Shown piece by piece: positions 1-64,000 of a stretch of DNA of 64,000 nucleotides. The first letter of the stretch is position 1, and every line of letters begins with the position of its first letter. Under the pieces are notes generated by a model. It ran no database searches. It was not told the DNA's origin and worked only from the letters and a program-made list of their open reading frames with translations. Made by a program: the position numbers and the translations under genes. The DNA comes from Bacteroidetes bacterium 2013_40CM_41_45 (GTDB lineage Bacteria; Bacteroidota; Bacteroidia; AKYH767-A; 2013-40CM-41-45), in NCBI GenBank assembly GCA_002215675.1, contig NGFH01000009.1, positions 237,501 to 301,500 of the forward strand, read 5' to 3'.

Positions 1-447
1 GCTTGTGTTCGCCCATTTTCCGGTTATGGAGAAGACCAGGATTTTTCATACCCGGTGCCTGCCATTGCAGCCCGCGCGGTGAAAAAAGAAAACCCGTTTG
101 AGGTCTGGGGCAGCGGAAAGCAAGGCCGCGACTTTGTACATATTGACGATTGCATTGATTGCATTCTTATGGCAATGGATAATATTCATGACGGCACTGC
201 TATAAACATCGGCAGCGGCAAGCTCACTTCGTTTCTACAAATCATTGAGTTGTTCAGCAAGTTTGCCGGGTACAATCCAACCATTAAACCGCTGCTTGAT
301 AAACCCGTTGGCGTTCACTCACGTTATGCCGACATGAGTTATGTCTCGGACAAGTTCAATTGGAAACCAAAAATTTCTCTTGAAGAAGGAATGAGGCGCG
401 TGTATGATGGGGTAGCCAAGAAGCTGGCGGTAGACGTCAGTAAATAA
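1..447 (+). CDS. NAD-dependent epimerase/dehydratase, C-terminal part (cut by window edge)
   Basis: The reading frame is open from base 1, so this is the C-terminal part of a longer protein. The visible residues include RPFSGYGEDQDF and GRDFVHIDDC, typical of the substrate-binding half of extended short-chain dehydrogenases acting on nucleotide sugars (GDP-mannose dehydratase, UDP-glucose epimerase and relatives). NIGSGK follows, as usual in this family. The Rossmann fold and the YxxxK active site lie outside the window, so the substrate cannot be named. The gene is followed after 12 bases by a glycosyltransferase gene on the same strand, which suggests surface polysaccharide synthesis. Confidence 0.85.
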   Translation, partial: ACVRPFSGYGEDQDFSYPVPAIAARAVKKENPFEVWGSGKQGRDFVHIDDCIDCILMAMDNIHDGTAINIGSGKLTSFLQIIELFSKFAGYNPTIKPLLDKPVGVHSRYADMSYVSDKFNWKPKISLEEGMRRVYDGVAKKLAVDVSK

Positions 448-459
448 TAAACGCACCTC

Positions 460-1722
460 TTGAAAATCGTTTGCTTCGGTCCTGGCCCGCAATTCAAAGG
501 AGGCATTTCCAATTACAACACTTCTCTTGCCAAAGCGCTGGATAAGCTTGGCGCGGAGGTACACATTGTTTCCTGGACACAGCAGTACCCCGCCATTATT
601 CCCCGCGATTTTATTGACCGCAGCAGCAAAAGCAATTTGCTTGAAGGAACAAACATCAAGGTTGAGTACATCACCAATTACAACAACCCAGCTTCTTGGA
701 AGAAGACGGTTGATTACATTAAATCACTTGCACCTGACAAAGTAATTTTTCAATGGGCGATTGCCCTGCAGGGTTTACCTATGGGATGGATGGCAAGAAA
801 ATTAATGCGGTGGGGTAGGACAGAAGTAATTTTCGATTGTCATCTCATTGTTCAAAAAGAAGCATCAACTATTGACAAAAATTTCAGCAAGTATGGATTG
901 AAGCGGGCAAATACTTATATCTGTCACGCCTACAAAACGGTTGAGGAATTGAGAAATCTTTTTCCGCAGAAAAAATTTTCCGTGAATGAAACCAGTAAGC
1001 GTTCCAAAGATAAAAGCGCCACAGTGATAAAGCTTTATCACCCGATTTATGATTTATACAAACCAAAAGCTGATTTTAACCTGGAGCAAACAAAAGCTGA
1101 ACTGAAATTGAGGAAGCATGTTTTTTTGTTCTTCGGATTCATCCGCAAATACAAAGGACTGCATCATGTGATTCGTGCTTTCAAAATTGTCGCGAATAAG
1201 CGCGATGATGTATCTCTTCTCATTGCAGGAGAATCATTCTGGAATACGTTGTCAGAAAAGAAATTTTCCACACGATTAAAAAAACGCCTGTTTGGTTTTT
1301 TTAAATCCATCCTCCTGCCGAAATCTGCTAACGAGCAGGATTACAACCCGCTTCAGTTAGTAGAAGAATTAAATCTCCAGGACAAAATAACCGTCATCAA
1401 CCGTTTTATCGCCAATGAAGAGGTGCATAAATATTTCCAGGTAAGTGATTGCATTGTTTTATTTTATGAAACTGCAACGCCTTCAGGAATAGAATCTCTC
1501 TCGTATAATTTTAGTTTACCAGTGCTTGCAACGCGTGTCGGGCATTTTCCTGAGACAATTAAGGATGGATTTAACGGCTACCTGGCTGAGCCGGAAAATA
1601 TTCAGAGTATGGCAGATGTTATGCTTAAATTTCTTGAACATCCCGTGCCGAGAGAAAACGTTGCGTCATCTACAAAGCAGATGAGCTGGGAGAATTACGC
1701 AAAGGCGATCATTGGAAAATGA
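460..1722 (+). CDS. Glycosyltransferase, GT4-like (GT-B fold)
   Basis: A 420-residue protein with the layout of a GT-B retaining glycosyltransferase. The N-terminus KIVCFGPGPQFKGGISNY carries the glycine-rich acceptor-side loop. The C-terminal half has FGFIRKYKGLHHVIRAF and then an E-rich donor-binding section (PSGIESLSYNFSLPVLATRVG), as in family GT4. The start is a TTG codon; no closer ATG fits the N-terminal strand. It probably adds a sugar to a lipid-linked glycan at the inner face of the membrane, together with the upstream epimerase. Donor and acceptor cannot be told from the sequence. Confidence 0.85.
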   Translation: MKIVCFGPGPQFKGGISNYNTSLAKALDKLGAEVHIVSWTQQYPAIIPRDFIDRSSKSNLLEGTNIKVEYITNYNNPASWKKTVDYIKSLAPDKVIFQWAIALQGLPMGWMARKLMRWGRTEVIFDCHLIVQKEASTIDKNFSKYGLKRANTYICHAYKTVEELRNLFPQKKFSVNETSKRSKDKSATVIKLYHPIYDLYKPKADFNLEQTKAELKLRKHVFLFFGFIRKYKGLHHVIRAFKIVANKRDDVSLLIAGESFWNTLSEKKFSTRLKKRLFGFFKSILLPKSANEQDYNPLQLVEELNLQDKITVINRFIANEEVHKYFQVSDCIVLFYETATPSGIESLSYNFSLPVLATRVGHFPETIKDGFNGYLAEPENIQSMADVMLKFLEHPVPRENVASSTKQMSWENYAKAIIGK

Positions 1723-1743
1723 CTAATGTCTAATGACCAACGA

Positions 1744-3672
1744 CTATTTAGATGTAATCACAAACTCTGTCCTCCGGTTCAAGGAACGACCCTGTTCCGT
1801 TCGGTTGGTTGCAACCGGACTTGTAAGACCGAATCCCTTGTACGTCATTCTTTCTTTTGGAATTTCTTTTGAAACCAAATAATCGTAAACAGTTTTAGCG
1901 CGGCTTATAGAAAGCTGGATATTCGTCACTTCGTCTCCGATATTATCGGTGTGACCGTAAATGGCGACTTTAACTTTAGGATTATCGAAAAGGAATTCTG
2001 CAAAGTTATTGAGGACAATTTTTATGGTGTCGTTAATTTCGAAAGAGTTGGTTGCAAATAAAATATTGTTAAGCGGGTATGAAACACCCACTTCCATTTT
2101 CTTTACATCAATATTAACCGTTCTTGGTTTTACGTTTGCTGTATCTGCTGCAGAAAAATATTCCGAAGCAAAAGCGTAGCCCTTTTTCTTTACGGTAAGA
2201 ATATAATCGTTGTCGAACGGAACTACCGAAGCATATTTTCCGGTGAGCGTATCAAGTTCTACGTCTATGACTTTATTATTTAAAGCATTCTTTAATTCAA
2301 TTTTTGCAGCAAGCGGAATTTTTTCGTCCTCATCGCGGATATCTCCTTTTACGAATAAAACTCTTTCGGGGCGGGCCTGCGGGTACAGGTCAAAAGAATA
2401 AATATCGTAACCGCCCATTCCTTTTAATTGGTTGGAAGCGAAATATGCTGTCTTACCATCGGTGCTCACAAAGAAGCCTACTTCATCCGCCTCGGTGTTG
2501 ATAGGATACCCGATGTTGACAGGAGTTCCCCACTCACCATTTTCTTCTCTGCGGCAATAAAAAATATCGAAGCCGCCCAAACCGGGAAGTGCATCGGAAG
2601 AAAAATAAAGTGTTTTGTTATCCGGATGGATAAACGGTGACTTTTCTCTTCCGAGGGTATTAATCTTTGAAGAAAGTTTTTTTGCACGGCCCCATTCACC
2701 ATTAGCGTTCTTCTGGCAATAATAAATATCGATGTTGTTCACCTGCTCGCTGTCACGGGCGCTGGCAAAGTAGAGAGTTTTATTATCGGATGAAATAGAA
2801 GGCTGAGCATCCCAGCCAATCGGATCATTTACATTGAGGCCGAGGTTTTTTATTTCAGTCCATTTGCCGTTTACAAAATCGGAAGTGTAAATGTCAAAAT
2901 TCCCTTTTTCGTTGAGCGTAAAATATAAATGTAAGTTGTCAATAGAAATGGTGGCAGCGCCTTCATTGCCGGTATTGCGCGAGTTAAAAGGGTAGGGCAT
3001 AGGGTCGCCTTTTTCGAACGCGCCATCAATGCGTTTAGCCACCATAAATTTTTCTACGTTAATGGGAAAGAGAGAACCTTTTTCCTGGAGTTCGAATTTT
3101 CGTGTGAAGAAAGCGAGCTCGTTATCGGGAGAAAAGTAGGGGAGATATTCCCAGTCAACCGTTGATAAACCCTGCACGGGATGCGGGTCGTACGGAACAG
3201 GATGCAGGTAAATTTTACTTTTGAAAAGCATGGTATCGGCCTTGGCTGCTTTATCTTCCTTAACCTTACCAAACTCAAGAAATTTTTTCAGATATTTTTC
3301 TGCATCCTTATATTTTTTTGTGTCGAAGTAAAGCCATCCCAATTGGAAAAATACTTCGGCATCATAATCGGGGCACAACTCAGCAACTTTAAGAAAAGCG
3401 ATTTCAAGATTTTTGTCATCATGTTTTTTAAGGGCGCAGGTGCCTGAAAAATAATATGCATCTGTATACTCAGGGTCCATGTCAATCGCTTTCTCGAGCA
3501 GCTCGCGTACGGTAGCATAATCGCGGCTTTTCTTCCAGGTGTCTTTCGCCTGCTCCAGAATTTTTTCCGCTTTTTTATTTACCTCGTGAGGACAGAGCTT
3601 ATTCTGCGCAGAGAGAAAGGGAACAAATAAGAAAAGGAAAACAAAAACGATTAATGCTGAATGTTTATTCAT
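1744..3672 (-). CDS. PD40-repeat OmpA family protein with TPR
   Basis: A 642-residue exported protein. Residues 1-22 form a signal peptide. A TPR-like helical region spans about 26-155, and five PD40 beta-propeller blades with the pattern SxDNKTLYFAS span about 165-440. A short beta-sandwich region follows, and an OmpA C-terminal peptidoglycan-binding domain covers about 525-640 (GHTDNIGDE, later NRRTEF). In Bacteroidota this architecture is typical of periplasmic or outer-membrane proteins, some linked to T9SS or gliding; that role is inferred here. It lies 46 bases after the tolC-like gene on the same strand and may be read through from the efflux operon. Confidence 0.88.
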   Translation of the reverse strand: MNKHSALIVFVFLFLFVPFLSAQNKLCPHEVNKKAEKILEQAKDTWKKSRDYATVRELLEKAIDMDPEYTDAYYFSGTCALKKHDDKNLEIAFLKVAELCPDYDAEVFFQLGWLYFDTKKYKDAEKYLKKFLEFGKVKEDKAAKADTMLFKSKIYLHPVPYDPHPVQGLSTVDWEYLPYFSPDNELAFFTRKFELQEKGSLFPINVEKFMVAKRIDGAFEKGDPMPYPFNSRNTGNEGAATISIDNLHLYFTLNEKGNFDIYTSDFVNGKWTEIKNLGLNVNDPIGWDAQPSISSDNKTLYFASARDSEQVNNIDIYYCQKNANGEWGRAKKLSSKINTLGREKSPFIHPDNKTLYFSSDALPGLGGFDIFYCRREENGEWGTPVNIGYPINTEADEVGFFVSTDGKTAYFASNQLKGMGGYDIYSFDLYPQARPERVLFVKGDIRDEDEKIPLAAKIELKNALNNKVIDVELDTLTGKYASVVPFDNDYILTVKKKGYAFASEYFSAADTANVKPRTVNIDVKKMEVGVSYPLNNILFATNSFEINDTIKIVLNNFAEFLFDNPKVKVAIYGHTDNIGDEVTNIQLSISRAKTVYDYLVSKEIPKERMTYKGFGLTSPVATNRTEQGRSLNRRTEFVITSK

Positions 3673-3718
3673 CGCTTCAAAAATAAGCCGAGAAAATCAA
3701 GAAAGAATGAACAGGTTT

Positions 3719-5020
3719 TTATTTAACTAACTGTCCTGTTAATCTTAGTAAAGCCACCTCGGTAATTTTTGTGTCGAACCGGGCATTGACCAAACGAGAG
3801 AGGGCTGTGTTCAGGCTTTCCTGTGCTGCTTTAACCTGCAGAGAATTGGCGCTGCCGAGGCGGAAACTTTGTATAAAGACAGAAGCATTTTCGCGGGCAT
3901 AGATAATGTTGTCTTCTTCGAGCTTTAAGCGGTCAGAGGAATTTTTGAAATGCTCGAAGGCAATAATTAAATCGGCATTCAGGTTTTGAGTAGTTTGCTC
4001 AAACAACAGTTGCGAATTAAGCATACTCAACCTTGCATTTTTTATCTGACGCGATGTATTAAAGCCGTTGAACAAATTATACCGCGCAGTGATTCCGAAC
4101 TGCAAACCTGATGTCTGGTTCTTGACAAAAAAACCCGCATCGTTTTTATTGTCCGAAAATAAATAACCGGCATTGCCAGAAACTACGGGAAGACGCTGTC
4201 CTTTCAACTCGTTCAGGCTGTAGCGGCTTATGCTGATATTTTTTTCGATACTCCGCAATTGAAAATTACTTGCAAGGCTGCTTTTAAGTAAAGCATAATC
4301 AGGATTGTAATTTATGATAATGGTATCGGCAACTTCATAGCTGCTGTCAACCGGAAAAACAAGCAGGCGGTTGAGTTCTGTTTTTGCGTTAGTCAGATTT
4401 TCCTGTTGTTGAAGTATGGCTGCACGTTGTGCATTCAAATCTACTTTCGATTGTAAATAATCGAGTTTTGACGCTGAGCCGATATTGTATTTGTTCTCAG
4501 AAATTTTTAACCGGTCTTCATAAAAAACAAATGTCTCCTGTAATGCCTTCAGCAACTGGCTTTCCTTCACAACCCCGTAATATATTGTGTTAACGTCCTC
4601 AACTACCTTTTCCATTGCAACTTTCAAATCAATTCTTCCCTGTTCTGAAATTGATTTCAACCGGTCGTACGATGCAAACATTTTCATCCCGTCAAACAAA
4701 ACCCATTCAAGTGCTACACCTGCAGTGGTTACGGTCTGCTTTGCGCCGTCTTTATTTATTTCGGTTCCGTTAGAATATTCCTGCTTCGTGGAATTTATTG
4801 AAGTAGTATAGGAGCCCGTAGCATCAACCTGAGGAAGCATTCCCGCATTGCCTGCCGTTGCATCATTATTTTTTATTTCGCTGTTGTTGCGCTCCACCCG
4901 GATTGAAAAATTATTATTCAGTGCGCGGTCCATTGCATTTTCAAGAGTGAACACCTGACAAAAAGCAGCTGGAGAAATCAAAAGCAAAAAATAAAAAAGA
5001 AATACTTTATACTTCCTCAT
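3719..5020 (-). CDS. TolC family outer membrane efflux protein
   Basis: A 433-residue outer-membrane channel of the TolC/OprM family, the exit duct of the RND pump encoded upstream. It has a signal peptide (KYKVFLFYFLLLISPAAFC) and two long helical repeats, with FNGFNTSRQIKNARL typical of the second repeat. The ATG at 5020 is chosen; a TTG six bases upstream is also in frame. The start overlaps the end of the RND pump gene by 14 bases, so translation is probably coupled. Order adaptor, pump, channel on one strand is the usual Bacteroidota arrangement. Confidence 0.92.
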   Translation of the reverse strand: MRKYKVFLFYFLLLISPAAFCQVFTLENAMDRALNNNFSIRVERNNSEIKNNDATAGNAGMLPQVDATGSYTTSINSTKQEYSNGTEINKDGAKQTVTTAGVALEWVLFDGMKMFASYDRLKSISEQGRIDLKVAMEKVVEDVNTIYYGVVKESQLLKALQETFVFYEDRLKISENKYNIGSASKLDYLQSKVDLNAQRAAILQQQENLTNAKTELNRLLVFPVDSSYEVADTIIINYNPDYALLKSSLASNFQLRSIEKNISISRYSLNELKGQRLPVVSGNAGYLFSDNKNDAGFFVKNQTSGLQFGITARYNLFNGFNTSRQIKNARLSMLNSQLLFEQTTQNLNADLIIAFEHFKNSSDRLKLEEDNIIYARENASVFIQSFRLGSANSLQVKAAQESLNTALSRLVNARFDTKITEVALLRLTGQLVK

Positions 5021-8000
5021 GCGCAATTACTTTTTTCCGTGAGAGATAAGAATACATCGCAGGAATCACATAGAGTGTAAGGGTGAGAGAAAACATGACA
5101 CCACCCACAACAACAATTCCCATAGACATGCGGCTCTTTGCTCCAGCACCTAAGGCAAGCGCAATGGGCATTGCACCCAACGTCGTTGCCAGACTTGTCA
5201 TCAAAATAGGGCGGAAGCGCGAGACAGCACCATCGATAATTGCTTTTGATCTTTCCACTCCCCGCTCACGAAGTTGATTAGTGAACTCTACAATCAGGAT
5301 TCCGTTTTTGGTAACGAGCCCAATGAGCATGATGATTCCAATCTGGCTGAAGATGTTCAGCGTTTGGTTGAAATACCAGAGTGAAATCAGCGCACCGCAA
5401 ATAGCGAGCGGCACAGTAAGCATAATCACAAACGGGTCTATAAAACTTTCGAACTGCGCAGCAAGAACCAGGTAGATAAGAATAAGCGCAAGTACAAATG
5501 CAAACAAAACATTGGAGCCGCTCTCGGCAAAATCACGAGAGGGTCCGGTGAGCGCGGTAGAGAAACTTTCGTCCAAAACTTTCGCCTTGATTCTATCCAT
5601 CTCTTTTATTCCGTCTCCAATCGTGTAGCCGGGTGCAAGCCCTGCAGAAACAGTTGCTGCAGGGTAGCGGTTATAGTGATACAACTGGGGAGGGCTGCTC
5701 ACTTCCTTAACTGTAATCACATTATCGAGCTGGATTAATTCTCCGGCAGCATTACGCACATAAAACCTGGAGAGGTCATACGGAGCATCCCTGTCGGGGC
5801 GGTCTACCTGCCCGATTACCTGGTATTGTTTTCCCTGCATGATGAAATAACCGAAGCGCTGCCCGCTTAATGCAAGCTGTAATGTCTGCGCAATGTCACT
5901 CACCGAAACACCCATGCTGCGCGCTTTTTCCCTGTCAATGGTAATGGATAATTCGGGCTTGTTGAATTTCAGGTTTACATCTGTACCCTGGAAGATTTTA
6001 CTCTTGTTTGCTTCTTCCATAAACTTTGGAAGATATTTTTCAAGCTGTGAGAACTCCTGGTTTTGCAAAACATACTGAACCGGCAACGCACCACGCGGTC
6101 CGCCGCCTGCAGAAATGGTTTGCTCCTGCACTACGAAGACGCGGGCTTCCGTCATCTGCCTGCTCATACGCGAAAGCTGATCTGCAATCTGTTGCTGTGA
6201 ACGCTTGCGTTTGTCAGGAGTAAGTAACGCAAGGCGAACAAAACCTGTGTTCACCGCTCCTGAACCCGCAAAGCTGGGTGCCGTTACTGTAAGCATGACA
6301 CTTTTCTCCGGCACGGAATCTGCAACAATGTCGGAAAGCTTCTGTAAAAAACTATCCGTGTAATCATACGATGCACCTTCAGGACCCGTTACCAACATGC
6401 GGAGCCAGCTTCGGTCTTCTAATGGCGCCAGCTCGCTCTGAAGTGATTTGCCGATTAAAAAAATCAAGCCAATAGCAACAGCGAAGATGATAAATGCCGT
6501 ACGTCTTACTTTCATGAACCCTTCCAGTGAATTCCGGTATCCATTGATAAGCTTTTCAAAAAACGGCTCGGTCATTTCATAAAAGCGCGAATGCTTTTTG
6601 TCTTTTCGTATCAAACGAGCACTCAACATAGGCGTAAGTGTGAGCGATACAAATGCGGAAATCAAAACGGCTCCCGCAATCACCACTCCGAATTCGCGGA
6701 ACAATCTTCCGACAAATCCCTGCAGAAAAATTACCGGCAGGAATACAGCAGCCAGCGTTATGGATGTTGAAACTACTGCAAAAAATATTTCTCTCGTTCC
6801 CTCGATGGCGGCCTTGTTGGGCGTCAGTCCCTGCTCTACCTTCTTAAAAATATTTTCCGTTACGACAATGCCGTCATCCACTACAAGCCCCGTTGCCAGT
6901 ATGATGGCAAGCAGCGTAAGTATGTTGACAGAAAATCCCGCCAGGTACATGATAAAGCACGCCCCGATAAGGGAGACGGGTATGTCAATCAAGGGGCGAA
7001 ATGCAACCAGCCAGTCGCGGAAGAAGAAATAGATAATCAATATTACGAGCGTAATTGCGATGAGCAATGTTTCCTGCACTTCAGAAATGGATTTGCGGAT
7101 GAAGCGCGTATTATCGAGTGCAATTCCGAGCTTGATGTCTTTGGGCAAATCTTTTTTGATGTTGTCAACGCGCTTATAAAATTCATCGGCAATGTCAATG
7201 TAATTACTGCCGGGCTGTGGCACCAGGGCAACTCCAATCATCGGCGTGCCCGATTGGCGCAATATAGTTTCTTCGTTTTCCGGCCCCAGCTCTGCTATCC
7301 CTACATCACGAAAGCGAATCAATTGGTCACCGTTATTCACAATAATCATATTGTTGAAATCATCTTCCGTGCGGAGCAACCCTGTTGTGCGGACAACCAA
7401 TTCTGTTTTATCTCCGGCAATTTTTCCTGCGGGCAATTCTATATTTTCTCTGTTAAGCGCATTCTGAACATCCATCACGGTGAGGCGGTGTGCGGCAAGG
7501 CGTGTGGGGTCGAAACGCAGGCGCATGGCGTATTTGCGCTGCCCCCAAATCTGCACCGTGCTTACTCCCGCGACGGTGATGAGCTGCTGGCCGATTACGT
7601 TCTCGGCATAATCACTCAGGTCGAGTGTGTTGCGCGTGTTGCTTTCAACGGTGAGAGAGAGAATAGCGTCCGCGTTTGCATCAGATTTAGTGACTGTAGG
7701 AAGTCCGTCAATGTCCCTCGGAAGCGTGCGCACTGCCTGCGATACTTTATCGCGCACATCGTTGGCCGCCGCTTCAAGGTCTGAGCTCAGGTTGAATTCA
7801 ACGGTGATGTTGCTGCTGCCCTGGCTGCTGGATGAGGATATGGAACGAATGCCTTGTATTCCGTTAATCACTTTTTCAAGCGGCTCGGTGATTTGCGATT
7901 CAATAACGTCAGCATTTGCACCGGGATACGAAGTACGCACATTAATTACGGGCGGGTCGATGGAAGGATATTCGCGCACACCGAGAAACGTGAAGCCGAT

Positions 8001-8078
8001 GCCTCCAAAGAGCAAAATCACCAGCGACATTACGATGGCAAGAACCGGACGCTTAACGCTGAGTTCACCTAACTGCAT
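5007..8078 (-). CDS. RND efflux transporter permease (HAE1/AcrB type)
   Basis: A 1023-residue inner-membrane proton antiporter of the AcrB/MexB family. The N-terminus (LSVKRPVLAIVMSLVILLFG) is the first membrane helix. The proton-relay aspartate pair appears as GLVVDDGIVVTENIF and the relay lysine as GLVTKNGILIVEF, so the pump looks intact. Two large periplasmic loops are present, and the length matches the family. It works with the adaptor encoded upstream (20 bases gap) and the TolC protein encoded downstream. The substrate is unknown; drugs, bile-like compounds or fatty acids are usual for HAE1 pumps. No regulator gene lies next to the operon. Confidence 0.95.
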   Translation of the reverse strand: MQLGELSVKRPVLAIVMSLVILLFGGIGFTFLGVREYPSIDPPVINVRTSYPGANADVIESQITEPLEKVINGIQGIRSISSSSSQGSSNITVEFNLSSDLEAAANDVRDKVSQAVRTLPRDIDGLPTVTKSDANADAILSLTVESNTRNTLDLSDYAENVIGQQLITVAGVSTVQIWGQRKYAMRLRFDPTRLAAHRLTVMDVQNALNRENIELPAGKIAGDKTELVVRTTGLLRTEDDFNNMIIVNNGDQLIRFRDVGIAELGPENEETILRQSGTPMIGVALVPQPGSNYIDIADEFYKRVDNIKKDLPKDIKLGIALDNTRFIRKSISEVQETLLIAITLVILIIYFFFRDWLVAFRPLIDIPVSLIGACFIMYLAGFSVNILTLLAIILATGLVVDDGIVVTENIFKKVEQGLTPNKAAIEGTREIFFAVVSTSITLAAVFLPVIFLQGFVGRLFREFGVVIAGAVLISAFVSLTLTPMLSARLIRKDKKHSRFYEMTEPFFEKLINGYRNSLEGFMKVRRTAFIIFAVAIGLIFLIGKSLQSELAPLEDRSWLRMLVTGPEGASYDYTDSFLQKLSDIVADSVPEKSVMLTVTAPSFAGSGAVNTGFVRLALLTPDKRKRSQQQIADQLSRMSRQMTEARVFVVQEQTISAGGGPRGALPVQYVLQNQEFSQLEKYLPKFMEEANKSKIFQGTDVNLKFNKPELSITIDREKARSMGVSVSDIAQTLQLALSGQRFGYFIMQGKQYQVIGQVDRPDRDAPYDLSRFYVRNAAGELIQLDNVITVKEVSSPPQLYHYNRYPAATVSAGLAPGYTIGDGIKEMDRIKAKVLDESFSTALTGPSRDFAESGSNVLFAFVLALILIYLVLAAQFESFIDPFVIMLTVPLAICGALISLWYFNQTLNIFSQIGIIMLIGLVTKNGILIVEFTNQLRERGVERSKAIIDGAVSRFRPILMTSLATTLGAMPIALALGAGAKSRMSMGIVVVGGVMFSLTLTLYVIPAMYSYLSRKKVIAHEEV

Positions 8079-8097
8079 GGTTCCACTTTATATAAAA

Positions 8098-9156
8098 TCA
8101 TTTAACATCTGTAAATTGGATGGGGCTTCCTTTTCGCACCTGCAAAACTCCCGTGGTAAGAACAGTATCACCCGCAGCAAGGCCGGTCAGTACTTCCACC
8201 TTGTTCTCGGTGCGCTCACCGGTTTCAATAATTGCTTCGCCCACAATTCCGCCGTGGCTTACGAAAACTTTTTTTCCTTTCAGGATGGGGACGACACTTT
8301 CGGTAGGAATAAGAATAGCGTTGTCAGAAATATTCACCACAATTTCAATATGCACAAACGCTCCCGGGTAAAGCGACTTATCCTTGTTCTGAGCATACGC
8401 CCGTATTTTAACGCTGCGGGTTGCCGGGTCTATCGTGGGTTCTATGGCTGCTATTTGTGCTTCATGTTGTTTGCCCGATTCACCCATGCTGAATTTTATA
8501 GTATCTCCCTTTTGCATGTAGACCAAATATTTTTCGGGAACAGAGAAATCTATTTTTACAGGGTCCAATTGCTGGATGGTTGCAATCACGTTGCTGGCGC
8601 TTACGTAATTTCCCTCGCTGATATTTTTAAGTCCAATGCTGCCGCTGAACGGAGCGTGTATCTCTGTCTTTGCAATCTGCGCTTTCGTATAATCAATGTC
8701 GCTTTCGGTATTCGAAACCTCTGTGCGGCTCATTTCATATTCTTCCTGGCTGATGCCTCCAATCTCTACAAGCTTCGCCTGCCGTTCAAGCTTGTCGCTG
8801 GCGAGCTTCAGTTGTGCATTCAGCTTTTTCAGGTTCGCCTGCAAATCGGCATCATTAATCTTTACAAGCAAATCGCCTTTACTTACCATGCCGCCTTCCT
8901 TAAAGCGAAGGCTTGTTAATTTACCCGCAATCTCGGCGCGCAGCTCAGCTTCTTCGTTGGCGTAAATGGTCCCGTTGCTTTCAACTGTATTTTCAAAACG
9001 CTGTGGTTTTACCACGAAGCCCGTAACCGGTATCGGCGCATTGCCCCGCTGCACAGGAGCGGCTGCATTTTTATTGCCGGAGAATAAAAATATTTTTAGG
9101 AGTATTAATACAAGGATGATGATGAAAACTACAATGAGCGTTCGTGAAACTTTCAT
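8098..9156 (-). CDS. RND efflux periplasmic adaptor (membrane fusion protein)
   Basis: A 352-residue membrane fusion protein, first gene of the efflux operon. The N-terminal helix VSRTLIVVFIIILVLILLK anchors it in the inner membrane. A lipoyl/barrel-sandwich half (VESNGTIYANEEAELRAEIAG), an alpha hairpin (about 105-165) and the second lipoyl half (HAPFSGSIGLKNISEGNYV) follow, then beta-barrel and membrane-proximal domains. An in-frame ATG 24 codons upstream exists, but the start at 9156 places the membrane helix at the N-terminus as in other family members. It bridges the pump and TolC. Confidence 0.92.
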   Translation of the reverse strand: MKVSRTLIVVFIIILVLILLKIFLFSGNKNAAAPVQRGNAPIPVTGFVVKPQRFENTVESNGTIYANEEAELRAEIAGKLTSLRFKEGGMVSKGDLLVKINDADLQANLKKLNAQLKLASDKLERQAKLVEIGGISQEEYEMSRTEVSNTESDIDYTKAQIAKTEIHAPFSGSIGLKNISEGNYVSASNVIATIQQLDPVKIDFSVPEKYLVYMQKGDTIKFSMGESGKQHEAQIAAIEPTIDPATRSVKIRAYAQNKDKSLYPGAFVHIEIVVNISDNAILIPTESVVPILKGKKVFVSHGGIVGEAIIETGERTENKVEVLTGLAAGDTVLTTGVLQVRKGSPIQFTDVK

Positions 9157-9301
9157 ACATGTAAATAGAAAAATTTTAGGTAAAAGTAAGGATTGAAAAT
9201 GTAACGAAATGGGATTAGCATGAAGCACTCTTTTTTGTCATGCTACGTTCTTTGACAAGTACAAAAAGTTCCTCCCATTACACTGAAAGGGGAAGCATTT
9301 T

Positions 9302-9330
9302 TTTGATACTGCCGGGAATTTGTACTTTTG
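9302..9330 (+). promoter_or_regulatory. Probable promoter of the 72-residue gene
   Basis: TTTG at 9302-9305 and TACTTTTG at 9323-9330 match the Bacteroidota -33/-7 consensus (TTTG, TAnnTTTG) with a 17-base spacer instead of the usual 19. It lies 44 bases before the ATG at 9375 and supports that start over an earlier one at 9240, which would lie upstream of the promoter. Confidence 0.5.
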
Positions 9331-9374
9331 AAATTGCCTTTAACCCGGCGCAAGCCAAAACAAATTTTAGCACC

Positions 9375-9593
9375 ATGCAGGGAAGACCAAGCAAAAAAAT
9401 TGAGGTAAAAGTTAATGAGCTGCTTTATATAGGCAAGCGGGGGATACAAATAAAAGTAACTCACAAAAGAGCCCGTTCCAAAACAGGAATCTTTTACCTT
9501 ACCGTTGGCGGCTTATGGTGGCGCGAGCACGAAAAGAAAAACTGGAAAAAAGTTTCCTGGGACGAACTGGTGGAGATGTTTATGGAGAGGTGA
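9375..9593 (+). CDS. Hypothetical protein, 72 residues, basic
   Basis: A small protein of unknown family, rich in lysine and tryptophan, with a predicted beta-rich middle (VNELLYIGKRGIQIKV, then TGIFYLTVGGLWW) and a helical end (WDELVEMF). There is no signal peptide or membrane segment. The frame is open back to 9240, but a promoter-like element at 9302-9330 favours the ATG at 9375. It precedes the ATPase-TOPRIM gene by 83 bases on the same strand, but that gene has its own promoter-like site, so the two need not be an operon. No function is assigned. Confidence 0.6.
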   Translation: MQGRPSKKIEVKVNELLYIGKRGIQIKVTHKRARSKTGIFYLTVGGLWWREHEKKNWKKVSWDELVEMFMER

Positions 9594-9629
9594 GAGTTGA
9601 TAATCTCTTGAAGAAGAAAAACTTGTGGA

Positions 9630-9660
9630 GTTGTAAAATTTAAAAATAATTATACTTTTG
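9630..9660 (+). promoter_or_regulatory. Probable promoter of the ATPase-TOPRIM gene
   Basis: GTTG at 9630-9633, a 19-base spacer and TACTTTTG at 9653-9660 fit the Bacteroidota promoter consensus with one mismatch in the -33 box. The spacer is AT-rich. The ATG of the downstream gene is 16 bases further on, giving a very short leader. Confidence 0.55.
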
Positions 9661-9676
9661 TTAAAAATAAATTAAC

Positions 9677-12007
9677 ATGATTGCAGGATTACTTGTAAGA
9701 GGTTATAAGGTTTACAATAATGTTAAGTTCATTCCTTTTTTTGAACTTATACATGAAAATCTAAAATTATTTATTGGACCTAACGGAGTCGGAAAAAGCT
9801 CGATCCTTGAATCACTAGATATATTTTTCAATAATGCAAAATGGAAACAGCAAGTTGAGCGAACTGATGGATATGTAGCACCATTATTGTTAATAGATAG
9901 AAATAAAATTAATAAATTTTCTGAGACGTCTGTTGAGTACCTGCAAAAGATAAGCAACTTTCTTTGGAATGAAAATTACGAGGATGATAAATTGCACTAT
10001 AGTTATATATCTGACTTTTTTACTTTTCGAGATCGAATCAAACCTCTATATGAGAAAAGTCACTATTTAATTTTATTGGGAATAGCATCCAGTTCAATTC
10101 CATTTAAGAAGGACTTTTCTTTTGCTACGTTCGATTCCAAAATAAAAAGGCAAATTTTAGGTTTTCTGGTAGCAGATGATGAAGATGGAAGATTAAAACT
10201 TAAAGATCAGAATTCTTTAATAAAATTATTGAATGAAATCCAAGAGACTTTTACGTACATCTATATTCCTACTGAAACAAATATTACTGAATATCTGAGA
10301 TTAGAGTCAAACGACATGCAGAAATTGACAGATAAGAAAATTGTAGAAAACATTGATAATATTTTAAACTCAAAAATTATAAAGTCTGAAGTATCAGCCG
10401 GAGAAGTTACTTCACAGGAAACTCAAAACATTTTAGAATTAATTAATGAAAAACTTCAGCTTAATTTCAATGAAATTGAAAGTACAATACAAAAAATAGA
10501 TAGCCGCTACAGATTTCAGGAAGAGGGTAGTCCAAAGTTAACTGCGAAGGACATCAATCGGCAAATAATAAAGGCGTTTTATACAAAAAGAATTTTAAAA
10601 TTTGATTCAAAGCCAATTGAGAGTTTAAGTTCTGGTGAAAGAAAAAAAGCTCTGATAGACATTGCATATTCATTCTTGGGACAGGAAAAAAGGCAACAAG
10701 AGAAAGAAGTGATTCTTGCAATTGACGAACCAGAGGCATCATTGGACATGTCTATTCGATATGAGCAATTTGACAGAATTGAAAAATTGGCTAAAATATG
10801 TCAAGTCCTTGTTGCAACGCATTGGTATGGGTCGTTACCAATTTTACAAGATGGATTAATAAATCATATAGAGAAGGATGATAAAGGAATACCAAAAATT
10901 AGACTATACAAAGTACATAATTATTTTGAGGATCGAAAAGATGATCCTGATGATATTTATTTCAAAAGTTTTTCTGATCTTTCCTTATCAATATTAACAT
11001 CGTTAAAAAATAAGAATATCAATTGGATTATTGTTGAGGGGCCTGAAGACAAAAATTATTTAGACTATTATTTAAAAGATATGATTAAAGATTTAAGGAT
11101 ACTTCCTGTAGGAGGTTGCGGTAGCGTAGGGGTGCTATATCAACATTTGTTTATTTCAATATCGAGAAGGTCAGATTCTAGTTCCTTAAAAGGAAAAGTT
11201 TTCTGTTTGGTTGACACTGATTCGCAAATAATGGACATTGAAAAAAGCGATACTAAAAATGAGAAGTTGAGAATACGCAGATTCCACACCCAAATAGTTA
11301 ATAAGCATAAGGAAGTGCAGTTAGCCAAAATAAATGCACGTATTGTTAATCCCACGGAAATAGAAGATGTTCTTAATCCTCAGCAGTTTTATAATGCGCT
11401 TAAAACCTCGATCAGTAACTCAATCGATATGAAAGTAAGGGAAGCATTTGAATGTTTCACGTTCGATCCAAAGGAAACTTTAAGTTTTATTGGCGGAGAA
11501 AATTCCATTTTAGTTCCACAGCCCAAAGAAGGCAGAAACTCAAAGGAAGACAAACAAGTAATTATTGATTTCATTGATAAGAATAAACATTTAATTTCTG
11601 AAGAGTATTGCAAGCTTGAACAAGTTGAGGTTCCCCTTTGGGTAAGAGAAATTATCGGATATTTTGCTGGAGACATAAAAAATAATTCTGAATCAGATGA
11701 TAGAAAAATTATACGTCTTAGTAAGGTTGCTATAGAGTTAAATATTAGTACTGAAAGCATCATTGAATTTCTTAATGGTCATGGTTTTAGTATCGAACCA
11801 AATCCTAATATTAAGATGACAAAAGAAATGTATCGGTTACTGCTTCAGGAATTTAAACCCGAAGCATTGCATACCTTGAGTGAGGAGCAACAAATACTAG
11901 AAAACGTAGTTGAAAAAGAAGATAAAACTATTGTTTCTGATATGACAACTGATAAACAGCCCCAAGAATCGATAATACCCAATAGTGAAACCGCTTCTAT
12001 GTTGTAA
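9677..12007 (+). CDS. AAA/ABC-type ATPase fused to TOPRIM nuclease (OLD-like) with C-terminal IF-2N-like domain
   Basis: A 776-residue cytoplasmic protein. Residues about 1-430 are an SMC/ABC-like ATPase: Walker A GPNGVGKSS at 34-42, signature SLSSGE at 316-321, Walker B LAIDEP at 347-352 and switch histidine ATHW at 380-383. A TOPRIM domain follows, with IVEGPEDK (E454), LVDTD (D513, D515) and the TEIEDVL motif (E561, E563), the acidic set of OLD/DUF4435 nucleases. Residues about 677-728 resemble the first domain of Bacteroidota IF-2 (RLSKVAIELNIS, IIEFLNGHGF, EPNPNIKMT, LLLQEF). A disordered acidic tail ends the protein. The gene is visibly more AT-rich than its neighbours, which suggests transfer. 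A phage-defence role is inferred from OLD, Gabija and PARIS relatives; the exact family was not tested. Confidence 0.85.
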   Translation: MIAGLLVRGYKVYNNVKFIPFFELIHENLKLFIGPNGVGKSSILESLDIFFNNAKWKQQVERTDGYVAPLLLIDRNKINKFSETSVEYLQKISNFLWNENYEDDKLHYSYISDFFTFRDRIKPLYEKSHYLILLGIASSSIPFKKDFSFATFDSKIKRQILGFLVADDEDGRLKLKDQNSLIKLLNEIQETFTYIYIPTETNITEYLRLESNDMQKLTDKKIVENIDNILNSKIIKSEVSAGEVTSQETQNILELINEKLQLNFNEIESTIQKIDSRYRFQEEGSPKLTAKDINRQIIKAFYTKRILKFDSKPIESLSSGERKKALIDIAYSFLGQEKRQQEKEVILAIDEPEASLDMSIRYEQFDRIEKLAKICQVLVATHWYGSLPILQDGLINHIEKDDKGIPKIRLYKVHNYFEDRKDDPDDIYFKSFSDLSLSILTSLKNKNINWIIVEGPEDKNYLDYYLKDMIKDLRILPVGGCGSVGVLYQHLFISISRRSDSSSLKGKVFCLVDTDSQIMDIEKSDTKNEKLRIRRFHTQIVNKHKEVQLAKINARIVNPTEIEDVLNPQQFYNALKTSISNSIDMKVREAFECFTFDPKETLSFIGGENSILVPQPKEGRNSKEDKQVIIDFIDKNKHLISEEYCKLEQVEVPLWVREIIGYFAGDIKNNSESDDRKIIRLSKVAIELNISTESIIEFLNGHGFSIEPNPNIKMTKEMYRLLLQEFKPEALHTLSEEQQILENVVEKEDKTIVSDMTTDKQPQESIIPNSETASML

Positions 12008-12059
12008 TAAGAAAAAAAGCCCCAGGAAATCTCCCCGATACATTTTTCAAAAATTCCTG

Positions 12060-12130
12060 TTCTGCCAGGACTTCCCCTGCCGAAGACGGGCAGGCGTCTG
12101 AACAGACCTGACGACACATTAATGGCAGAA
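12060..12130. repeat. Branched inverted-repeat element after the nuclease gene
   Basis: An outer inverted repeat TTCTGCCA (12060-12067) and TGGCAGAA (12123-12130) encloses two inner palindromes: CCTGCC/GGCAGG (12076-12094) and GTCTGAACAGAC (12096-12107). As RNA it would form a multi-branched hairpin. There is no clear U tract, so it is not a textbook terminator. It lies between the ends of the convergent nuclease and cold-shock genes. Confidence 0.55.
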
Positions 12131-12170
12131 TTGCCCCTTAGCAGAAGCAACAGTAAAACTAAAGAGATAG

Positions 12171-12212
12171 CAAACTCTTCCCCGATAACTATCGGGGGGA
12201 AGAGCTTGTTTG
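12171..12212. terminator. Hairpin between convergent nuclease and cold-shock genes
   Basis: The arms CAAACTCTTC and GAAGAGCTTGTTTG surround the perfect core palindrome CCCGATAACTATCGGG (12181-12196), with a two-base bulge of G. It sits eight bases beyond the stop codon of the cold-shock gene and probably ends that transcript, although the U tract on the minus strand is weak. Confidence 0.5.
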
Positions 12213-12220
12213 AAAAGATA

Positions 12221-12418
12221 TTAAGTTCGCTTAACGTTTACAGCGTTCTTTCCCTTTTCAGAATCTTCAACATCGAAAGTTACTTTGTCCCCTTCCTGGA
12301 GCTCATCGAAACTTACACCGACTAATGAATTGCCGTGAAAGAATAAATCTTTTTCAATACCATCAGCTTTAATGAAGCCGAAACCTTTGGGTGTCTTTTT
12401 TTTAACAGTGCCATTCAT
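12221..12418 (-). CDS. Cold-shock protein (CspA family)
   Basis: A 65-residue single cold-shock domain, the full length of the family. RNP1 appears as KGFGFI and RNP2 as LFFHGN; the acidic loop DELQEGDKVTFDVEDSEKG and the ending AVNVKR are also typical. It binds single-stranded nucleic acid and acts as an RNA chaperone in the cytoplasm. It stands alone, with an AT-rich upstream region and hairpins on both sides. Whether it is cold-induced cannot be read from the sequence. Confidence 0.93.
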   Translation of the reverse strand: MNGTVKKKTPKGFGFIKADGIEKDLFFHGNSLVGVSFDELQEGDKVTFDVEDSEKGKNAVNVKRT

Positions 12419-12475
12419 AATTTTATTTTTATTTGTTTAGGATGGTAAAGATATAGATATTTTTTTCCTGTGCTG

Positions 12476-12489
12476 TCCGTCCTGACGGA
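12476..12489. repeat. Short palindrome TCCGTC-CT-GACGGA
   Basis: A perfect 6-bp-arm palindrome upstream of the cold-shock gene. A close relative with the same arms (TCCGTCAGCTGACGGA) occurs at 34431-34446. Both lie in intergenic DNA, suggesting a dispersed palindromic element. Confidence 0.5.
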
Positions 12490-12509
12490 TAGAATTAAAC
12501 AAACAAAAG

Positions 12510-12533
12510 ATGCCCCGAGTTTCCCCGGGGCAT
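12510..12533 (-). terminator. Strong GC hairpin with downstream U-rich tract (minus strand)
   Basis: Perfect arms ATGCCCCG (12510-12517) and CGGGGCAT (12526-12533) with an 8-base loop. On the minus strand the hairpin is followed by CTTTTGTTTGTTT, as in an intrinsic terminator. No minus-strand gene is visible directly upstream, because the tRNA has its own terminator at 12848-12889. It may end an unrecognised transcript or be a repeat. Confidence 0.45.
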
Positions 12534-12559
12534 ATCAAAGCAGAACACCTTTTAAAAAA

Positions 12560-12639
12560 GTATTGCCGAAAGCAGAATAGTTTCACCACCAAACATGAAA
12601 TCCCGTCAAGCGAGCGGGAGAACCCCGCTTTGGCAATAC
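12560..12639. repeat. Long-arm inverted repeat with inner palindrome
   Basis: GTATTGCCGAAAGC (12560-12573) is mirrored by GCTTTGGCAATAC (12627-12639) with one unpaired base. The 53-base interior contains TCCCG/CGGGA (12601-12619). No gene is visible in 12419-12905, and this element is its most structured part. The layout (outer arms, inner short palindrome) resembles the element at 12060-12130. Confidence 0.5.
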
Positions 12640-12847
12640 GAAGTTTTAATCCAACGCTCAAAAAAAGAGGATTTAAATTGTATAAAAAACTCTTTTAGAC
12701 GAACGGCATAATATGCTTGACGACCTGTAAAAAATCATGTATGATACCGGGTAATCAAAGTTTTTTAATCACCGGTAGGCTGAATTTGACTGGTCTCAAC
12801 CATAAGCCTCACAGTTTTCTTTGGCGCTCTCCGAACCTATGTTGTAC

Positions 12848-12889
12848 CCAAAAAACGAAAACCCTTGTAAGTTATTCACTTGCAAGGGC
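12848..12889 (-). terminator. Intrinsic terminator of tRNA-Asp
   Basis: The arms CCCTTGTAAGT and ACTTGCAAGGG form an 11-bp stem with one mismatch and a 5-base loop (12862-12888). On the minus strand it is followed by TTTTCGTTTTTT. It begins 17 bases beyond the tRNA 3' end and fits a Rho-independent terminator. Confidence 0.75.
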
Positions 12890-12905
12890 TTTAGATTTCT
12901 CTTTG

Positions 12906-12979
12906 CGGTCTGGACGGGATTCGAACCCGCGACCCCATGCGTGACAGGCATGTATTCTAACCAGCTGAACTACCAGACC
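12906..12979 (-). tRNA. tRNA-Asp (GTC anticodon)
   Basis: A 74-base cloverleaf without encoded CCA. The acceptor arm is GGTCTGG/CCAGACC with discriminator G. The D arm (GTTCAGCTGGTTAGAAT), the anticodon stem-loop ATGCCTGTCACGCAT with GTC in the loop, and the T arm GCGGGTTCGAATCCCGT are all intact. G73 and the GTC anticodon are aspartate identity elements. It is a single tRNA gene with its own terminator downstream. Confidence 0.95.
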
Positions 12980-13041
12980 TTTTTTATAACCGGAGCGCAA
13001 AAGTAATTTTTTTTATCACTGGGGCAATTTTTACAAATGGT

Positions 13042-14847
13042 CTATTCTAATATTTCCTCTTCCGCCATTTGTTTTTCGTAAAGCTGCCTGTAGAGGGATT
13101 GCGTTTGCATCAGTTGGTTGTGCGTTCCACGTTCTGCTATCGTTCCGTTACCGAGAACAATAATTTCATCGGCATTCTTAACAGACGAAACCCTGTGACT
13201 GATAATAACAGTCGATTTACCTTTCATTATTCTTTTTAAGTTATTCAGAATTTTTTCCTCTGTTTGAGTATCAACAGCAGAAAGGCAGTCATCAAAAATA
13301 AGGATAGACGGATTTCGTATGATGGCGCGCGCAATTGATACACGTTGTTTCTGCCCGCCCGAAAGTGTAATGCCACGTTCGCCGAGCATGGTATCGAATT
13401 TTTTCGGGAAATTATTTATGTCATCAAGTATAACTGCGTCTGCCGCTGCATCTTCAACCTGTTTTTTATATTCATTACCCGATGCCCCTTTTTCGTAATG
13501 GTGCAATCCGAAAGAAATGTTATTTGCAACGGTGTCTGAAAAAAGGAATACATCCTGAGGCACATAACCAACCTGGTTACGGAGCGATGATAAATCCAGC
13601 CTGCTGATTTCAGCATCATCGAAAAGAATTTTTCCTGACGTAACGTCAAACATTCTCACCAACAGATTGGCAACGGTTGTTTTTCCCGAGCCCGTCCTGC
13701 CGAGGATAGCAAGGGATTTTCCCTTCTCAACAGTAAAAGAAACATTTTTCAGCGCCTTGATATTTGTATCGGGATATGTAAAAGAAACATTGCGGAATTC
13801 AATTTTACCTTCGGGAGCATTTTGGTTTTGTCCTGAAATAATTTCCGGTGTGATGGTGAGAAATTCGTTAATGCGCTGCTGCGAGGCAGCCGCGCGCTGA
13901 ACAATAGACGTAACCCACCCGAGCGATGCCACCGGCCATGTAAGCATATTTACATAAATGATAAATTCGGCAATAACACCCGGGCTTATTTTTCCGGCCA
14001 TAACTTCTCTGCCTCCGACATAAACTACAATCAGGGTGCTTGCACCTACCAGCAGAAGAACCAACGGATAAAAGAGTGCTGTAACTTTTGCAAGCTGCAT
14101 AGAGGTATCTTTATACTTGTCGCTTAGCGTTGAGAATGTTTCAGAGAAATTTTTCTCGCGTACAAATGATTTCAACACACGGATTCCTGAAATAGTTTCC
14201 TGCACAAACGTTGACAATCCCGATTGCTCTTCCTGGACCTGTTCACTTCGGCGGTTCATAATTTCACTCACGAAATAGATGGAGATAGTGAGTATTGGCA
14301 AGGGCAGCAGCACATAAAGTGTAAGTTTTGGACTTACACTTAACATACTGATAGTTACAAGGATAACAAGAATAGCAATATTGATGGTATACATCACTGC
14401 AGGGCCCAGATACATACGTACGCGACTAACATCCTCGCTGATGCGGTTCATTAAGTCGCCCGTATTATTTCTTCTGTAAAATGAAAGAGAAAGAAACTGG
14501 TAGTGAGCAAAAATTTCATTCTTCAAATCGTACTCAATCAGGCGCGACATCACGATAAGTGTTTGCCTCATAAAAAACATAAACACACCTTTAAGAACCG
14601 TAAGACCCAGTATGAGCAGTGCAAACATGAGCGAGTTATAGGTTATCGTTTGAATAACCTGCATCGAAACAGGCCCTCCGGTTGCTTTTGTGGATGCAAT
14701 TGTATTCACCACCATGTCCAATACCTGGCGAACCACTTGTGCAGGGTAAATCGCAAAAATATTGGAGACGGTAACGAACAATACGCCCAAAAGAAGACGA
14801 GACTTGTACTTCCAGAAATATTTATTGAGAAATTTTAAAGCGTGCAT
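13042..14847 (-). CDS. ABC exporter, fused permease and ATPase (MsbA/MdlB-like)
   Basis: A 601-residue half-transporter. Six membrane helices occupy about residues 15-310. The ATPase domain follows, with Walker A ILGRTGSGKTT near residue 385, the signature TLSGGQKQRVSIARA, Walker B ILIFDDCLSAVD and switch histidine VIISHR. It works as a homodimer or with a partner and exports lipid or drug-like substrates; the substrate cannot be read from the sequence. The gene is divergent from nusB across a 254-base region. Confidence 0.92.
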   Translation of the reverse strand: MHALKFLNKYFWKYKSRLLLGVLFVTVSNIFAIYPAQVVRQVLDMVVNTIASTKATGGPVSMQVIQTITYNSLMFALLILGLTVLKGVFMFFMRQTLIVMSRLIEYDLKNEIFAHYQFLSLSFYRRNNTGDLMNRISEDVSRVRMYLGPAVMYTINIAILVILVTISMLSVSPKLTLYVLLPLPILTISIYFVSEIMNRRSEQVQEEQSGLSTFVQETISGIRVLKSFVREKNFSETFSTLSDKYKDTSMQLAKVTALFYPLVLLLVGASTLIVVYVGGREVMAGKISPGVIAEFIIYVNMLTWPVASLGWVTSIVQRAAASQQRINEFLTITPEIISGQNQNAPEGKIEFRNVSFTYPDTNIKALKNVSFTVEKGKSLAILGRTGSGKTTVANLLVRMFDVTSGKILFDDAEISRLDLSSLRNQVGYVPQDVFLFSDTVANNISFGLHHYEKGASGNEYKKQVEDAAADAVILDDINNFPKKFDTMLGERGITLSGGQKQRVSIARAIIRNPSILIFDDCLSAVDTQTEEKILNNLKRIMKGKSTVIISHRVSSVKNADEIIVLGNGTIAERGTHNQLMQTQSLYRQLYEKQMAEEEILE

Positions 14848-14873
14848 GTGGTGTTATCGTAGAATAAAAGGCA

Positions 14874-14904
14874 TTTGCCCCGCTGCAAAAATAACATACC
14901 TTTG
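14874..14904 (+). promoter_or_regulatory. Consensus Bacteroidota promoter for the nusB operon
   Basis: TTTG at 14874-14877, exactly 19 bases of spacer, and TACCTTTG at 14897-14904 match the sigma-ABfr consensus perfectly. The nusB ATG is at 15102, so the leader would be almost 200 bases long and contains a long inverted repeat. Confidence 0.7.
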
Positions 14905-15015
14905 CCGCTAACAGAATTTACAGGGAAAAAATCATTGTTTGAGTCGAAAAATTCCCTGAAATTATTTCAGTTTAAAACGAAAAGACAGAAGAATCAACGC
15001 TCAATTTAAGAGTAA

Positions 15016-15095
15016 AGTTAATTAAGGTGACTAAGTTAAATAAGTAAAACACAGTACTCCCAATCAACCCATTAACTTAATTGACTTAATCAACT
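15016..15095 (+). repeat. Inverted repeat in the nusB leader
   Basis: The 24-base arms at 15016-15039 (AGTTAATTAAGG...) and 15072-15095 (...GACTTAATCAACT) are complementary at most positions. The 3' arm ends six bases before the nusB ATG, so the folded leader would bring the start codon next to a stem. The arms are AT-rich and built from TTAA/AAGTTAA words, so they could also be filler repeats. Confidence 0.45.
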
Positions 15096-15101
15096 ATACC
15101 T

Positions 15102-16034
15102 ATGCTTAACAGGCGTCATTTGCGAATAAAAGTTCTCCAGGAGCTTTATGCTTTTTATCAGTCGGGTAATAGTGACCTTGCCGCAGCCGAAAAAAATTTA
15201 TTCCACAACCTCGATAAGATTTATGAGCTATATATATTTATGCTCCTTTTCGTTTCTGAATTGTGTGAGTTTGAAAAATCATTTATTGAAGAACGAGTTC
15301 AGAAAAAATATTATGGAAAGCAAGGCGAAAAACCCGAAGATGTTTTTTCGAGGCTTCGTTTTTGCGGTCTGTTGACAAACGACAGGAAATTTGCAGCGGA
15401 GGTAAAGCGCCTCAAAGTTAGCTGGCAGACGGAGCACCAATGGATACAGAATATTTATGCACGTTTGTTGAAGACACCTGAATTTGAAAAGGCGGCAAAA
15501 ACCAAGACGGATGAATTTGCTTTTCTCTCGTGGTTTCTTGAAAAAATGATTGCCAGCCAGGAAGATTTCAGGAATATGATAGAAGAAAAAAACATTCATT
15601 GGGACGAGGAATTTGATTTTCTCTGTCACATGCTGGAAAAGACCATTAAGGATTCACTGCACGCGGGGGCACTTAAATTAATGCGCTTGTTCAGAGACGA
15701 AAAAGATGACAAAGACTTTGTGCGGGATTTATTTCTGAAAACTATTTTGCACAGTGAGGAATACCAGGCAATGATTGCGGCAAGAACCCAGCATTGGGAA
15801 GTGGATCGCATTGCACTAATGGATAACCTGCTCATGAAAATGGCGCTGGCTGAGATAAGCCACTTTCCCACGATACCGGTTAAAGTGAGCATTAATGAGT
15901 ACATTGATATTTCGAAAGATTACAGTACGCCCAAGAGCAGGGAATTTATAAACGGAATCATAGATAAGCTTGCTATCGGTTTGCGCAACGAAGGAAAAAT
16001 TGTAAAAACCGGAAGAGGATTAATTGAACAATAA
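15102..16034 (+). CDS. nusB: Transcription antitermination factor NusB (long form)
   Basis: A 310-residue protein. The start MLNRRHLRIKVLQELYAFYQ is the arginine-rich NusB N-terminus that binds boxA RNA. The C-terminal NusB fold covers about 200-305 (IALMDNLLMKMALAEI, then IPVKVSINEYIDISK and KSREFINGIIDKLA). The insert of about 150 residues between the halves is normal for Bacteroidota NusB. With NusE it supports antitermination in rRNA operons. It heads the operon with the DUF1573 lipoprotein gene, yajC, ybbR and coaE, a gene order that recurs in this phylum. Confidence 0.93.
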   Translation: MLNRRHLRIKVLQELYAFYQSGNSDLAAAEKNLFHNLDKIYELYIFMLLFVSELCEFEKSFIEERVQKKYYGKQGEKPEDVFSRLRFCGLLTNDRKFAAEVKRLKVSWQTEHQWIQNIYARLLKTPEFEKAAKTKTDEFAFLSWFLEKMIASQEDFRNMIEEKNIHWDEEFDFLCHMLEKTIKDSLHAGALKLMRLFRDEKDDKDFVRDLFLKTILHSEEYQAMIAARTQHWEVDRIALMDNLLMKMALAEISHFPTIPVKVSINEYIDISKDYSTPKSREFINGIIDKLAIGLRNEGKIVKTGRGLIEQ

Positions 16035-16047
16035 CGTATAAAGCAAT

Positions 16048-16530
16048 ATGAAAATCTTTGCTACATATCTTATAGCATTAATTTTTGTTTTCTCTTTTTC
16101 TGCATGCAGCCGGAAAGAAAATAAATCACCGCTTATCCCCGATAATGCCTTAAGCCCGGACTTGGTAAAAAATCCTGCAACCGGTTCAGAAAATAAATCG
16201 GATGTCAAGGTTCCTGTTTTCAGTTTCAAAAAAGAAATTTATGATTTCGGCATGGTAACTGAAGGCCAAAAGGTCGCCTATTCTTTTTCATTCGTCAATA
16301 CCGGAAATGCTGATCTGGTTATAGATAACGCCAAGGCATCGTGCGGATGCACAGTTCCCGAATTTTCCAAGGCGCCGGTTCCTCCCGGAAAAAGTGGTGT
16401 CATCAATGTAGTTTTTAACACCGAAGGGAAAGATGGATACCAGAGAAAAGAAGTGTTTGTAACAGCAAATACAATTCCTAATTCAAAAAAACTTATTCTT
16501 ACCGGCACGGTTTTAAAAAAGAAAAATTAA
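16048..16530 (+). CDS. DUF1573 domain lipoprotein
   Basis: A 160-residue lipoprotein. Its signal peptide ends in the lipobox FSFSAC with Cys20. The DUF1573 domain covers about 55-155: FGMVTEGQKVAYSFSFVNTGN, the conserved ASCGCTVP motif and VPPGKSG, an immunoglobulin-like fold. Its function is not established. It is commonly encoded between nusB and yajC in Bacteroidota, as here (13 bases after nusB, 31 before yajC). Confidence 0.88.
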   Translation: MKIFATYLIALIFVFSFSACSRKENKSPLIPDNALSPDLVKNPATGSENKSDVKVPVFSFKKEIYDFGMVTEGQKVAYSFSFVNTGNADLVIDNAKASCGCTVPEFSKAPVPPGKSGVINVVFNTEGKDGYQRKEVFVTANTIPNSKKLILTGTVLKKKN

Positions 16531-16561
16531 TTTCATTCAATCAAACCCTAAATTAAATCAG

Positions 16562-16879
16562 ATGACTCTACTTAATATTTTACTTCAGCAGCAACCGGGC
16601 GGAGGAGGAATGCAGACGCTTATTTTTTTCCTCCTCATCATTATAGTATTTTATTTTTTTATGATTCGCCCCCAGATGCGCAAGGCGAAACTGGAACGCA
16701 CTTTCCGCGAAAAAGTCCAGAAGGGTGATAAGATTGTTACCATTGGAGGAATACACGGAAAAATTGTTGACGTGGATACAACAACATTTCTTATAGAAGT
16801 AGATAATAACGTAAAGCTTCGAGTTGAAAAAAGTGCAATAGCCGTGGACGCGACTAAAACGCTGAGCGGCCAGAAATAA
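16562..16879 (+). CDS. yajC: Preprotein translocase accessory subunit YajC
   Basis: A 105-residue protein with the YajC layout: one membrane helix at about 18-37 (TLIFFLLIIIVFYFFMI), directly followed by RPQMRKAK, then a small cytoplasmic domain with GDKIVTIGGIHGKIVDVD. It associates with SecDF and the SecYEG translocon at the inner membrane. Position in the nusB operon is as in related genomes. Confidence 0.94.
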   Translation: MTLLNILLQQQPGGGGMQTLIFFLLIIIVFYFFMIRPQMRKAKLERTFREKVQKGDKIVTIGGIHGKIVDVDTTTFLIEVDNNVKLRVEKSAIAVDATKTLSGQK

Positions 16880-16938
16880 TTAAAGCCCGTTTCTCTGCGT
16901 TATTTTCCGGCATTGAATTTTTGGAGAGATACCCTGGT

Positions 16939-17901
16939 ATGAATTTGTTTCAACGTTTCACAAGCCGTTTCAAAAGAAACCAAAGGGTATATGTTTTTTT
17001 TGTTTGCTTCGTCATTGCTGCGCTCTTTTGGTTTTTGCTGGTGCTTACAAAAGAATACACATCATCGCTTAGAGTGAATGTTGCTTATACTAATTTTCCT
17101 TCCGGCCTTATACAAGTGAGCCGCCTGCCGGAGAAATTTCTTCTTAGCATAAAAGCGAATGGGTACACTCTTATGTCTTTGAATACGTATGATGAAACTA
17201 ATAAGTTGAACATAGATGTCGGCGCATTGATTGGGCCCGATGAGGGAGTGAAAAAAATTTCTTCTCGAATGCTGGTGCATGATATAGTTCAGCAGCTTGG
17301 CAACGATATTTCAATAATCTCCATCGAACCGGATTCGGTAGTTTTTAATTTAAATTTTTCTACCTCGGTTAAACTGCCTGTGAAGGCGAACCTTGATGTT
17401 ACTTTCGACAAGCAATATGATTCGGTTTCTGCGGTACACCTTAGTCCGGATAGCATAACGGCTACCATGCCGGTTTCATATCTTGGCAGCATTTCGCACA
17501 TCGAAACAGAAAAAATAAAAGCGGAATCGCTGCGGACTTCCTTTAAAAAAAAGGTTAAGCTTATTATTCCCGAAGGCGTTTCGCTTAGTGCATCAGAGGC
17601 CGAAGTTTTTTTGCAGGTGGAAAAATTCACCGAAGGAACAGTGCAGGTTCCCGTCAACCTGGTTAATGTTCCTGCAGGGTTCACTATAAAAATTTATCCG
17701 GATATTGTTACAGTAAGGTACCTTGTTGCATTAAGCAATTATGCCCAGGTAAAACCCGAAATGTTCACCGCACGGGTTGATGCTTCTTCAGCTTCGACAG
17801 ACAGCGATGAAAAATTACCGGTTGAAATCGTGACTGCTCCCCCGGGTGTGCATTCTGTTTCGAGCCAACCGCAGCTGGTAGATTTTATTTTGAAAAAATA
17901 A
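16939..17901 (+). CDS. YbbR-like (CdaR) domain protein
   Basis: A 320-residue membrane-anchored protein. A positively charged start is followed by one helix (VYVFFVCFVIAALFWFLLVL) and then two to three YbbR beta domains, with PVKANLDVTFDKQYD and VPVNLVNVPAGF as typical repeat starts. The ATG at 16939 is preferred because GGAG lies about ten bases upstream; a TTG at 16921 is in frame. YbbR proteins regulate CdaA diadenylate cyclase in Firmicutes; no cdaA is in the window, so the role here is open. The stop abuts the coaE start directly. Confidence 0.85.
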   Translation: MNLFQRFTSRFKRNQRVYVFFVCFVIAALFWFLLVLTKEYTSSLRVNVAYTNFPSGLIQVSRLPEKFLLSIKANGYTLMSLNTYDETNKLNIDVGALIGPDEGVKKISSRMLVHDIVQQLGNDISIISIEPDSVVFNLNFSTSVKLPVKANLDVTFDKQYDSVSAVHLSPDSITATMPVSYLGSISHIETEKIKAESLRTSFKKKVKLIIPEGVSLSASEAEVFLQVEKFTEGTVQVPVNLVNVPAGFTIKIYPDIVTVRYLVALSNYAQVKPEMFTARVDASSASTDSDEKLPVEIVTAPPGVHSVSSQPQLVDFILKK

Positions 17902-18501
17902 ATGTTGAAAGTAGGGTTAACCGGAGGGATAGGAAGCGGAAAAACCGTAGTCGCAAATATTTTCAAGCAGCTGGGCGTGCCGGTATACGAAGCCGATGCT
18001 GAGGCCCGGATGCTTACCGGAAACAATGAGGAAATAAAAAACGAAATCAAAAAAAATTTTGGCAGTGAAGTTTTTTTTAAAGATGGTTCATTAGACAGGG
18101 GGAAGCTTGCATCCCAGGTGTTTTCAGACCAAAAAAAATTATCGCAACTTAATTCTATTATTCATCCGTTTGTAAAGCAATATTTCAGTGACTGGCTCCA
18201 GCAACACAACGGAAGCGAATATATTATCAAAGTAGCCGCAATACTTTTTGAAAGCGGAAGCGATAAGGGATTAGATAAAATTATTTCAGTAGTAGCCCCG
18301 GATGAAATCAGAATTCGCAGAGTAGTGGAGCGGGATAATACTGCCGAAGAGAAAGTGAAAAGCGTAATGAAAAATCAGTTGAATGACCAAGAGAGGGCAA
18401 AACGTTCTGATTATATTATTACCAATGATGAGCATACGTTGTTAATTCCCCAGGTGCTGCAACTGCATCAATTGTTTTTGAACGGCAATATGCACAAATG
18501 A
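17902..18501 (+). CDS. coaE: Dephospho-CoA kinase
   Basis: A 199-residue P-loop kinase that phosphorylates the 3'-hydroxyl of dephospho-CoA, the last step of coenzyme A synthesis. Walker A GGIGSGKT is at residues 8-15. It is followed by VPVYEADAEAR (substrate aspartate), LNSIIHPFV and VERDNTAEE, all in the family order. The length matches CoaE. Its ATG directly follows the TAA of the ybbR gene, indicating coupled translation. Confidence 0.94.
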   Translation: MLKVGLTGGIGSGKTVVANIFKQLGVPVYEADAEARMLTGNNEEIKNEIKKNFGSEVFFKDGSLDRGKLASQVFSDQKKLSQLNSIIHPFVKQYFSDWLQQHNGSEYIIKVAAILFESGSDKGLDKIISVVAPDEIRIRRVVERDNTAEEKVKSVMKNQLNDQERAKRSDYIITNDEHTLLIPQVLQLHQLFLNGNMHK

Positions 18502-18623
18502 ATTTCAACCCTTTGCAGAGGGAAAATACCTACACGCATGTGTTGATAAACGGCAACGCATTCATTAGTACAAAATAAATTCTTGCTTAGGTTTACATCC
18601 GGCTGTATTTTAAAACCTGATGT

Positions 18624-20864
18624 ATGAAAAAAATTATACTTCTCCTTGCTGCCATAAGTTTCGGCGCTAATCTTTTTGCACAGGAAATGCTTGGTATCGC
18701 CAACAGTAACTATGCGGGCGTAAGCGGCATGCACCTGAATCCCTCGACCATTGTTGATTCGCGCCTCAAGTTCGACTTCAATCTCATCACCTATGGTATT
18801 TCGTTCGATAACGATTACCTGTATATTCCAAAAGCAGATTTAAAGTTTTTTGGTTTCCGCAACATAGGCGACCAGATAGATGCAAAACATTATCAGGAGT
18901 ACGATACTACCAGTAATAAGAATATAACCTTTGCTACAATGGTCAAGGGGCCGTCGATTGCCTTTGCGGTAAAGGACAATTATTTTGCTCTTCACACTGC
19001 AGTGCGTGGGTATGTATCTATAAAAGATTTGCATTATGCTATTGCCAAGTTCGGGTACGAGGATGACGGGCTGCATTACAAGCCGCAGCAAAGTAAATGG
19101 TATGAAAGTGGCCCGCTCAATATTGGTGCAATGGCTTGGGGAGAACTTGGCGTTACGTATGGAAGAGAAATTTTAAATAAGACCAGCAATTATCTTAAAG
19201 GGGCAGTAACTATTAAGCGCCTCTGGGGATACGGCTCTGTGTATTGCAAAGGCAAAAATGTAACATTCAGAGTTGATGAAGATACCACCAATAACTCCCC
19301 AAATGTTTTCTACCAATTATCGGCCGATGTGCAGTACGGCCATTCATTTAACGAATATGTGGACGGAACACCTTACCGCCAATTAATTAACGGTGACGGG
19401 TGGGGATTTGATTTTGGTTTAACTTACGAGTACCGCCCTGATTATGCAAACAGCACATATAATATGGATGGCAAAACGCTCAACAATTCGCAAATCAATA
19501 AATACAAATTGCGCCTTGGGGCAAGCTTACTTGATATTGGAAAAATCCACTTCGGCGGTACTAATTCAAAAGCTTTTGACTTACGCGGCCAAAGTTCTGC
19601 ATGGGTGGGATGGGATACAATTCATACCATCAACACCATTGACTTTGATACAACTATTTCAAATTATTTTTTCGGAAGTCCGTATGCAAGCCAGGTAGCT
19701 GCATCCTATGATATGGCATTGCCAACTGCAGTAAGCTTGCAGGCAGATTATAAAGCATGGGAAAATGTTTACATCAATTCAACGTGGATACAGTCTGTAA
19801 AACGTAACATACAGGGTGTGGAGCGCGCAAGCATTATTTCACTGACACCGCGATATGAGCGCAACTGGTTCGAGGTTTCAACACCATTATCAATGTATCA
19901 ATACAATGTATTCCGGGTGGGATTATCATTTCGGCTGGCAAGTTTAATTATTGGTTCTGATAAGTTAGGTTCTGTGCTCGGTCTTAGCGATATGGGCGGA
20001 ATGGATTTTTACATGGCGCTCAAGTTCAGCATTGCCGGTTCCAAAATTTCTGACAAAGATAAAGACGGAGTTTCCGACAAACGCGATGCTTGTCCCGATA
20101 CGTGGGGACTTCTTGCCTTTGACGGATGCCCCGACCGCGACGGCGATGGCATACAGGATTCGAAAGATGAATGTCCTGACATTCCGGGCCTGGCAAAATT
20201 CAAAGGATGTCCTGACCGAGACGGTGATGGAGTGGAAGATCGCGTTGACCAATGTCCTGATGTTGCGGGCTTAGTGGAATTTAACGGCTGCCCCGATACT
20301 GACCATGACGGCATCATTGATTCTCTGGATGCTTGCCCAAGAGATTCCGGTCTTGCGATATTTCATGGATGTCCTGACACAGATGGTGATTCTATTCCTG
20401 ATAAAGATGATGATTGTCCTCTGATTGCCGGACCGGTTTCAAATAAGGGATGTCCCATTATAGAAAAAGCTCCCGAGCCAAAAGTTCCCGTTGTTGTTGC
20501 ATTAACACAAGAAGAAAAAGAAATCATTAACAAAGTATTTAAGAACCTGGAGTTTGAAACGGGGAAAGCTGTTATACGCACTTCATCGTTTGCTTCGCTC
20601 AATGAGCTTGCGGATTTGCTCAAGCGCAAAACCATGTACAAGCTGAACATTGACGGGCACACCGATAATGTTGGAGGCAAAACTTATAACCAGAAACTTT
20701 CTGACAGCCGCGCCAATGCTGTAAAGAAATACCTGACCGATAAAGGTATTGACTCTGCACGCATCACCGCCAAAGGCTATGGGTTGACAAAACCTATTGC
20801 AAGCAACAATACACCCGAAGGCAGGCAGCGTAACCGCAGGGTTGAATTTACAATACTGGAATAG
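18624..20864 (+). CDS. DUF5723 / thrombospondin type 3 repeat / OmpA family protein
   Basis: A 746-residue exported protein. A signal peptide (residues 1-20) is followed by a beta-rich region to about 465 starting NSNYAGVSGMHLNPSTIVD, which matches DUF5723, probably an outer-membrane barrel. Five thrombospondin type 3 calcium-binding repeats (DxDxDGxxDxxDxCP) span about 473-610. An OmpA domain (DGHTDNVGG, then NRRVEF) forms the C-terminus and should bind peptidoglycan. It is probably a structural envelope protein. It stands alone, 122 bases after coaE. Confidence 0.88.
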   Translation: MKKIILLLAAISFGANLFAQEMLGIANSNYAGVSGMHLNPSTIVDSRLKFDFNLITYGISFDNDYLYIPKADLKFFGFRNIGDQIDAKHYQEYDTTSNKNITFATMVKGPSIAFAVKDNYFALHTAVRGYVSIKDLHYAIAKFGYEDDGLHYKPQQSKWYESGPLNIGAMAWGELGVTYGREILNKTSNYLKGAVTIKRLWGYGSVYCKGKNVTFRVDEDTTNNSPNVFYQLSADVQYGHSFNEYVDGTPYRQLINGDGWGFDFGLTYEYRPDYANSTYNMDGKTLNNSQINKYKLRLGASLLDIGKIHFGGTNSKAFDLRGQSSAWVGWDTIHTINTIDFDTTISNYFFGSPYASQVAASYDMALPTAVSLQADYKAWENVYINSTWIQSVKRNIQGVERASIISLTPRYERNWFEVSTPLSMYQYNVFRVGLSFRLASLIIGSDKLGSVLGLSDMGGMDFYMALKFSIAGSKISDKDKDGVSDKRDACPDTWGLLAFDGCPDRDGDGIQDSKDECPDIPGLAKFKGCPDRDGDGVEDRVDQCPDVAGLVEFNGCPDTDHDGIIDSLDACPRDSGLAIFHGCPDTDGDSIPDKDDDCPLIAGPVSNKGCPIIEKAPEPKVPVVVALTQEEKEIINKVFKNLEFETGKAVIRTSSFASLNELADLLKRKTMYKLNIDGHTDNVGGKTYNQKLSDSRANAVKKYLTDKGIDSARITAKGYGLTKPIASNNTPEGRQRNRRVEFTILE

Positions 20865-20878
20865 GAGGGAAGGCGGCT

Positions 20879-21739
20879 CTAATATTCACTGCGAATAAAC
20901 TTCCGCTTGATTTTTTCTTTTCCTGTATCAATTACAGCAAAATAAATTCCGGGAGAGAGAGAAGAAATGTCGATTTGTTGTTTGTTGTTCGTTGTTTGTT
21001 GTTGGCTAAGAATCTTTTCTCCTGTCAAAGAATAAATTTCAACGCCAACAATCGTAAATCGTAAATCTGAAATCGTAAATTGATTTGAGGCTGGGTTGGG
21101 ATAAAGCATAAAATCATTTACCATTCTGGTTTGAGAAAATGTTCCCGTCGGCAGCGTATAATAAACGGTCATTTGAATATGGTCGACCGATGACGGAGTG
21201 AATGCTATAGTGGGGCTGCCGTTTCTTATCATGATGCGAAACCCGAAACTGATTTGATTCACAGAATCGGGAGTCAACACAAGTCCCCATACATCCATGC
21301 TGTCGCCATAAGTAATGACTGTTGTTGAAGGCGTCCATAGAAGAGGAGAGGCGTGATTAGTACCGAAATTGCCGGGCGTAAATATTTCAACAATACTATC
21401 TTTTACATCAGGTGACGTAGAACTCAAACGGATTATTTCTGCCAGTACACCCGTTATAGTTGCTGTAGAAGGAATAGTAAATCCGAAATTGCTTGCCATA
21501 AGATAACGCGAATAATAACACGATGTCTGGAAACAATTAGGAAAAGAATTGAGACTGGCATCAGTATACATTCCGTCTGCTGCCATAATGTTATTCCAGT
21601 TACTCCATTCCGCGCCCGGGCAAGAGAGGCAGCCGATTGCAGAATAACTTGCCGTTGCAGGACTGTTTGGCCCCTGTGATTGTCCAAAAAGATAATTTGA
21701 TATCAATGCAGTGAACAGAAGAAGTAATTTGCTTTTCAT
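20879..21739 (-). CDS. T9SS type A sorting-domain protein, unknown N-terminal domain
   Basis: A 286-residue secreted protein. Signal peptide 1-19 precedes a roughly 185-residue beta-rich domain I do not recognise. The T9SS type A CTD follows, starting at MLYPNPASNQF and ending with a basic tail (KIKRKFIRSEY). The CTD contains two low-complexity DNA tracts, 21051-21081 and 20976-21005, encoding TISDLRFTI and QQTTNNKQQ. The protein should be exported across the outer membrane and anchored or released after CTD cleavage. It is convergent with the OmpA gene. Confidence 0.8.
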   Translation of the reverse strand: MKSKLLLLFTALISNYLFGQSQGPNSPATASYSAIGCLSCPGAEWSNWNNIMAADGMYTDASLNSFPNCFQTSCYYSRYLMASNFGFTIPSTATITGVLAEIIRLSSTSPDVKDSIVEIFTPGNFGTNHASPLLWTPSTTVITYGDSMDVWGLVLTPDSVNQISFGFRIMIRNGSPTIAFTPSSVDHIQMTVYYTLPTGTFSQTRMVNDFMLYPNPASNQFTISDLRFTIVGVEIYSLTGEKILSQQQTTNNKQQIDISSLSPGIYFAVIDTGKEKIKRKFIRSEY

Positions 21740-21792
21740 GGTTAAGTTTGATTTGAAGAACGGGCTCGTAGCACAAACTTAAATAAAAAAAA

Positions 21793-22281
21793 TTATTTTT
21801 TTAGCAAGCTGTCAGCCGGATACGCGGCTTTCATCTCATCCATGCAGCCATTGCTCCAAAAAATAATTTTATCTTTTTGTTCAATGGATAGAGCAGCGCC
21901 CGGGTGACCAACCAGGTAAGGCGAAAGCGGCATTTCATCTTCCTTAATCATTTCTATTATCTGCTCGAACTTATGATACTGCCTTCGAAGGTTATAAGAT
22001 GAATACTCATCGAAGTTGAGATGTTTCTTACCCTCACTGATATGGTCAGCAAGCCACCATGCAACGGGCTGAACGGAAAAATACCATGGATAGCGAGTGT
22101 TATTACTGTGGCAATCATAGCATGAAGCAGAAAGAATCTGCTTCACATCATCGGGCACAGAAAACTTCACGGAGATATGGTTTACAGGCGGGGCAGCAGA
22201 AATATTTTTTTCAGGACGGAAAAACTGGATAATGATAAAAGCTATGATCAACAGCCACATGGTTCTTTTGAAGAATTTCAT
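21793..22281 (-). CDS. Haem-binding domain protein (haem_bd, single CxxCH)
   Basis: A 162-residue protein with an N-terminal membrane helix or uncleaved signal (residues 7-21). A single c-type haem site CYDCH (C54, C57, H58) is followed by NNTRYPWYFSVQPVAWWLADHI, the hallmark of the haem_bd family. Methionine or histidine further on (KEDEMPLSPY) may be the second haem ligand. It is probably a periplasmic monohaem protein on the inner membrane. The redox partner is unknown and no cytochrome c biogenesis genes are nearby. Confidence 0.85.
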   Translation of the reverse strand: MKFFKRTMWLLIIAFIIIQFFRPEKNISAAPPVNHISVKFSVPDDVKQILSASCYDCHSNNTRYPWYFSVQPVAWWLADHISEGKKHLNFDEYSSYNLRRQYHKFEQIIEMIKEDEMPLSPYLVGHPGAALSIEQKDKIIFWSNGCMDEMKAAYPADSLLKK

Positions 22282-22392
22282 AAAAAAAGTTTTCCGAAAG
22301 TAAATAAAAAAGCCGCGCAGTTTTTTTATGAAGTAAGATGAAAATGGAAAAATTACAGGCGAAAAGAAAAATAAAATGCAGAACCGAGTTTT

Positions 22393-23580
22393 TTAGTTCT
22401 TTACCAATTTCTGAATCTGAAGATGATTGTTCATTGTCAGTTCAGCGAAATAAATGCCGGTCGGCAAATTAAGTGCGTCTTTAAAATCAAACCTGTTAAT
22501 CCCTTTCACAGCATTTTGCTTTTGATTAAATACTTTCTTTCCAAGAGTGTTTATTATTGAAACACCTACTTCGGCATTGTCCTGAACAGAGTACGTGATA
22601 GAGAAATTATCTTCAAAAGGATTCGGGCTGACAGAATTTATTGAAATTACTTCCACAGTATTTTCAGCTTTGAATAAAACAGATTTTACTTGTGAGTATG
22701 AAAACGTACCGTCATAGTCGGTTTGTTTCAGCCGGTAATAGTTTATTCCTTTCATAGGTGCCTCATCAATAATCGAGTATTCCCGTTGTGTAACACTATT
22801 ACCTGCACCGGGCTTTCTTAAAATCTCCTCAAAGGTTTTTCCGTCTTGTGAACGCTCAATAGTGAAATAGTCATTATTTGTTTCTGTTGCCGTAGCCCAG
22901 CTACAGTTAACGTAGCCTGTGTTGGATTTGACATTTAAATAGAGAAGCTCAATGGGTAAAACTCCGCTGCACCAGGTGGTTCCTGTAAGAGTTCCGGAAT
23001 AGTTTGCAAAACCAGAGCCACAGACATTTGAGCCACCCGACATCGTTACATTTCCATTGACATAGAAATATCCACTGGAATTAACCTGGGAGCCACCGCT
23101 GATTGTTAAATTTCCATATACAACAACTGTATCGCCATTAGCAATATTCAATGTGCTTCCTCCGTTAATTTCAAAATCTGTGTAGATTAAAAGACGCCCG
23201 CTTCCTGAGACATTTATTACTCCACCGCCTGAATACTTTAAAGGAGAGCACACAGTATTGGTTACTTTATTAGTAATATAAATGCCCGGTCCGTTATAAT
23301 TGCAACCCGGATTGCAACTGCAACTTGTTCCCGCATTTGAACTTGTCGACCATATCAAACTGCTCCATTCTCCGTCAGAAATTGTATAGTAGGATGCGGC
23401 GGCCTGAACGTTCTGAACATGTCCGAATTGAAAATAAATAATTGTGCTTATAGTAGTTACTAAAATAAATGCGCCGGAAAGAAAAAGCCTGCTGCGCATA
23501 GCTGAGCGCTGCCGGGGCCTAAGAACCATTCGTGGTCTCATGCTGACGCTTTTTCTTCCTGGAGATAATGGTCTTTGCAT
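22393..23580 (-). CDS. T9SS type A sorting-domain protein, paralogue A of a tandem pair
   Basis: A 395-residue secreted protein with an unusually long arginine-rich N-terminus (27 residues) before the hydrophobic helix RLFLSGAFILVTTISTIIYF. The mature part starts with a G8-like segment (ISDGEWSSLIWS), repeated NxSGGS beta turns suggesting a short beta-helix, an FN3-like segment (NNDYFTIERSQDGKTFEEI) and a T9SS CTD (SPNPFEDNFSITY). It is a tandem paralogue of the gene at 23646-24719. An internal ATG just before the helix could be the true start. Confidence 0.78.
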   Translation of the reverse strand: MQRPLSPGRKSVSMRPRMVLRPRQRSAMRSRLFLSGAFILVTTISTIIYFQFGHVQNVQAAASYYTISDGEWSSLIWSTSSNAGTSCSCNPGCNYNGPGIYITNKVTNTVCSPLKYSGGGVINVSGSGRLLIYTDFEINGGSTLNIANGDTVVVYGNLTISGGSQVNSSGYFYVNGNVTMSGGSNVCGSGFANYSGTLTGTTWCSGVLPIELLYLNVKSNTGYVNCSWATATETNNDYFTIERSQDGKTFEEILRKPGAGNSVTQREYSIIDEAPMKGINYYRLKQTDYDGTFSYSQVKSVLFKAENTVEVISINSVSPNPFEDNFSITYSVQDNAEVGVSIINTLGKKVFNQKQNAVKGINRFDFKDALNLPTGIYFAELTMNNHLQIQKLVKN

Positions 23581-23645
23581 TATCTGTTTTATAATTTATG
23601 TATCTGATTCGGGAGAAATATGTTGTCCTAAAAACGCTGAATATT

Positions 23646-24719
23646 TTACTGAACAAGAATTTTCTTTATCGTCCTGCTGTCGTTTCTTGCAACCAAGAGA
23701 AGAAAAGTTCCTTTAGCCGGGAATGCTTCGGTTTGAAATGAAATTGTGCTGCTATTGCCGGTATTTTTCCCGAATGTTTTGGAAAATATTTTTTTACCTT
23801 CAATATTCATCATGCTCACTTCTACCTGGCTGTCGATGTTTGTGAAAGGAATTTCAACAGTTGCTGTACTCCCGGCGGCAACAGGGTTAGGATAAACGGT
23901 TATTTCCGGTGTTGGTTTATAAGTGACAGAAACGGTATTGAATGTTTGAGATTTTCCGTCAAAGTCAACTTCTATGAGGCGGTAGTATGATGTTCCTTCC
24001 AGAGCGTCCGCATCAATATAGTCATATACATCGTTCCGGTTGCTGTTTCCTTTTCCTTTCATGTTTACTATAGAGGAAAAATTGACGCCATCCTCTGAAC
24101 GTTCGACAGAAAAATAATCGCAGTTAACCTGGCTTGCCGTTTCCCATTGAACATTGACTTTATTATTTTCCGGTAGAGCTTTGAAATAAACCAGGTTAAC
24201 CGGGAGAGTCGCCCCTGTAAATCCGCCAAAACTCAGAGGGCCGTCCCCGGGGGAAGCCCCATCCCAGAGGAAGGAACCGCATATTTCAAATTTGCTTCCT
24301 GCGTTGACTGAGCTGAGCAGTCCGCCCAGACTAACCACCACCATTCCCTCGCACATTATTATTTTTTTTCCGCCCATGAAAAAAAGAGTACCGTTAACAG
24401 TAATCAGCAGGTGATTATATGAGGGAGTAACGATGTCCACCGAAACGGTTTTTCCGAAAGGAATGGTAAGGGAATCATTATCCTGCGGAACTCTTCCCGC
24501 CGACCATGTTGAAGGTGAAGTCCAGTTGCCGCTTGCCACTGCCGTCATTGTTCCGGCATATGCCTTTTGCGATGTGCCAAGATTGAAATAAATATATGTG
24601 ATAACAAAAAGGTTAAGCGTTAGTGCGCCAATAATGAAGGTTGCAGTACGCATTTCTGTCAACTGGCGCAGCCGGCTAACCGGTTTTGTTCTGTAAATTA
24701 AACGCAGCCTGGTTCCCAT
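23646..24719 (-). CDS. T9SS type A sorting-domain protein, paralogue B of a tandem pair
   Basis: A 357-residue secreted protein built like its neighbour: a basic N-terminal extension of 22 residues, the helix TFIIGALTLNLFVITYIYF, a G8-like segment (ASGNWTSPSTWSAGRVPQ), an FN3-like segment (NCDYFSVERSEDGVNFSSI) and a T9SS CTD beginning VYPNPVAAGST. It lies 65 bases upstream of its paralogue on the same strand, so the pair is probably co-transcribed. The ligand or activity is unknown. Confidence 0.78.
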   Translation of the reverse strand: MGTRLRLIYRTKPVSRLRQLTEMRTATFIIGALTLNLFVITYIYFNLGTSQKAYAGTMTAVASGNWTSPSTWSAGRVPQDNDSLTIPFGKTVSVDIVTPSYNHLLITVNGTLFFMGGKKIIMCEGMVVVSLGGLLSSVNAGSKFEICGSFLWDGASPGDGPLSFGGFTGATLPVNLVYFKALPENNKVNVQWETASQVNCDYFSVERSEDGVNFSSIVNMKGKGNSNRNDVYDYIDADALEGTSYYRLIEVDFDGKSQTFNTVSVTYKPTPEITVYPNPVAAGSTATVEIPFTNIDSQVEVSMMNIEGKKIFSKTFGKNTGNSSTISFQTEAFPAKGTFLLLVARNDSRTIKKILVQ

Positions 24720-24960
24720 ATATCTTAGGTTTTATTTGCCCTAATAATACAAACGTCAGCTCTTGTTGTTCAAACATTTTTACCTGATTTATTACATGCC
24801 GATTACAGGCAAGCCTCTAATTGTCAAAATTTTCCAGCATTTTACTTTTACCTTTTCTTGCCTGCCTTTTTGTATTAACTGTTGGAAAGAAATTATTTTA
24901 GGAAATAGAATTAGAACATTGATTGTTATTTTCGTTGCTGCGAACCAAAAACATTTTCCA

Positions 24961-25350
24961 ATGAAAAGAAAAACATTCATGCTTATAGCTGCAATACTTG
25001 CATGCTTTTTCGGGCTCTCCATGCTGTTTGCTCCCGAGCAGATGATGCAGAACATGGCAACCGCATCAGATACTTCGTCTTTTAATGTGCTACAGTGGGC
25101 AGGAAATATGCTTGTGGCTATAGGGCTGATTAATTTCCTGGCACGAAACGATGCCGGCTCTGTTGCGCTGCGTGCTGTGATGATTGGAAACATATTTCTG
25201 CATGCAGGAGGTTTAATCGTTGACTTGCGTCAACACATGACCGGTTTTGTGAATGCTTCGGGTCTTGCAACGGGCGCAGTGGTGCATGTCCTGCTCATTA
25301 TCGGATTTGTTTATTACCTGCGGAAAATGGGAGCGCAGCAAGCAAGCTAA
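24961..25350 (+). CDS. Small four-helix membrane protein, unknown function
   Basis: A 129-residue protein with four hydrophobic segments (about 7-24, 44-60, 72-88 and 101-120). It resembles small DoxX/DUF4345-type integral membrane proteins in layout, but no diagnostic motif is clear. The ATG at 24961 is preferred over an upstream in-frame start at 24763, because the extension would add an unrelated hydrophobic stretch. It is followed by a shared terminator and a convergent gene. Confidence 0.65.
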   Translation: MKRKTFMLIAAILACFFGLSMLFAPEQMMQNMATASDTSSFNVLQWAGNMLVAIGLINFLARNDAGSVALRAVMIGNIFLHAGGLIVDLRQHMTGFVNASGLATGAVVHVLLIIGFVYYLRKMGAQQAS

Positions 25351-25375
25351 AGGAAAAATTAGAGAAATAATCATA

Positions 25376-25408
25376 AAAAACTGCCAGGTTTTTGACCTGA
25401 CAGTTTAA
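25376..25408. terminator. Bidirectional terminator between convergent genes
   Basis: AAACTGCCAGGT and ACCTGACAGTTT form a 12-bp stem with one mismatch and a 5-base loop. A runs flank it on the left and a T/A-rich stretch on the right, so it can act on both strands. It separates the genes ending at 25350 and 25428. Confidence 0.7.
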
Positions 25409-25427
25409 GAAAGTAAAATAAAAAAAA

Positions 25428-25826
25428 TTATTTCTTTTCTTCCGGCTTTGCGGCATCCTTTTTGGGAGCAGATTTCATTTTGTCACCTTCGGTTTTAGTG
25501 GCAGCCATTTTCAGCTTTTTCTGATAGCCCTGATCCATTCTTGCCATCATTGAACCGTCTTTGCATTTACCTTGCTTTTCCATGGCGCTCGCTTCATCGC
25601 CTTTACAGAAGAACATTCCTTCTTTAACTAATGCAACGTGGTGAATGGGACACATTCCGGCTTTGTCAGAATTGTAGTCGCACTGGCTGCACCAGTATTT
25701 TGGCGCTGCAGCCATTTTTTTCTCCGTTGGAGCTTTGGTGTCTTTGGTTGTGCTCATTTTGTTATCCTGAGCGTTGACAGCAAAAGCAATTAACCCTGCT
25801 GCCAGTAATGTAAAAAGTTTTTTCAT
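25428..25826 (-). CDS. Secreted cysteine-rich protein, heavy-metal-binding-domain-like
   Basis: A 132-residue exported protein with signal peptide 1-19. The centre (YWCSQCDYNSDKAGMCPIHH, then VALVKEGMFFC) resembles the small heavy-metal-binding domain found in copper exporters and CusB-like adaptors (Cys pairs, then GxCP and LVxxG), with histidines replacing the usual second cysteine pair. The C-terminus is lysine-rich and low in complexity. It may bind metal in the periplasm; this is inferred from the cysteine spacing. Confidence 0.65.
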   Translation of the reverse strand: MKKLFTLLAAGLIAFAVNAQDNKMSTTKDTKAPTEKKMAAAPKYWCSQCDYNSDKAGMCPIHHVALVKEGMFFCKGDEASAMEKQGKCKDGSMMARMDQGYQKKLKMAATKTEGDKMKSAPKKDAAKPEEKK

Positions 25827-25944
25827 GACGTGTTTTTTTTAAAGGTTAAATAATATGTAAATGTAAAGAAAAAATTATGAAATTAAATTTCGTTATGAAG
25901 AGTTAAGGAGCATTGTTACCTCAGCACTCCCTGTAATGGTCAGC

Positions 25945-25961
25945 GGAAAGAAATTACTTTT
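25945..25961 (+). repeat. Promoter-bearing intergenic repeat, copy 1
   Basis: GGAAAGAAATTACTTTT, preceded by CAGC, is one of four related intergenic copies (others at 31511-31546, 32538-32598 and 33101-33124). It holds a weakened -7 box (TACTTTTC) and lies 83 bases before the Rieske lipoprotein gene. Confidence 0.5.
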
Positions 25962-26044
25962 CGAAAGTTTGAAGAGACAGTCATTTAATGTTCATTTAAG
26001 ACAGTCACTTTTAAATTTTTATTTTCTAATCCGACAACAAGACC

Positions 26045-26461
26045 ATGGACAGAAAAGAATTTTTAAGAACCTCGGGAATTTTGTCTTTGAGCAGCATGGC
26101 AGTCATTGCCGCATTTATCGAAAGCTGCAAGAAGACTGAATCGTCAGCGCCTCAGGCTCCAACCGTAAATTTTAATTTAGACCTGACCGCATCTGCAAAC
26201 TCCTCTCTTAATTCTGTTGGCGGATATGTATATAACAGCGGGGTAATTGTGGCATGCATTGCAACAAACAGTTATGTCGCACTTTCGCAGGCATGCACCC
26301 ACCAGGGATGCACGGTTGCTTATGCCAGCGGAAGCTTCAACTGTCCTTGTCATGGAGGACGCTATGATACCAATGGAAATGTAACCGCAGGCCCTCCGCC
26401 CTCACCGCTGAAAAAATATACGGTTACCCACAACGGGAATAATCTTAACATAGCAGGATAA
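26045..26461 (+). CDS. Rieske [2Fe-2S] domain lipoprotein
   Basis: A 138-residue protein. The signal sequence ends in a lipobox-like FIESC (Cys28), and the ferredoxin-like Rieske domain covers about 55-137. The cluster ligands are visible: CTHQGC (C84, H86, with C89 for the disulphide) and CPCHGG (C100, H103, with C102). The length fits a small stand-alone Rieske protein such as those related to arsenite oxidase small subunits or QcrA-like proteins. No partner oxidoreductase is encoded nearby. It probably transfers electrons at the periplasmic face. Confidence 0.85.
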   Translation: MDRKEFLRTSGILSLSSMAVIAAFIESCKKTESSAPQAPTVNFNLDLTASANSSLNSVGGYVYNSGVIVACIATNSYVALSQACTHQGCTVAYASGSFNCPCHGGRYDTNGNVTAGPPPSPLKKYTVTHNGNNLNIAG

Positions 26462-26541
26462 ATTATCTCTATCCTTCTGCAGCGCCACCCCGTTGGTAGG
26501 CAGGCTTTTCTTTTTCTGAAATAAATTCTCAATCAACTAAA

Positions 26542-26661
26542 ATGAAAAAGATTTATTTCTCCGTTATAATTGTCTTTTTGTCTTTGATTTTTTCCTCTCT
26601 GTCCAGGGCAAATTTTATTACCGCTACACCAGACAATTATCTTTCTTACCTCAGTATGTAA
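26542..26661 (+). pseudogene. Truncated secreted-protein gene (39 codons)
   Basis: An open frame of 39 codons encodes a clear signal peptide (KKIYFSVIIVFLSLIFSSLS) followed by RANFITATPDNYLSYLSM and then TAA TAG. The mature start resembles the beginning of secreted parallel beta-helix or pectate-lyase-like proteins (xATPDNY), but everything after it is missing and no other frame continues it. It is either the remnant of a deleted gene or a short secreted peptide; the remnant is more likely. Confidence 0.4.
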
Positions 26662-26785
26662 TAGCGAAACAAGATTTATTACAAAATCCTTTATATTATG
26701 GTGTAAAACTCGTGTTGGCACCCGTTGCCTGTATCACCTGTGCTTACTATATTTGCGCACCACCACCAAACTAAAAACAAGCAAA

Positions 26786-28714
26786 ATGAAAGCAAGAATA
26801 CTCCTGTTCGTTTTATCTTTTATTCTTTTCGTGTCAGCCAATGCGCAGCTCATAAGAAACTGCGGCACCATGGAAAACCTTGAACGTCTTAAATCACTCG
26901 ACCCTGCTCTTGCGGAGAGAATGGCTCAGGTAGAAAGACAGACAGCACAATGGATTTCTGATAACGGAAATGAACCTAACCGTACTGTTGTTACTGTTCC
27001 GGTTGTTTTTCACATTCTCTACAATACTTCGGCACAAAATATTCCGGATAACAGAATCCTCGCGCAACTTGATGTGCTCAATGCAGATTTTGCGAGGTTA
27101 AATGCCGATGCGGTAAATACTCCATCTGTTTTTGCATCTGTCGGAGCAAATACCAATATCCAGTTTTGCCTTGCCCAGCGCGACCCGGGCGGAAATGCAA
27201 CAACAGGTATGGTAAGGAAGTCAACAACGACAACTTCTTTCGGCACCAATGATAATGCGAAACATAATTCAACGGGAGGCGATGATGCCTGGCCTGCAGC
27301 AAGCTATCTGAATATCTGGGTTTGTAATCTTGGCGGCGGCTTGCTTGGTTACGCTCAGTTTCCCGGAGGACCCGCTTCTACTGACGGAGTGGTTGTTCTT
27401 TACTCTTCTGTTGGAGGTCCTTCTGCACCGGGTACTGCAGTTCCTTATCATCTTGGCAGAACGGCAACGCATGAAGTAGGGCATTGGGTTAACCTTTATC
27501 ATATCTGGGGCGATGATGGCAATGGCTGTAACGGAAGCGACCTTGTTGGTGACACGCCAAACCAGGGAAGTGAGAATTACGGATGCCCTGCATTTCCGCA
27601 TATCAGCTGCACCAACGGCCCGAATGGAGATATGTTTATGAACTACATGGATTATACTGACGACGGATGTATGAACATATTCACGTTAGGACAATCATCG
27701 CGCATGAGTGCTCTTTTTGCAGTTGGCGGTTCACGTTATTCTATTCTTTCCTCGCTCGGTTGCGTAGCTCCCACTCAGAGTGCATGTAACGTACCGACGG
27801 GACAAAACACCACAAGCATTACTACATCAGCAGCAACTCTTAACTGGAGTACAGTTGCGGGAGCCGTGTCATATAACATTCAATATAAACAAACAAGCTC
27901 TCAGACATGGACTTCAACTACAAGTACAACAAATTCAAAATCTATTTCAAGCTTAACGGCAAATACAAATTATGAATGGCAGGTACAAACGGTTTGCTCA
28001 AGTACCGGCAGCGCATTTTCTGCATCGGCATTGTTCACCACGCTTTCTGCATCGGGATGCACGGATGTGTATGAGACTAATAATACTTCTTCTGCTGCAA
28101 GAGTTATTTCTGTGAATACCGATATCAGCGCCTTGATTGGTACAAGCGCGGATGTGGATTGGTTTAAATTCACAACAACTTCTCCGAATACCAAAGTAAG
28201 AATTACACTCACAAATCTTCCGGCTGATTATGATGTGGCGCTCTATAGAAATCAATCCAACCAGGTAGGCATTTCTCAGAACAGCGGTACGGCAAACGAA
28301 ACCATCATATACAATACCAATCAGCAACATACATACTATGTAAAAGTGTACGGTTTCCAGGGAGCATTTAATGCAGCACAATGTTATACACTTCGCGCTT
28401 CAGTGAGCAGCAGCAATTTCAGAGGTATGGATGGAAATGATGTACCTGTTGATTTGATAAAAGACGAAATCAGCATTTATCCTAACCCTGCAAACTCTGA
28501 GCTGTGGATTGAAAGCAATTCTATCAGCCGGGGAAATGTATCAGTAAAGTTGATTGATATTCTCGGCAAGGATGTTCAGTTAAATAATTTCGCGGCTTTC
28601 GATGGGTTCAACCAGTTCAAAATGGACATAAGCGGATTGACCAAAGGAGTATATTTTATTGAAATCACAAATGACAAAACGAGATACGTGCGCAAGCTGG
28701 TTATCAGCCGTTGA
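26786..28714 (+). CDS. M43 (pappalysin/cytophagalysin) zinc metalloprotease with T9SS CTD
   Basis: A 642-residue secreted protease. After the signal peptide (residues 1-20) comes an M43 catalytic domain with the zinc motif HEVGHWVNLYH (229-239) and the Met-turn MNYMDY (about 285). A fibronectin type III domain (about 337-420), a pre-peptidase C-terminal domain (YETNNTSSAARVI..., about 430-545) and a type A CTD (IYPNPANSELW) complete it. The ATG at 26786 is chosen over a TTG at 26753 because it starts the signal peptide. It is probably a cell-surface or released protein-degrading enzyme. Confidence 0.9.
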   Translation: MKARILLFVLSFILFVSANAQLIRNCGTMENLERLKSLDPALAERMAQVERQTAQWISDNGNEPNRTVVTVPVVFHILYNTSAQNIPDNRILAQLDVLNADFARLNADAVNTPSVFASVGANTNIQFCLAQRDPGGNATTGMVRKSTTTTSFGTNDNAKHNSTGGDDAWPAASYLNIWVCNLGGGLLGYAQFPGGPASTDGVVVLYSSVGGPSAPGTAVPYHLGRTATHEVGHWVNLYHIWGDDGNGCNGSDLVGDTPNQGSENYGCPAFPHISCTNGPNGDMFMNYMDYTDDGCMNIFTLGQSSRMSALFAVGGSRYSILSSLGCVAPTQSACNVPTGQNTTSITTSAATLNWSTVAGAVSYNIQYKQTSSQTWTSTTSTTNSKSISSLTANTNYEWQVQTVCSSTGSAFSASALFTTLSASGCTDVYETNNTSSAARVISVNTDISALIGTSADVDWFKFTTTSPNTKVRITLTNLPADYDVALYRNQSNQVGISQNSGTANETIIYNTNQQHTYYVKVYGFQGAFNAAQCYTLRASVSSSNFRGMDGNDVPVDLIKDEISIYPNPANSELWIESNSISRGNVSVKLIDILGKDVQLNNFAAFDGFNQFKMDISGLTKGVYFIEITNDKTRYVRKLVISR

Positions 28715-28749
28715 TTCCGGAAATTAGTTTTTAAATTTTAAAATGAAAA

Positions 28750-28774
28750 GGAGAACTCTTGTTCTCCTTTTTTA
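28750..28774 (+). terminator. Intrinsic terminator of the M43 protease gene
   Basis: GGAGAAC-TCTT-GTTCTCC is a perfect 7-bp stem with a 4-base loop, immediately followed by seven T. It lies 36 bases after the protease stop codon. Confidence 0.85.
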
Positions 28775-28903
28775 TTTTTATTTTTGATGGACAAATTAAG
28801 TTCATGTCTATTATCTAGCTTATTATTTTTTTTGTTCGCTGATTTAAACCATTGAACAAAGTGAAAGTCTAACCCGCTTTCAACCCTCAAATCAAATTAC
28901 AAC

Positions 28904-30757
28904 ATGAAACACAAACTACTCTCCTGCATCATAGTTTTATTATTCTTTACCGGGGTCACGGCGTACTCGCAGGTAAATTACTCCGAAAGCTTTGACGTAC
29001 TGCCTTTCCCCCCGTCCGGATGGTCGTTAGCGCCTGCAGGACCTCCTAACATCTGGAGCCGCCAGTTAAACGGCAACAATCCGGCCTGCACTCCGCACAG
29101 CGGGGCGGGTATGGCAAGGTTTTTCAGTGACATGTCCCCGGCAGGAAGCACACAGTCGCTTATCTCCCCGGTGATAGATTATTCCGGCCTTGGAACAGAC
29201 ACAGCAAGAATAAGTTTATGGATTTTTCGCGACCTCGGTGCTGCTGCTGCTGTTGACAGTCTCACTATTTTAGTCAACACGTCCACAAGCGTTGCGGGAG
29301 CAGTTCGCGTAGGCGCTATTGCGCGCTACAGGTTATACGACTTGCCCGATACGGTAAGCGCAAACGGTTGGTATCAATATTCATTTGACATACCGCAATC
29401 CTTTAATACAGACACAAATTATATTTTGCTGAAAGGAACATCAGCCCAGGGAAATAATATTTTTATTGATGATGTTAATTGGGATGCATATCCTGTTCCA
29501 TGCGCGGGCTCGCCAACAGCAGGTGTCATCAATGCTAATCCGAATGTAATCTGCGGCGGTTCGGGCTCTTCGTCCTTAACATTAAGTGGCGAAACTATTG
29601 GCTACGGACTTTCATACGAATGGCAATCTGCTCCTTCGGCAACAGGGCCGTGGACAAGCTTTGTAAACGGGCCTTTAACTTCTGTTTTCACCGGTGTTAT
29701 TTCCAGCAGCACATATTACCGCTGCATCTCTACCTGCACGTTTTCGAGCTTGACTGACACCACAGCTGTACTATTAGTTACTGTTAACAGTAATCCTTTA
29801 CCTGTGATTACTGCTAGTCCGGCTGCGGTTAGTTTCTGCACAGGTTCTGCTGCTGTTCTTCTCACGGCAACGGGAGGCGCAACATATTCGTGGTCACCTT
29901 CGGCAAGTTTGAGTTCTTCAACCGGTGATTCTGTTTACAGTTCTCCGACAGCTAACACAGCTTACATTGTCACCGGCTTTGATTCGCTCGGATGTTCTTC
30001 AACGGACACGGCTTTTGTCACGGTGCACCCAACACCTAATGTCAATGCTACAGCAAATCCGGATTCTATATGCGAGGGAAGTTCTTCCACTCTGAATGCT
30101 TTCGGCGGCGGCCCCGGCACTACATACGTATGGAACCCGGGCGGCTTCAACGGCCCTAATTTCATGGTCTCTCCTTCAGCAACCACAACGTATCTTGTTA
30201 CAGCAACCAGCACATTTGGCTGCGTTGGTACAGATTCGGTTACACTTCATGTTTACACTTCTCCGGTTGCAGCTTTCAGTTACACTGTAAACGGACGCAC
30301 TGTGACTTTTCATGACAGCTCTTCTAATTCTGTAACGTGGCAGTGGTTTTTTGGCGATGGTAACAGCAGCTCACAACAAAACCCGCTTTACACCTACTCC
30401 TATGACAGCACCTTTAATGTTATGCTAATCGTTACAAACGGAGTTTGCCCGGGAGGAGATACCATCATAATCTCGATTCCTATATTTACGTCAGGAATAA
30501 ATGACTTGAACGGAAATGATAATATCCTAATTCTTTCGAACCCGGTCACTGATGAATTAAGAATTCAGAATGCAGAATTAAGAATTAAAGAGATAGGAAT
30601 TTATAATACAGTAGGAGAAAAAATATTTATCCACCAACAAGCAACAAACAACAAACAACTAACCGTTGACGTCAGTCAACTTCCTCCTGGATTTTATTTT
30701 GTTAGAGTGCTCGATGAAAAAAATAATCTGTTAACGAGAAAGATTGTGAAGATGTAA
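28904..30757 (+). CDS. T9SS type A secreted protein with Ig-like and PKD domains
   Basis: A 617-residue secreted protein. Signal peptide 1-23 is followed by a jelly-roll-like domain (about 30-200, a MAM/choice-of-anchor fold), several Ig-like repeats with SPAAVSFC-type starts (about 205-450), a PKD domain (about 452-520, FFGDGNSSSQQNP) and a T9SS CTD. The CTD holds two low-complexity tracts at 30554-30588 and 30634-30662. It is probably an adhesin or matrix protein at the cell surface. Confidence 0.83.
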   Translation: MKHKLLSCIIVLLFFTGVTAYSQVNYSESFDVLPFPPSGWSLAPAGPPNIWSRQLNGNNPACTPHSGAGMARFFSDMSPAGSTQSLISPVIDYSGLGTDTARISLWIFRDLGAAAAVDSLTILVNTSTSVAGAVRVGAIARYRLYDLPDTVSANGWYQYSFDIPQSFNTDTNYILLKGTSAQGNNIFIDDVNWDAYPVPCAGSPTAGVINANPNVICGGSGSSSLTLSGETIGYGLSYEWQSAPSATGPWTSFVNGPLTSVFTGVISSSTYYRCISTCTFSSLTDTTAVLLVTVNSNPLPVITASPAAVSFCTGSAAVLLTATGGATYSWSPSASLSSSTGDSVYSSPTANTAYIVTGFDSLGCSSTDTAFVTVHPTPNVNATANPDSICEGSSSTLNAFGGGPGTTYVWNPGGFNGPNFMVSPSATTTYLVTATSTFGCVGTDSVTLHVYTSPVAAFSYTVNGRTVTFHDSSSNSVTWQWFFGDGNSSSQQNPLYTYSYDSTFNVMLIVTNGVCPGGDTIIISIPIFTSGINDLNGNDNILILSNPVTDELRIQNAELRIKEIGIYNTVGEKIFIHQQATNNKQLTVDVSQLPPGFYFVRVLDEKNNLLTRKIVKM

Positions 30758-30785
30758 ACGGGCCTGTCGTTTGTCGCGGTTAAAG

Positions 30786-31394
30786 TCACAACTTAATGTT
30801 CAGTCCGACATTGACAACAGTTATTCCGTAGCCGAGTTCGCCAAAAACTCCGAAGTGGTCGGAGAACCTGTATCGCACTCCGGCAAAAACAGACCAGGCG
30901 AACCCGTCATAGTTTTCATAAGGCGAATGGATGCCCTCGTCTTTGTCGCAAAACGGAGTGGTGATAGTGCTGTATTTATCGCTTTCGAAATCGTTGCCTA
31001 ACATAAGCCCGCCATATGCATCGAGCTTTTCATTGGAGCCCGATGCAGTGAAATGATATGCACCGCGAACGCCAATTATTACGTGGGTTGCTTCCTGCGT
31101 GTAGGTATACTCGTAGGCAAAGTTCCCGTTACCCTGGCCGCTGTTGCAGTTTGCTATTCCGTGCAGTTCATATTTTGCTTTGGCAAGCCCGCCATAAATG
31201 CCTAAGCTAAGAGCACTGCTTATGCCCAAGTCGAGTGTGACCGATGTGCCGGGCATACTTACCGTGTATGCCTTAGCGATAAAGGTGTTTGCTAATCCAT
31301 AACCAAGATTAATATCCACTTGTCCCGACTTGAATGATTGGGCAGCAGCTGTACCGAATAATACCACTATTAAAAGAGTAAGTTTTGTTTTCAT
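30786..31394 (-). CDS. Outer membrane beta-barrel protein
   Basis: A 202-residue protein with signal peptide 1-18. Alternating hydrophobic strands run to a C-terminal strand GYGITVVNVGLNIKL, as in small porin-like barrels (OmpW/OMP_b-brl families). Glycine and aromatic residues at strand ends support a barrel. It is probably an eight-stranded outer-membrane protein of unknown function. It converges with the T9SS protein gene before it. Confidence 0.75.
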   Translation of the reverse strand: MKTKLTLLIVVLFGTAAAQSFKSGQVDINLGYGLANTFIAKAYTVSMPGTSVTLDLGISSALSLGIYGGLAKAKYELHGIANCNSGQGNGNFAYEYTYTQEATHVIIGVRGAYHFTASGSNEKLDAYGGLMLGNDFESDKYSTITTPFCDKDEGIHSPYENYDGFAWSVFAGVRYRFSDHFGVFGELGYGITVVNVGLNIKL

Positions 31395-31510
31395 GATTTT
31401 GCTGTTTTATGATTGCGTTGTCGAATAAGCCAAACGATGACGAAAAAAGATGACAGAAAAATTTCTCAATACAAACGTATACAAAAAAGTTGAATTAAAA
31501 CCTTCTCCTG

Positions 31511-31546
31511 TTTGTTAGTGGATAGAAAGAAATTATCTTTGGAAAA
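31511..31546 (+). promoter_or_regulatory. Consensus promoter within intergenic repeat, copy 2
   Basis: TTTG at 31511-31514, a 19-base spacer and TATCTTTG at 31534-31541 match the Bacteroidota promoter consensus exactly. The surrounding GAAAGAAATTATCTTTGGAAAA links it to the other copies of the repeat. The ATG of the lipoprotein leader at 31571 is 30 bases downstream. Confidence 0.75.
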
Positions 31547-31570
31547 ATAGAATCAAACGGCCGGCAAGAA

Positions 31571-31648
31571 ATGAAAAAGCTTAATTTATTTTTCCTGGTT
31601 TTTCTATGCCTGATAATTTCGTGCAATCAACCAGCAAATCAGAAATGA
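31571..31648 (+). pseudogene. Lipoprotein leader cut off by an in-frame TGA
   Basis: The frame encodes a typical lipoprotein signal (LNLFFLVFLCLIISCNQ, lipobox LIISC with Cys18) and then NPANQK-like residues before TGA at 31646-31648. Nine bases later the same frame continues as the SnoaL-like protein at 31658. Promoter, leader and domain lie in one frame, so a single nonsense change appears to have split a lipoprotein gene of about 162 codons. Confidence 0.6.
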
Positions 31649-31657
31649 GCAAACGGT

Positions 31658-32059
31658 ATGACAGCAAAAGATGAGCAAGATATTTACAAAGAAAACGACA
31701 GCTTCCTTGAAGCATGGAATAAAGGAGATGCAAAAGCGGCTGCTTCTTTTTTTACGGAAGACGGGGTGAGAGTAGGAGCCATGGGCGACATTGAGCATGG
31801 CCGGGAAGAAATTGCAGCTGCTTATGACAAGCTTATTCACAAAACAATGCCCGGTGCAAAAGGAAAAATGGAGAAAGGAACCATCCGGATGCTGACGCCT
31901 GAACTTGCCGTTTGGCAGGGCGGATTAGAAATTGAAAGACCTGACGGCTCACCATCGCTGAAAGGATATGTAATACAAGTGATGAAGAAAGTGCAGGGAC
32001 GCTGGCTTATTCTGGAAGCGCATCCTAAACTTTTCCCGCCCCCACCACCGAAACCGTAA
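31658..32059 (+). CDS. SnoaL-like/DUF4440 protein (nuclear transport factor 2 fold)
   Basis: A 133-residue cone-shaped alpha/beta protein: YKENDSFLEAWNKGDAKAAASFFTEDGV, then GREEIAAAYDKL and a C-terminal sheet (GRWLILEAHPKL). This is the DUF4440/SnoaL family, small binding or isomerase-like proteins, often lipoproteins in Bacteroidota. Here the lipoprotein signal lies upstream in the same frame beyond a TGA, so the present product would start at the ATG at 31658 and stay in the cytoplasm, or the gene is inactive. Confidence 0.75.
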   Translation: MTAKDEQDIYKENDSFLEAWNKGDAKAAASFFTEDGVRVGAMGDIEHGREEIAAAYDKLIHKTMPGAKGKMEKGTIRMLTPELAVWQGGLEIERPDGSPSLKGYVIQVMKKVQGRWLILEAHPKLFPPPPPKP

Positions 32060-32153
32060 CCCTCTCAATCCCGAGTTCTGATGCTGCAGAAACATTTTAT
32101 AAGCGGAGAAGCCGAAAACCGAAAAGAGTAGGCAAGAATTAAAACTAAAAAAA

Positions 32154-32432
32154 ATGGAAACACCAATAGGCGGATTTCTTGATTCATTTCCCTCCGGCGT
32201 ATACATCGCCTGCCATGTAATTTTTCTTGTTATCGGATTATGGGCAGCACGGAAAGCAAGCGCTGCAAAACTTCTTTATGCTCCTGCATTCTGGCTCTAC
32301 GTTGTAACGCAGATTATTTTTCTGACAATGTTTGGAGGTCTTATCACTATGAAGATGGCGGTGCTTCTGGAACAAACATGCATTGTCATCATGGTGATTT
32401 GGATTGCTTCTAAAGCGAAGAGTCCTGCTTAA
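32154..32432 (+). CDS. Small membrane protein, unknown function
   Basis: A 92-residue protein with three predicted membrane helices (about 14-31, 40-61 and 66-86), glycine- and aromatic-rich, ending in a short basic tail. No family is recognised. It lies 94 bases after the SnoaL-like gene on the same strand and may share its transcript. Confidence 0.6.
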   Translation: METPIGGFLDSFPSGVYIACHVIFLVIGLWAARKASAAKLLYAPAFWLYVVTQIIFLTMFGGLITMKMAVLLEQTCIVIMVIWIASKAKSPA

Positions 32433-32537
32433 AGTGAAAAGTTAATGGTGTGCTGTCAGGTTTTAGGACTTGTCAGCACAATAGATTATTCGCTTCAGCC
32501 ATGAAACCCTCGCAGCTTCTGCGTGCCAACGCCACGA

Positions 32538-32598
32538 TTTGTTAGCGGTATGGAAAGAAATTACCTCCCTGCCTGCTACAGGCAAGCTTTTGGAAAAA
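32538..32598 (+). repeat. Intergenic repeat, copy 3, interrupted by a 23-bp palindromic insert
   Basis: TTTG (32538-32541) and GGAAAGAAATTAC (32552-32564) are followed, after 23 extra bases (32565-32587), by TTTTGGAAAAA (32588-32598). Copy 4 has the two halves joined (TTACTTTTGG). The insert contains the palindrome TGCCTG-CTA-CAGGCA (32570-32584) and splits the -7 box. No gene follows on this strand. Confidence 0.55.
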
Positions 32599-32688
32599 CA
32601 AAGTGTCAGAACCGCAGCCCGAATGGCACAGAATATTCTGCCCCCTTACGGGAGATAATAAAGAAAATAAGAAGAGGCGGTGGTTTGC

Positions 32689-32940
32689 CTATAGGCCTTC
32701 TGTCACTTCAACGATTTCATCGGCAACAAGCCCGTGAGCTTCCTGATGAACTTTCATTGCGGCTTCCTTATTGGGAGCATTTACAAGACAGAAAACTTTG
32801 CCGGCTTTCTCATCGTACCAGTATTTTAAGTATTCTACTCCATATTTTTTCTGGGTAGCAAGGTCAGCTGCATGAGCACCGGCGACGGCTTCTTTTGTCA
32901 GCCCCGGAATGTGTTGATGGATATCCATGTATAATGGCAT
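32689..32940 (-). CDS. DUF4242 (SCO4226-like) small protein
   Basis: An 83-residue protein with the DUF4242 pattern: MPLYMDIHQHIPGLTKEAVA, then HAADLATQKKYGVEYLKYWYDE and GKVFCLVNAPNKEAAMKVH, a ferredoxin-like fold. One family member from Streptomyces is described as nickel-binding; the histidines here (H8, H10, H23) are compatible, but the function is unproven. A GGAGGA ribosome-binding site four bases before the ATG is unusually strong for this phylum. Operator-like repeats lie upstream. Confidence 0.8.
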   Translation of the reverse strand: MPLYMDIHQHIPGLTKEAVAGAHAADLATQKKYGVEYLKYWYDEKAGKVFCLVNAPNKEAAMKVHQEAHGLVADEIVEVTEGL

Positions 32941-32963
32941 GTGGTCCTCCTTTTTTAAATTAG

Positions 32964-33017
32964 TTAAAATTATTATTTAAAATTATTGTTCAAAGATATA
33001 AATAAAAATAATTTTAA
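32964..33017 (-). promoter_or_regulatory. Operator-like repeats and -7 box upstream of the DUF4242 gene
   Basis: TTAAAATTATT occurs at 32964-32974 and 32977-32987 in direct orientation (13 bases apart), and inverted at 33007-33017. Between them, on the minus strand, is the -7 box TATCTTTG (32991-32998). The -33 position has no TTTG. The layout suggests a regulated promoter needing an activator, or a repressor site. Confidence 0.45.
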
Positions 33018-33100
33018 AATTATAATCTAAAATTTTGAATGCAACCTCCGACCCATCCGGTCTCAAGTATTCGCAACTGACAGCCAACGCCTGCTTTTGA

Positions 33101-33124
33101 GGAAAGAAATTACTTTTGGGAAAA
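33101..33124 (+). repeat. Promoter-bearing intergenic repeat, copy 4
   Basis: GGAAAGAAAT, the -7 box TACTTTTG (33111-33118) and GGAAAA form an uninterrupted copy, preceded by CCAACGCC as in copy 3. A TTTG lies only 11 bases before the -7 box, so the -33 part is degenerate. It precedes the AT-rich gene at 33179 by about 60 bases. Confidence 0.5.
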
Positions 33125-33178
33125 TAAAATGGCGGGACGGAAATCATGCAAGCACAGAAACTGAGTTAACAAACATTT

Positions 33179-34222
33179 ATGAAAAGCACAATTATAAAAA
33201 TTGATTCAACGCAATTTAGTATCATTCAATCTAAAATTGATTCAGCGATTAAATTAGCTGGTGATACTGGTAATACCTATATATCTTCCCCTAATATTTT
33301 CAATAATGTTGGTCATAATAATCCTTCGATTTGGCTGCTTATTTTAGAATATTTAATTGCGCCTTCGATAATCATTTTTATCTCAGTTTGGCTTACAAAC
33401 TATTCAAATAAAAGTAAAGAGTATAATCGAATTAAAAAGCTAAGTGATTTTGTTACTACATGGTTAAATAAAATAGAAGAAGGGATTTCTGAACAAATTA
33501 ATCTTTTAAAAGCTTTACAAAACACATATAAGAATATTGATTTCAACAGCCAGAGAGATTTTTCTTATTCGGTTGCGGATATCAAAAGTGTAATAGAATT
33601 ACCAAAAACAGATTTACATAAGCTTTTTATTTCCATAAGAACTGGAAGCGAGATAGAAAAAAATGAAAACTTTTATAACCTATTACTTGCATTAAATTCT
33701 GCGTATGAATCTATTTATGATTACAAGTTGAAGACCCCTGAACTTGCTAAAAATGTAAATGAAATTTCAGATGAAGGTGCAGATGCTTTTAAACATTTAC
33801 GAGTAGGAGAGGCAAGCTATGTGAATTATCATCTTCAGAAAGCTCAACAGAACCCGATATATATTACAAGTCCTGCTTTTCAAATTGCAACTGAATATTC
33901 AAGCATTGCGCAAGCCCGACATACTTATTTAGCAACTCCTATTGGAAACACTCGAATCAAAAAAGGTCTTTACTTTTATTGTAAAAAACAACTTGCATTT
34001 TGCGAAAATAATTTACCTTCTGATCAAAATCTGTTACCTTTAATAGAATTGAATCGCCTTGTTAAAGAATCGATAGTATATTATACAGAATATTATAAGA
34101 ATATTCGAAATGCACTAGAAACTAAAATCAATGGACTGGGACGAATTAAATTAGAAATTACAGAAAGAAAAAATTATTTTGTTAATCTTCCATTTATAAG
34201 TAAAAGTAGTTTCAGAGAATAA
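33179..34222 (+). CDS. AT-rich membrane-anchored protein, unknown function
   Basis: A 347-residue protein with one clear membrane helix at about 53-72 (WLLILEYLIAPSIIIFISVW), a short N-terminal part and a long, mostly helical cytoplasmic part (about 75-347) rich in Lys, Glu, Asn and Tyr. No known domain is recognised. Base composition is markedly more AT-rich than the neighbours, like the ATPase-TOPRIM gene, which suggests recent acquisition. It stands alone between repeats. Confidence 0.7.
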   Translation: MKSTIIKIDSTQFSIIQSKIDSAIKLAGDTGNTYISSPNIFNNVGHNNPSIWLLILEYLIAPSIIIFISVWLTNYSNKSKEYNRIKKLSDFVTTWLNKIEEGISEQINLLKALQNTYKNIDFNSQRDFSYSVADIKSVIELPKTDLHKLFISIRTGSEIEKNENFYNLLLALNSAYESIYDYKLKTPELAKNVNEISDEGADAFKHLRVGEASYVNYHLQKAQQNPIYITSPAFQIATEYSSIAQARHTYLATPIGNTRIKKGLYFYCKKQLAFCENNLPSDQNLLPLIELNRLVKESIVYYTEYYKNIRNALETKINGLGRIKLEITERKNYFVNLPFISKSSFRE

Positions 34223-34902
34223 TATTTGCCCCTGTTGGGCGAAGTTTCGTGTGCGAGCCAATGCCTTAGCCAACTTCGCCCGTTATAAAGCACGGATAAA
34301 AGTATAACAGAATTCCCGCCCTCTGGGCATAGCCCCGATTGAGGGGAGAAATTTTATCTCACCCCTTTCATCTCCTCTCCTTGAGGAGAGGGGATATTTT
34401 CTGCGCAGCACGCGAACGGATTCCTCATTCTCCGTCAGCTGACGGATCATTCGGAATGACAATAATTATTATAAGGCAGTAGAGTCGGGCAAGCCCGACT
34501 AAGTTAACCCCGTACGTGCCTGTCATTCCGAGGACGCATTTTGCGGACGAGGAATCTGTTTGTATAACGCAATAACCCTTCGACTCCGCTCAGGGTGACG
34601 GTTGTGAAAATTCCCGCCCCTTGAGCATAGCCCCGATTGAGGGGAGCTCCGCGACCCGAAAGCGGGCAGAACAGTTGAGATTGTTGAAAAAGTTTGGCTT
34701 CAAAACGCCTCATCCTAAATCCTTCTCCAGAGGAGAAGGACTTGCAGCTTTATTTGTATTTTGGACACCCCTCTCTTTTAGGAGAGGGGACGGGGGTGAG
34801 GTTAATCTTGTGCTTCAAATTCACTCCAATATTACCCTCCGAATTCCTATCTTCGCGCCCGACCAATAATTCTGAATTCTGCATTCTTAATTCTTAATTC
34901 CC
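34223..34902. repeat. Repeat-rich intergenic region before carB
   Basis: No gene is visible in about 680 bases. Present are: an inverted repeat GGGCGAAGTT/AACTTCGCCC (34237-34281), which may end the preceding transcript; a 40-bp direct repeat with 36 matches (34311-34350 and 34610-34648, core CATAGCCCCGATTGAGGGG); two inverted copies of a CATTCCGA...GAGGAATC element (34417-34460 and 34521-34558) with different centres, one being the palindrome TCCGTCAGCTGACGGA (34431-34446); CCTCTCC/GGAGAGGGG hairpins; and an AATTC-rich tract (34869-34900). Confidence 0.7.
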
Positions 34903-37806
34903 TTGCCCAAAGATTCGTCCATAAAATCCGTCCTCATCATAGGCAGCGGCCCCATCATTATCGGGCAGGCATGCGAATTTGATTACAGCGGCTCTCAAGC
35001 TGCGCGCTCGCTCCGCGAAGAGGGCATTGAAGTGGCGCTCATCAACTCCAATCCCGCCACCATTATGACCGACCCGGTAACGGCTGACCATATTTACCTG
35101 CTACCGCTTACCACCGATTCTCTTATAAAGATTCTTGAGGAAAGCGCATCCGGCAATTACAAGCGGAAAATTGATGCCGTGCTTCCAACCATGGGCGGAC
35201 AAACCGCACTGAACCTTTGCAAGGAAGCCGATGAGCTGGGCATCTGGAAAAAATACGGGGTAAAAATTATTGGCGTAAACATTGACGCCATTGAGACCAC
35301 CGAGAACCGCGAGGCATTCCGGTCGCTTATGAAAAAAATTGGCATGGGTGTTCCCGAATCGCGCGTTGCCAATTCTTTCCTGGAAGGAAAAGAGATAGCG
35401 CAGGAAATCGGTTTCCCGCTGGTGATTCGCCCGTCTTATACGTTGGGCGGAACAGGCGGAAGCATGGTGCTGAAGAAAGAAGAATTTGACGAAGCGCTGA
35501 CGCGGGGTATTCATGCGTCGCCCATACACGAAGTGCTGATTGAGAAAGCCGTCATAGGCTGGAAAGAATACGAGCTGGAACTTTTGCGCGACAATAACGA
35601 CAACGTGATTATCATCTGCTCCATCGAGAACATGGACCCGATGGGAATTCACACGGGCGACTCCATCACCATTGCTCCTGCAATGACTTTGTCTGACACA
35701 GCTTACCAGCACATGCGTAACAGCGCGATTAGGATGATGCGCTCCATAGGCAAATTTGCGGGCGGCTGCAACGTACAGTTCGCTATGCATCCCGAAACAG
35801 AAGAGTTGATTGCGGTGGAAATAAATCCGCGCGTGTCTCGTTCGTCTGCGCTTGCTTCCAAGGCGACAGGTTATCCCATCGCCAAGATTGCAGCGAAGCT
35901 TGCCATTGGTTATAACCTTGATGAGCTCCAGAATCAAATTACAAAATCTACATCAGCATATTTTGAACCGACACTTGATTACGTGGTAGTAAAAATTCCG
36001 CGCTGGAATTTTGATAAGTTCCCCGGCAGCGACCGCCAGCTTGGCTTGCAGATGAAATCGGTTGGTGAAGTGATGGCAATTGGAAGGAGCTTTATAGAGG
36101 CGCTGCAGAAAGCATGTCAGTCGCTGGAAATAAATCGTCATGGTCTTGGCGCTGACGGCAGCCATTGGACAAAGGTGGAAGAGATTGTGAAAAGCCTTGA
36201 GCATCCATCGTGGGACAGAGTGTTTCACATCAAGGATGCTTTCAAGCTGGGTGTGCCGGTGCAGTCGGTTTATAACCTTACCAAGATTGACAAATGGTTT
36301 TTGGTTGAAATACAAAATCTTGTTTTCCTGGAAGAGAAATTAAGAAAATTCTCCCTGGCGAATTCATCTCCTGGCGGACATTCTCTCGACAATGTCCCCA
36401 AAGATTTTTTCCTTGAGTTAAAACAAAAAGGATATTCCGATGCCCAGATTGCTTTTGTACTTGGCAACGTAACGGAAGAGGAAGTGTGCGAGCAAAGAAA
36501 AAAACTTGACATCAGACGCGTTTACAAAATGGTGGACACCTGTGCGGCTGAGTTTCCTGCAGGGACACCTTATTATTATTCTACGTTTGAAAATGAGTTC
36601 CAGGTAGAGGGGCAAAGGAATAGGGCAGCGGAGAATGAGTCAATAGTTTCAAATAAAAAGAAAGTCATCGTTCTCGGTTCAGGTCCGAACAGAATAGGGC
36701 AGGGGATAGAATTCGATTACAGTTGCGTGCATGGCGTTCTCGCAGCGCGCGAATCCGGTTACGAGGCGATTATGATTAACTGTAATCCCGAAACCGTGAG
36801 CACTGACTTCGACATAGCAGACAAGCTTTATTTTGAGCCCGTCAACTGGGAACATATTTATGAAATCATAGAATATGAAAAACCCGAAGGCGTTATCGTT
36901 CAGCTTGGTGGACAAACCGCATTGAAGCTGGCAAAGCGTCTCACTGAAAAAGGAATAAAAATTATCGGCACTTCGTTCGATGCTATGGACATTGCCGAAG
37001 ACCGCGGGCGTTTTTCTGATTTGCTAAAAGAACTTAATATACCATATCCACTTTACGGAGTTGCAGAGAGTGCTGAAGAAGCAATTGAAGTGGCACATCG
37101 TGTCGGCTACCCATTGCTGGTGCGTCCGTCTTATGTATTGGGCGGACAGGGAATGAGCATTGTTATTAACGATGAAGAGTTGGAGAAAGCCGTCATCAAG
37201 CTTCTCAAGAACATGCCGGGCAACCGCGTGCTCATCGACCACTTCCTTGACCGTGCTGAAGAATGCGAAGCCGATATCATCTTTGACGGAGAAGAAATGC
37301 AAATCATCGGGTTAATGGAACACATTGAACCGGCAGGAATTCATTCAGGCGATTCATATGCAGTGCTTCCTCCATTTAATCTCACAGCTCACGTGGTAAG
37401 GCAGATGGAAGAACACTCAAACAAAATTGCGCGAGCCCTCGATGTGCGCGGACTGCTCAACATTCAGTTCGTGGTTAAGAATGAAAAAGTGTATGTGATT
37501 GAAGCTAATCCCCGTGCATCGCGCACCGTGCCGTTCATTGCCAAGGCATATAAGATTCCATACATCAACATCGCAACTAAAATTATGCTGGGTGTAAACA
37601 AATTAGGTGACTTTAAAATAAAACCAAAGATGGAAGGTTACGCCATCAAAGTTCCCGTCTTTTCTTTCGACAAATTCCCTAACGTGAACAAAGAACTTGG
37701 TCCTGAAATGAAATCTACAGGCGAAGCAATTTACTTCATCAAAGATATTGACGACCCGTATTTCCGAAATCTGTATAAGGAGAAGTCGATGTACTTGAGC
37801 AGGTAG
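34903..37806 (+). CDS. carB: Carbamoyl-phosphate synthase large subunit (short form)
   Basis: A 967-residue enzyme making carbamoyl phosphate for pyrimidine and arginine synthesis. Both halves start with the synthase motif (LIIGSGPIIIGQACEFDYSG and VLGSGPNRIGQGIEFDYS), and both ATP-grasp domains are complete (RPSYTLGGTGGS, RPSYVLGGQGMS). The protein ends at FSFDKFPNVNKELGPEMKST plus about 30 residues, so the C-terminal MGS-like allosteric domain of E. coli CarB is missing; this short form is known in flavobacteria. The start is TTG. No carA is in the window. Confidence 0.95.
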   Translation: MPKDSSIKSVLIIGSGPIIIGQACEFDYSGSQAARSLREEGIEVALINSNPATIMTDPVTADHIYLLPLTTDSLIKILEESASGNYKRKIDAVLPTMGGQTALNLCKEADELGIWKKYGVKIIGVNIDAIETTENREAFRSLMKKIGMGVPESRVANSFLEGKEIAQEIGFPLVIRPSYTLGGTGGSMVLKKEEFDEALTRGIHASPIHEVLIEKAVIGWKEYELELLRDNNDNVIIICSIENMDPMGIHTGDSITIAPAMTLSDTAYQHMRNSAIRMMRSIGKFAGGCNVQFAMHPETEELIAVEINPRVSRSSALASKATGYPIAKIAAKLAIGYNLDELQNQITKSTSAYFEPTLDYVVVKIPRWNFDKFPGSDRQLGLQMKSVGEVMAIGRSFIEALQKACQSLEINRHGLGADGSHWTKVEEIVKSLEHPSWDRVFHIKDAFKLGVPVQSVYNLTKIDKWFLVEIQNLVFLEEKLRKFSLANSSPGGHSLDNVPKDFFLELKQKGYSDAQIAFVLGNVTEEEVCEQRKKLDIRRVYKMVDTCAAEFPAGTPYYYSTFENEFQVEGQRNRAAENESIVSNKKKVIVLGSGPNRIGQGIEFDYSCVHGVLAARESGYEAIMINCNPETVSTDFDIADKLYFEPVNWEHIYEIIEYEKPEGVIVQLGGQTALKLAKRLTEKGIKIIGTSFDAMDIAEDRGRFSDLLKELNIPYPLYGVAESAEEAIEVAHRVGYPLLVRPSYVLGGQGMSIVINDEELEKAVIKLLKNMPGNRVLIDHFLDRAEECEADIIFDGEEMQIIGLMEHIEPAGIHSGDSYAVLPPFNLTAHVVRQMEEHSNKIARALDVRGLLNIQFVVKNEKVYVIEANPRASRTVPFIAKAYKIPYINIATKIMLGVNKLGDFKIKPKMEGYAIKVPVFSFDKFPNVNKELGPEMKSTGEAIYFIKDIDDPYFRNLYKEKSMYLSR

Positions 37807-37914
37807 GAGTAGGGAGTTCGGAGACAAGTGCGGAAAACTGCCATGCAACCTTAGCAGGAGGATTTACATCTTTCTGCTGACAGTTATTTCTTAACCCCCA
37901 AACATCTTTCCTTT

Positions 37915-39450
37915 ATGAAAAAGACTCTACTCTTTTTTTGCCTCCGCTTTTGTTTTATTTCAGCTTATGCACAACCAACATCCTATTTCAAAGTGGCCAA
38001 TACCGGCACGCTCATGAAGATTGAGAGAGTAAGCACGGGTGGATATATCACTCTCGGTACCGACAGCAATTTCAAGCTACAGGTAATACGCTGCGACAAT
38101 AATTTTACCCCGCTATGGAACTTTAAATTTACTGATGCAAATATGACGGCAGGTTTTCCCGCTATTGTTGAAGCCAATGATGGCAGTTTCTTCGTGATGG
38201 CTAAATCATACGCACACAGCAACTGTACAGCGATAATAAAATTGAGCAGCATGGGAGTAATGCTTTGGCAAAAGGATTATTATGAAGCGAATGGAAATTT
38301 TTTCTCCTGGGCAATTTCCAAAGCAAGCGGAGCAGATAATGGCTTTGTCGTCAGCGCAGGAAACAATTACATTATCAAATGCGATCCGTCCGGAAACATA
38401 GAGTGGCAAAAACAATATTATTATCCTCTTACAACTGGTGGCATTACATGCTATAGTATTTTACCCGAAGGGAATAATTATGTCGTGTCTTCGAGCTATA
38501 ACATTAATTCCCTGCTCACATTCCGTATTGATTCAGCCGGGGGGATTCTATCATATACGGCATACACATATAGCTCCATGCAAATTTTGCCTACACGCAT
38601 GGTTAGGCTTAACAGCACAGGCGGCTATGCCATCCTGGGAAATTACAACAACACCAATAACAATCAAACACAGTTTCTTGCCATACTGAACAGTGCGTTA
38701 GCGATAACTTCTTTCAACGAGCTCACCATCTCAGGCTACACCCAGTTCGAGCTGCATGACATTGCTGCCATCAATAACGGCCAGAACCTTATCATGGACG
38801 GGAGCATCTATAATAATTCAGCTTTTTATATCGCAACTATGAATGTGTCTAACACGGGCACTATTGTGTGGAAACACCTTGCAACGGGGAACTCAGGAAT
38901 GCCAAATCTTAATGTTGAGTTTCAAGGAGTAACTTCACTTGGCAACAGCACCGTTCATGTGGGGTTTGGATATAATGAAGGAGCGGTGGTGAGCATCCTG
39001 GACTCTGCAGGGAATGGGTTGTGCAACACCTTGCTGTTCAATGTTACTAATGTCCCCCGGACTCTTGCATTGCAAAGCTCAACCCTTATTCCAATTACAA
39101 GCAATGCAGTTGCTGCGACAGCTACCTATGTTTACAATACGAATGTATTTTTTAACCAACATGTTTACTGTGGTTCATTGCCTTTATCAGTCAATGAGAA
39201 TGAAAACGATATTGAACTGACTATTTTTCCTAATCCAGCCACAACTGCATTTACGATTTCAGACTTACCATTTACGATTTCAAATATTGAAATGTACAAT
39301 GTACTTGGAGAAAAAGTTTTTTCTCAACCCGTAGCTGATAACCAGAAACAAGTAACAATTGACGTTTCTCATATCGCCCCCGGCATTTATTTTGTGAGGT
39401 TAACAGACGCGAAGAGTTCCATTACACAGAAAGTGGTTGTGCAGCGTTAG
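37915..39450 (+). CDS. T9SS type A sorting-domain protein with beta-propeller-like repeats
   Basis: A 511-residue secreted protein. Signal peptide 1-19 is followed by repeated blades (GGYITLGTDSNFKL, ADNGFVVSAGNNYIIKCD, TGGYAILGNYNN), resembling the delta-60 or WD40-like repeats of Bacteroidota surface proteins, then a type A CTD (IFPNPATTAFTI). The CTD carries the low-complexity tract 39250-39282 (FTISDLPFTIS). It is similar in design to the protein at 57855-59396. Its role is unknown. Confidence 0.8.
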   Translation: MKKTLLFFCLRFCFISAYAQPTSYFKVANTGTLMKIERVSTGGYITLGTDSNFKLQVIRCDNNFTPLWNFKFTDANMTAGFPAIVEANDGSFFVMAKSYAHSNCTAIIKLSSMGVMLWQKDYYEANGNFFSWAISKASGADNGFVVSAGNNYIIKCDPSGNIEWQKQYYYPLTTGGITCYSILPEGNNYVVSSSYNINSLLTFRIDSAGGILSYTAYTYSSMQILPTRMVRLNSTGGYAILGNYNNTNNNQTQFLAILNSALAITSFNELTISGYTQFELHDIAAINNGQNLIMDGSIYNNSAFYIATMNVSNTGTIVWKHLATGNSGMPNLNVEFQGVTSLGNSTVHVGFGYNEGAVVSILDSAGNGLCNTLLFNVTNVPRTLALQSSTLIPITSNAVAATATYVYNTNVFFNQHVYCGSLPLSVNENENDIELTIFPNPATTAFTISDLPFTISNIEMYNVLGEKVFSQPVADNQKQVTIDVSHIAPGIYFVRLTDAKSSITQKVVVQR

Positions 39451-39529
39451 AGATTTTTCTATCTCAGTCCAACTAATTTTGGACAGATTTTTTCTATTCT
39501 TCTTTTATTTCTTTCCTGTCATCAAGCGG

Positions 39530-39578
39530 GTTATCGATAACATATGTTCATGTATCGAATAATTATTACGGTTATCGA
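39530..39578 (+). promoter_or_regulatory. Phased TATCGA boxes upstream of hsp20
   Basis: TATCGA occurs at 39532, 39553 and 39573, that is at 21- and 20-base spacing (two helical turns). The first lies in the perfect 12-bp palindrome GTTATCGATAAC (39530-39541). The hsp20 ATG is at 39728. Equal helical phasing suggests cooperative binding of a regulator to one face of the DNA. No known box was matched. Confidence 0.4.
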
Positions 39579-39727
39579 AATTATAGCCTTACAAGAAAGT
39601 GATGGAATAATTTTGAATTGTGACTCGGCTTTTTAATTATTAAAAATCCCCCTGTACATTCCGGGACGAGTCCACAGTTAATAGTTCACTAATTCATATT
39701 TTATAAACCATTTAATTCTTAAACAAA

Positions 39728-40186
39728 ATGAACACCTTAACAAAAGCTCCATCTCGAAGCATGCGCCCTTACACCGGTTCATGGCTTAGCCCATTCGACC
39801 GTTTTTTTAATGACGATATTTTTAATGTATGGAATGTTAATACTCCGGCAACAGTTCCTTCTATTAACATAAGAGAAGAAAAAGATAAATATAAAGTAGA
39901 GCTGGCAGCACCCGGTTTGAAAAAGGATGATTTTAATATTGATGTCGATGGCAATGTAGTAACCATTTCATGTGATAAGGAAATGGAAACAAAAAAAAGT
40001 GACAAGGAAAATGGCTATACGCGCTGGGAATATGACTATTCTTCTTTTTCGCGTTCATTCTCTTTGCCTGATTATGCGGACACTGATAAAATTACCGCTA
40101 AATATAACGATGGAATTCTGCATGTTGAGATTCCTAAAAAACCTGAAGCCGCAAAGCTCACTCCTCATAAAGTAAATGTTCAATAG
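39728..40186 (+). CDS. Small heat shock protein (Hsp20/alpha-crystallin)
   Basis: A 152-residue ATP-independent chaperone. The alpha-crystallin domain spans about 45-145: INIREEKDKYKVELAAPGLK, DFNIDVDGNVVTIS and the closing YNDGILHVEIPKK with the A/G-x-L signature. The N-terminus (RPYTGSWLSPFDRFFND) is typical of bacterial Hsp20. It binds unfolding proteins in the cytoplasm. It heads a small group with the DUF6799 and YceI genes and is probably stress-induced. Confidence 0.93.
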   Translation: MNTLTKAPSRSMRPYTGSWLSPFDRFFNDDIFNVWNVNTPATVPSINIREEKDKYKVELAAPGLKKDDFNIDVDGNVVTISCDKEMETKKSDKENGYTRWEYDYSSFSRSFSLPDYADTDKITAKYNDGILHVEIPKKPEAAKLTPHKVNVQ

Positions 40187-40214
40187 CATATAGGTGCAAA
40201 AAAAAGCGGGTGTC

Positions 40215-40568
40215 ATGAAACATATTCTTGTAATTGCTGGTTGCATTTTCATTTTAAAAGTATTCTCACCTGGTACTTCACCAATGTTAAGTTCAGCGTC
40301 CGTTGGAAAACTTAAGGAAAGGACCGGCGGAGAATGGAAAGATAAATATTGCGCTTCGCTAAAGGAGGGTAACATCATTGTTATGAATGGAAAAGCAGAG
40401 CTTGTTGTAAATGTTACGCTGGAGAACGGAAGTAAAATCACTACAGATGGTTACGTAATAAAAAAAGATGGAACAAAAACCGCCCTGAAAAACGGGGATT
40501 GTGTTGACAAGGCGGGTACTATTATTCAGAGTAAGAAAAGCAAGGAAAGTAATAGCGAAAAAAAATGA
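40215..40568 (+). CDS. DUF6799 domain exported protein
   Basis: A 117-residue protein with an N-terminal hydrophobic signal (HILVIAGCIFILKVF) and a DUF6799-like repeat (GNIIVMNGKAELV, then GSKITTDGYVIKKDGTKTALKNGDCVDKAG). A lysine- and serine-rich tail follows. The ATG at 40215 is preferred to a GTG at 40194. It overlaps the YceI gene by four bases (ATGA), indicating translational coupling. The function of the domain is unknown. Confidence 0.75.
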   Translation: MKHILVIAGCIFILKVFSPGTSPMLSSASVGKLKERTGGEWKDKYCASLKEGNIIVMNGKAELVVNVTLENGSKITTDGYVIKKDGTKTALKNGDCVDKAGTIIQSKKSKESNSEKK

Positions 40569-41296
40569 TTTCAAATAAATCAGCTGTGAAAAAATTTATT
40601 TATTTATCCGCTATTGCATTCTGCTTTGCGGTAGCATGTAATCCACCTAAGAGCGACAAGGCAAAAACTACCGAAGCAAAAGAAGAAGCCAAAAATCCTA
40701 CCGGCGAGTCTTATAGAGTGGATGCAGCGGCAAGCAAGATTGAATGGATAGGCACCAAAGTGAGCGGTTATCATACGGGGACAGTTAATGTAAAAAGTGG
40801 CGAGTTGATGGTTACCAACGGTATGGTGACTGCAGGAAACTTTGTGATTGATATGACAACGATTGTTGCAACGGGCCCCGAGCAGGTAAGTGAAGCCAAC
40901 TGCAAAAAGCTGACCGGGCATTTACAGAGTTCAGACTTTTTTGATGTACAGAAATTCCCTGGGGCAACGTTTGCTATAACAGGTGTAAAACCATCTTCGG
41001 GACAGATGAGTGAGCCCGATGACCCGCGGCAGGAAAAGCTAAAAGGATATAAGGTTACCAATCCAACACACACGGTGAGCGGCAATCTCACCATTAAAGG
41101 AATCACCAAGAATATTGAGTTTCCTGCACGGCTAACCATAAGCAATAACGTTTTGGAGGCAACAGCTAAGTTCAATGTAAACCGCAAGGACTGGGGAGTT
41201 GTTTATCCTGGCCAGCCCGATGATTTAATCCGTGATGAAATTCACCTTGGAATTTATCTGAAGGCAAACAGAAATGAATCATTGACAGATAAATAA
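40565..41296 (+). CDS. YceI family lipoprotein
   Basis: A 243-residue lipoprotein. The signal ends in FAVACN (lipobox, Cys at about 20). The YceI lipocalin-like barrel covers about 48-238: YRVDAAASKIEWIGTKVSG, then HLQSSDFFDVQKFPGATFAI, HTVSGNLTIKGITKNIEFPA and KDWGVVYPGQPDDLI. YceI proteins bind isoprenoid-like lipids in the periplasm and are often stress-induced, which fits the Hsp20 context. Confidence 0.92.
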   Translation: MISNKSAVKKFIYLSAIAFCFAVACNPPKSDKAKTTEAKEEAKNPTGESYRVDAAASKIEWIGTKVSGYHTGTVNVKSGELMVTNGMVTAGNFVIDMTTIVATGPEQVSEANCKKLTGHLQSSDFFDVQKFPGATFAITGVKPSSGQMSEPDDPRQEKLKGYKVTNPTHTVSGNLTIKGITKNIEFPARLTISNNVLEATAKFNVNRKDWGVVYPGQPDDLIRDEIHLGIYLKANRNESLTDK

Positions 41297-41362
41297 TGCC
41301 TGAAAAGAAAACCTTCTCGTAGAAGTTTTAAATTGATAAAGCAATAATCGATTTTCCTGAAA

Positions 41363-41524
41363 TTAAATATCGCGCTTTTTTCCTCCGCCAATTAATCTAA
41401 GGAGAACAGAAATAATAGCAAGCACAAGAAGAATATGAATTAATCCTCCTGCATTGTAACCTAACCAGCCAATCAGCCACGCAATTACGAGGATAACGGC
41501 AATTAAATAAAGTAGACTGTTCAT
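41363..41524 (-). CDS. Lmo0937-type small membrane protein
   Basis: A 53-residue protein with two membrane helices: LLYLIAVILVIAWLIGWLGY, then a GGLIH turn and ILLVLAIISVLLRLIG, ending GGGKKRDI. This is the Lmo0937/DUF5670 pattern seen in many stress-related small membrane proteins of Bacteroidota. It is on the strand opposite to the hsp20 group and upstream of nothing obvious; its function is unknown. Confidence 0.8.
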   Translation of the reverse strand: MNSLLYLIAVILVIAWLIGWLGYNAGGLIHILLVLAIISVLLRLIGGGKKRDI

Positions 41525-41659
41525 AAAATATTGTTTTTGTTCACATTATAAATTGAAATTACCTTGCCATAATATTGTATGATGCTATAAGATGTTTTTA
41601 TTCTAAAATATTGTAGACCGCATTCCTCAGAAATGGGGAACACGTACCTCAAAAAATCA

Positions 41660-42598
41660 TTATGTATTAGCATCTGCAACAGGAGCAACCTCACGCTCAA
41701 TTTCTCTTTTTTCTACTCGCACCGCATACGTGTTGGGAACAATTGATTTACCATAGAGACGTGCGTAAACTTTAGTAAACTCTGCACCGAAGTATAAAAT
41801 AATGCTCGAGTAATAAACCCAAAGCATTATAATAATAAGAGAGCCGGCTGCACCGTAAATATCCGGCACGTGAGAATTACCAAGATAGGCCCCGATAGCA
41901 AATTTTCCCAGCATAAATAAAAAAGCAGTAAAAGCAGCGCCCTTTAATCCATCCCAAAGATTAACCTTGCCATCGGGAAGTGTTTTAAAGATGATGGTAA
42001 ACAAAAGTGTGATGACAATAAAAACTGTGATGAGGTTAAGAATATAAAACACTTCTACAATTTGAAAATCGAAATATGCCTGCAGCCGCGTACTGAACAC
42101 ATCAAGCAGCGCGCTGATGATGAGAGAAACCATCATGAGAAAACCGATAGTAATAATCATGGAAAAGGAAAGTATGCGGTTAATAAGCCACTTGAGCCAA
42201 CCGCGTTTGGGTTTTGCTTTGATGCCCCATATGTAATTAATGGAATTCTGAATTTCACCGAAGACACCCGTAGCGCCCAGTATCAACGCAACGGTGCTTA
42301 CAATGGTGGCGAACCTGGAATTGCCTGAGACTTGAACGTGTTTAATGATTTCCTGGATTTGAATTGCCGTTGAAGGGCCGACTAATTTTTGTATCTGCCC
42401 ATAGATTTGACCTTCAATGGCATCTTTTCCAAAAAAGAACCCGCTGAAAGAGATGATGATAATAATAATGGGTGGCATCGAGAAAAAAGTGTAATACGAT
42501 AGAGATGCGCTCCATGTAACCGCGCTGTCATGAATAAATTCAGGGACGGCTTTTTTGAATGTCTGCCATAATTGGGTGAAAAAAGATTTCAATTTCAT
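41660..42598 (-). CDS. YihY/virulence factor BrkB family membrane protein
   Basis: A 312-residue inner-membrane protein with about six helices and the family start (WQTFKKAVPEFIHDSAVTWSA, then LSYYTFFSMPPIIIIIISF). GVFGEIQNSINYIWGIK and SLIIIMLWVYYSSIILYFGAEFTKVYA are typical of YihY. An in-frame ATG 24 codons upstream exists; the start at 42598 matches the family better. The exact role is unknown; it is not an RNase BN despite old labels. Confidence 0.9.
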   Translation of the reverse strand: MKLKSFFTQLWQTFKKAVPEFIHDSAVTWSASLSYYTFFSMPPIIIIIISFSGFFFGKDAIEGQIYGQIQKLVGPSTAIQIQEIIKHVQVSGNSRFATIVSTVALILGATGVFGEIQNSINYIWGIKAKPKRGWLKWLINRILSFSMIITIGFLMMVSLIISALLDVFSTRLQAYFDFQIVEVFYILNLITVFIVITLLFTIIFKTLPDGKVNLWDGLKGAAFTAFLFMLGKFAIGAYLGNSHVPDIYGAAGSLIIIMLWVYYSSIILYFGAEFTKVYARLYGKSIVPNTYAVRVEKREIEREVAPVADANT

Positions 42599-42708
42599 AG
42601 CGATTCTAAGCAAACATGACGCCAGTTTTTGTTTTACATTCTTCGCTGCAAGTGTTTCATAAAAAAACATGAAGAAGCTTTTCGCGAATTTTTATTTTTT
42701 TATCTTTC

Positions 42709-44049
42709 ATGCCGATGGAAAATGGCGTGAAAAAGACTGCAGGTAAAAAAATCATCAACGCATGGGCAATGTATGACTGGGCGAACTCGTCTTATTCGCT
42801 GGTCATCACTTCTGCTATTTTTCCTATTTACTTTCATAAAATAGTTACTGCCGGTGGCTCAGAAACAGTTCAGTTTATGGGCAGAGCTTTCAATAGCGCT
42901 TCGCTGCTTACGTATGCGCTATCAGCTGCATTTCTTGTTATTGCCACGCTTTCCCCGCTGCTATCATCGCTTGCCGATTACAGTGGACGCAAAAAAGCAT
43001 TCATGTTTTTTTTCTGCACGCTGGGTTCCGTTGCATGCTCCTCTTTGTTCTTTTTTGATTCTACCGATAAGCTGGCGCTGGGGATTTTTGGATTTATGCT
43101 GGCAGCTATCGGCTTTTCGGGCAGCATTGTTTTTTATAATGCTTTCCTGCCTGAGATTGCCGCACCCGAAGACCAGGACCGTGTGAGCGCACGGGGGTTT
43201 GCCCTTGGTTATATCGGCAGTTCGCTGCTCATGATTTTTTCTCTGACTATGATTTTGTTTCCGCAGTGGTATGGAGGTGTAGATGCCGGCTTCGCATCGC
43301 GCCTTGCATTTTTGCTGGTAGGTATCTGGTGGTTTGGTTTTGCGCAGCTCACGTTTGCTATCGTGCCCGAGCACACGGTGAAACGGCCTTTCACCCGGAA
43401 AATTTTATTGAACGGCTACCGGGAGCTTCAGAAAGTATGGAATGAACTTCGCGAACTAAAACGCCTGAAACTTTTTCTCCTCGCTTTTTTCTTCTACAAC
43501 ATGGGGACACAGACGGTGATGTACGTGGCAACAATTTTTGGAGAGAACGAATTAAAACTTCCAACGGAAGTGTTGATTATGGTTGTGCTTATTATTCAGT
43601 TTGTCGCTATTGCGGGGGCGTATTTATTTTCAAACCTGTCAGGTATATATGGCAATGTGAAAGCGCTAAGCATAGCAATTTTTGTATGGGTGTTCATCTG
43701 TATCGCAGCTTATTTTGATGACAGGCGTTTCGGTGTGAACGAGCAAACTATGTTCATCATCATCGCTGCCTTTGTGGGCATGGTTATGGGGGGAATTCAG
43801 TCGCTCTCGCGCTCAACGTATTCTAAGCTGCTGCCCGAAACGAGGGACCATGCATCCTACTTCAGCTTTTATGATGTCTGCGACAAGGTGGGAACCGTGA
43901 CAGGCACATTCATGTATGGTTACGTGATTGAAGCCACCGGAAGCATGCGAAATTCCATCATAGGGCTGATTCTATTTTTCATCATCGGTTTGATTTTGTT
44001 ACTTCGCCTTCCGAAAAAAACAGCAGTTAGCTTACAACCGGCTTTATGA
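42709..44049 (+). CDS. MFS transporter, UMF1/Atg22-like
   Basis: A 446-residue protein with twelve predicted helices. The start INAWAMYDWANSSYSLVITS is the hallmark of the UMF1 family (bacterial relatives of Atg22), and GGIQSLSRSTYSKLLPE is conserved too. The substrate is unknown; Atg22 exports amino acids from the yeast vacuole. A second ATG six bases downstream is possible, because a -7-like TATCTTTC abuts the first ATG. The stop overlaps the LutA-like gene by four bases. Confidence 0.9.
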   Translation: MPMENGVKKTAGKKIINAWAMYDWANSSYSLVITSAIFPIYFHKIVTAGGSETVQFMGRAFNSASLLTYALSAAFLVIATLSPLLSSLADYSGRKKAFMFFFCTLGSVACSSLFFFDSTDKLALGIFGFMLAAIGFSGSIVFYNAFLPEIAAPEDQDRVSARGFALGYIGSSLLMIFSLTMILFPQWYGGVDAGFASRLAFLLVGIWWFGFAQLTFAIVPEHTVKRPFTRKILLNGYRELQKVWNELRELKRLKLFLLAFFFYNMGTQTVMYVATIFGENELKLPTEVLIMVVLIIQFVAIAGAYLFSNLSGIYGNVKALSIAIFVWVFICIAAYFDDRRFGVNEQTMFIIIAAFVGMVMGGIQSLSRSTYSKLLPETRDHASYFSFYDVCDKVGTVTGTFMYGYVIEATGSMRNSIIGLILFFIIGLILLLRLPKKTAVSLQPAL

Positions 44050-44765
44050 TAGTAGACATTTTTGTCCCTTGTTTTATCGACCAGATTTACCCGAACACGG
44101 CTCGTAACATGATTCGTATTCTTGAAAAAGTTGGATGCAGCGTTAATTACAATCCTGCGCAAACATGTTGCGGGCAGCCGGCTTTCAATGCAGGGTTCAG
44201 GAAGGAAGCAAGAGAAGTGGCGGAGAAATTCATCCTTGATTTTCTTTCAGACCGGCCTATTATATGCCCATCTGCTTCATGCACAGGTATGATTAAGAAT
44301 TATTACTCGCAGATGTTTCATAATACTTCACTTCATAATGAATACAAGCAGGTGCAAAAAAACATTATTGAATTCTCTGACTTCCTCGTTAATGTTTTAA
44401 AAGTTACAGACCTCGGCGCCGAATTACGCGGCACGGCAACGTACCATGATTCCTGCAGCGCGTTGCGCGAATGCAACATCAAAGATTCTCCGCGGGCATT
44501 GCTGAAAAAAGTAAAAGGGCTGGAGATGCGGGAAATGGAAGATACAGAAACATGCTGTGGTTTTGGCGGAACTTTTGCCGTAAAGTACGAAGCCATTGCT
44601 GTTGCTATGACCGACCAGAAAGTCGCCCGTGCAGAAGATGTTGGGGCGAAGATTGTTGTATCCACAGATATTTCGTGTCTCATGCATATGGAGAGTTACT
44701 GTAAAACGCAGAATAAAAACATTCGCTTTATGCACCTTGCTGATGTGCTGGTGCAGGGCTGGTAA
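44046..44765 (+). CDS. LutA/YkgE family Fe-S oxidoreductase subunit
   Basis: A 239-residue protein with the two CCG domains of LutA and heterodisulfide reductase subunit B: VPCFIDQIYPNTA and QTCCGQPAFNAGF in the first half, ETCCGFGGTFAVKY in the second. Such domains hold cubane-type Fe-S clusters in (L)-lactate oxidation complexes. LutB and LutC are not encoded next to it. It overlaps the MFS gene by four bases and is followed by serS, so substrate uptake plus oxidation is one possibility. Confidence 0.88.
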   Translation: MIVDIFVPCFIDQIYPNTARNMIRILEKVGCSVNYNPAQTCCGQPAFNAGFRKEAREVAEKFILDFLSDRPIICPSASCTGMIKNYYSQMFHNTSLHNEYKQVQKNIIEFSDFLVNVLKVTDLGAELRGTATYHDSCSALRECNIKDSPRALLKKVKGLEMREMEDTETCCGFGGTFAVKYEAIAVAMTDQKVARAEDVGAKIVVSTDISCLMHMESYCKTQNKNIRFMHLADVLVQGW

Positions 44766-44811
44766 GTGCGAATGCGAGTAGATAGGAATTTACAAACTAT
44801 GAAAAATTTTT

Positions 44812-46083
44812 ATGCTTCAGCTTAATCTTATAAGAGAAAAACCGGACTTTGTTATTGAACGTCTTACCGTAAAAAACTTTGATGCAAAAGATGTGGTCCA
44901 ACAAATTTTATCTATTGACGAAAATAGAAGGGCAACACAAACAAAGTTAGATGCACTGCTGAATAATTCCAACCAGCTGTCGAAAGAAATCGGGGAACTT
45001 TTCAAGAGTGGTAAAAAAGCGGAAGCAGATTCTTTGAAAGAGAAAAGCACAGCTCTTAAAGAAGAAAGTGGCAAGCTGAAAGAAGCGCTCGATGAATTTG
45101 AAAAACAGTTGCAGGAAATACTTATCCGGTTGCCTAATCTTCCCTCAGAAAAAGTTCCTCGGGGGAAAAGTCCCGAGCAGAATGAAATGGTTCACAGCGA
45201 GGGCGAGAAACCAACCCTCGATAAAAATGCTTTGCCTCATTGGGAACTCGCAACAAAATACGACATCATTGATTTTGACTTGGGCAACAAGCTTACGGGC
45301 GCTGGATTCCCTGTGTATAAAGGAAAAGGTGCGCGGCTTCACCGGGCTATGATAAATTTTTTCCTTGACAGAGCCACGGCAGCGGGATACAAAGAGATTC
45401 AACCGCCTGTACTGGTAAACAGGGATTCGGGTTTTGGCACAGGGCAGCTTCCTGATAAAGACGGGCAAATGTATCACGTAACCGAAGATAATTTTTACCT
45501 GGTTCCAACGGCTGAGGTTCCGGTCACAAATATTTATCGTGATGTGATTCTTAAATCTTCTGATTTCCCTGTGAAGATGACGGCCTACACGCCCTGCTTC
45601 AGGCGCGAGGCCGGCAGTTATGGTAAAGATGTGCGCGGTCTTAACCGCCTGCACCAGTTTGATAAAGTTGAAATTGTTCAGCTTCAGCACCCGGATAAAT
45701 CGTATGACACTTTGGAAGAAATGAAAGACTATGTTGCAGAGTTGCTCAGGATGCTTCAGCTTCCTTTTCGCATCATGAAACTTTGCGGAGGCGATATGAG
45801 TTTTGCATCTTCTCTCACGTACGACTTTGAAGTATATTCTGCAGCGCAGCAAAAATGGCTTGAGGTAAGTTCTGTTTCTAACTTTGAATCGTTCCAGGCA
45901 AACCGGATGAAAGCGCGCTTTAAAGATGCAGACGGAAAGACAAAACTCGTCCATACCCTCAACGGCAGCGCATTGGCCTTTCCACGGATTGTTGCTTCTT
46001 TGCTTGAAAATAACCAGTCTGAAAAGGGGATACGCCTTCCTGCAGGTCTTGCAGCGTACGCTGGATTTGAGATGATTGATTAG
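44812..46083 (+). CDS. serS: Seryl-tRNA synthetase
   Basis: A 423-residue class II synthetase that charges tRNA-Ser. The N-terminal coiled-coil arm (about 30-110) is followed by the catalytic core with motif 2 (CFRREAGSYGKDVRGLNRLH, QFDKVE) and the motif 3 region (HTLNGSALAFPRIVASLLEN). WLEVSSVSNFESFQANRMKA is characteristic of SerRS. The length is normal. It is a core gene with the TPR protein gene 59 bases downstream. Confidence 0.97.
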   Translation: MLQLNLIREKPDFVIERLTVKNFDAKDVVQQILSIDENRRATQTKLDALLNNSNQLSKEIGELFKSGKKAEADSLKEKSTALKEESGKLKEALDEFEKQLQEILIRLPNLPSEKVPRGKSPEQNEMVHSEGEKPTLDKNALPHWELATKYDIIDFDLGNKLTGAGFPVYKGKGARLHRAMINFFLDRATAAGYKEIQPPVLVNRDSGFGTGQLPDKDGQMYHVTEDNFYLVPTAEVPVTNIYRDVILKSSDFPVKMTAYTPCFRREAGSYGKDVRGLNRLHQFDKVEIVQLQHPDKSYDTLEEMKDYVAELLRMLQLPFRIMKLCGGDMSFASSLTYDFEVYSAAQQKWLEVSSVSNFESFQANRMKARFKDADGKTKLVHTLNGSALAFPRIVASLLENNQSEKGIRLPAGLAAYAGFEMID

Positions 46084-46142
46084 ATACTCAGTAAAATTTC
46101 ACAGGCGAAAATTATTTTCACCCTTTAACCAGCTACGTATTA

Positions 46143-47960
46143 ATGCCTCTTAGAAAATTTTTCCTGACCATATTTTTTTCATTGCCGTTATTGGTTTTCT
46201 GTCAGCCCAACAAAGACCAACAGCTTGCTGACCAGTATTTTTATGGTGGCGAGTATGCTAAAGCTCTGCCCTTGTACGAAAAACTTTATGACAGAAATCC
46301 TTTTGTTTATAATAATTATTTCCGCAGTCTTTTGGAATTGAATGAAACAGATAAGGCGGAAAAACTTGTTAAGAAGCAAACTAAAAAAGACCCTGGAAAC
46401 CCGGTATTGCTTATTGACCTGGGCCAGGTTTATTTCAGGAAGAATAATTCTGTCAATGCCCGCAAGCAGTACGAAAATGCGCTCAGGATATTGCCGCCCG
46501 ACCAAGGAGTGATTATGAACACCGCAAACGCATTCCTCGCAATACGGGAACAGGATTATGCATTGCAAACGTATCTTGAAGGAAGAAAATTAATGCACGG
46601 TATGAATACGTTCAGGTTCGAGATAGCGCAGATTTATTTTCTACAGCAGGATTATCAACATATGCTGGATGAATACTTGGGCGCGCTCGAAGAAAATGCA
46701 GGGCTGCTGCAGAGTGTTCAAAATGTTTTGCAGAGTCGTTTTGGCGGCGATGATGAGAAGGACAATAGTTTCGGTGAATTACTGCGGGCTTCATTGCTTC
46801 GTAAAATTCAAAAGAGTAATGACCCCGTCTTTGCCGAATTATTGATTTGGTATTTTGTACAACAGAAAGATTTTGAATCAGCATTTGTGCAGGCAAAAGC
46901 GGTTGATAAGCGGCTCGGTGAATCGGGGAGCCGCCTTGTTTCGCTCGGTCAGCTTAGCGTTGCAAACCAGGATTACGATGCAGGTATAAAATGTTTTCAA
47001 TACATTATTGATAAGGGCAAATCAAATTTCTATTATACCACCGCGCGTATGGAAATGCTGGGCGCGCGAAATAAAAAAGTAATTGAGAGCGGAAAGTACA
47101 CGGCAGCAGACCTGGAAAACCTTGAAAAAGATTATAAGGCAAGCATTGTAGAATTAGGCAAGTCAGGAGCTACAGCGCCTATGATGCGGGGATTGGCTCA
47201 CCTGTTAACTTTTTATCTTAATAAAACTGAAGAAGCCATAACCATCCTCGATGAAGCTATTGCCCTGCCCGATATAAAACCATCGTACCGGGCAGAGTGC
47301 AAGCTAGAACTGGGCGATGCCTTGCTTTTCTCCGGTGATTTGTGGGAATCAGGTTTGCTTTATTCGCAGGTGGATAAGGCATTTAAATATGACGAGATAG
47401 GCAGGGAAGCGAAATACAGAAATGCAAAGCTGGATTTTTACAGAGGAGAATTTCAATGGGCGCAGGCGCAGCTCGATGTGCTTAAATCGTCCACTTCTCA
47501 GCTGATTGCTAATGATGCAATGTATCTTTCGCTTCTTATTTCAGACAATACGGTTTTCGATTCCACAACCGATGCCCTTACTATTTATTCGCACGCTGAT
47601 TTATTGAATTACCGGAACAGGAGAGGGGAAGCGTTGCAAACGTTGGATACATTGCTTGAAAAATTTCCGACTCATACGCTGTACGATGATGCGTTGTTTA
47701 AGAAAGCAGAAATTTTTGTTTTGGAAAAAAGATATCGCGAGGCAGACTCACTCTATGGTAATGTAGTTTCCGGTTTTCCTACCGGAATTATTTCTGACGA
47801 TGCACAGTTCAGGCGTGCACAGATTCATGAAAAATTTTTGAACGATACCGCCGGCGCCATGCAGCTTTACGAAGAGCTTCTGAAAAATTACCCCGGCAGC
47901 ACGTTTGCAGTGGAAGCGCGAAAGCATTATCGTGCGCTGCGCGGCGACAAGGTGAATTAA
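46143..47960 (+). CDS. Secreted tetratricopeptide repeat protein
   Basis: A 605-residue exported protein: signal peptide 1-21 followed by TPR helices through most of the length (LADQYFYGGEYAKALPLYEKL at the start; LDTLLEKFPTHTLYDDALFKKA near the end). The last repeats resemble the outer-membrane assembly family BamD/YbgF. It probably acts as a periplasmic scaffold. It is 18 bases ahead of the DUF4286 gene and so likely co-transcribed. Confidence 0.85.
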   Translation: MPLRKFFLTIFFSLPLLVFCQPNKDQQLADQYFYGGEYAKALPLYEKLYDRNPFVYNNYFRSLLELNETDKAEKLVKKQTKKDPGNPVLLIDLGQVYFRKNNSVNARKQYENALRILPPDQGVIMNTANAFLAIREQDYALQTYLEGRKLMHGMNTFRFEIAQIYFLQQDYQHMLDEYLGALEENAGLLQSVQNVLQSRFGGDDEKDNSFGELLRASLLRKIQKSNDPVFAELLIWYFVQQKDFESAFVQAKAVDKRLGESGSRLVSLGQLSVANQDYDAGIKCFQYIIDKGKSNFYYTTARMEMLGARNKKVIESGKYTAADLENLEKDYKASIVELGKSGATAPMMRGLAHLLTFYLNKTEEAITILDEAIALPDIKPSYRAECKLELGDALLFSGDLWESGLLYSQVDKAFKYDEIGREAKYRNAKLDFYRGEFQWAQAQLDVLKSSTSQLIANDAMYLSLLISDNTVFDSTTDALTIYSHADLLNYRNRRGEALQTLDTLLEKFPTHTLYDDALFKKAEIFVLEKRYREADSLYGNVVSGFPTGIISDDAQFRRAQIHEKFLNDTAGAMQLYEELLKNYPGSTFAVEARKHYRALRGDKVN

Positions 47961-47978
47961 TCACAGTTATCTGACTCA

Positions 47979-48281
47979 ATGATTATTTATAATGTAACTG
48001 TAAATGTGGATGACACCATTCACCAAGAATGGCTGGCATGGATGAAAACTGTACACGTACCCGATGTGATGAATACAGGCATGTTCAATGATTTCCGCCT
48101 GTGTAAAATTCTTGCCGAAGAAGAGCAGGGTACAACGTATTCATTTCAATACACATGCGAGAATATGAAAATGTATGAGAAATATCGTGATGAATTTGCT
48201 CCCGCTCTTAGGAACCAGGTCATAGAAAAGTTCGGTGATAAATTTGTTGCATTCCGTACGCTGCTCGAAGTAATTGAGTGA
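47979..48281 (+). CDS. DUF4286 family protein
   Basis: A 100-residue cytoplasmic protein: MIIYNVTVNVDDTIHQEWL, then MKTVHVPDVMNTGMFNDFRL and YEKYRDEFAPALRNQVIEKF, the DUF4286 pattern common in Bacteroidota. A ferredoxin-like fold is likely. No function is known. It follows the TPR gene closely. Confidence 0.85.
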   Translation: MIIYNVTVNVDDTIHQEWLAWMKTVHVPDVMNTGMFNDFRLCKILAEEEQGTTYSFQYTCENMKMYEKYRDEFAPALRNQVIEKFGDKFVAFRTLLEVIE

Positions 48282-48331
48282 TGCTTTGCGTATTATTGCG
48301 CAAAATTTTAAATCTATTTTTTTAATTTTCC

Positions 48332-49183
48332 ATGGTAAAAATTTTAAATGTATTTGTAATATTTTTATGGGCGCTATCGCATTCCGGGCTTACACAGAGT
48401 AACGGTGCCAGGGATGAAATCTATAAAATGCTTGCTGCTTGTGATAATCTCAAGACCTCAAGCTTCAATCTTATTTCCAATGAGCGCCTTAAAGACGGGG
48501 TGTATCATGAAAGCGAGATTCTTGTAAAGCTCCAGCGCGACCCCAAAAATGTTTATGTCTACTGCGTAAACCCGAATCCTGGAGCAGAATGTTTATGGCG
48601 GGTCGGGGAGATTAATAATCTTTTGCTTATCAATCCTAACGGTTTTCCGTTTTTTAATCTGAAACTTAATACGCATAATGCATTGCTGCGCAACGGGCAG
48701 CACCACACCATAGAAGAAATTGGTTTTGATTATATAGCCGAAGTTTTCAGGCATTACATAAGACAGGAGGGAGATAAAATATTTAATTTATTTTCTCTGA
48801 ACGGCACAGCAGAATATGACGGGCATCAGTGTAAAGTTCTTCAGTATGAAAACCCGGAATTTACGTATGAAAATTATTCTGTGTTGGAGAGAGAAAATCT
48901 CACAAGCATTGCGTACACCAATTATATAAGCGATTATATGCTGCTCGCGGCAAATAAGCTGAAGAATTATAATAGTGTGAAACCCGGACAGGTAATCAAG
49001 TTACCCGTAACGTACGGAAAAAAAATTGTGCTTTATCTCGATGAACATACCAATCTGCCGTTAGTTCAGATGATTTATGATGAAAAGGGTTTGTATGAAA
49101 AATATGAATTCAAAAGTTTTGTTCTCAACCCGAAATTTGGCCCGGATGATTTCAGCCCCACGAATACGAAATACGGTTTTTGA
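48332..49183 (+). CDS. DUF1571 domain exported protein
   Basis: A 283-residue protein with signal peptide 1-22. The mature part is a LolA-like half-barrel type sheet: RLKDGVYHESEILVKLQRDPKNV, then ECLWRVGEINNLLLINPNGFPF and GPDDFSPTNTKYGF, matching DUF1571. Its function is not established; a lipid- or envelope-related binding role is possible. It lies nine bases before rsmA on the same strand. Confidence 0.82.
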   Translation: MVKILNVFVIFLWALSHSGLTQSNGARDEIYKMLAACDNLKTSSFNLISNERLKDGVYHESEILVKLQRDPKNVYVYCVNPNPGAECLWRVGEINNLLLINPNGFPFFNLKLNTHNALLRNGQHHTIEEIGFDYIAEVFRHYIRQEGDKIFNLFSLNGTAEYDGHQCKVLQYENPEFTYENYSVLERENLTSIAYTNYISDYMLLAANKLKNYNSVKPGQVIKLPVTYGKKIVLYLDEHTNLPLVQMIYDEKGLYEKYEFKSFVLNPKFGPDDFSPTNTKYGF

Positions 49184-49192
49184 TTTTACTCT

Positions 49193-49963
49193 ATGACCGT
49201 TCGTCCAAAAAAATATTTAGGCCAGCATTTTCTTAAAGATACTGCTGTTGCCGAAAAAATTGTTTCTTTTCTTTCCCTGCCTGCAAAAAATATTCTGGAA
49301 ATAGGTCCCGGCAAAGGGATACTCACACAATTTCTTTTCAGGGTAAAAAACACCAATGTTAAAATTATTGAGATTGATAATGAAGCGGTAGAGCATCTTA
49401 TTAAAATGTTTACAGGAAGAGAAGAAAGCATTATTCACGGAGATTTTTTAGAGTTGAAATCAGAAAATATTTTTAATGGGCCGTTCTCGATTATTGGAAA
49501 TTTTCCCTACAATATTTCATCTCAAATTCTTTTTCGTGTGCTCGAAAATAAAGACCAGGTGCCGGAAGTTGTGGGTATGTTTCAGAGGGAAGTGGCGGAG
49601 CGGATTGTTTCGCCGCCCGGAAGCAGGACGTACGGAATATTAAGTGTCCTTATGCAGGCCTTTTATGATTTGGAAATCGTGCTGACTTTAAATGAGGATG
49701 ACTTTTTTCCTCCTCCAAAAGTGAAATCAGCAGTGGTGAGGATGAAAAGAAATTATGCCAATAAGCTGAAGAGTGACGAACATTCTTTTTTTAAAGTAGT
49801 GAAGACAGCGTTCAACCAGCGGAGAAAAAAATTACGAAATGCATTGTCATCATTGATTGAAAGAGACAATGCTTCAAAGATTCCGTATCTTGAATTGCGT
49901 GCTGAAGCGTTGAGCTGGCAGAAGTTTGATGAACTTACTTCTGCCATCACCCGTATGCCATAA
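49193..49963 (+). CDS. rsmA: 16S rRNA (adenine1518-N6/adenine1519-N6)-dimethyltransferase
   Basis: A 256-residue methyltransferase (KsgA) that dimethylates two adenines near the 3' end of 16S rRNA late in small-subunit assembly. The SAM site ILEIGPGKGILTQFL is at about 34-48 and the catalytic motif NFPYNIS at about 102-108. The N-terminal KKYLGQHFL and the C-terminal helical domain are present. Family length is normal. Confidence 0.96.
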   Translation: MTVRPKKYLGQHFLKDTAVAEKIVSFLSLPAKNILEIGPGKGILTQFLFRVKNTNVKIIEIDNEAVEHLIKMFTGREESIIHGDFLELKSENIFNGPFSIIGNFPYNISSQILFRVLENKDQVPEVVGMFQREVAERIVSPPGSRTYGILSVLMQAFYDLEIVLTLNEDDFFPPPKVKSAVVRMKRNYANKLKSDEHSFFKVVKTAFNQRRKKLRNALSSLIERDNASKIPYLELRAEALSWQKFDELTSAITRMP

Positions 49964-49965
49964 AA

Positions 49966-51906
49966 TTATTTCAGCATTTTAGACCAGCCCTCAATTTTCT
50001 TTTCCGCTTCTTTTACTCCGGACGATTTAGCTCTTTGTGCAAACTCCAGGGCTTGGGTGTAATTTTTTTTTCCTGCATAACATTCGGCTACCATCAGGTA
50101 AACATTTGCATCGCTTCCTTTTTTTTGAAAGTACATATTAAAACTTTCAATGGCTTGGTCAAATTGATTTCTGTCTTTAAGCAATCTCCCTTTATTAAGG
50201 TACGGATTGGGAAAATCAGGATTAATTGCTATCGATTTATTGTAGTCAGCAAGCCCGGCATCAGGATTACCAAGCATGCAATATAAGTTTCCGCGGTTGT
50301 TATACGCCTCAAACATTTCCGGCTCAAGTAGTATTGCCTTGTTGAAGTCCTCCATGGCGGCCTGAGTTTTATTACTAACAGCATTTGCAATTCCCCTGTT
50401 AACAAGTGCCTCGGGCATATCAGGTTTCAGCTGAAGCGCTTTATTGGCATAGTAAAGTGCGGAATCATACAGACCTGCTTCCCTGTAAATATTGCTGATA
50501 CTCGCATAAGGCCTTTCAAAATCAGGCTGAAGATTTATAGCTTGCCTGAAATCCACAAGCGCATTTTTAGAATCGTTCGCAGCGTTGTAAGCATGAGCTC
50601 TGTTATTAAATGCCTGCGGAATACGCGGATTGGTTTTAATAACATCTGTCCAGAATGAAATGCTGTCTTTCCAAACCCTGCAGCGCGCGCGGGTTACCTG
50701 GGCAAAAAAGAATGCGTAAAATATCAGCACGACAGAAATGATATTCCTCGCCATTTGGGAATTTTTCTTTCGCATCCATTGGTGCAGGTAGAAAATCAAA
50801 ATAAAATAAAGCATTACGGAAGGAACATAACTGTAGCGTTCTGAAAAAACAGTCGGCCCTACCGGGATGAGCATCAGCACGAGAGCCACTGTTGCTACAA
50901 AATAACCTGCACTGAAAAAAATTAATTTGTTTTTTTTAATGGAAATAAAAATCAATACAGCGGAGATAAAAATAATTCCCCCGCTTATATAATATTTGAC
51001 GGTGACGGTGTCAGGATACTGGTAATAGGAAGTAAGCCCATAAGGATAAATCAGTTTCGCCACGTAATTAATTAAGTTATGGCTGGCGAAAAATATTCTG
51101 GCAGAAGTGCCGAAACCTGTACCTCCGGTATCTATTGAACCTGATTCCTTCGAGGAGATTACTGATATAATTCCCATAATAATAGCAAGAACCAGGAATG
51201 GAATTTTTTCAAAAAGCAATCTTCTATTGAACTTTCTATTGAAATAAAAATCTATCAGGAACAGGACAGGCACAAGCGACACCGCCATGGTTTTCGAAAA
51301 GACCGAGAGGATGAAAAGGAAAAATGTAAGAAGGAAAAATTTTAAATTAAATTTCCTTTGAAGATAATGGACGTAAGAAATCATTGCAGCAAAAAAGAAC
51401 ATGCTATATAATAAGTCCTTTCGTTCTGCCGCCCAGGCAACAGATTCAACACGCATGGGAGTAACAGCAAAAAACAACGCAGTAAAGAGCGAAATGAAAT
51501 TATTTTTTGAAATCAAACGTACCAGGTACGCGACCAGGAAAATGTTAATAAGGTGCAGAATAACACTGACCCAATGGTAACCTGTGCTGTCGAGTCCGAA
51601 TAATCTGTATTCGAGCATGTAAGAAAATAAATGCAGCGGCTGGTAGTTTCCAAAATACGCTTCTGAAAAAATTCTTTTGATATTGTCGGCCGAAATTTTC
51701 TTGATGAGCGGATTATCCGTAATCAGCGCAGGGTCATCCCAGTTGGTAAACCCATTATGCACGCAGGGAAAAAAAGAATAAAACGCAAGTAAAAGAATAA
51801 GAATAATTCCTGCGTTGAATATAGTTTTCCTCTGATTGCTTTCCGGAATTTTTCCGGCATCAGTGCGGACTACAGGCGGACGAATTTTCGCTTTTACTTT
51901 TTTCAA
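49966..51906 (-). CDS. TMTC-like membrane protein with C-terminal TPR domain
   Basis: A 646-residue protein with about ten membrane helices in residues 28-400, the GT-C-type motif NWDDP after the first helix and MRVESVAWAAERKD in a loop, as in TMTC/O-mannosyltransferase-like proteins. The C-terminus (about 420-640) holds six or more TPRs (AFNNRAHAYNAANDSKNAL, then MFEAYNNRGNLYCMLGNPDA). It may glycosylate exported proteins, but activity is unproven. It is 11 bases after the aspartate kinase gene in the same operon. Confidence 0.85.
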   Translation of the reverse strand: MKKVKAKIRPPVVRTDAGKIPESNQRKTIFNAGIILILLLAFYSFFPCVHNGFTNWDDPALITDNPLIKKISADNIKRIFSEAYFGNYQPLHLFSYMLEYRLFGLDSTGYHWVSVILHLINIFLVAYLVRLISKNNFISLFTALFFAVTPMRVESVAWAAERKDLLYSMFFFAAMISYVHYLQRKFNLKFFLLTFFLFILSVFSKTMAVSLVPVLFLIDFYFNRKFNRRLLFEKIPFLVLAIIMGIISVISSKESGSIDTGGTGFGTSARIFFASHNLINYVAKLIYPYGLTSYYQYPDTVTVKYYISGGIIFISAVLIFISIKKNKLIFFSAGYFVATVALVLMLIPVGPTVFSERYSYVPSVMLYFILIFYLHQWMRKKNSQMARNIISVVLIFYAFFFAQVTRARCRVWKDSISFWTDVIKTNPRIPQAFNNRAHAYNAANDSKNALVDFRQAINLQPDFERPYASISNIYREAGLYDSALYYANKALQLKPDMPEALVNRGIANAVSNKTQAAMEDFNKAILLEPEMFEAYNNRGNLYCMLGNPDAGLADYNKSIAINPDFPNPYLNKGRLLKDRNQFDQAIESFNMYFQKKGSDANVYLMVAECYAGKKNYTQALEFAQRAKSSGVKEAEKKIEGWSKMLK

Positions 51907-51917
51907 GAAAGAAAAAT

Positions 51918-53195
51918 TTATTTCTCGTCCTTCATTACCAGCTGCGCCGTATGCCGGCTCCGTTGTTCGAGCAGAACATGCTTCCCATTCATAAGCGAAT
52001 CAATGGTTGAAGGAAGATAGTGACGGATGGTTACAAGTCGCAGCCCATCATTGTATAAGACTTCGAATTTTTTTTTCAGGTCATGAAGAAGGGCAGGAAT
52101 CTTAAAGGAGTCGTTATCTACGCAAACAGAAAAGCTGATGGCAGAATTCTGCATCAGGTTCACTTTTGCCTTATGACGCGAAATAGCTGAAAAAATTTCG
52201 CTGATATTTTCTTCGGCAACAAAAGAGAAATCCTTTGCAGAGATGCTGATAAGAATCTGGTTGGTCTTGAAAATAAAGCATGGAACCTGGGGGCGCGTTT
52301 CCTGAAAGTTGCCGATTAATGTTCCTTTGTCTTTCGGAGATTTGAAAGAGCACACACGCAGCGGTATATTTTTATTCTCTATGGGTTGAATAGTTTTGGG
52401 ATGAATTACCGTAGCGCCATAATACGTAAGTTCAATGGCATCATGGTAACTGACTTCTTCAAGTTTCACCGCATCAGAATAATATTTTGGGTCTGCGCTT
52501 AAAACGCCGGGCACATCTTTCCATACAACCACTTCTTCTGCATTGAGTGCATAGGCAAGAATCGCTGCCGTGTAATCAGAACCTTCGCGGCCTAACGTGG
52601 TGGTGAAATTTTCTGAAGTTGTCCCGATAAATCCTTGCGTGATGACAATTCTGCTTTTCTGAAACAATTCAGAAAATTTTTCTTCAGTCAAATTCTCTGT
52701 TTCGGCCCAGTTGATTTTTGCATCGCGATAGGTATTGTCTGTCACGAGAACATCGCGAACATCCATCCATCGGTTTGCCACTTCGTTTTCATTCAACCAC
52801 CGGCTGATAATTTTTGTAGATAATATTTCCCCTTGCGAAACAAGCTGGTCATAAGCAAAGGCATATCCTTTTGAACGGGCAGTTTCTTCTTCCATCGCCC
52901 ATTCCATCTCGACAAAAACAGCATCAACTTCTTTTTTTATTTCATCAGACGATTTGAATTTTAAACCGGAAATAATTTCCAGGTGAAAGCCTTTCACTTC
53001 CTTCAAATATTCAGAAGCGCTGTTATCATTTTTATAATAAGCATCAACAACTTTTTCCAGTGCATTTGTTGTCTTTCCCATTGCAGAAACGACCACTACC
53101 AGCTTTTCATCTTTGAAGGAAGCGAGAATGCCGGAGAGGTTTTTTACGCCTTCGGCATCTTTTACGGATGCACCACCGAATTTGAAAACTCTCAT
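51918..53195 (-). CDS. Aspartate kinase
   Basis: A 425-residue enzyme phosphorylating aspartate, the first step towards lysine, threonine and methionine. FKFGGASV at residues 4-11 is the kinase start, TTLGREGSDYTAA the substrate site and WKDVPGVLSADP the ATP region. C-terminal ACT domains (about 290-410) usually provide feedback control. Its start overlaps the end of the acetyltransferase gene by four bases. This monofunctional form lacks homoserine dehydrogenase. Confidence 0.94.
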   Translation of the reverse strand: MRVFKFGGASVKDAEGVKNLSGILASFKDEKLVVVVSAMGKTTNALEKVVDAYYKNDNSASEYLKEVKGFHLEIISGLKFKSSDEIKKEVDAVFVEMEWAMEEETARSKGYAFAYDQLVSQGEILSTKIISRWLNENEVANRWMDVRDVLVTDNTYRDAKINWAETENLTEEKFSELFQKSRIVITQGFIGTTSENFTTTLGREGSDYTAAILAYALNAEEVVVWKDVPGVLSADPKYYSDAVKLEEVSYHDAIELTYYGATVIHPKTIQPIENKNIPLRVCSFKSPKDKGTLIGNFQETRPQVPCFIFKTNQILISISAKDFSFVAEENISEIFSAISRHKAKVNLMQNSAISFSVCVDNDSFKIPALLHDLKKKFEVLYNDGLRLVTIRHYLPSTIDSLMNGKHVLLEQRSRHTAQLVMKDEK

Positions 53196-53671
53196 TTTTC
53201 AGTATTAAAAATTTCGATTTGTTCTTTTGATAATTTTCCTGTTATCCATTCGGGGTCGAGAGAAGCATTGTATTTTTTATAAAAATTTATTGCCGGTGTG
53301 TTCCACTCCAGCACATGCCACCGCAGCTGATTTGCACCTTCTCGTTTTGCCTCCTTCAGCAAAGCATCAAATAAAAGTTTTCCCGCTCCGGTTCGTCTCT
53401 GTTTTTCTGTCACTATTAAATCATCAAGATAAATGTACCGCCCCTTCCAGGTAGAGTAGGCCGTATAATAAAGTGCCATGCCTATTATTTTTCCTGCTGT
53501 TTCTGCAACCAGAAACCTGTAAACCGGATTTTCACCAAAGCCGTCTTCCTCCATTTGTGCGACCGATGTAATAACTTCCTCTGGCGCACGTTCATATACA
53601 GCCAGTTCCTTCACAAGCTCTAACGCGTGCGGAATATCTTTTTTTTCTCCTTTTCTGACGGTAATTTTCAT
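53192..53671 (-). CDS. GNAT family N-acetyltransferase (diamine acetyltransferase-like)
   Basis: A 159-residue acetyltransferase. The start ITVRKGEKKDIPHALELVKEL and the ELAVYERAPEEV segment match the spermidine/spermine (SSAT)-like GNAT subfamily, and KQRRTGAGKLLFDALLKEA is the acetyl-CoA-binding loop. The ATG at 53671 is chosen over an upstream in-frame codon because a promoter lies between. It overlaps the aspartate kinase gene by four bases. Substrate unproven. Confidence 0.88.
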   Translation of the reverse strand: MKITVRKGEKKDIPHALELVKELAVYERAPEEVITSVAQMEEDGFGENPVYRFLVAETAGKIIGMALYYTAYSTWKGRYIYLDDLIVTEKQRRTGAGKLLFDALLKEAKREGANQLRWHVLEWNTPAINFYKKYNASLDPEWITGKLSKEQIEIFNTEK

Positions 53672-53682
53672 TTTTACAGAGA

Positions 53683-53713
53683 CAAAAATAACTTTCTGAA
53701 CATAGTATGCAAC
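53683..53713 (-). promoter_or_regulatory. Probable promoter of the acetyltransferase-aspartate kinase operon
   Basis: On the minus strand GTTG (53713-53710), a 19-base spacer and TATTTTTG (53690-53683) fit the Bacteroidota consensus with one mismatch. The ATG at 53671 is 11 bases downstream, so the leader is very short. It lies back to back with the fbp gene. Confidence 0.55.
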
Positions 53714-53759
53714 GCCAACCACAGATTTTAAGATATTTGCAAACGGTTAATAATTCAAC

Positions 53760-54776
53760 ATGAAAAAAGTCACCACACTTGGTCAGTTTATTATTGAGCG
53801 CCAGGCAGATTTTCAGTATGCTAAAGGAGAGCTCTCACGCCTGTTACGTGACATAGGTATTGCAGCTAAGATTGTAAACCGAGAGGTGAATAAAGCCGGG
53901 CTGGTGGACATTTTGGGAGAGCATGGAACGGTGAACTCACATGGTGAGAAAGTTAAAAAATTGGATGTATATGCAAACGAGCAATTTATTTCTGCTCTTG
54001 GCGCAGGAGGTGAAACATGTGCAATAGCCAGTGAAGAAAATGATGAGCTTGTCCCGGTTACAACTGATGTCTCCAGGAATGCAAAATATTTAGTTTGTGT
54101 TGACCCGCTTGACGGCTCGTCAAACATAGACGTTAATGTTTCTATCGGAACTATTTTTTCAATTTACAGGAGAGCGAATTTAGATGGCGCATTGAGCGAA
54201 AAAGATTTTCTGCAAAACGGAACGGCACAAGTCGCATCGGGATATATAATTTATGGCTCTTCAACCATGCTCGTTTACACCACGGGAAAAGGTGTAAATG
54301 GTTTTACACTCGACCCAAGCATTGGCGAGTTTTGTCTATCGCATCCTGATATGAAATGCCCGGGAACCGGAAAAATATATTCTATCAACGAAGGCAATTA
54401 TGTTCATTTTCCCGAAGGAGTGAAACAGTATATAAAATATTGCCAGGAAGAAGATGAATCTACCAAACGCCCGTACTCATCGCGGTACATAGGTTCGCTG
54501 GTTGCCGACTTTCATCGCAATCTTTTGAAGGGGGGAATTTTTATTTATCCTTCCACGGCAAAATCACCGAAAGGAAAACTTCGCCTTTTGTACGAGTGCA
54601 ACCCGCTTGCTTTTATTATTGAGCAGGCAGGAGGGAAGGCATCGGACGGAAAGAAAAGGATACTGGACATTGTCCCCACAGCATTGCACCAGCGGACTCC
54701 GCTTTTTATTGGTTCCGTTGAGATGGTGACCAAAGCGGAGGAATTGATGAGAGCTTATTCAGAGCAAACGGTTTAA
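53760..54776 (+). CDS. fbp: Fructose-1,6-bisphosphatase class I
   Basis: A 338-residue gluconeogenic phosphatase that converts fructose-1,6-bisphosphate to fructose 6-phosphate. The metal-binding signature [10 protein letters not shown] is at about 115-124, preceded by IASEENDE with the catalytic acidic residues. [20 protein letters not shown] and [20 protein letters not shown] are the substrate-site motifs. It is full length and a single gene divergent from the acetyltransferase operon. Confidence 0.96.
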
Positions 54777-55042
54777 TTTTTTTTTGTACTGATTTTAAAA
54801 AGTTTCAAAGAAAATCTTTACGAAAAACTTTTTTTAGGATTGTAAGGTATATCCCTTTTTTTTCTTCGTTGACGTAAATCAAGCCATTCGTTAAGCAGTT
54901 TTTGCCCGCTTTTCATTTTAGGTATTTGCTGCTCCTGTAAGATTAAGTGCAGGTTTATTAAACCTCTGAAGGGCTGCTGCGTTTTATTTCCGCGTAATAA
55001 TACCTGAATTATATCTGAATTCAATCCAATAAACTTTTTGCC

Positions 55043-57763
55043 ATGAAAAAATTTTTATCAGCCATAAAGCGAATCCCTCTAAAAGTGGGGATTGCTCTTA
55101 TTGCCATGCTGCTGACTGCGATTAGTTTATTCGCCCAGCCCTGCGACCCCAGTACACCGTCATTTACTGTTAACCTGACGGGCAATCCCAGCGGGGCTTG
55201 GATAAGTCCTTCTATCCAGCGCAGTGGTCTCTGCTGCACGGCATCGGGTTCTGATGTCTGCATAGAATTTAATGTAACGCTTGACCCTCTGTCTACAGGT
55301 ATCAATTTTAACATTGTCAGCGGTGCCGTTCCTCCGGGTGCACTCTATTACCAGGTAAACTGCGGCACACCTGTTCCCATTGGACAACCTATTTGTTTAT
55401 CGGGTGTGGGCCCTCACAGAGTAACTTTTTGTAAACCGGGAAATAATCCTAATTCATATTCAATTACTTCTATTCCCGCACCATTCCTAAATGCACAGGG
55501 TTCAAGTTTTGCTTCTCCCACCTGCCCGGGCGTGATGAGTGAGCTGGGTTTAAACAAACCAACGGTTACATGGACTTCAATTCCGCCTAATGCACAATAT
55601 AATAGCTTTTTGAATTGTACCAGCGGCTGCGATTCAGTCTTTGTAACTCCCCAGGGCGCTTTTCCTGCTTATGTAGATTACCAGGTTTGCGGAACACCTT
55701 ATGGAAATTGTACCAGCGGATTTCTTTGCGATACAGTACGGATGTATCTTATTAATGATTTAACCGTAGCTATCTCTCCCCAAAACATTACGCTTTGTAA
55801 CGGAGCAGGAAACACCACAACTTTAACGGCTAATCCTTCGGGTGGAATTCCGCCTTATAATTATTTATGGAGCAATGGGCAAACCACACAAAGTGTGTTG
55901 GTAGGTTCAGGAACTTACACCGTAACGCTTACCGATTCTGCGGGCTGCTCAACAGCTACCGGTACCGCTACCTTTAATTCAGTGGCGCCTATTGTTGCTG
56001 ATGCCGGAAATGACTTGGTCGTTTGCGCCAACCAACCGAGCGTACAATTAAATGGAAGCGTCCAGGTTGCTACGGGAGGAGTATGGACTGGTGGAAACGG
56101 AACTTTCAATCCTAATAATGTAACACTGAATACCTCCTATACTCCCACGAGCACTGAAATTGCCAGCGGCTTTGTAAAGCTTATTCTCACTACTACCGGA
56201 AATCAAGGTTGCCCCGCTGATGCCGATACCATGCGCATTACTATTGTCCAGATGCCTTCTCCTTCTATTTCGGGAACAACTATGCTATGTGCGCAAAGCA
56301 ACTCAACCTATTCTGTATCGCTTATTCCGGGTGATAGCTATAGCTGGTCTGTAGCAGGAGGAACCGTTAACGGTTCGACAACTTCAAACGTTGTTAATGT
56401 AACATGGGGAAGCGGTGGAACGGCATCTGTTACCGTTACTCAAACCAATAGTTATGGTTGCAGCACTTCTGCTACCATGAATGTTACGGTGGTTGCACAA
56501 CCTAGTCCTATTATTATTGGAAACTCATCCGTTTGTCAGTATAATACGGAAGCCTATAGTGTAAACACTGCTCCCGGAAGCACCTATAGTTGGTCGGTCA
56601 CAGGCGGGATAGTGATAGGAAACACTACATCTAATACATTGAATGTGAAATGGAATAATTGCGGTAACGCAAGTATTTCTGTAACAGAAACAAACAGCTT
56701 TTCATGCTCGCAGTCTTATACTCTTCCCGTGGTTATTCTTGTAAGGCCTGTTCCTGCTGTTAGCGGAAGCAATATAGGCTGCATTAATAACATTCCTGCT
56801 GCTTATTCTTCTCCCTGGATTGCCAATACTAATTTCATATGGAATGTCAGTGGCGGCACGATTATGGGATATAACGGTCCTAATTCCATCAGCGTACTGT
56901 GGAACAGCAGCGGAAACAATGCAGTTACTCTAAGAGTTATTAATACAGTCACCGGCTGCGACAGCACTCTTGTTTTTAATGTGAATATTGGAGCTCTTGC
57001 AACACCCGTAGTTCAACCCTCTACAGCAAGCGGCTGTCCTCCGCTAACAGTAGCCTTTACGGGTAACAATCCTGCTTCGGGGCAAACCTATTCGTGGACA
57101 TTCGGAGATGTGCTGTACTCTTCCAGCGCCAATCCCACTCACGTCTATAATGTCTCCGGGTTCTTCAATGTTATTCTCATTACATCTAATGCTACCGGGT
57201 GCTCGGATACTGCAACAGGGGTCGTTAATGTTTACAATGTGCCGGATGCTTCATTCACCCACAACTTTAATGACGACATTTATTATGTAGACGAAAGCAC
57301 ACTTATAATTACCAATACCTCTTCGGGAGGAAACCAATATACCTGGAAGTTTGGTACGGGCGATTCCTCAAATACCTTTGAACCGCCTTATGTATACCAT
57401 ACAGCCGGTGATTATTTGATTCGTCTTTATGTTGCAAACAACTGGGGATGCATTGATATTGCTCAACGACCTATCCGCGTGCGCGCGAGAGAAAACGTAT
57501 TTGTGCCTAATGCATTTTCTCCCAATGGCGATGAAGTAAACGATTACTTTTCTATAGGAGCGCAGAATATTGCTTCAATCAATGTAGTTATTTTCAACCG
57601 CTGGGGCGAAGTCTATTATTCTTCTAATGATATAAAATTCCGTTGGGACGGAACCTATAAAGGCAACCCCGTACAGCAAGGCATTTACGGATACTGTATT
57701 ACTGCTAAAGGGCAAAACGGAAACGATTATACTTATAACGGAACCGTTACGTTGGTTAAGTAG
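55043..57763 (+). CDS. Large secreted protein with PKD/Ig-like repeats and gliding-motility CHU_C C-terminus
   Basis: A 906-residue surface protein. Signal peptide about 1-32 is followed by a Cys-rich N-terminal region, SprB-like repeats (YNYLWSNGQTTQSVLVGSGT), several PKD-like/Ig-like domains (ISGTTMLCAQSNSTYSVS; SWTFGDVLYSSSANPTHVY) and a C-terminal CHU_C domain from about 819 (VFVPNAFSPNGDEVNDYF, NRWGEVYYSS, GIYGYCI). CHU_C is the type B sorting signal for T9SS. It is probably an adhesin or motility-associated surface protein. Confidence 0.9.
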   Translation: MKKFLSAIKRIPLKVGIALIAMLLTAISLFAQPCDPSTPSFTVNLTGNPSGAWISPSIQRSGLCCTASGSDVCIEFNVTLDPLSTGINFNIVSGAVPPGALYYQVNCGTPVPIGQPICLSGVGPHRVTFCKPGNNPNSYSITSIPAPFLNAQGSSFASPTCPGVMSELGLNKPTVTWTSIPPNAQYNSFLNCTSGCDSVFVTPQGAFPAYVDYQVCGTPYGNCTSGFLCDTVRMYLINDLTVAISPQNITLCNGAGNTTTLTANPSGGIPPYNYLWSNGQTTQSVLVGSGTYTVTLTDSAGCSTATGTATFNSVAPIVADAGNDLVVCANQPSVQLNGSVQVATGGVWTGGNGTFNPNNVTLNTSYTPTSTEIASGFVKLILTTTGNQGCPADADTMRITIVQMPSPSISGTTMLCAQSNSTYSVSLIPGDSYSWSVAGGTVNGSTTSNVVNVTWGSGGTASVTVTQTNSYGCSTSATMNVTVVAQPSPIIIGNSSVCQYNTEAYSVNTAPGSTYSWSVTGGIVIGNTTSNTLNVKWNNCGNASISVTETNSFSCSQSYTLPVVILVRPVPAVSGSNIGCINNIPAAYSSPWIANTNFIWNVSGGTIMGYNGPNSISVLWNSSGNNAVTLRVINTVTGCDSTLVFNVNIGALATPVVQPSTASGCPPLTVAFTGNNPASGQTYSWTFGDVLYSSSANPTHVYNVSGFFNVILITSNATGCSDTATGVVNVYNVPDASFTHNFNDDIYYVDESTLIITNTSSGGNQYTWKFGTGDSSNTFEPPYVYHTAGDYLIRLYVANNWGCIDIAQRPIRVRARENVFVPNAFSPNGDEVNDYFSIGAQNIASINVVIFNRWGEVYYSSNDIKFRWDGTYKGNPVQQGIYGYCITAKGQNGNDYTYNGTVTLVK

Positions 57764-57785
57764 AAGAATTAGATAACTAAGTCGA

Positions 57786-57828
57786 TTGAGAAAATTAGGT
57801 TATTAGGTTAGAAAACTGATTTTCTCAA
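57786..57828. terminator. Hairpin between convergent genes
   Basis: Perfect 10-bp arms TTGAGAAAAT (57786-57795) and ATTTTCTCAA (57819-57828) enclose a 23-base loop and are followed by TTTTCCGTTTTT. It lies between the end of the CHU_C gene and the end of the T9SS gene on the other strand. The loop (TAGGTTATTAGGTTAG) is repetitive. Confidence 0.55.
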
Positions 57829-57854
57829 TTTTCCGTTTTTCTTAATTCTCTGAC

Positions 57855-59396
57855 TCACTGCTTTACAAACTTGCCTACACTTTCTACTTTTTCTCCTTTT
57901 ACTTTCACAAAATAAATTCCTGGAGAAAGTTTTGAAACGTTGACTGTTACGTGTTCCTGGTTACTAGTTACTGAATTAGAAAAAAGTTTTTCTCCAAGTA
58001 AATTGTAAAATTCAATATTTCGGATTTCGAATTTCGGATTTCGGATTTCTACTTGGTTTGTAGCAGGGTTAGGGAAAATAGAAACGCTACTTTCCTCCAT
58101 GGTTTCATTCAAACCTGTTGCACAAGGTGAATGCGACTCTCGGGCAGAATATGCAACATTTCCAACCGTAATTTCACTGACAGTAATTCCTCCTCCTATA
58201 TTGGCAACATCAATACTTCCGGGAAAATTGTATATACCATACATACAGGAAGATGAATTTGAAACCATGCATTCTGAATTAAATAATGTATCCAATTTAT
58301 GTATTCCTCCTCCTGAGCCATTACCTGAAAAAGATACGGCCAAACTCCCATCAGCCCCAAATACTGCATCGCTGCCGTTAACGTCAAGTTTTTTAGTCCA
58401 CATGGTATCGCATGTTGCATTTAGCTTCATTAAAACAGATTCAGGGGCGTTTGGTCCGGAAGCAAATACTGAATAAGTATTATCAGGCAATTGCTTTATA
58501 CATACGGCATCCAAATTGTAAGCCATGAAAGGAAACTTATATTGTTTAACTACCTGCAGGTTCCCGGCAGAATCAAATTTAAAAAGATAAATCTCATCCG
58601 GCTCGTGTCTGTAGACCACAACATATCCGCCATCAAGCGTTGGTTTGGCATAAGAATCTTCCGCCAATGTAAAATAAAGAATCATTTTGCACCTTGACCA
58701 TACTTTATTGCCCGTTGCATTTAATTTTACTATGATGTGAGCTGTGTAATTCAGCAATGAATCTATTTGTCCTGTAACAATAAATCCTCCGTCCGGCGTT
58801 TGTTCTGAGTAGTATGCCTGGGCATGGCTATTGATTGCGCTGTTCGCCATTTGCCGGGTCCACAAAGTATCTCCCGATGCATTGGTTCTTATTACCAGCA
58901 TCTTGGAGTCTACAATCGAGCCCGAAAGAACATAGCCACTGTCAGTATTCTGTCTTACAGAGTAAATATAATCAGAGCTGGTTCCACCATAGGTTTTGGA
59001 CCATTGAACATTCCCAGTGGCATCGGTTTTTACCAATAGTATATCATATCCTCCCGCGCCATAACTGTTGGTGCTTCCCCCAACAATAAACCCACTATCA
59101 TTAGTCTGTTGAACTGAAGTAGCATAGTCAGTGCCGCTTCCGCCTATCCGCTGCGTCCACACAGTGTCTCCAATGGAGTTAAACTTTGCCATGAAAAAAT
59201 CACTGAGCGCCCCGGAAGTTATATCCGTGATTTTGCCGGCAAGTATGTAACCACCATCTGAGGTTTGATTGATTGCGTTTATAGAAATTGTTTCTGATAA
59301 TGGAAGAAAAAACCTACTAAAAGCCATTTGGGCTAATGATGGGAAGCCAGAGGAACAAACAATTCCTACCGTTATTATTGTAAAGAATTTTTTCAT
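57855..59396 (-). CDS. T9SS type A sorting-domain protein with beta-propeller-like repeats
   Basis: A 513-residue secreted protein with signal peptide 1-22. Repeated blades of the form TSDGGYILAGKI and NDSGFIVGGSTNSYGAGGYD, DILLVKTDATGNVQWSKTYG span most of the protein, the known Bacteroidota pattern of PQQ- or delta-60-like propellers. The type A CTD (IFPNPATNQVEI) carries the tract 58017-58050, encoding EIRNPKFEIRN. It shares its design with the protein at 37915-39450. Confidence 0.83.
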   Translation of the reverse strand: MKKFFTIITVGIVCSSGFPSLAQMAFSRFFLPLSETISINAINQTSDGGYILAGKITDITSGALSDFFMAKFNSIGDTVWTQRIGGSGTDYATSVQQTNDSGFIVGGSTNSYGAGGYDILLVKTDATGNVQWSKTYGGTSSDYIYSVRQNTDSGYVLSGSIVDSKMLVIRTNASGDTLWTRQMANSAINSHAQAYYSEQTPDGGFIVTGQIDSLLNYTAHIIVKLNATGNKVWSRCKMILYFTLAEDSYAKPTLDGGYVVVYRHEPDEIYLFKFDSAGNLQVVKQYKFPFMAYNLDAVCIKQLPDNTYSVFASGPNAPESVLMKLNATCDTMWTKKLDVNGSDAVFGADGSLAVSFSGNGSGGGIHKLDTLFNSECMVSNSSSCMYGIYNFPGSIDVANIGGGITVSEITVGNVAYSARESHSPCATGLNETMEESSVSIFPNPATNQVEIRNPKFEIRNIEFYNLLGEKLFSNSVTSNQEHVTVNVSKLSPGIYFVKVKGEKVESVGKFVKQ

Positions 59397-59424
59397 CGCA
59401 TCAGGTTTTAAAATTTATTTAATG

Positions 59425-59454
59425 CCAAGTTAAAAAAATATCGAACCCCGCAAA
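59425..59454 (-). promoter_or_regulatory. Probable promoter of the T9SS propeller gene
   Basis: On the minus strand TTTG (59454-59451), an 18-base spacer and TAACTTGG (59432-59425) resemble the Bacteroidota promoter with one mismatch in the -7 box. The ATG at 59396 is 28 bases downstream. Confidence 0.4.
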
Positions 59455-59520
59455 TTTTATTTATGCAGACGGATTATAATTAATGGTAAACAAATTCTTT
59501 CTATCGGTTACTTTTACCCG

Positions 59521-60309
59521 GTGCTCAGAAAGATTTCTCTGCTTCTTCGTTATATTCGTTACACGTATCGTGCTGTTAATGCACACAGCATTCATTCTCC
59601 ATTTGTGTTTGATTTATACACGCGATGTATTAAGAGCAAGACAGATGAAAGCGCTTCAGGAATTCTCCGCGATCTTATTGTTAAAATGCAAAGCGATAAA
59701 AGAACGTTAAGCGTTACCGATTACGGAACAGCAGAGGGAGAAACCGTTTCAAGAAAGTTGAGCGTACAGTACATCGCGAGAAATTATTCCTCTTCAAAAT
59801 TCAAAGCCGGATTGCTTTGCCGGTTGTCGTCTTACTTCAAACCTGCTGCCGTACTGGAACTTGGAACTTCACTCGGCGTTGGAACCACCGCTCTTGCTCT
59901 TGGTTTTCCGCAAGCAAAGATTATTACTCTCGAGGGGTGCCCCGAAACCGCATCAATAGCAAAAGAGAATTTTATTTTTAACGGATTGAAGAATGTTGAA
60001 ATAATAACCGGTGAGTTTAGTTCTTCGCTTCATGGCGCGCTGGAAAAATTACCATCGGTTGATTTGGTTTATATTGATGGCAACCATCGCAGCGAACCTA
60101 CGCTTGATTATTTTAATGAATGCCTTGCGAAAGCTAATGAGAATGCCGTTTTTATTTTTGACGATATTCACTGGAGCGCTGATATGGAAACGGCATGGAA
60201 TAAAATCAAGCAACATAATTCTGTAACCGTAACTGTTGATGTATTTACGATTGGATTGGTCTTTCTGAAAAAAGGAATTGCCAGGCAGCAGTTTACATTG
60301 AAGCCGTAG
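59521..60309 (+). CDS. Class I SAM-dependent methyltransferase
   Basis: A 262-residue methyltransferase-fold protein. The N-terminal HSIHSPFVFDLYTRCI is typical of a Bacteroidota subfamily. The SAM-binding segment is VLELGTSLGVGTTALALGF, followed by the acidic strand ITLEGCPETA and DLVYIDGNHR, similar to O-methyltransferases. The start is a GTG. The substrate is unknown. The MBL hydrolase gene follows after five bases, so the two are probably co-transcribed. Confidence 0.83.
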   Translation: MLRKISLLLRYIRYTYRAVNAHSIHSPFVFDLYTRCIKSKTDESASGILRDLIVKMQSDKRTLSVTDYGTAEGETVSRKLSVQYIARNYSSSKFKAGLLCRLSSYFKPAAVLELGTSLGVGTTALALGFPQAKIITLEGCPETASIAKENFIFNGLKNVEIITGEFSSSLHGALEKLPSVDLVYIDGNHRSEPTLDYFNECLAKANENAVFIFDDIHWSADMETAWNKIKQHNSVTVTVDVFTIGLVFLKKGIARQQFTLKP

Positions 60310-60314
60310 GAAGT

Positions 60315-60962
60315 ATGATAACCATAAAAAGTTTTTGCTTTAATCCTTTCTACGAGAATACCTATGCACTTTATGACGAGACTAAAGAATGTATCATCAT
60401 TGACCCGGGATGTTTTGAAAAAAGCGAAGAAGAAACATTACAGGAATTTATTTCGTCAAGCCATCTTACCCCTAAAATGCTTGTAAACACTCATGCACAT
60501 ATTGACCATGTGCTCGGAAATAATTTTGTTTGCAAAACATATAACCTTGAACCGGTGCTCCACAAAAATGAAGTGATAATTTTAGAAGCGGCACCGGCAA
60601 TAGGCGCAAATTGGGGCATTGCTGTTTATCCTTCTCCTTCACCCGGAAAATTTATTGATGAGGGAGATACGATTACATTTGGGAATTCATCGTTGAAAAT
60701 TCTTTTCACCCCGGGGCATAGTCCCGGAAGCATTTGTCTTTATAGCGAAGACCAGGCGTTTATCATTGGGGGAGATGTACTGTTTCGCGAAAGCATCGGC
60801 AGAACAGATTTGCCGGGTGGCGATTATGAGACACTAATGCAAAGCATTCGGCAAAAACTTTTTTATCTTCCTGATGAAACTGTTGTGTATCCCGGTCACG
60901 GGCCTGAAACAACAATCGGTTACGAGAAAAAATTCAATCCTTTCGTTGGACTGAATGCCTGA
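60315..60962 (+). CDS. MBL-fold metallo-hydrolase (glyoxalase II-like)
   Basis: A 215-residue metallo-beta-lactamase-fold hydrolase. The metal motif THAHIDH is at 59-65; FTPGHSPGSICLYSED, FIIGGDVLFRESIGRTD and VVYPGHGPET provide the remaining ligands in the usual order. It resembles YcbL-type short glyoxalase II proteins, which hydrolyse thioesters such as S-lactoylglutathione. It is cytoplasmic. The gene closely follows the methyltransferase gene. Confidence 0.9.
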   Translation: MITIKSFCFNPFYENTYALYDETKECIIIDPGCFEKSEEETLQEFISSSHLTPKMLVNTHAHIDHVLGNNFVCKTYNLEPVLHKNEVIILEAAPAIGANWGIAVYPSPSPGKFIDEGDTITFGNSSLKILFTPGHSPGSICLYSEDQAFIIGGDVLFRESIGRTDLPGGDYETLMQSIRQKLFYLPDETVVYPGHGPETTIGYEKKFNPFVGLNA

Positions 60963-60963
60963 A

Positions 60964-62505
60964 TCAGTTGCCTCCGGAATTGATTTGGTATACCGTTAAA
61001 TTTATTTCAGGAAGCTGAATCACTTTAAGAATTTGAATATTTTTTTCCAGCCATGCCACAGGGTGACTCCAGCTAAGAACAAAATTTATTTTTTGCGCTT
61101 CAAGCTCACTGACATTGTGCTCGCCCGCCATTCCGTAATAACGAGAACCGGTGTAATAACAGACTAAGTGGCTAAGGCGGTGATTCATGTCCGGAAAACT
61201 ATCAATGAGGGAAACTATGTTTCCTTCAAAATGATATTTGTCTTTCAGCACATGTGAAGCAGTATAAATCTCTTTGTATTCATTTATATTTTCCTTGATG
61301 GATTTTACAGGAGAATAAAGGAGAAGAAAAATGAAAGTGGTGAGAGCAGCAAAACCTGCCCAACGTTTCCACAAAAATAATTTCTGAACCGCAGCGCTGA
61401 ATAAGATAATTATGGCGACATCGTTTATCCATAAATAGCGGTGAATCGTTATAAGCAAAGTGTAAAGTACGGTGCAGGTAATGCAGGTTATCAGCAGGAA
61501 TGCATTTTCTTTTAGCATCGATTTCCAATCTGCCTTTCGTACTGCGAAAAGTAAAATCAATACAAGTACCAATATTGTACCGGTATCTTTTCCAAAATGA
61601 AAACTACCCACGCTGATAATATTCCTTAAAATTACTTTCAAGTAATGCTGAAAATTTTCGGCTGAAACAAACGGATTCCATCTCGATTCTATTAAATGGT
61701 TCGGATATATCCAGGCGCTAATAGCATGTGGAGGGGGTGTGCTTAACATCCCATTTTCGAAGGGATAATGAATATCATCAAATGGGTCGGGATTAATTTT
61801 AGGGTTGATAAGATTTAGTGCAGTCTCACCGGCAGTCGAAAAAACGAGGTGGTTTTCTTTTTTACTGACGAAATAAATCCAGGGAGCGCAAAGCAGAAAA
61901 AAAATACCGTAACCCCGAACCAAAATCGCTACAATTTTTTTCTTCTCAATTTCTCCCTCGAAGGCTTTATATAAAATAGCAATTGCAAAAGCAACAATAA
62001 AAAAAGCAAAACCGAATCCTTTTGTCAGGTATATCGCTACGCCACAAATTCCGATGAGCAGATAAGGGCGTTTATTTTTCAGGAGCGAAACAAACCATAA
62101 GTAAAATGTAAGTAAAAGTAAATCGGGAGTAGAAAACAAATACGCATAGCTCAAAACCAGTGGAACGCATGCGCTGCTTAGAGCAATGCGGATAAATTTT
62201 CCGGAATTGCTCTGCTCGATAAAATAAAACAATAATTTAAGCGTAAAAAAACCAATGATGACTTGCAGAACCTTAAATGCAAATACAGGCTCACTGCCAA
62301 GACGAATAAACGGAACAAGCAGCCATGAAATCAACGGACTCCAGAAACTATTTACTGCATCAGCAAAATTTCCCTCGGAATAATTTTTTGCTATAGTAAT
62401 GTACTGCAACGTATCGGCAGAGTCGATATAATATTTCAGGGATGGATAAAGAAAAGCAGCAGAAAAAAAATAGAAGAGAAACAGAAAAATATTTTTATTC
62501 ATCAA
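60964..62505 (-). CDS. Polytopic membrane protein, GT-C/ArnT-like
   Basis: A 513-residue protein with ten or more predicted helices and a periplasmic first loop that contains YIDSADTLQYITIAKNYSEG, with an acidic residue pair as in GT-C glycosyltransferases (ArnT/PMT type) using lipid-linked sugars. The motif FWSPLISWLLVPFIRLG is also typical of this group. It is probably involved in glycan modification. It ends one base from the convergent MBL gene and lies downstream of the tyrosine autokinase gene. Confidence 0.75.
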   Translation of the reverse strand: MMNKNIFLFLFYFFSAAFLYPSLKYYIDSADTLQYITIAKNYSEGNFADAVNSFWSPLISWLLVPFIRLGSEPVFAFKVLQVIIGFFTLKLLFYFIEQSNSGKFIRIALSSACVPLVLSYAYLFSTPDLLLLTFYLWFVSLLKNKRPYLLIGICGVAIYLTKGFGFAFFIVAFAIAILYKAFEGEIEKKKIVAILVRGYGIFFLLCAPWIYFVSKKENHLVFSTAGETALNLINPKINPDPFDDIHYPFENGMLSTPPPHAISAWIYPNHLIESRWNPFVSAENFQHYLKVILRNIISVGSFHFGKDTGTILVLVLILLFAVRKADWKSMLKENAFLLITCITCTVLYTLLITIHRYLWINDVAIIILFSAAVQKLFLWKRWAGFAALTTFIFLLLYSPVKSIKENINEYKEIYTASHVLKDKYHFEGNIVSLIDSFPDMNHRLSHLVCYYTGSRYYGMAGEHNVSELEAQKINFVLSWSHPVAWLEKNIQILKVIQLPEINLTVYQINSGGN

Positions 62506-62562
62506 AGCCGGTAACTTCTATTACTGTTTTTAGCCGGATAATTCCGGTAATGAATAGGCGAC

Positions 62563-64000
62563 TTATACTTTTGATAAAATCCTGCCGGCAAAATTGCTCT
62601 TTTTCTTTTCATCGTCATAGTAGCCGTAACCATAAGTGTGGCTCTTTCCGGCATCATTAAAAAGTATGCTAATATTTTTCAAAGCATCTTTCCGCTGGTA
62701 TTCGTTCAGAACTTTGAGGTTTTCCTTACGTGAATAATTCTGGCGCAGGATAAAAATATTGATATCAGTGTGCTTCATCATTAGCAGCGCATCCGCAACT
62801 ATTCCAATAGGAGGAGTGTCAATAATTACATAATCATACCGCTCCTTTAACATTGAAATGAGCATACCGCATTCAGGTTTTGAAATCAACTCTGCAGGAT
62901 TGGGAGGCACCGGCCCGGATGAAATGAAATCCAGGCGCTCAATCATAGTGGTATGAATTATTTCTTCAATGCCCGTTTGTCCGCTTAGGTAAGTGCTTAC
63001 TCCTTTTTTATTATCGAAGCCAAAGTCAACATTAAGCTGCGACTTACGAAGGTCGAGCGCCACAATAATAACGCGGTTATTTTGCAAGGCAAGAACTGAA
63101 GCGAGATTAATAGCCGTAAATGATTTTCCTTCACCACCCACAGATGAAGTTATCAGGATGACATTATTTTTTTCATTCATTCCGAAAAATACCAGGTTGG
63201 TCCGGATGGAACGGAATGCTTCGGCTATAGACGATTTTGGTTTATGATGAACCACAAGCCGTCCTCTGCTTTCGCTCATATGCCCGACGATTCCCAGAAC
63301 GGGAATTTTAGTAAGTTTTTCAATTTCCTCACGGGAAGTAATTTTATTCTGTATAAAATCGAGCAATAGTATAGATACCGTTGGCAATGCAAGTCCAAGC
63401 AAGACGCAAATCAGCATTACAATTTTAAGTTTCGGTTGCACAGGAATATCGTTTGCGCTCGCCTCATCCAATACCTTATTGTCTGAAACTACAGTTGCGC
63501 GGGCGATACTTGTTTCAGCTTTCTTTTGCAAAAGGTACAGGTAAATATTCTGGTTCACATCAAAGCCGCGTTGAATGCCAAGCAGCTCACGCTCTACAGA
63601 AGGAATTTTCTTGATGCTTTCTTCGTATTGACCCAGCTCCTTGTTAATGCCTTTAAGATTCACGCTGACGCGGCTTCGGATATTGTTGATGTTTTCTACC
63701 AGCAAGCTTTTGGTTTCAGCTATCTGCGAGTCGATAATTCTTAGTGCGGGCGAGTTTTCTGTTGCTCCGTATGAAAGATTTTTACGTTTGCTCTGCAGTG
63801 TTTGTAGCTGCGTTATCAGTTGAACCAGCACCGGGTCGGGGGTTCCAATACTTGACGGTGAAAGATTCTCCGCATCTTTATTGGAAGAAACATAATCATA
63901 GAGATAATCGAGTGAACGCAAATCAATTTCTGCTTTCACCCGGTCATTATCAACTTCGTTGAGCCGTTCCAGGTAACCTTTTGATTCCTCGCTCAGGTTT
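62563..64000 (-). CDS. Polysaccharide biosynthesis tyrosine autokinase (Wzc type), N-terminus outside window
   Basis: The frame is open to base 64000, so the N-terminal part is cut off. Visible are the end of the periplasmic coiled coil, GNVR-type residues near the second membrane helix (LKIVMLICVLLGLALPTVSIL) and the cytoplasmic BY-kinase with Walker A SSVGGEGKS, Walker A' VIIVALDLRKSQL and Walker B YVIIDTPPIG. The tail has a tyrosine cluster YGYGYYDD, the autophosphorylation site. It regulates chain length and export of surface polysaccharide, and suggests a capsule locus beyond the right edge. Confidence 0.92.
   Translation of the reverse strand, partial: NLSEESKGYLERLNEVDNDRVKAEIDLRSLDYLYDYVSSNKDAENLSPSSIGTPDPVLVQLITQLQTLQSKRKNLSYGATENSPALRIIDSQIAETKSLLVENINNIRSRVSVNLKGINKELGQYEESIKKIPSVERELLGIQRGFDVNQNIYLYLLQKKAETSIARATVVSDNKVLDEASANDIPVQPKLKIVMLICVLLGLALPTVSILLLDFIQNKITSREEIEKLTKIPVLGIVGHMSESRGRLVVHHKPKSSIAEAFRSIRTNLVFFGMNEKNNVILITSSVGGEGKSFTAINLASVLALQNNRVIIVALDLRKSQLNVDFGFDNKKGVSTYLSGQTGIEEIIHTTMIERLDFISSGPVPPNPAELISKPECGMLISMLKERYDYVIIDTPPIGIVADALLMMKHTDINIFILRQNYSRKENLKVLNEYQRKDALKNISILFNDAGKSHTYGYGYYDDEKKKSNFAGRILSKV

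Follow-up and report, generated by a model that had tools for sequence, protein, structure and literature searches.

The DNA analyzed here, referred to as the window, is a whole stretch of 64,000 nucleotides from Bacteroidetes bacterium 2013_40CM_41_45. Its open reading frame at 9677..12007 (+) encodes a 776-aa OLD-type ABC-ATPase/TOPRIM protein with intact catalytic residues, extended at the C-terminus by a tail resembling the N1 domain of translation initiation factor IF-2, and no partner gene was recognized. In an alignment of 45 family sequences, the Walker A motif GPNGVGKS (residues 34–41, 9776..9799, +) is invariant or nearly so, while the ABC signature LSSGE (residues 317–321, 10625..10639, +), D350, E351, and P352 of the Walker B motif with its catalytic Glu (ILAIDEPE, residues 346–353, 10712..10735, +), and the H-loop His382 are all invariant. 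In the TOPRIM domain (residues ~447–566; 11015..11374, +), E454, the adjacent G455, and the two Asp residues of the DTD motif, D513 and D515, are invariant as well. Because the motif and catalytic residues are invariant across the 45 sequences, the ATPase and the TOPRIM both appear to be functional. Residues 2–382 matched Pfam AAA_15 (5e-13) and AAA_21, the best PADLOC match was the AriA profile (E 1.9e-15), and the AlphaFold model (pLDDT 81, pTM 0.76) had as its closest solved folds GajA (Foldseek E 9e-13) and the Retron-Eco8 OLD effector (1e-11). The C-terminal part of the conserved body continues to residue ~663 (11375..11665, +), where the relatives stop, and is followed by three segments: the IF-2 N1-like domain at residues 673–729 (11693..11863, +), placed by searches against IF-2, hhalign, and HMM; a stretch like the helix and linker after N1 in Bacteroidota IF-2 at residues 730–756 (11864..11944, +), placed by genome-search alignments; and a low-confidence, probably disordered C-terminus at residues 757–776 (11945..12004, +; pLDDT 32–34). 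The initial annotation had given the ORF, its coordinates, and the quoted residues correctly, residues 677–728 corresponding to 11705–11860.

An RND efflux operon lies upstream of the gene, and cspA and a tRNA-Asp gene lie downstream. Neither a helicase of the GajB type nor a reverse transcriptase was found among the neighboring ORFs, nor is any other defense gene adjacent, that is, the gene stands in a single-gene context. Since such a context characterizes OLD Class 1 (PMC10568477), the protein was assigned to this class. With P2 Old and Thermus scotoductus OLD it has in common a single gene, an N-terminal ABC ATPase, a C-terminal TOPRIM with intact acidic residues, and the lack of a helicase or reverse transcriptase neighbor; it differs from them by the IF-2 N1 added after the TOPRIM and by its sequence relatives, which form a separate group of ~640–660 aa. 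The missing helicase and reverse transcriptase genes also set it apart from Gabija GajA and the Retron-Eco8 effector, respectively, despite the fold similarity. The AriA match corresponds to the ATPase of PARIS, for which single-gene ATPase and TOPRIM fusions have been described (PMC9122126). DUF4435 (PF14491, AriB) gave no Pfam match in the window protein at E ≤ 10, and AriB gave none in PADLOC; therefore, the TOPRIM is not recognizably AriB and the protein was not filed as PARIS. An IF-2 tail is likewise not described in the PARIS literature examined. The tRNA-Asp gene (12905–12979, −), ~0.9 kb past the low-GC gene, is a possible integration spot, and no clear flanking repeat was found. A small, unassigned ORF lies upstream (9240–9593, +), of which an internal start, MQGRPSKK..., would leave ~72 aa; it was not seen upstream of the closest relative of the gene.

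By sequence comparison, residues 673–729 are a homolog of the Bacteroidota IF-2 N1 domain, here with its core residues kept, severed from the IF-2 GTPase, and set at the C-terminus of a nuclease. Against the IF-2 of the same genome the tail aligns as IIRLSKVAIELNISTESIIEFLNGHGFSIEPNPNIKMTKEMYRLLLQEFKPE vs. FIRLSKASKEFNVSTEHIVEFLASRGIVISKDPNTKISGEGYELLLQEYQPE, with 28 of 52 residues identical (54%, 61 bits). An HMM built from 216 Bacteroidota IF-2 N-termini scored the tail at 79.1 bits (E 2.3e-23), compared with 7.6 bits for the best of 2000 shuffled tails, and hhalign against a nine-sequence IF-2 profile gave a probability of 99.5% at 52% identity. When the whole window protein was used as the query in a six-frame search of 100 genomes, the only matches at E ≤ 1e-10 outside the gene itself were IF-2 N-termini, found in 28 of the 99 other genomes; these matches run through residues ~644–770, and the host's own IF-2 was among them (E 9e-13). 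The tail matches the N-terminal N1 copy of IF-2 and not the second IF2_N domain before the GTPase. The initial annotation thus had the right protein, domain, and architecture in an ATPase-TOPRIM with a C-terminal IF-2-like domain, and the similarity is not confined to a few residues, as it continues, more weakly beyond residue 729, to residue ~756.

Pfam IF2_N (PF04760) gave the excised tail 17.2 bits (E 0.0045), below the gathering score of 25.3, no IF2_N match was obtained with Pfam and NCBIfam on the whole window protein, and NCBIfam gave no match on the excised tail, whereas the IF-2 profiles were significant. The Pfam cut-off is uninformative here, because the genuine IF-2 N1 of the host also falls below it with only 15.2 bits, under the score of the tail; the model is too narrow for Bacteroidota IF-2 N1. 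In the structure comparison, a single-sequence model of the tail only (pLDDT 76) placed IF-2 chains highest, six of the seven chains at Z ≥ 5 being IF-2; their Z values of 5.2–6.8 are modest, as for a domain this small and helical a Z below 8 counts as weak.

The tail is an addition to the body, as none of the relatives retrieved, the closest one included, has it. The body family occurs in Bacteroidota, Proteobacteria, Firmicutes, and Cyanobacteria; a single-sequence scan of the genome contigs retrieved nothing, and an alignment query retrieved 72 relatives. Across the 79 related loci that were retrieved, no member apart from the window protein ends in an IF-2-like tail, and the relatives run against the 216-sequence HMM all failed to score. 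The body of the closest relative (L110) is 57% identical, and its end is different, of low complexity and disordered. The window gene is foreign by composition, with a GC content of 31.5% for the body and 32.8% for the tail vs. 41.5% for the window; this shared composition indicates that body and tail arrived together. At identical residues only 4 of 27 codons agree between the tail and the host's own infB, with 48% nucleotide identity, which rules out gene conversion or recent copying from the resident gene and makes the join old. By score the tail is nearest to the IF-2s of its own class, the order of the window genome included, and the Rhodothermia IF-2s are the most distant; as the gene is foreign, no matching to the present host can be seen. 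Searches of viral contigs with the tail and of phage records with the full protein gave nothing, and two apparent plasmid matches to the tail (H17 and H18) were discarded, one being an annotated infB and the other an unannotated record. Elsewhere in the body family, a tail-less relative (29% identical) is flanked by pglX and pglZ in a type I BREX locus on an Acinetobacter plasmid (L068:14001–15935), a placement recalling that of ariAB, which this type of locus holds in Salmonella (PMC11341690). BREX linkage as a rule for the family was rejected, because none of the 79 loci had BREX genes in the stretches examined, so that the Acinetobacter plasmid is a single case. A Rhodothermia member (G236, loci L072 and L117; 38% identical) adjoins an HsdR-like restriction subunit.

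About 700 Bacteroidota genomes were searched with the tail, and 92 with one found copy. Seven architectures carrying IF-2 N1 were obtained, the window protein included, and five of them have a defense- or immune-type scaffold or locus. In genome G378, a 1182-aa cold-shock-domain protein with an internal N1 is encoded in a BREX locus, flanked by pglX and pglZ (L103:6113–9661, −); in this locus PADLOC recognized PglZ (5e-255) and BrxL (E = 0) and tblastn recognized pglX and brxC. Its N1 is 51–56% identical to the IF-2 of its own genome, with a mean alignment score of 178 against own-clade IF-2s vs. 77 against those of the order of the window genome; the carrier also adjoins a Schlafen AlbA_2 protein. 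In G311 and G038, an N-terminal N1 is found on a PLD-like protein beside an MkoA-type helicase (MkoA 4e-112, MkoB 6e-7). At these Mokosh-like loci (L102:4760–7024, −; L070:4804–6864, +) the PLD-like protein begins with the N1, and a 209-aa protein and an AAA+ ATPase follow; a relative in G319 had no N1 in the frame read. A 1169-aa LRR-Roc-COR protein of G801 (L254:6088–9597, −) starts with the IF-2 N-terminus and ends in a region resembling CHAT, though below the Pfam cut-off (E 3.5e-4), and a 552-aa protein of G624 starts likewise, keeps a linker motif, and is otherwise marked only by an ExoX-like C-terminal motif. At the G624 locus (L253:5589–9087, −), the carrier gene apparently belongs to the same operon as the genes for a UPF0489 protein and a protein of 359 aa, possibly a new defense locus. 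In G079, G617, and G645, an N-terminal N1 is joined to a ~900-aa AAA protein like the defense candidate PDC-M26A (2.6e-27, PADLOC); the carrier of G079 (L256:2881–5583, +) is convergent to infB itself. Finally, stand-alone proteins of 230–270 aa consist of N1 and a charged tail (G239, G778, G811, and G859; loci L104:6989–7687, L250, and L252), the f37 copies keeping the IF-2 linker motif KIIGKIDLP or KILGKIDLP. A ClpC-type ATPase (G668) was treated as a false match, and near-identical IF-2 fragments in G496 were set aside as probably an assembly issue.

For two of these copies, both in draft assemblies with ~3% estimated contamination, substitutions relative to the IF-2 of their own hosts were counted. 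Over 108 residues the G801 copy and the IF-2 of its host are 94% identical, compared with 74% between the host IF-2 and that of a congener. Between copy and own IF-2, pS was 0.84 and pN 0.035, vs. 0.86 and 0.157 between own IF-2 and the congener's, the synonymous divergence being beyond saturation and thus giving no date for the capture. Even in the disordered linker, which changes fast between species, 44 of 46 residues are identical to the host's own. Recent copying or gene conversion was rejected, because either would leave synonymous sites alike, and only 49 out of 101 codons are shared, near the 42 that independent draws would give. These results point to protein-level selection on the G801 copy to look like host IF-2. 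The G624 copy is 87% identical to its own IF-2 over 76 residues (pS 0.86, again saturated and undatable; pN 0.08) and equally close to other IF-2s of its genus (84–89%). The simplest account of these substitution patterns is that likeness to host IF-2 is required of both copies. In the Mokosh-like and AAA carriers, the copy does not match the IF-2 of its own host.

We tentatively favor, at a probability of about 45%, that the window tail mimics IF-2 and serves a stand-alone OLD-family defense protein as bait or sensor. By the precedent of its relatives, the ABC-type ATPase would restrain or arm the C-terminal TOPRIM nuclease; for the output the precedent is PARIS, in which a phage protein sensed by the ABC ATPase leads to release of a TOPRIM tRNase (PMC12839542, PMC12409363). 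The acquired N1 tail would stand in for host IF-2, so that a phage factor acting on the IF-2 N-terminus by binding, modification, or cleavage would also engage the tail, as would one disturbing the contact of IF-2 with its partner, which in E. coli is NusA. The ATPase would then release the nuclease, and the freed nuclease would cut nucleic acid, tRNA or DNA in the known relatives, stopping the infection. For the window protein we infer the defense role, the sensing by the tail, the trigger, and the nuclease target alike. The literature searched did not describe a phage factor that acts on IF-2 N1, nor is one known to us. It also counts against this reading that over its full length the tail shares only ~45% identity with the IF-2 of the host, that this IF-2 ranks ~19 among the 216 IF-2s compared with the tail rather than best, and that the copies in the Mokosh-like and AAA carriers do not match their hosts' IF-2.

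The initial annotation had offered bait for a phage factor, targeting to ribosomes or tRNA, and a generic helical module as possible functions, of which the first two are the likelier. The bait reading gains from other immune-type proteins onto which N1 and linker of host-lineage IF-2 have been copied and, as it seems, kept by protein-level selection, and docking has gained a specific candidate partner that the annotation did not name, NusA. In the docking alternative, which we regard as a serious possibility, the tail would make the ordinary contact of IF-2, likeliest with NusA on RNA polymerase or else with the 30S subunit; the nuclease would thereby be placed where transcription meets translation, near tRNAs or nascent phage transcripts, and another part of the protein would sense the trigger. 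Pull-down and crosslinking in E. coli showed that N1 of IF-2 with residues 57–90 (1–90 in all) binds the KH2/AR1 part of NusA directly (PMC12297416). The captured stretches of ~75–110 residues have a length like this NusA-binding unit. In the window genome nusA lies directly upstream of infB. The tRNase activity of the PARIS effector AriB (PMC12409363) and an RNA theme among the carriers, with the cold-shock domain in the BREX carrier and a UPF1-like helicase beside the Mokosh-like carrier, would also suit docking, and the tail model resembles the N2 subdomain of IF-2 as seen on the 30S subunit, albeit at a Z of only ~6. However, docking alone needs no match of 44 out of 46 linker residues to host IF-2 with randomized synonymous sites, as in G801, and few of the carriers are bare nucleases, most being switch proteins of the ATPase, AAA, or LRR-Roc kind. 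Both readings need an IF-2-like surface, so that sequence alone does not separate them, and our tilt toward bait comes from the host-like linker and from how often the scaffold is of a switch type (ABC, AAA, or LRR-Roc).

That the tail is a generic module, a small HTH-like domain for oligomerization or nucleic-acid binding whose IF-2 origin is functionally meaningless, is the weakest of the three functions and unlikely, because the tail is specifically IF-2-like, with 45–54% identity and similarity running past the Pfam domain. Its MerR/HTH-like fold, the DNA-binding domains among the lower-ranked structural neighbors, and the ease with which the small N1 could be moved would agree with such a module, but the repeated capture of IF-2 on immune-type proteins and the strong purifying selection in G801 and G624 would then be unexpected. 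Least probable is that a fragment of infB was joined recently by recombination as a passive tail. Such an accident would accord with a tail in only one family member among 79 related loci and with the different, disordered end of the closest relative; yet the few codons shared with infB point to an old join in which the N1 core residues are still intact, and the common foreign composition shows that tail and body moved together.

To a broader reading we give slightly less credence than to bait in the window protein: Bacteroidota immune proteins would repeatedly capture the N-terminus of the host's own IF-2 and keep it host-matched as an integrated bait, the window protein being one of at least six such architectures. 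The concept would be that of the integrated decoys of plant NLRs, in which an immune switch protein has a copied host-protein domain attached to it. The nearest parallel is the LRR-Roc-COR-CHAT carrier, although the IF-2 N1 carriers are bacterial, with unrelated scaffolds.

The OLD ATPase/TOPRIM scaffold is already known; what appears new is the IF-2 tail and its recurrence on defense-type proteins, and no description of IF-2 domains in defense proteins was found in the open-access literature searched. There is a substantial chance that the IF-2 N1 module represents a new sensing principle. The tail links a known OLD scaffold to the translation-initiation and transcription-coupling machinery of the host, and as an integrated bait it would report phage attack on IF-2 N1 or on its contact with NusA. 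The prediction is that Bacteroidota phages act on the IF-2 N-terminus or its partner NusA and that the bacteria watch that spot. If true, this would imply a still undiscovered phage strategy against the IF-2 N-terminus and a general bacterial counterpart of the plant integrated decoys.
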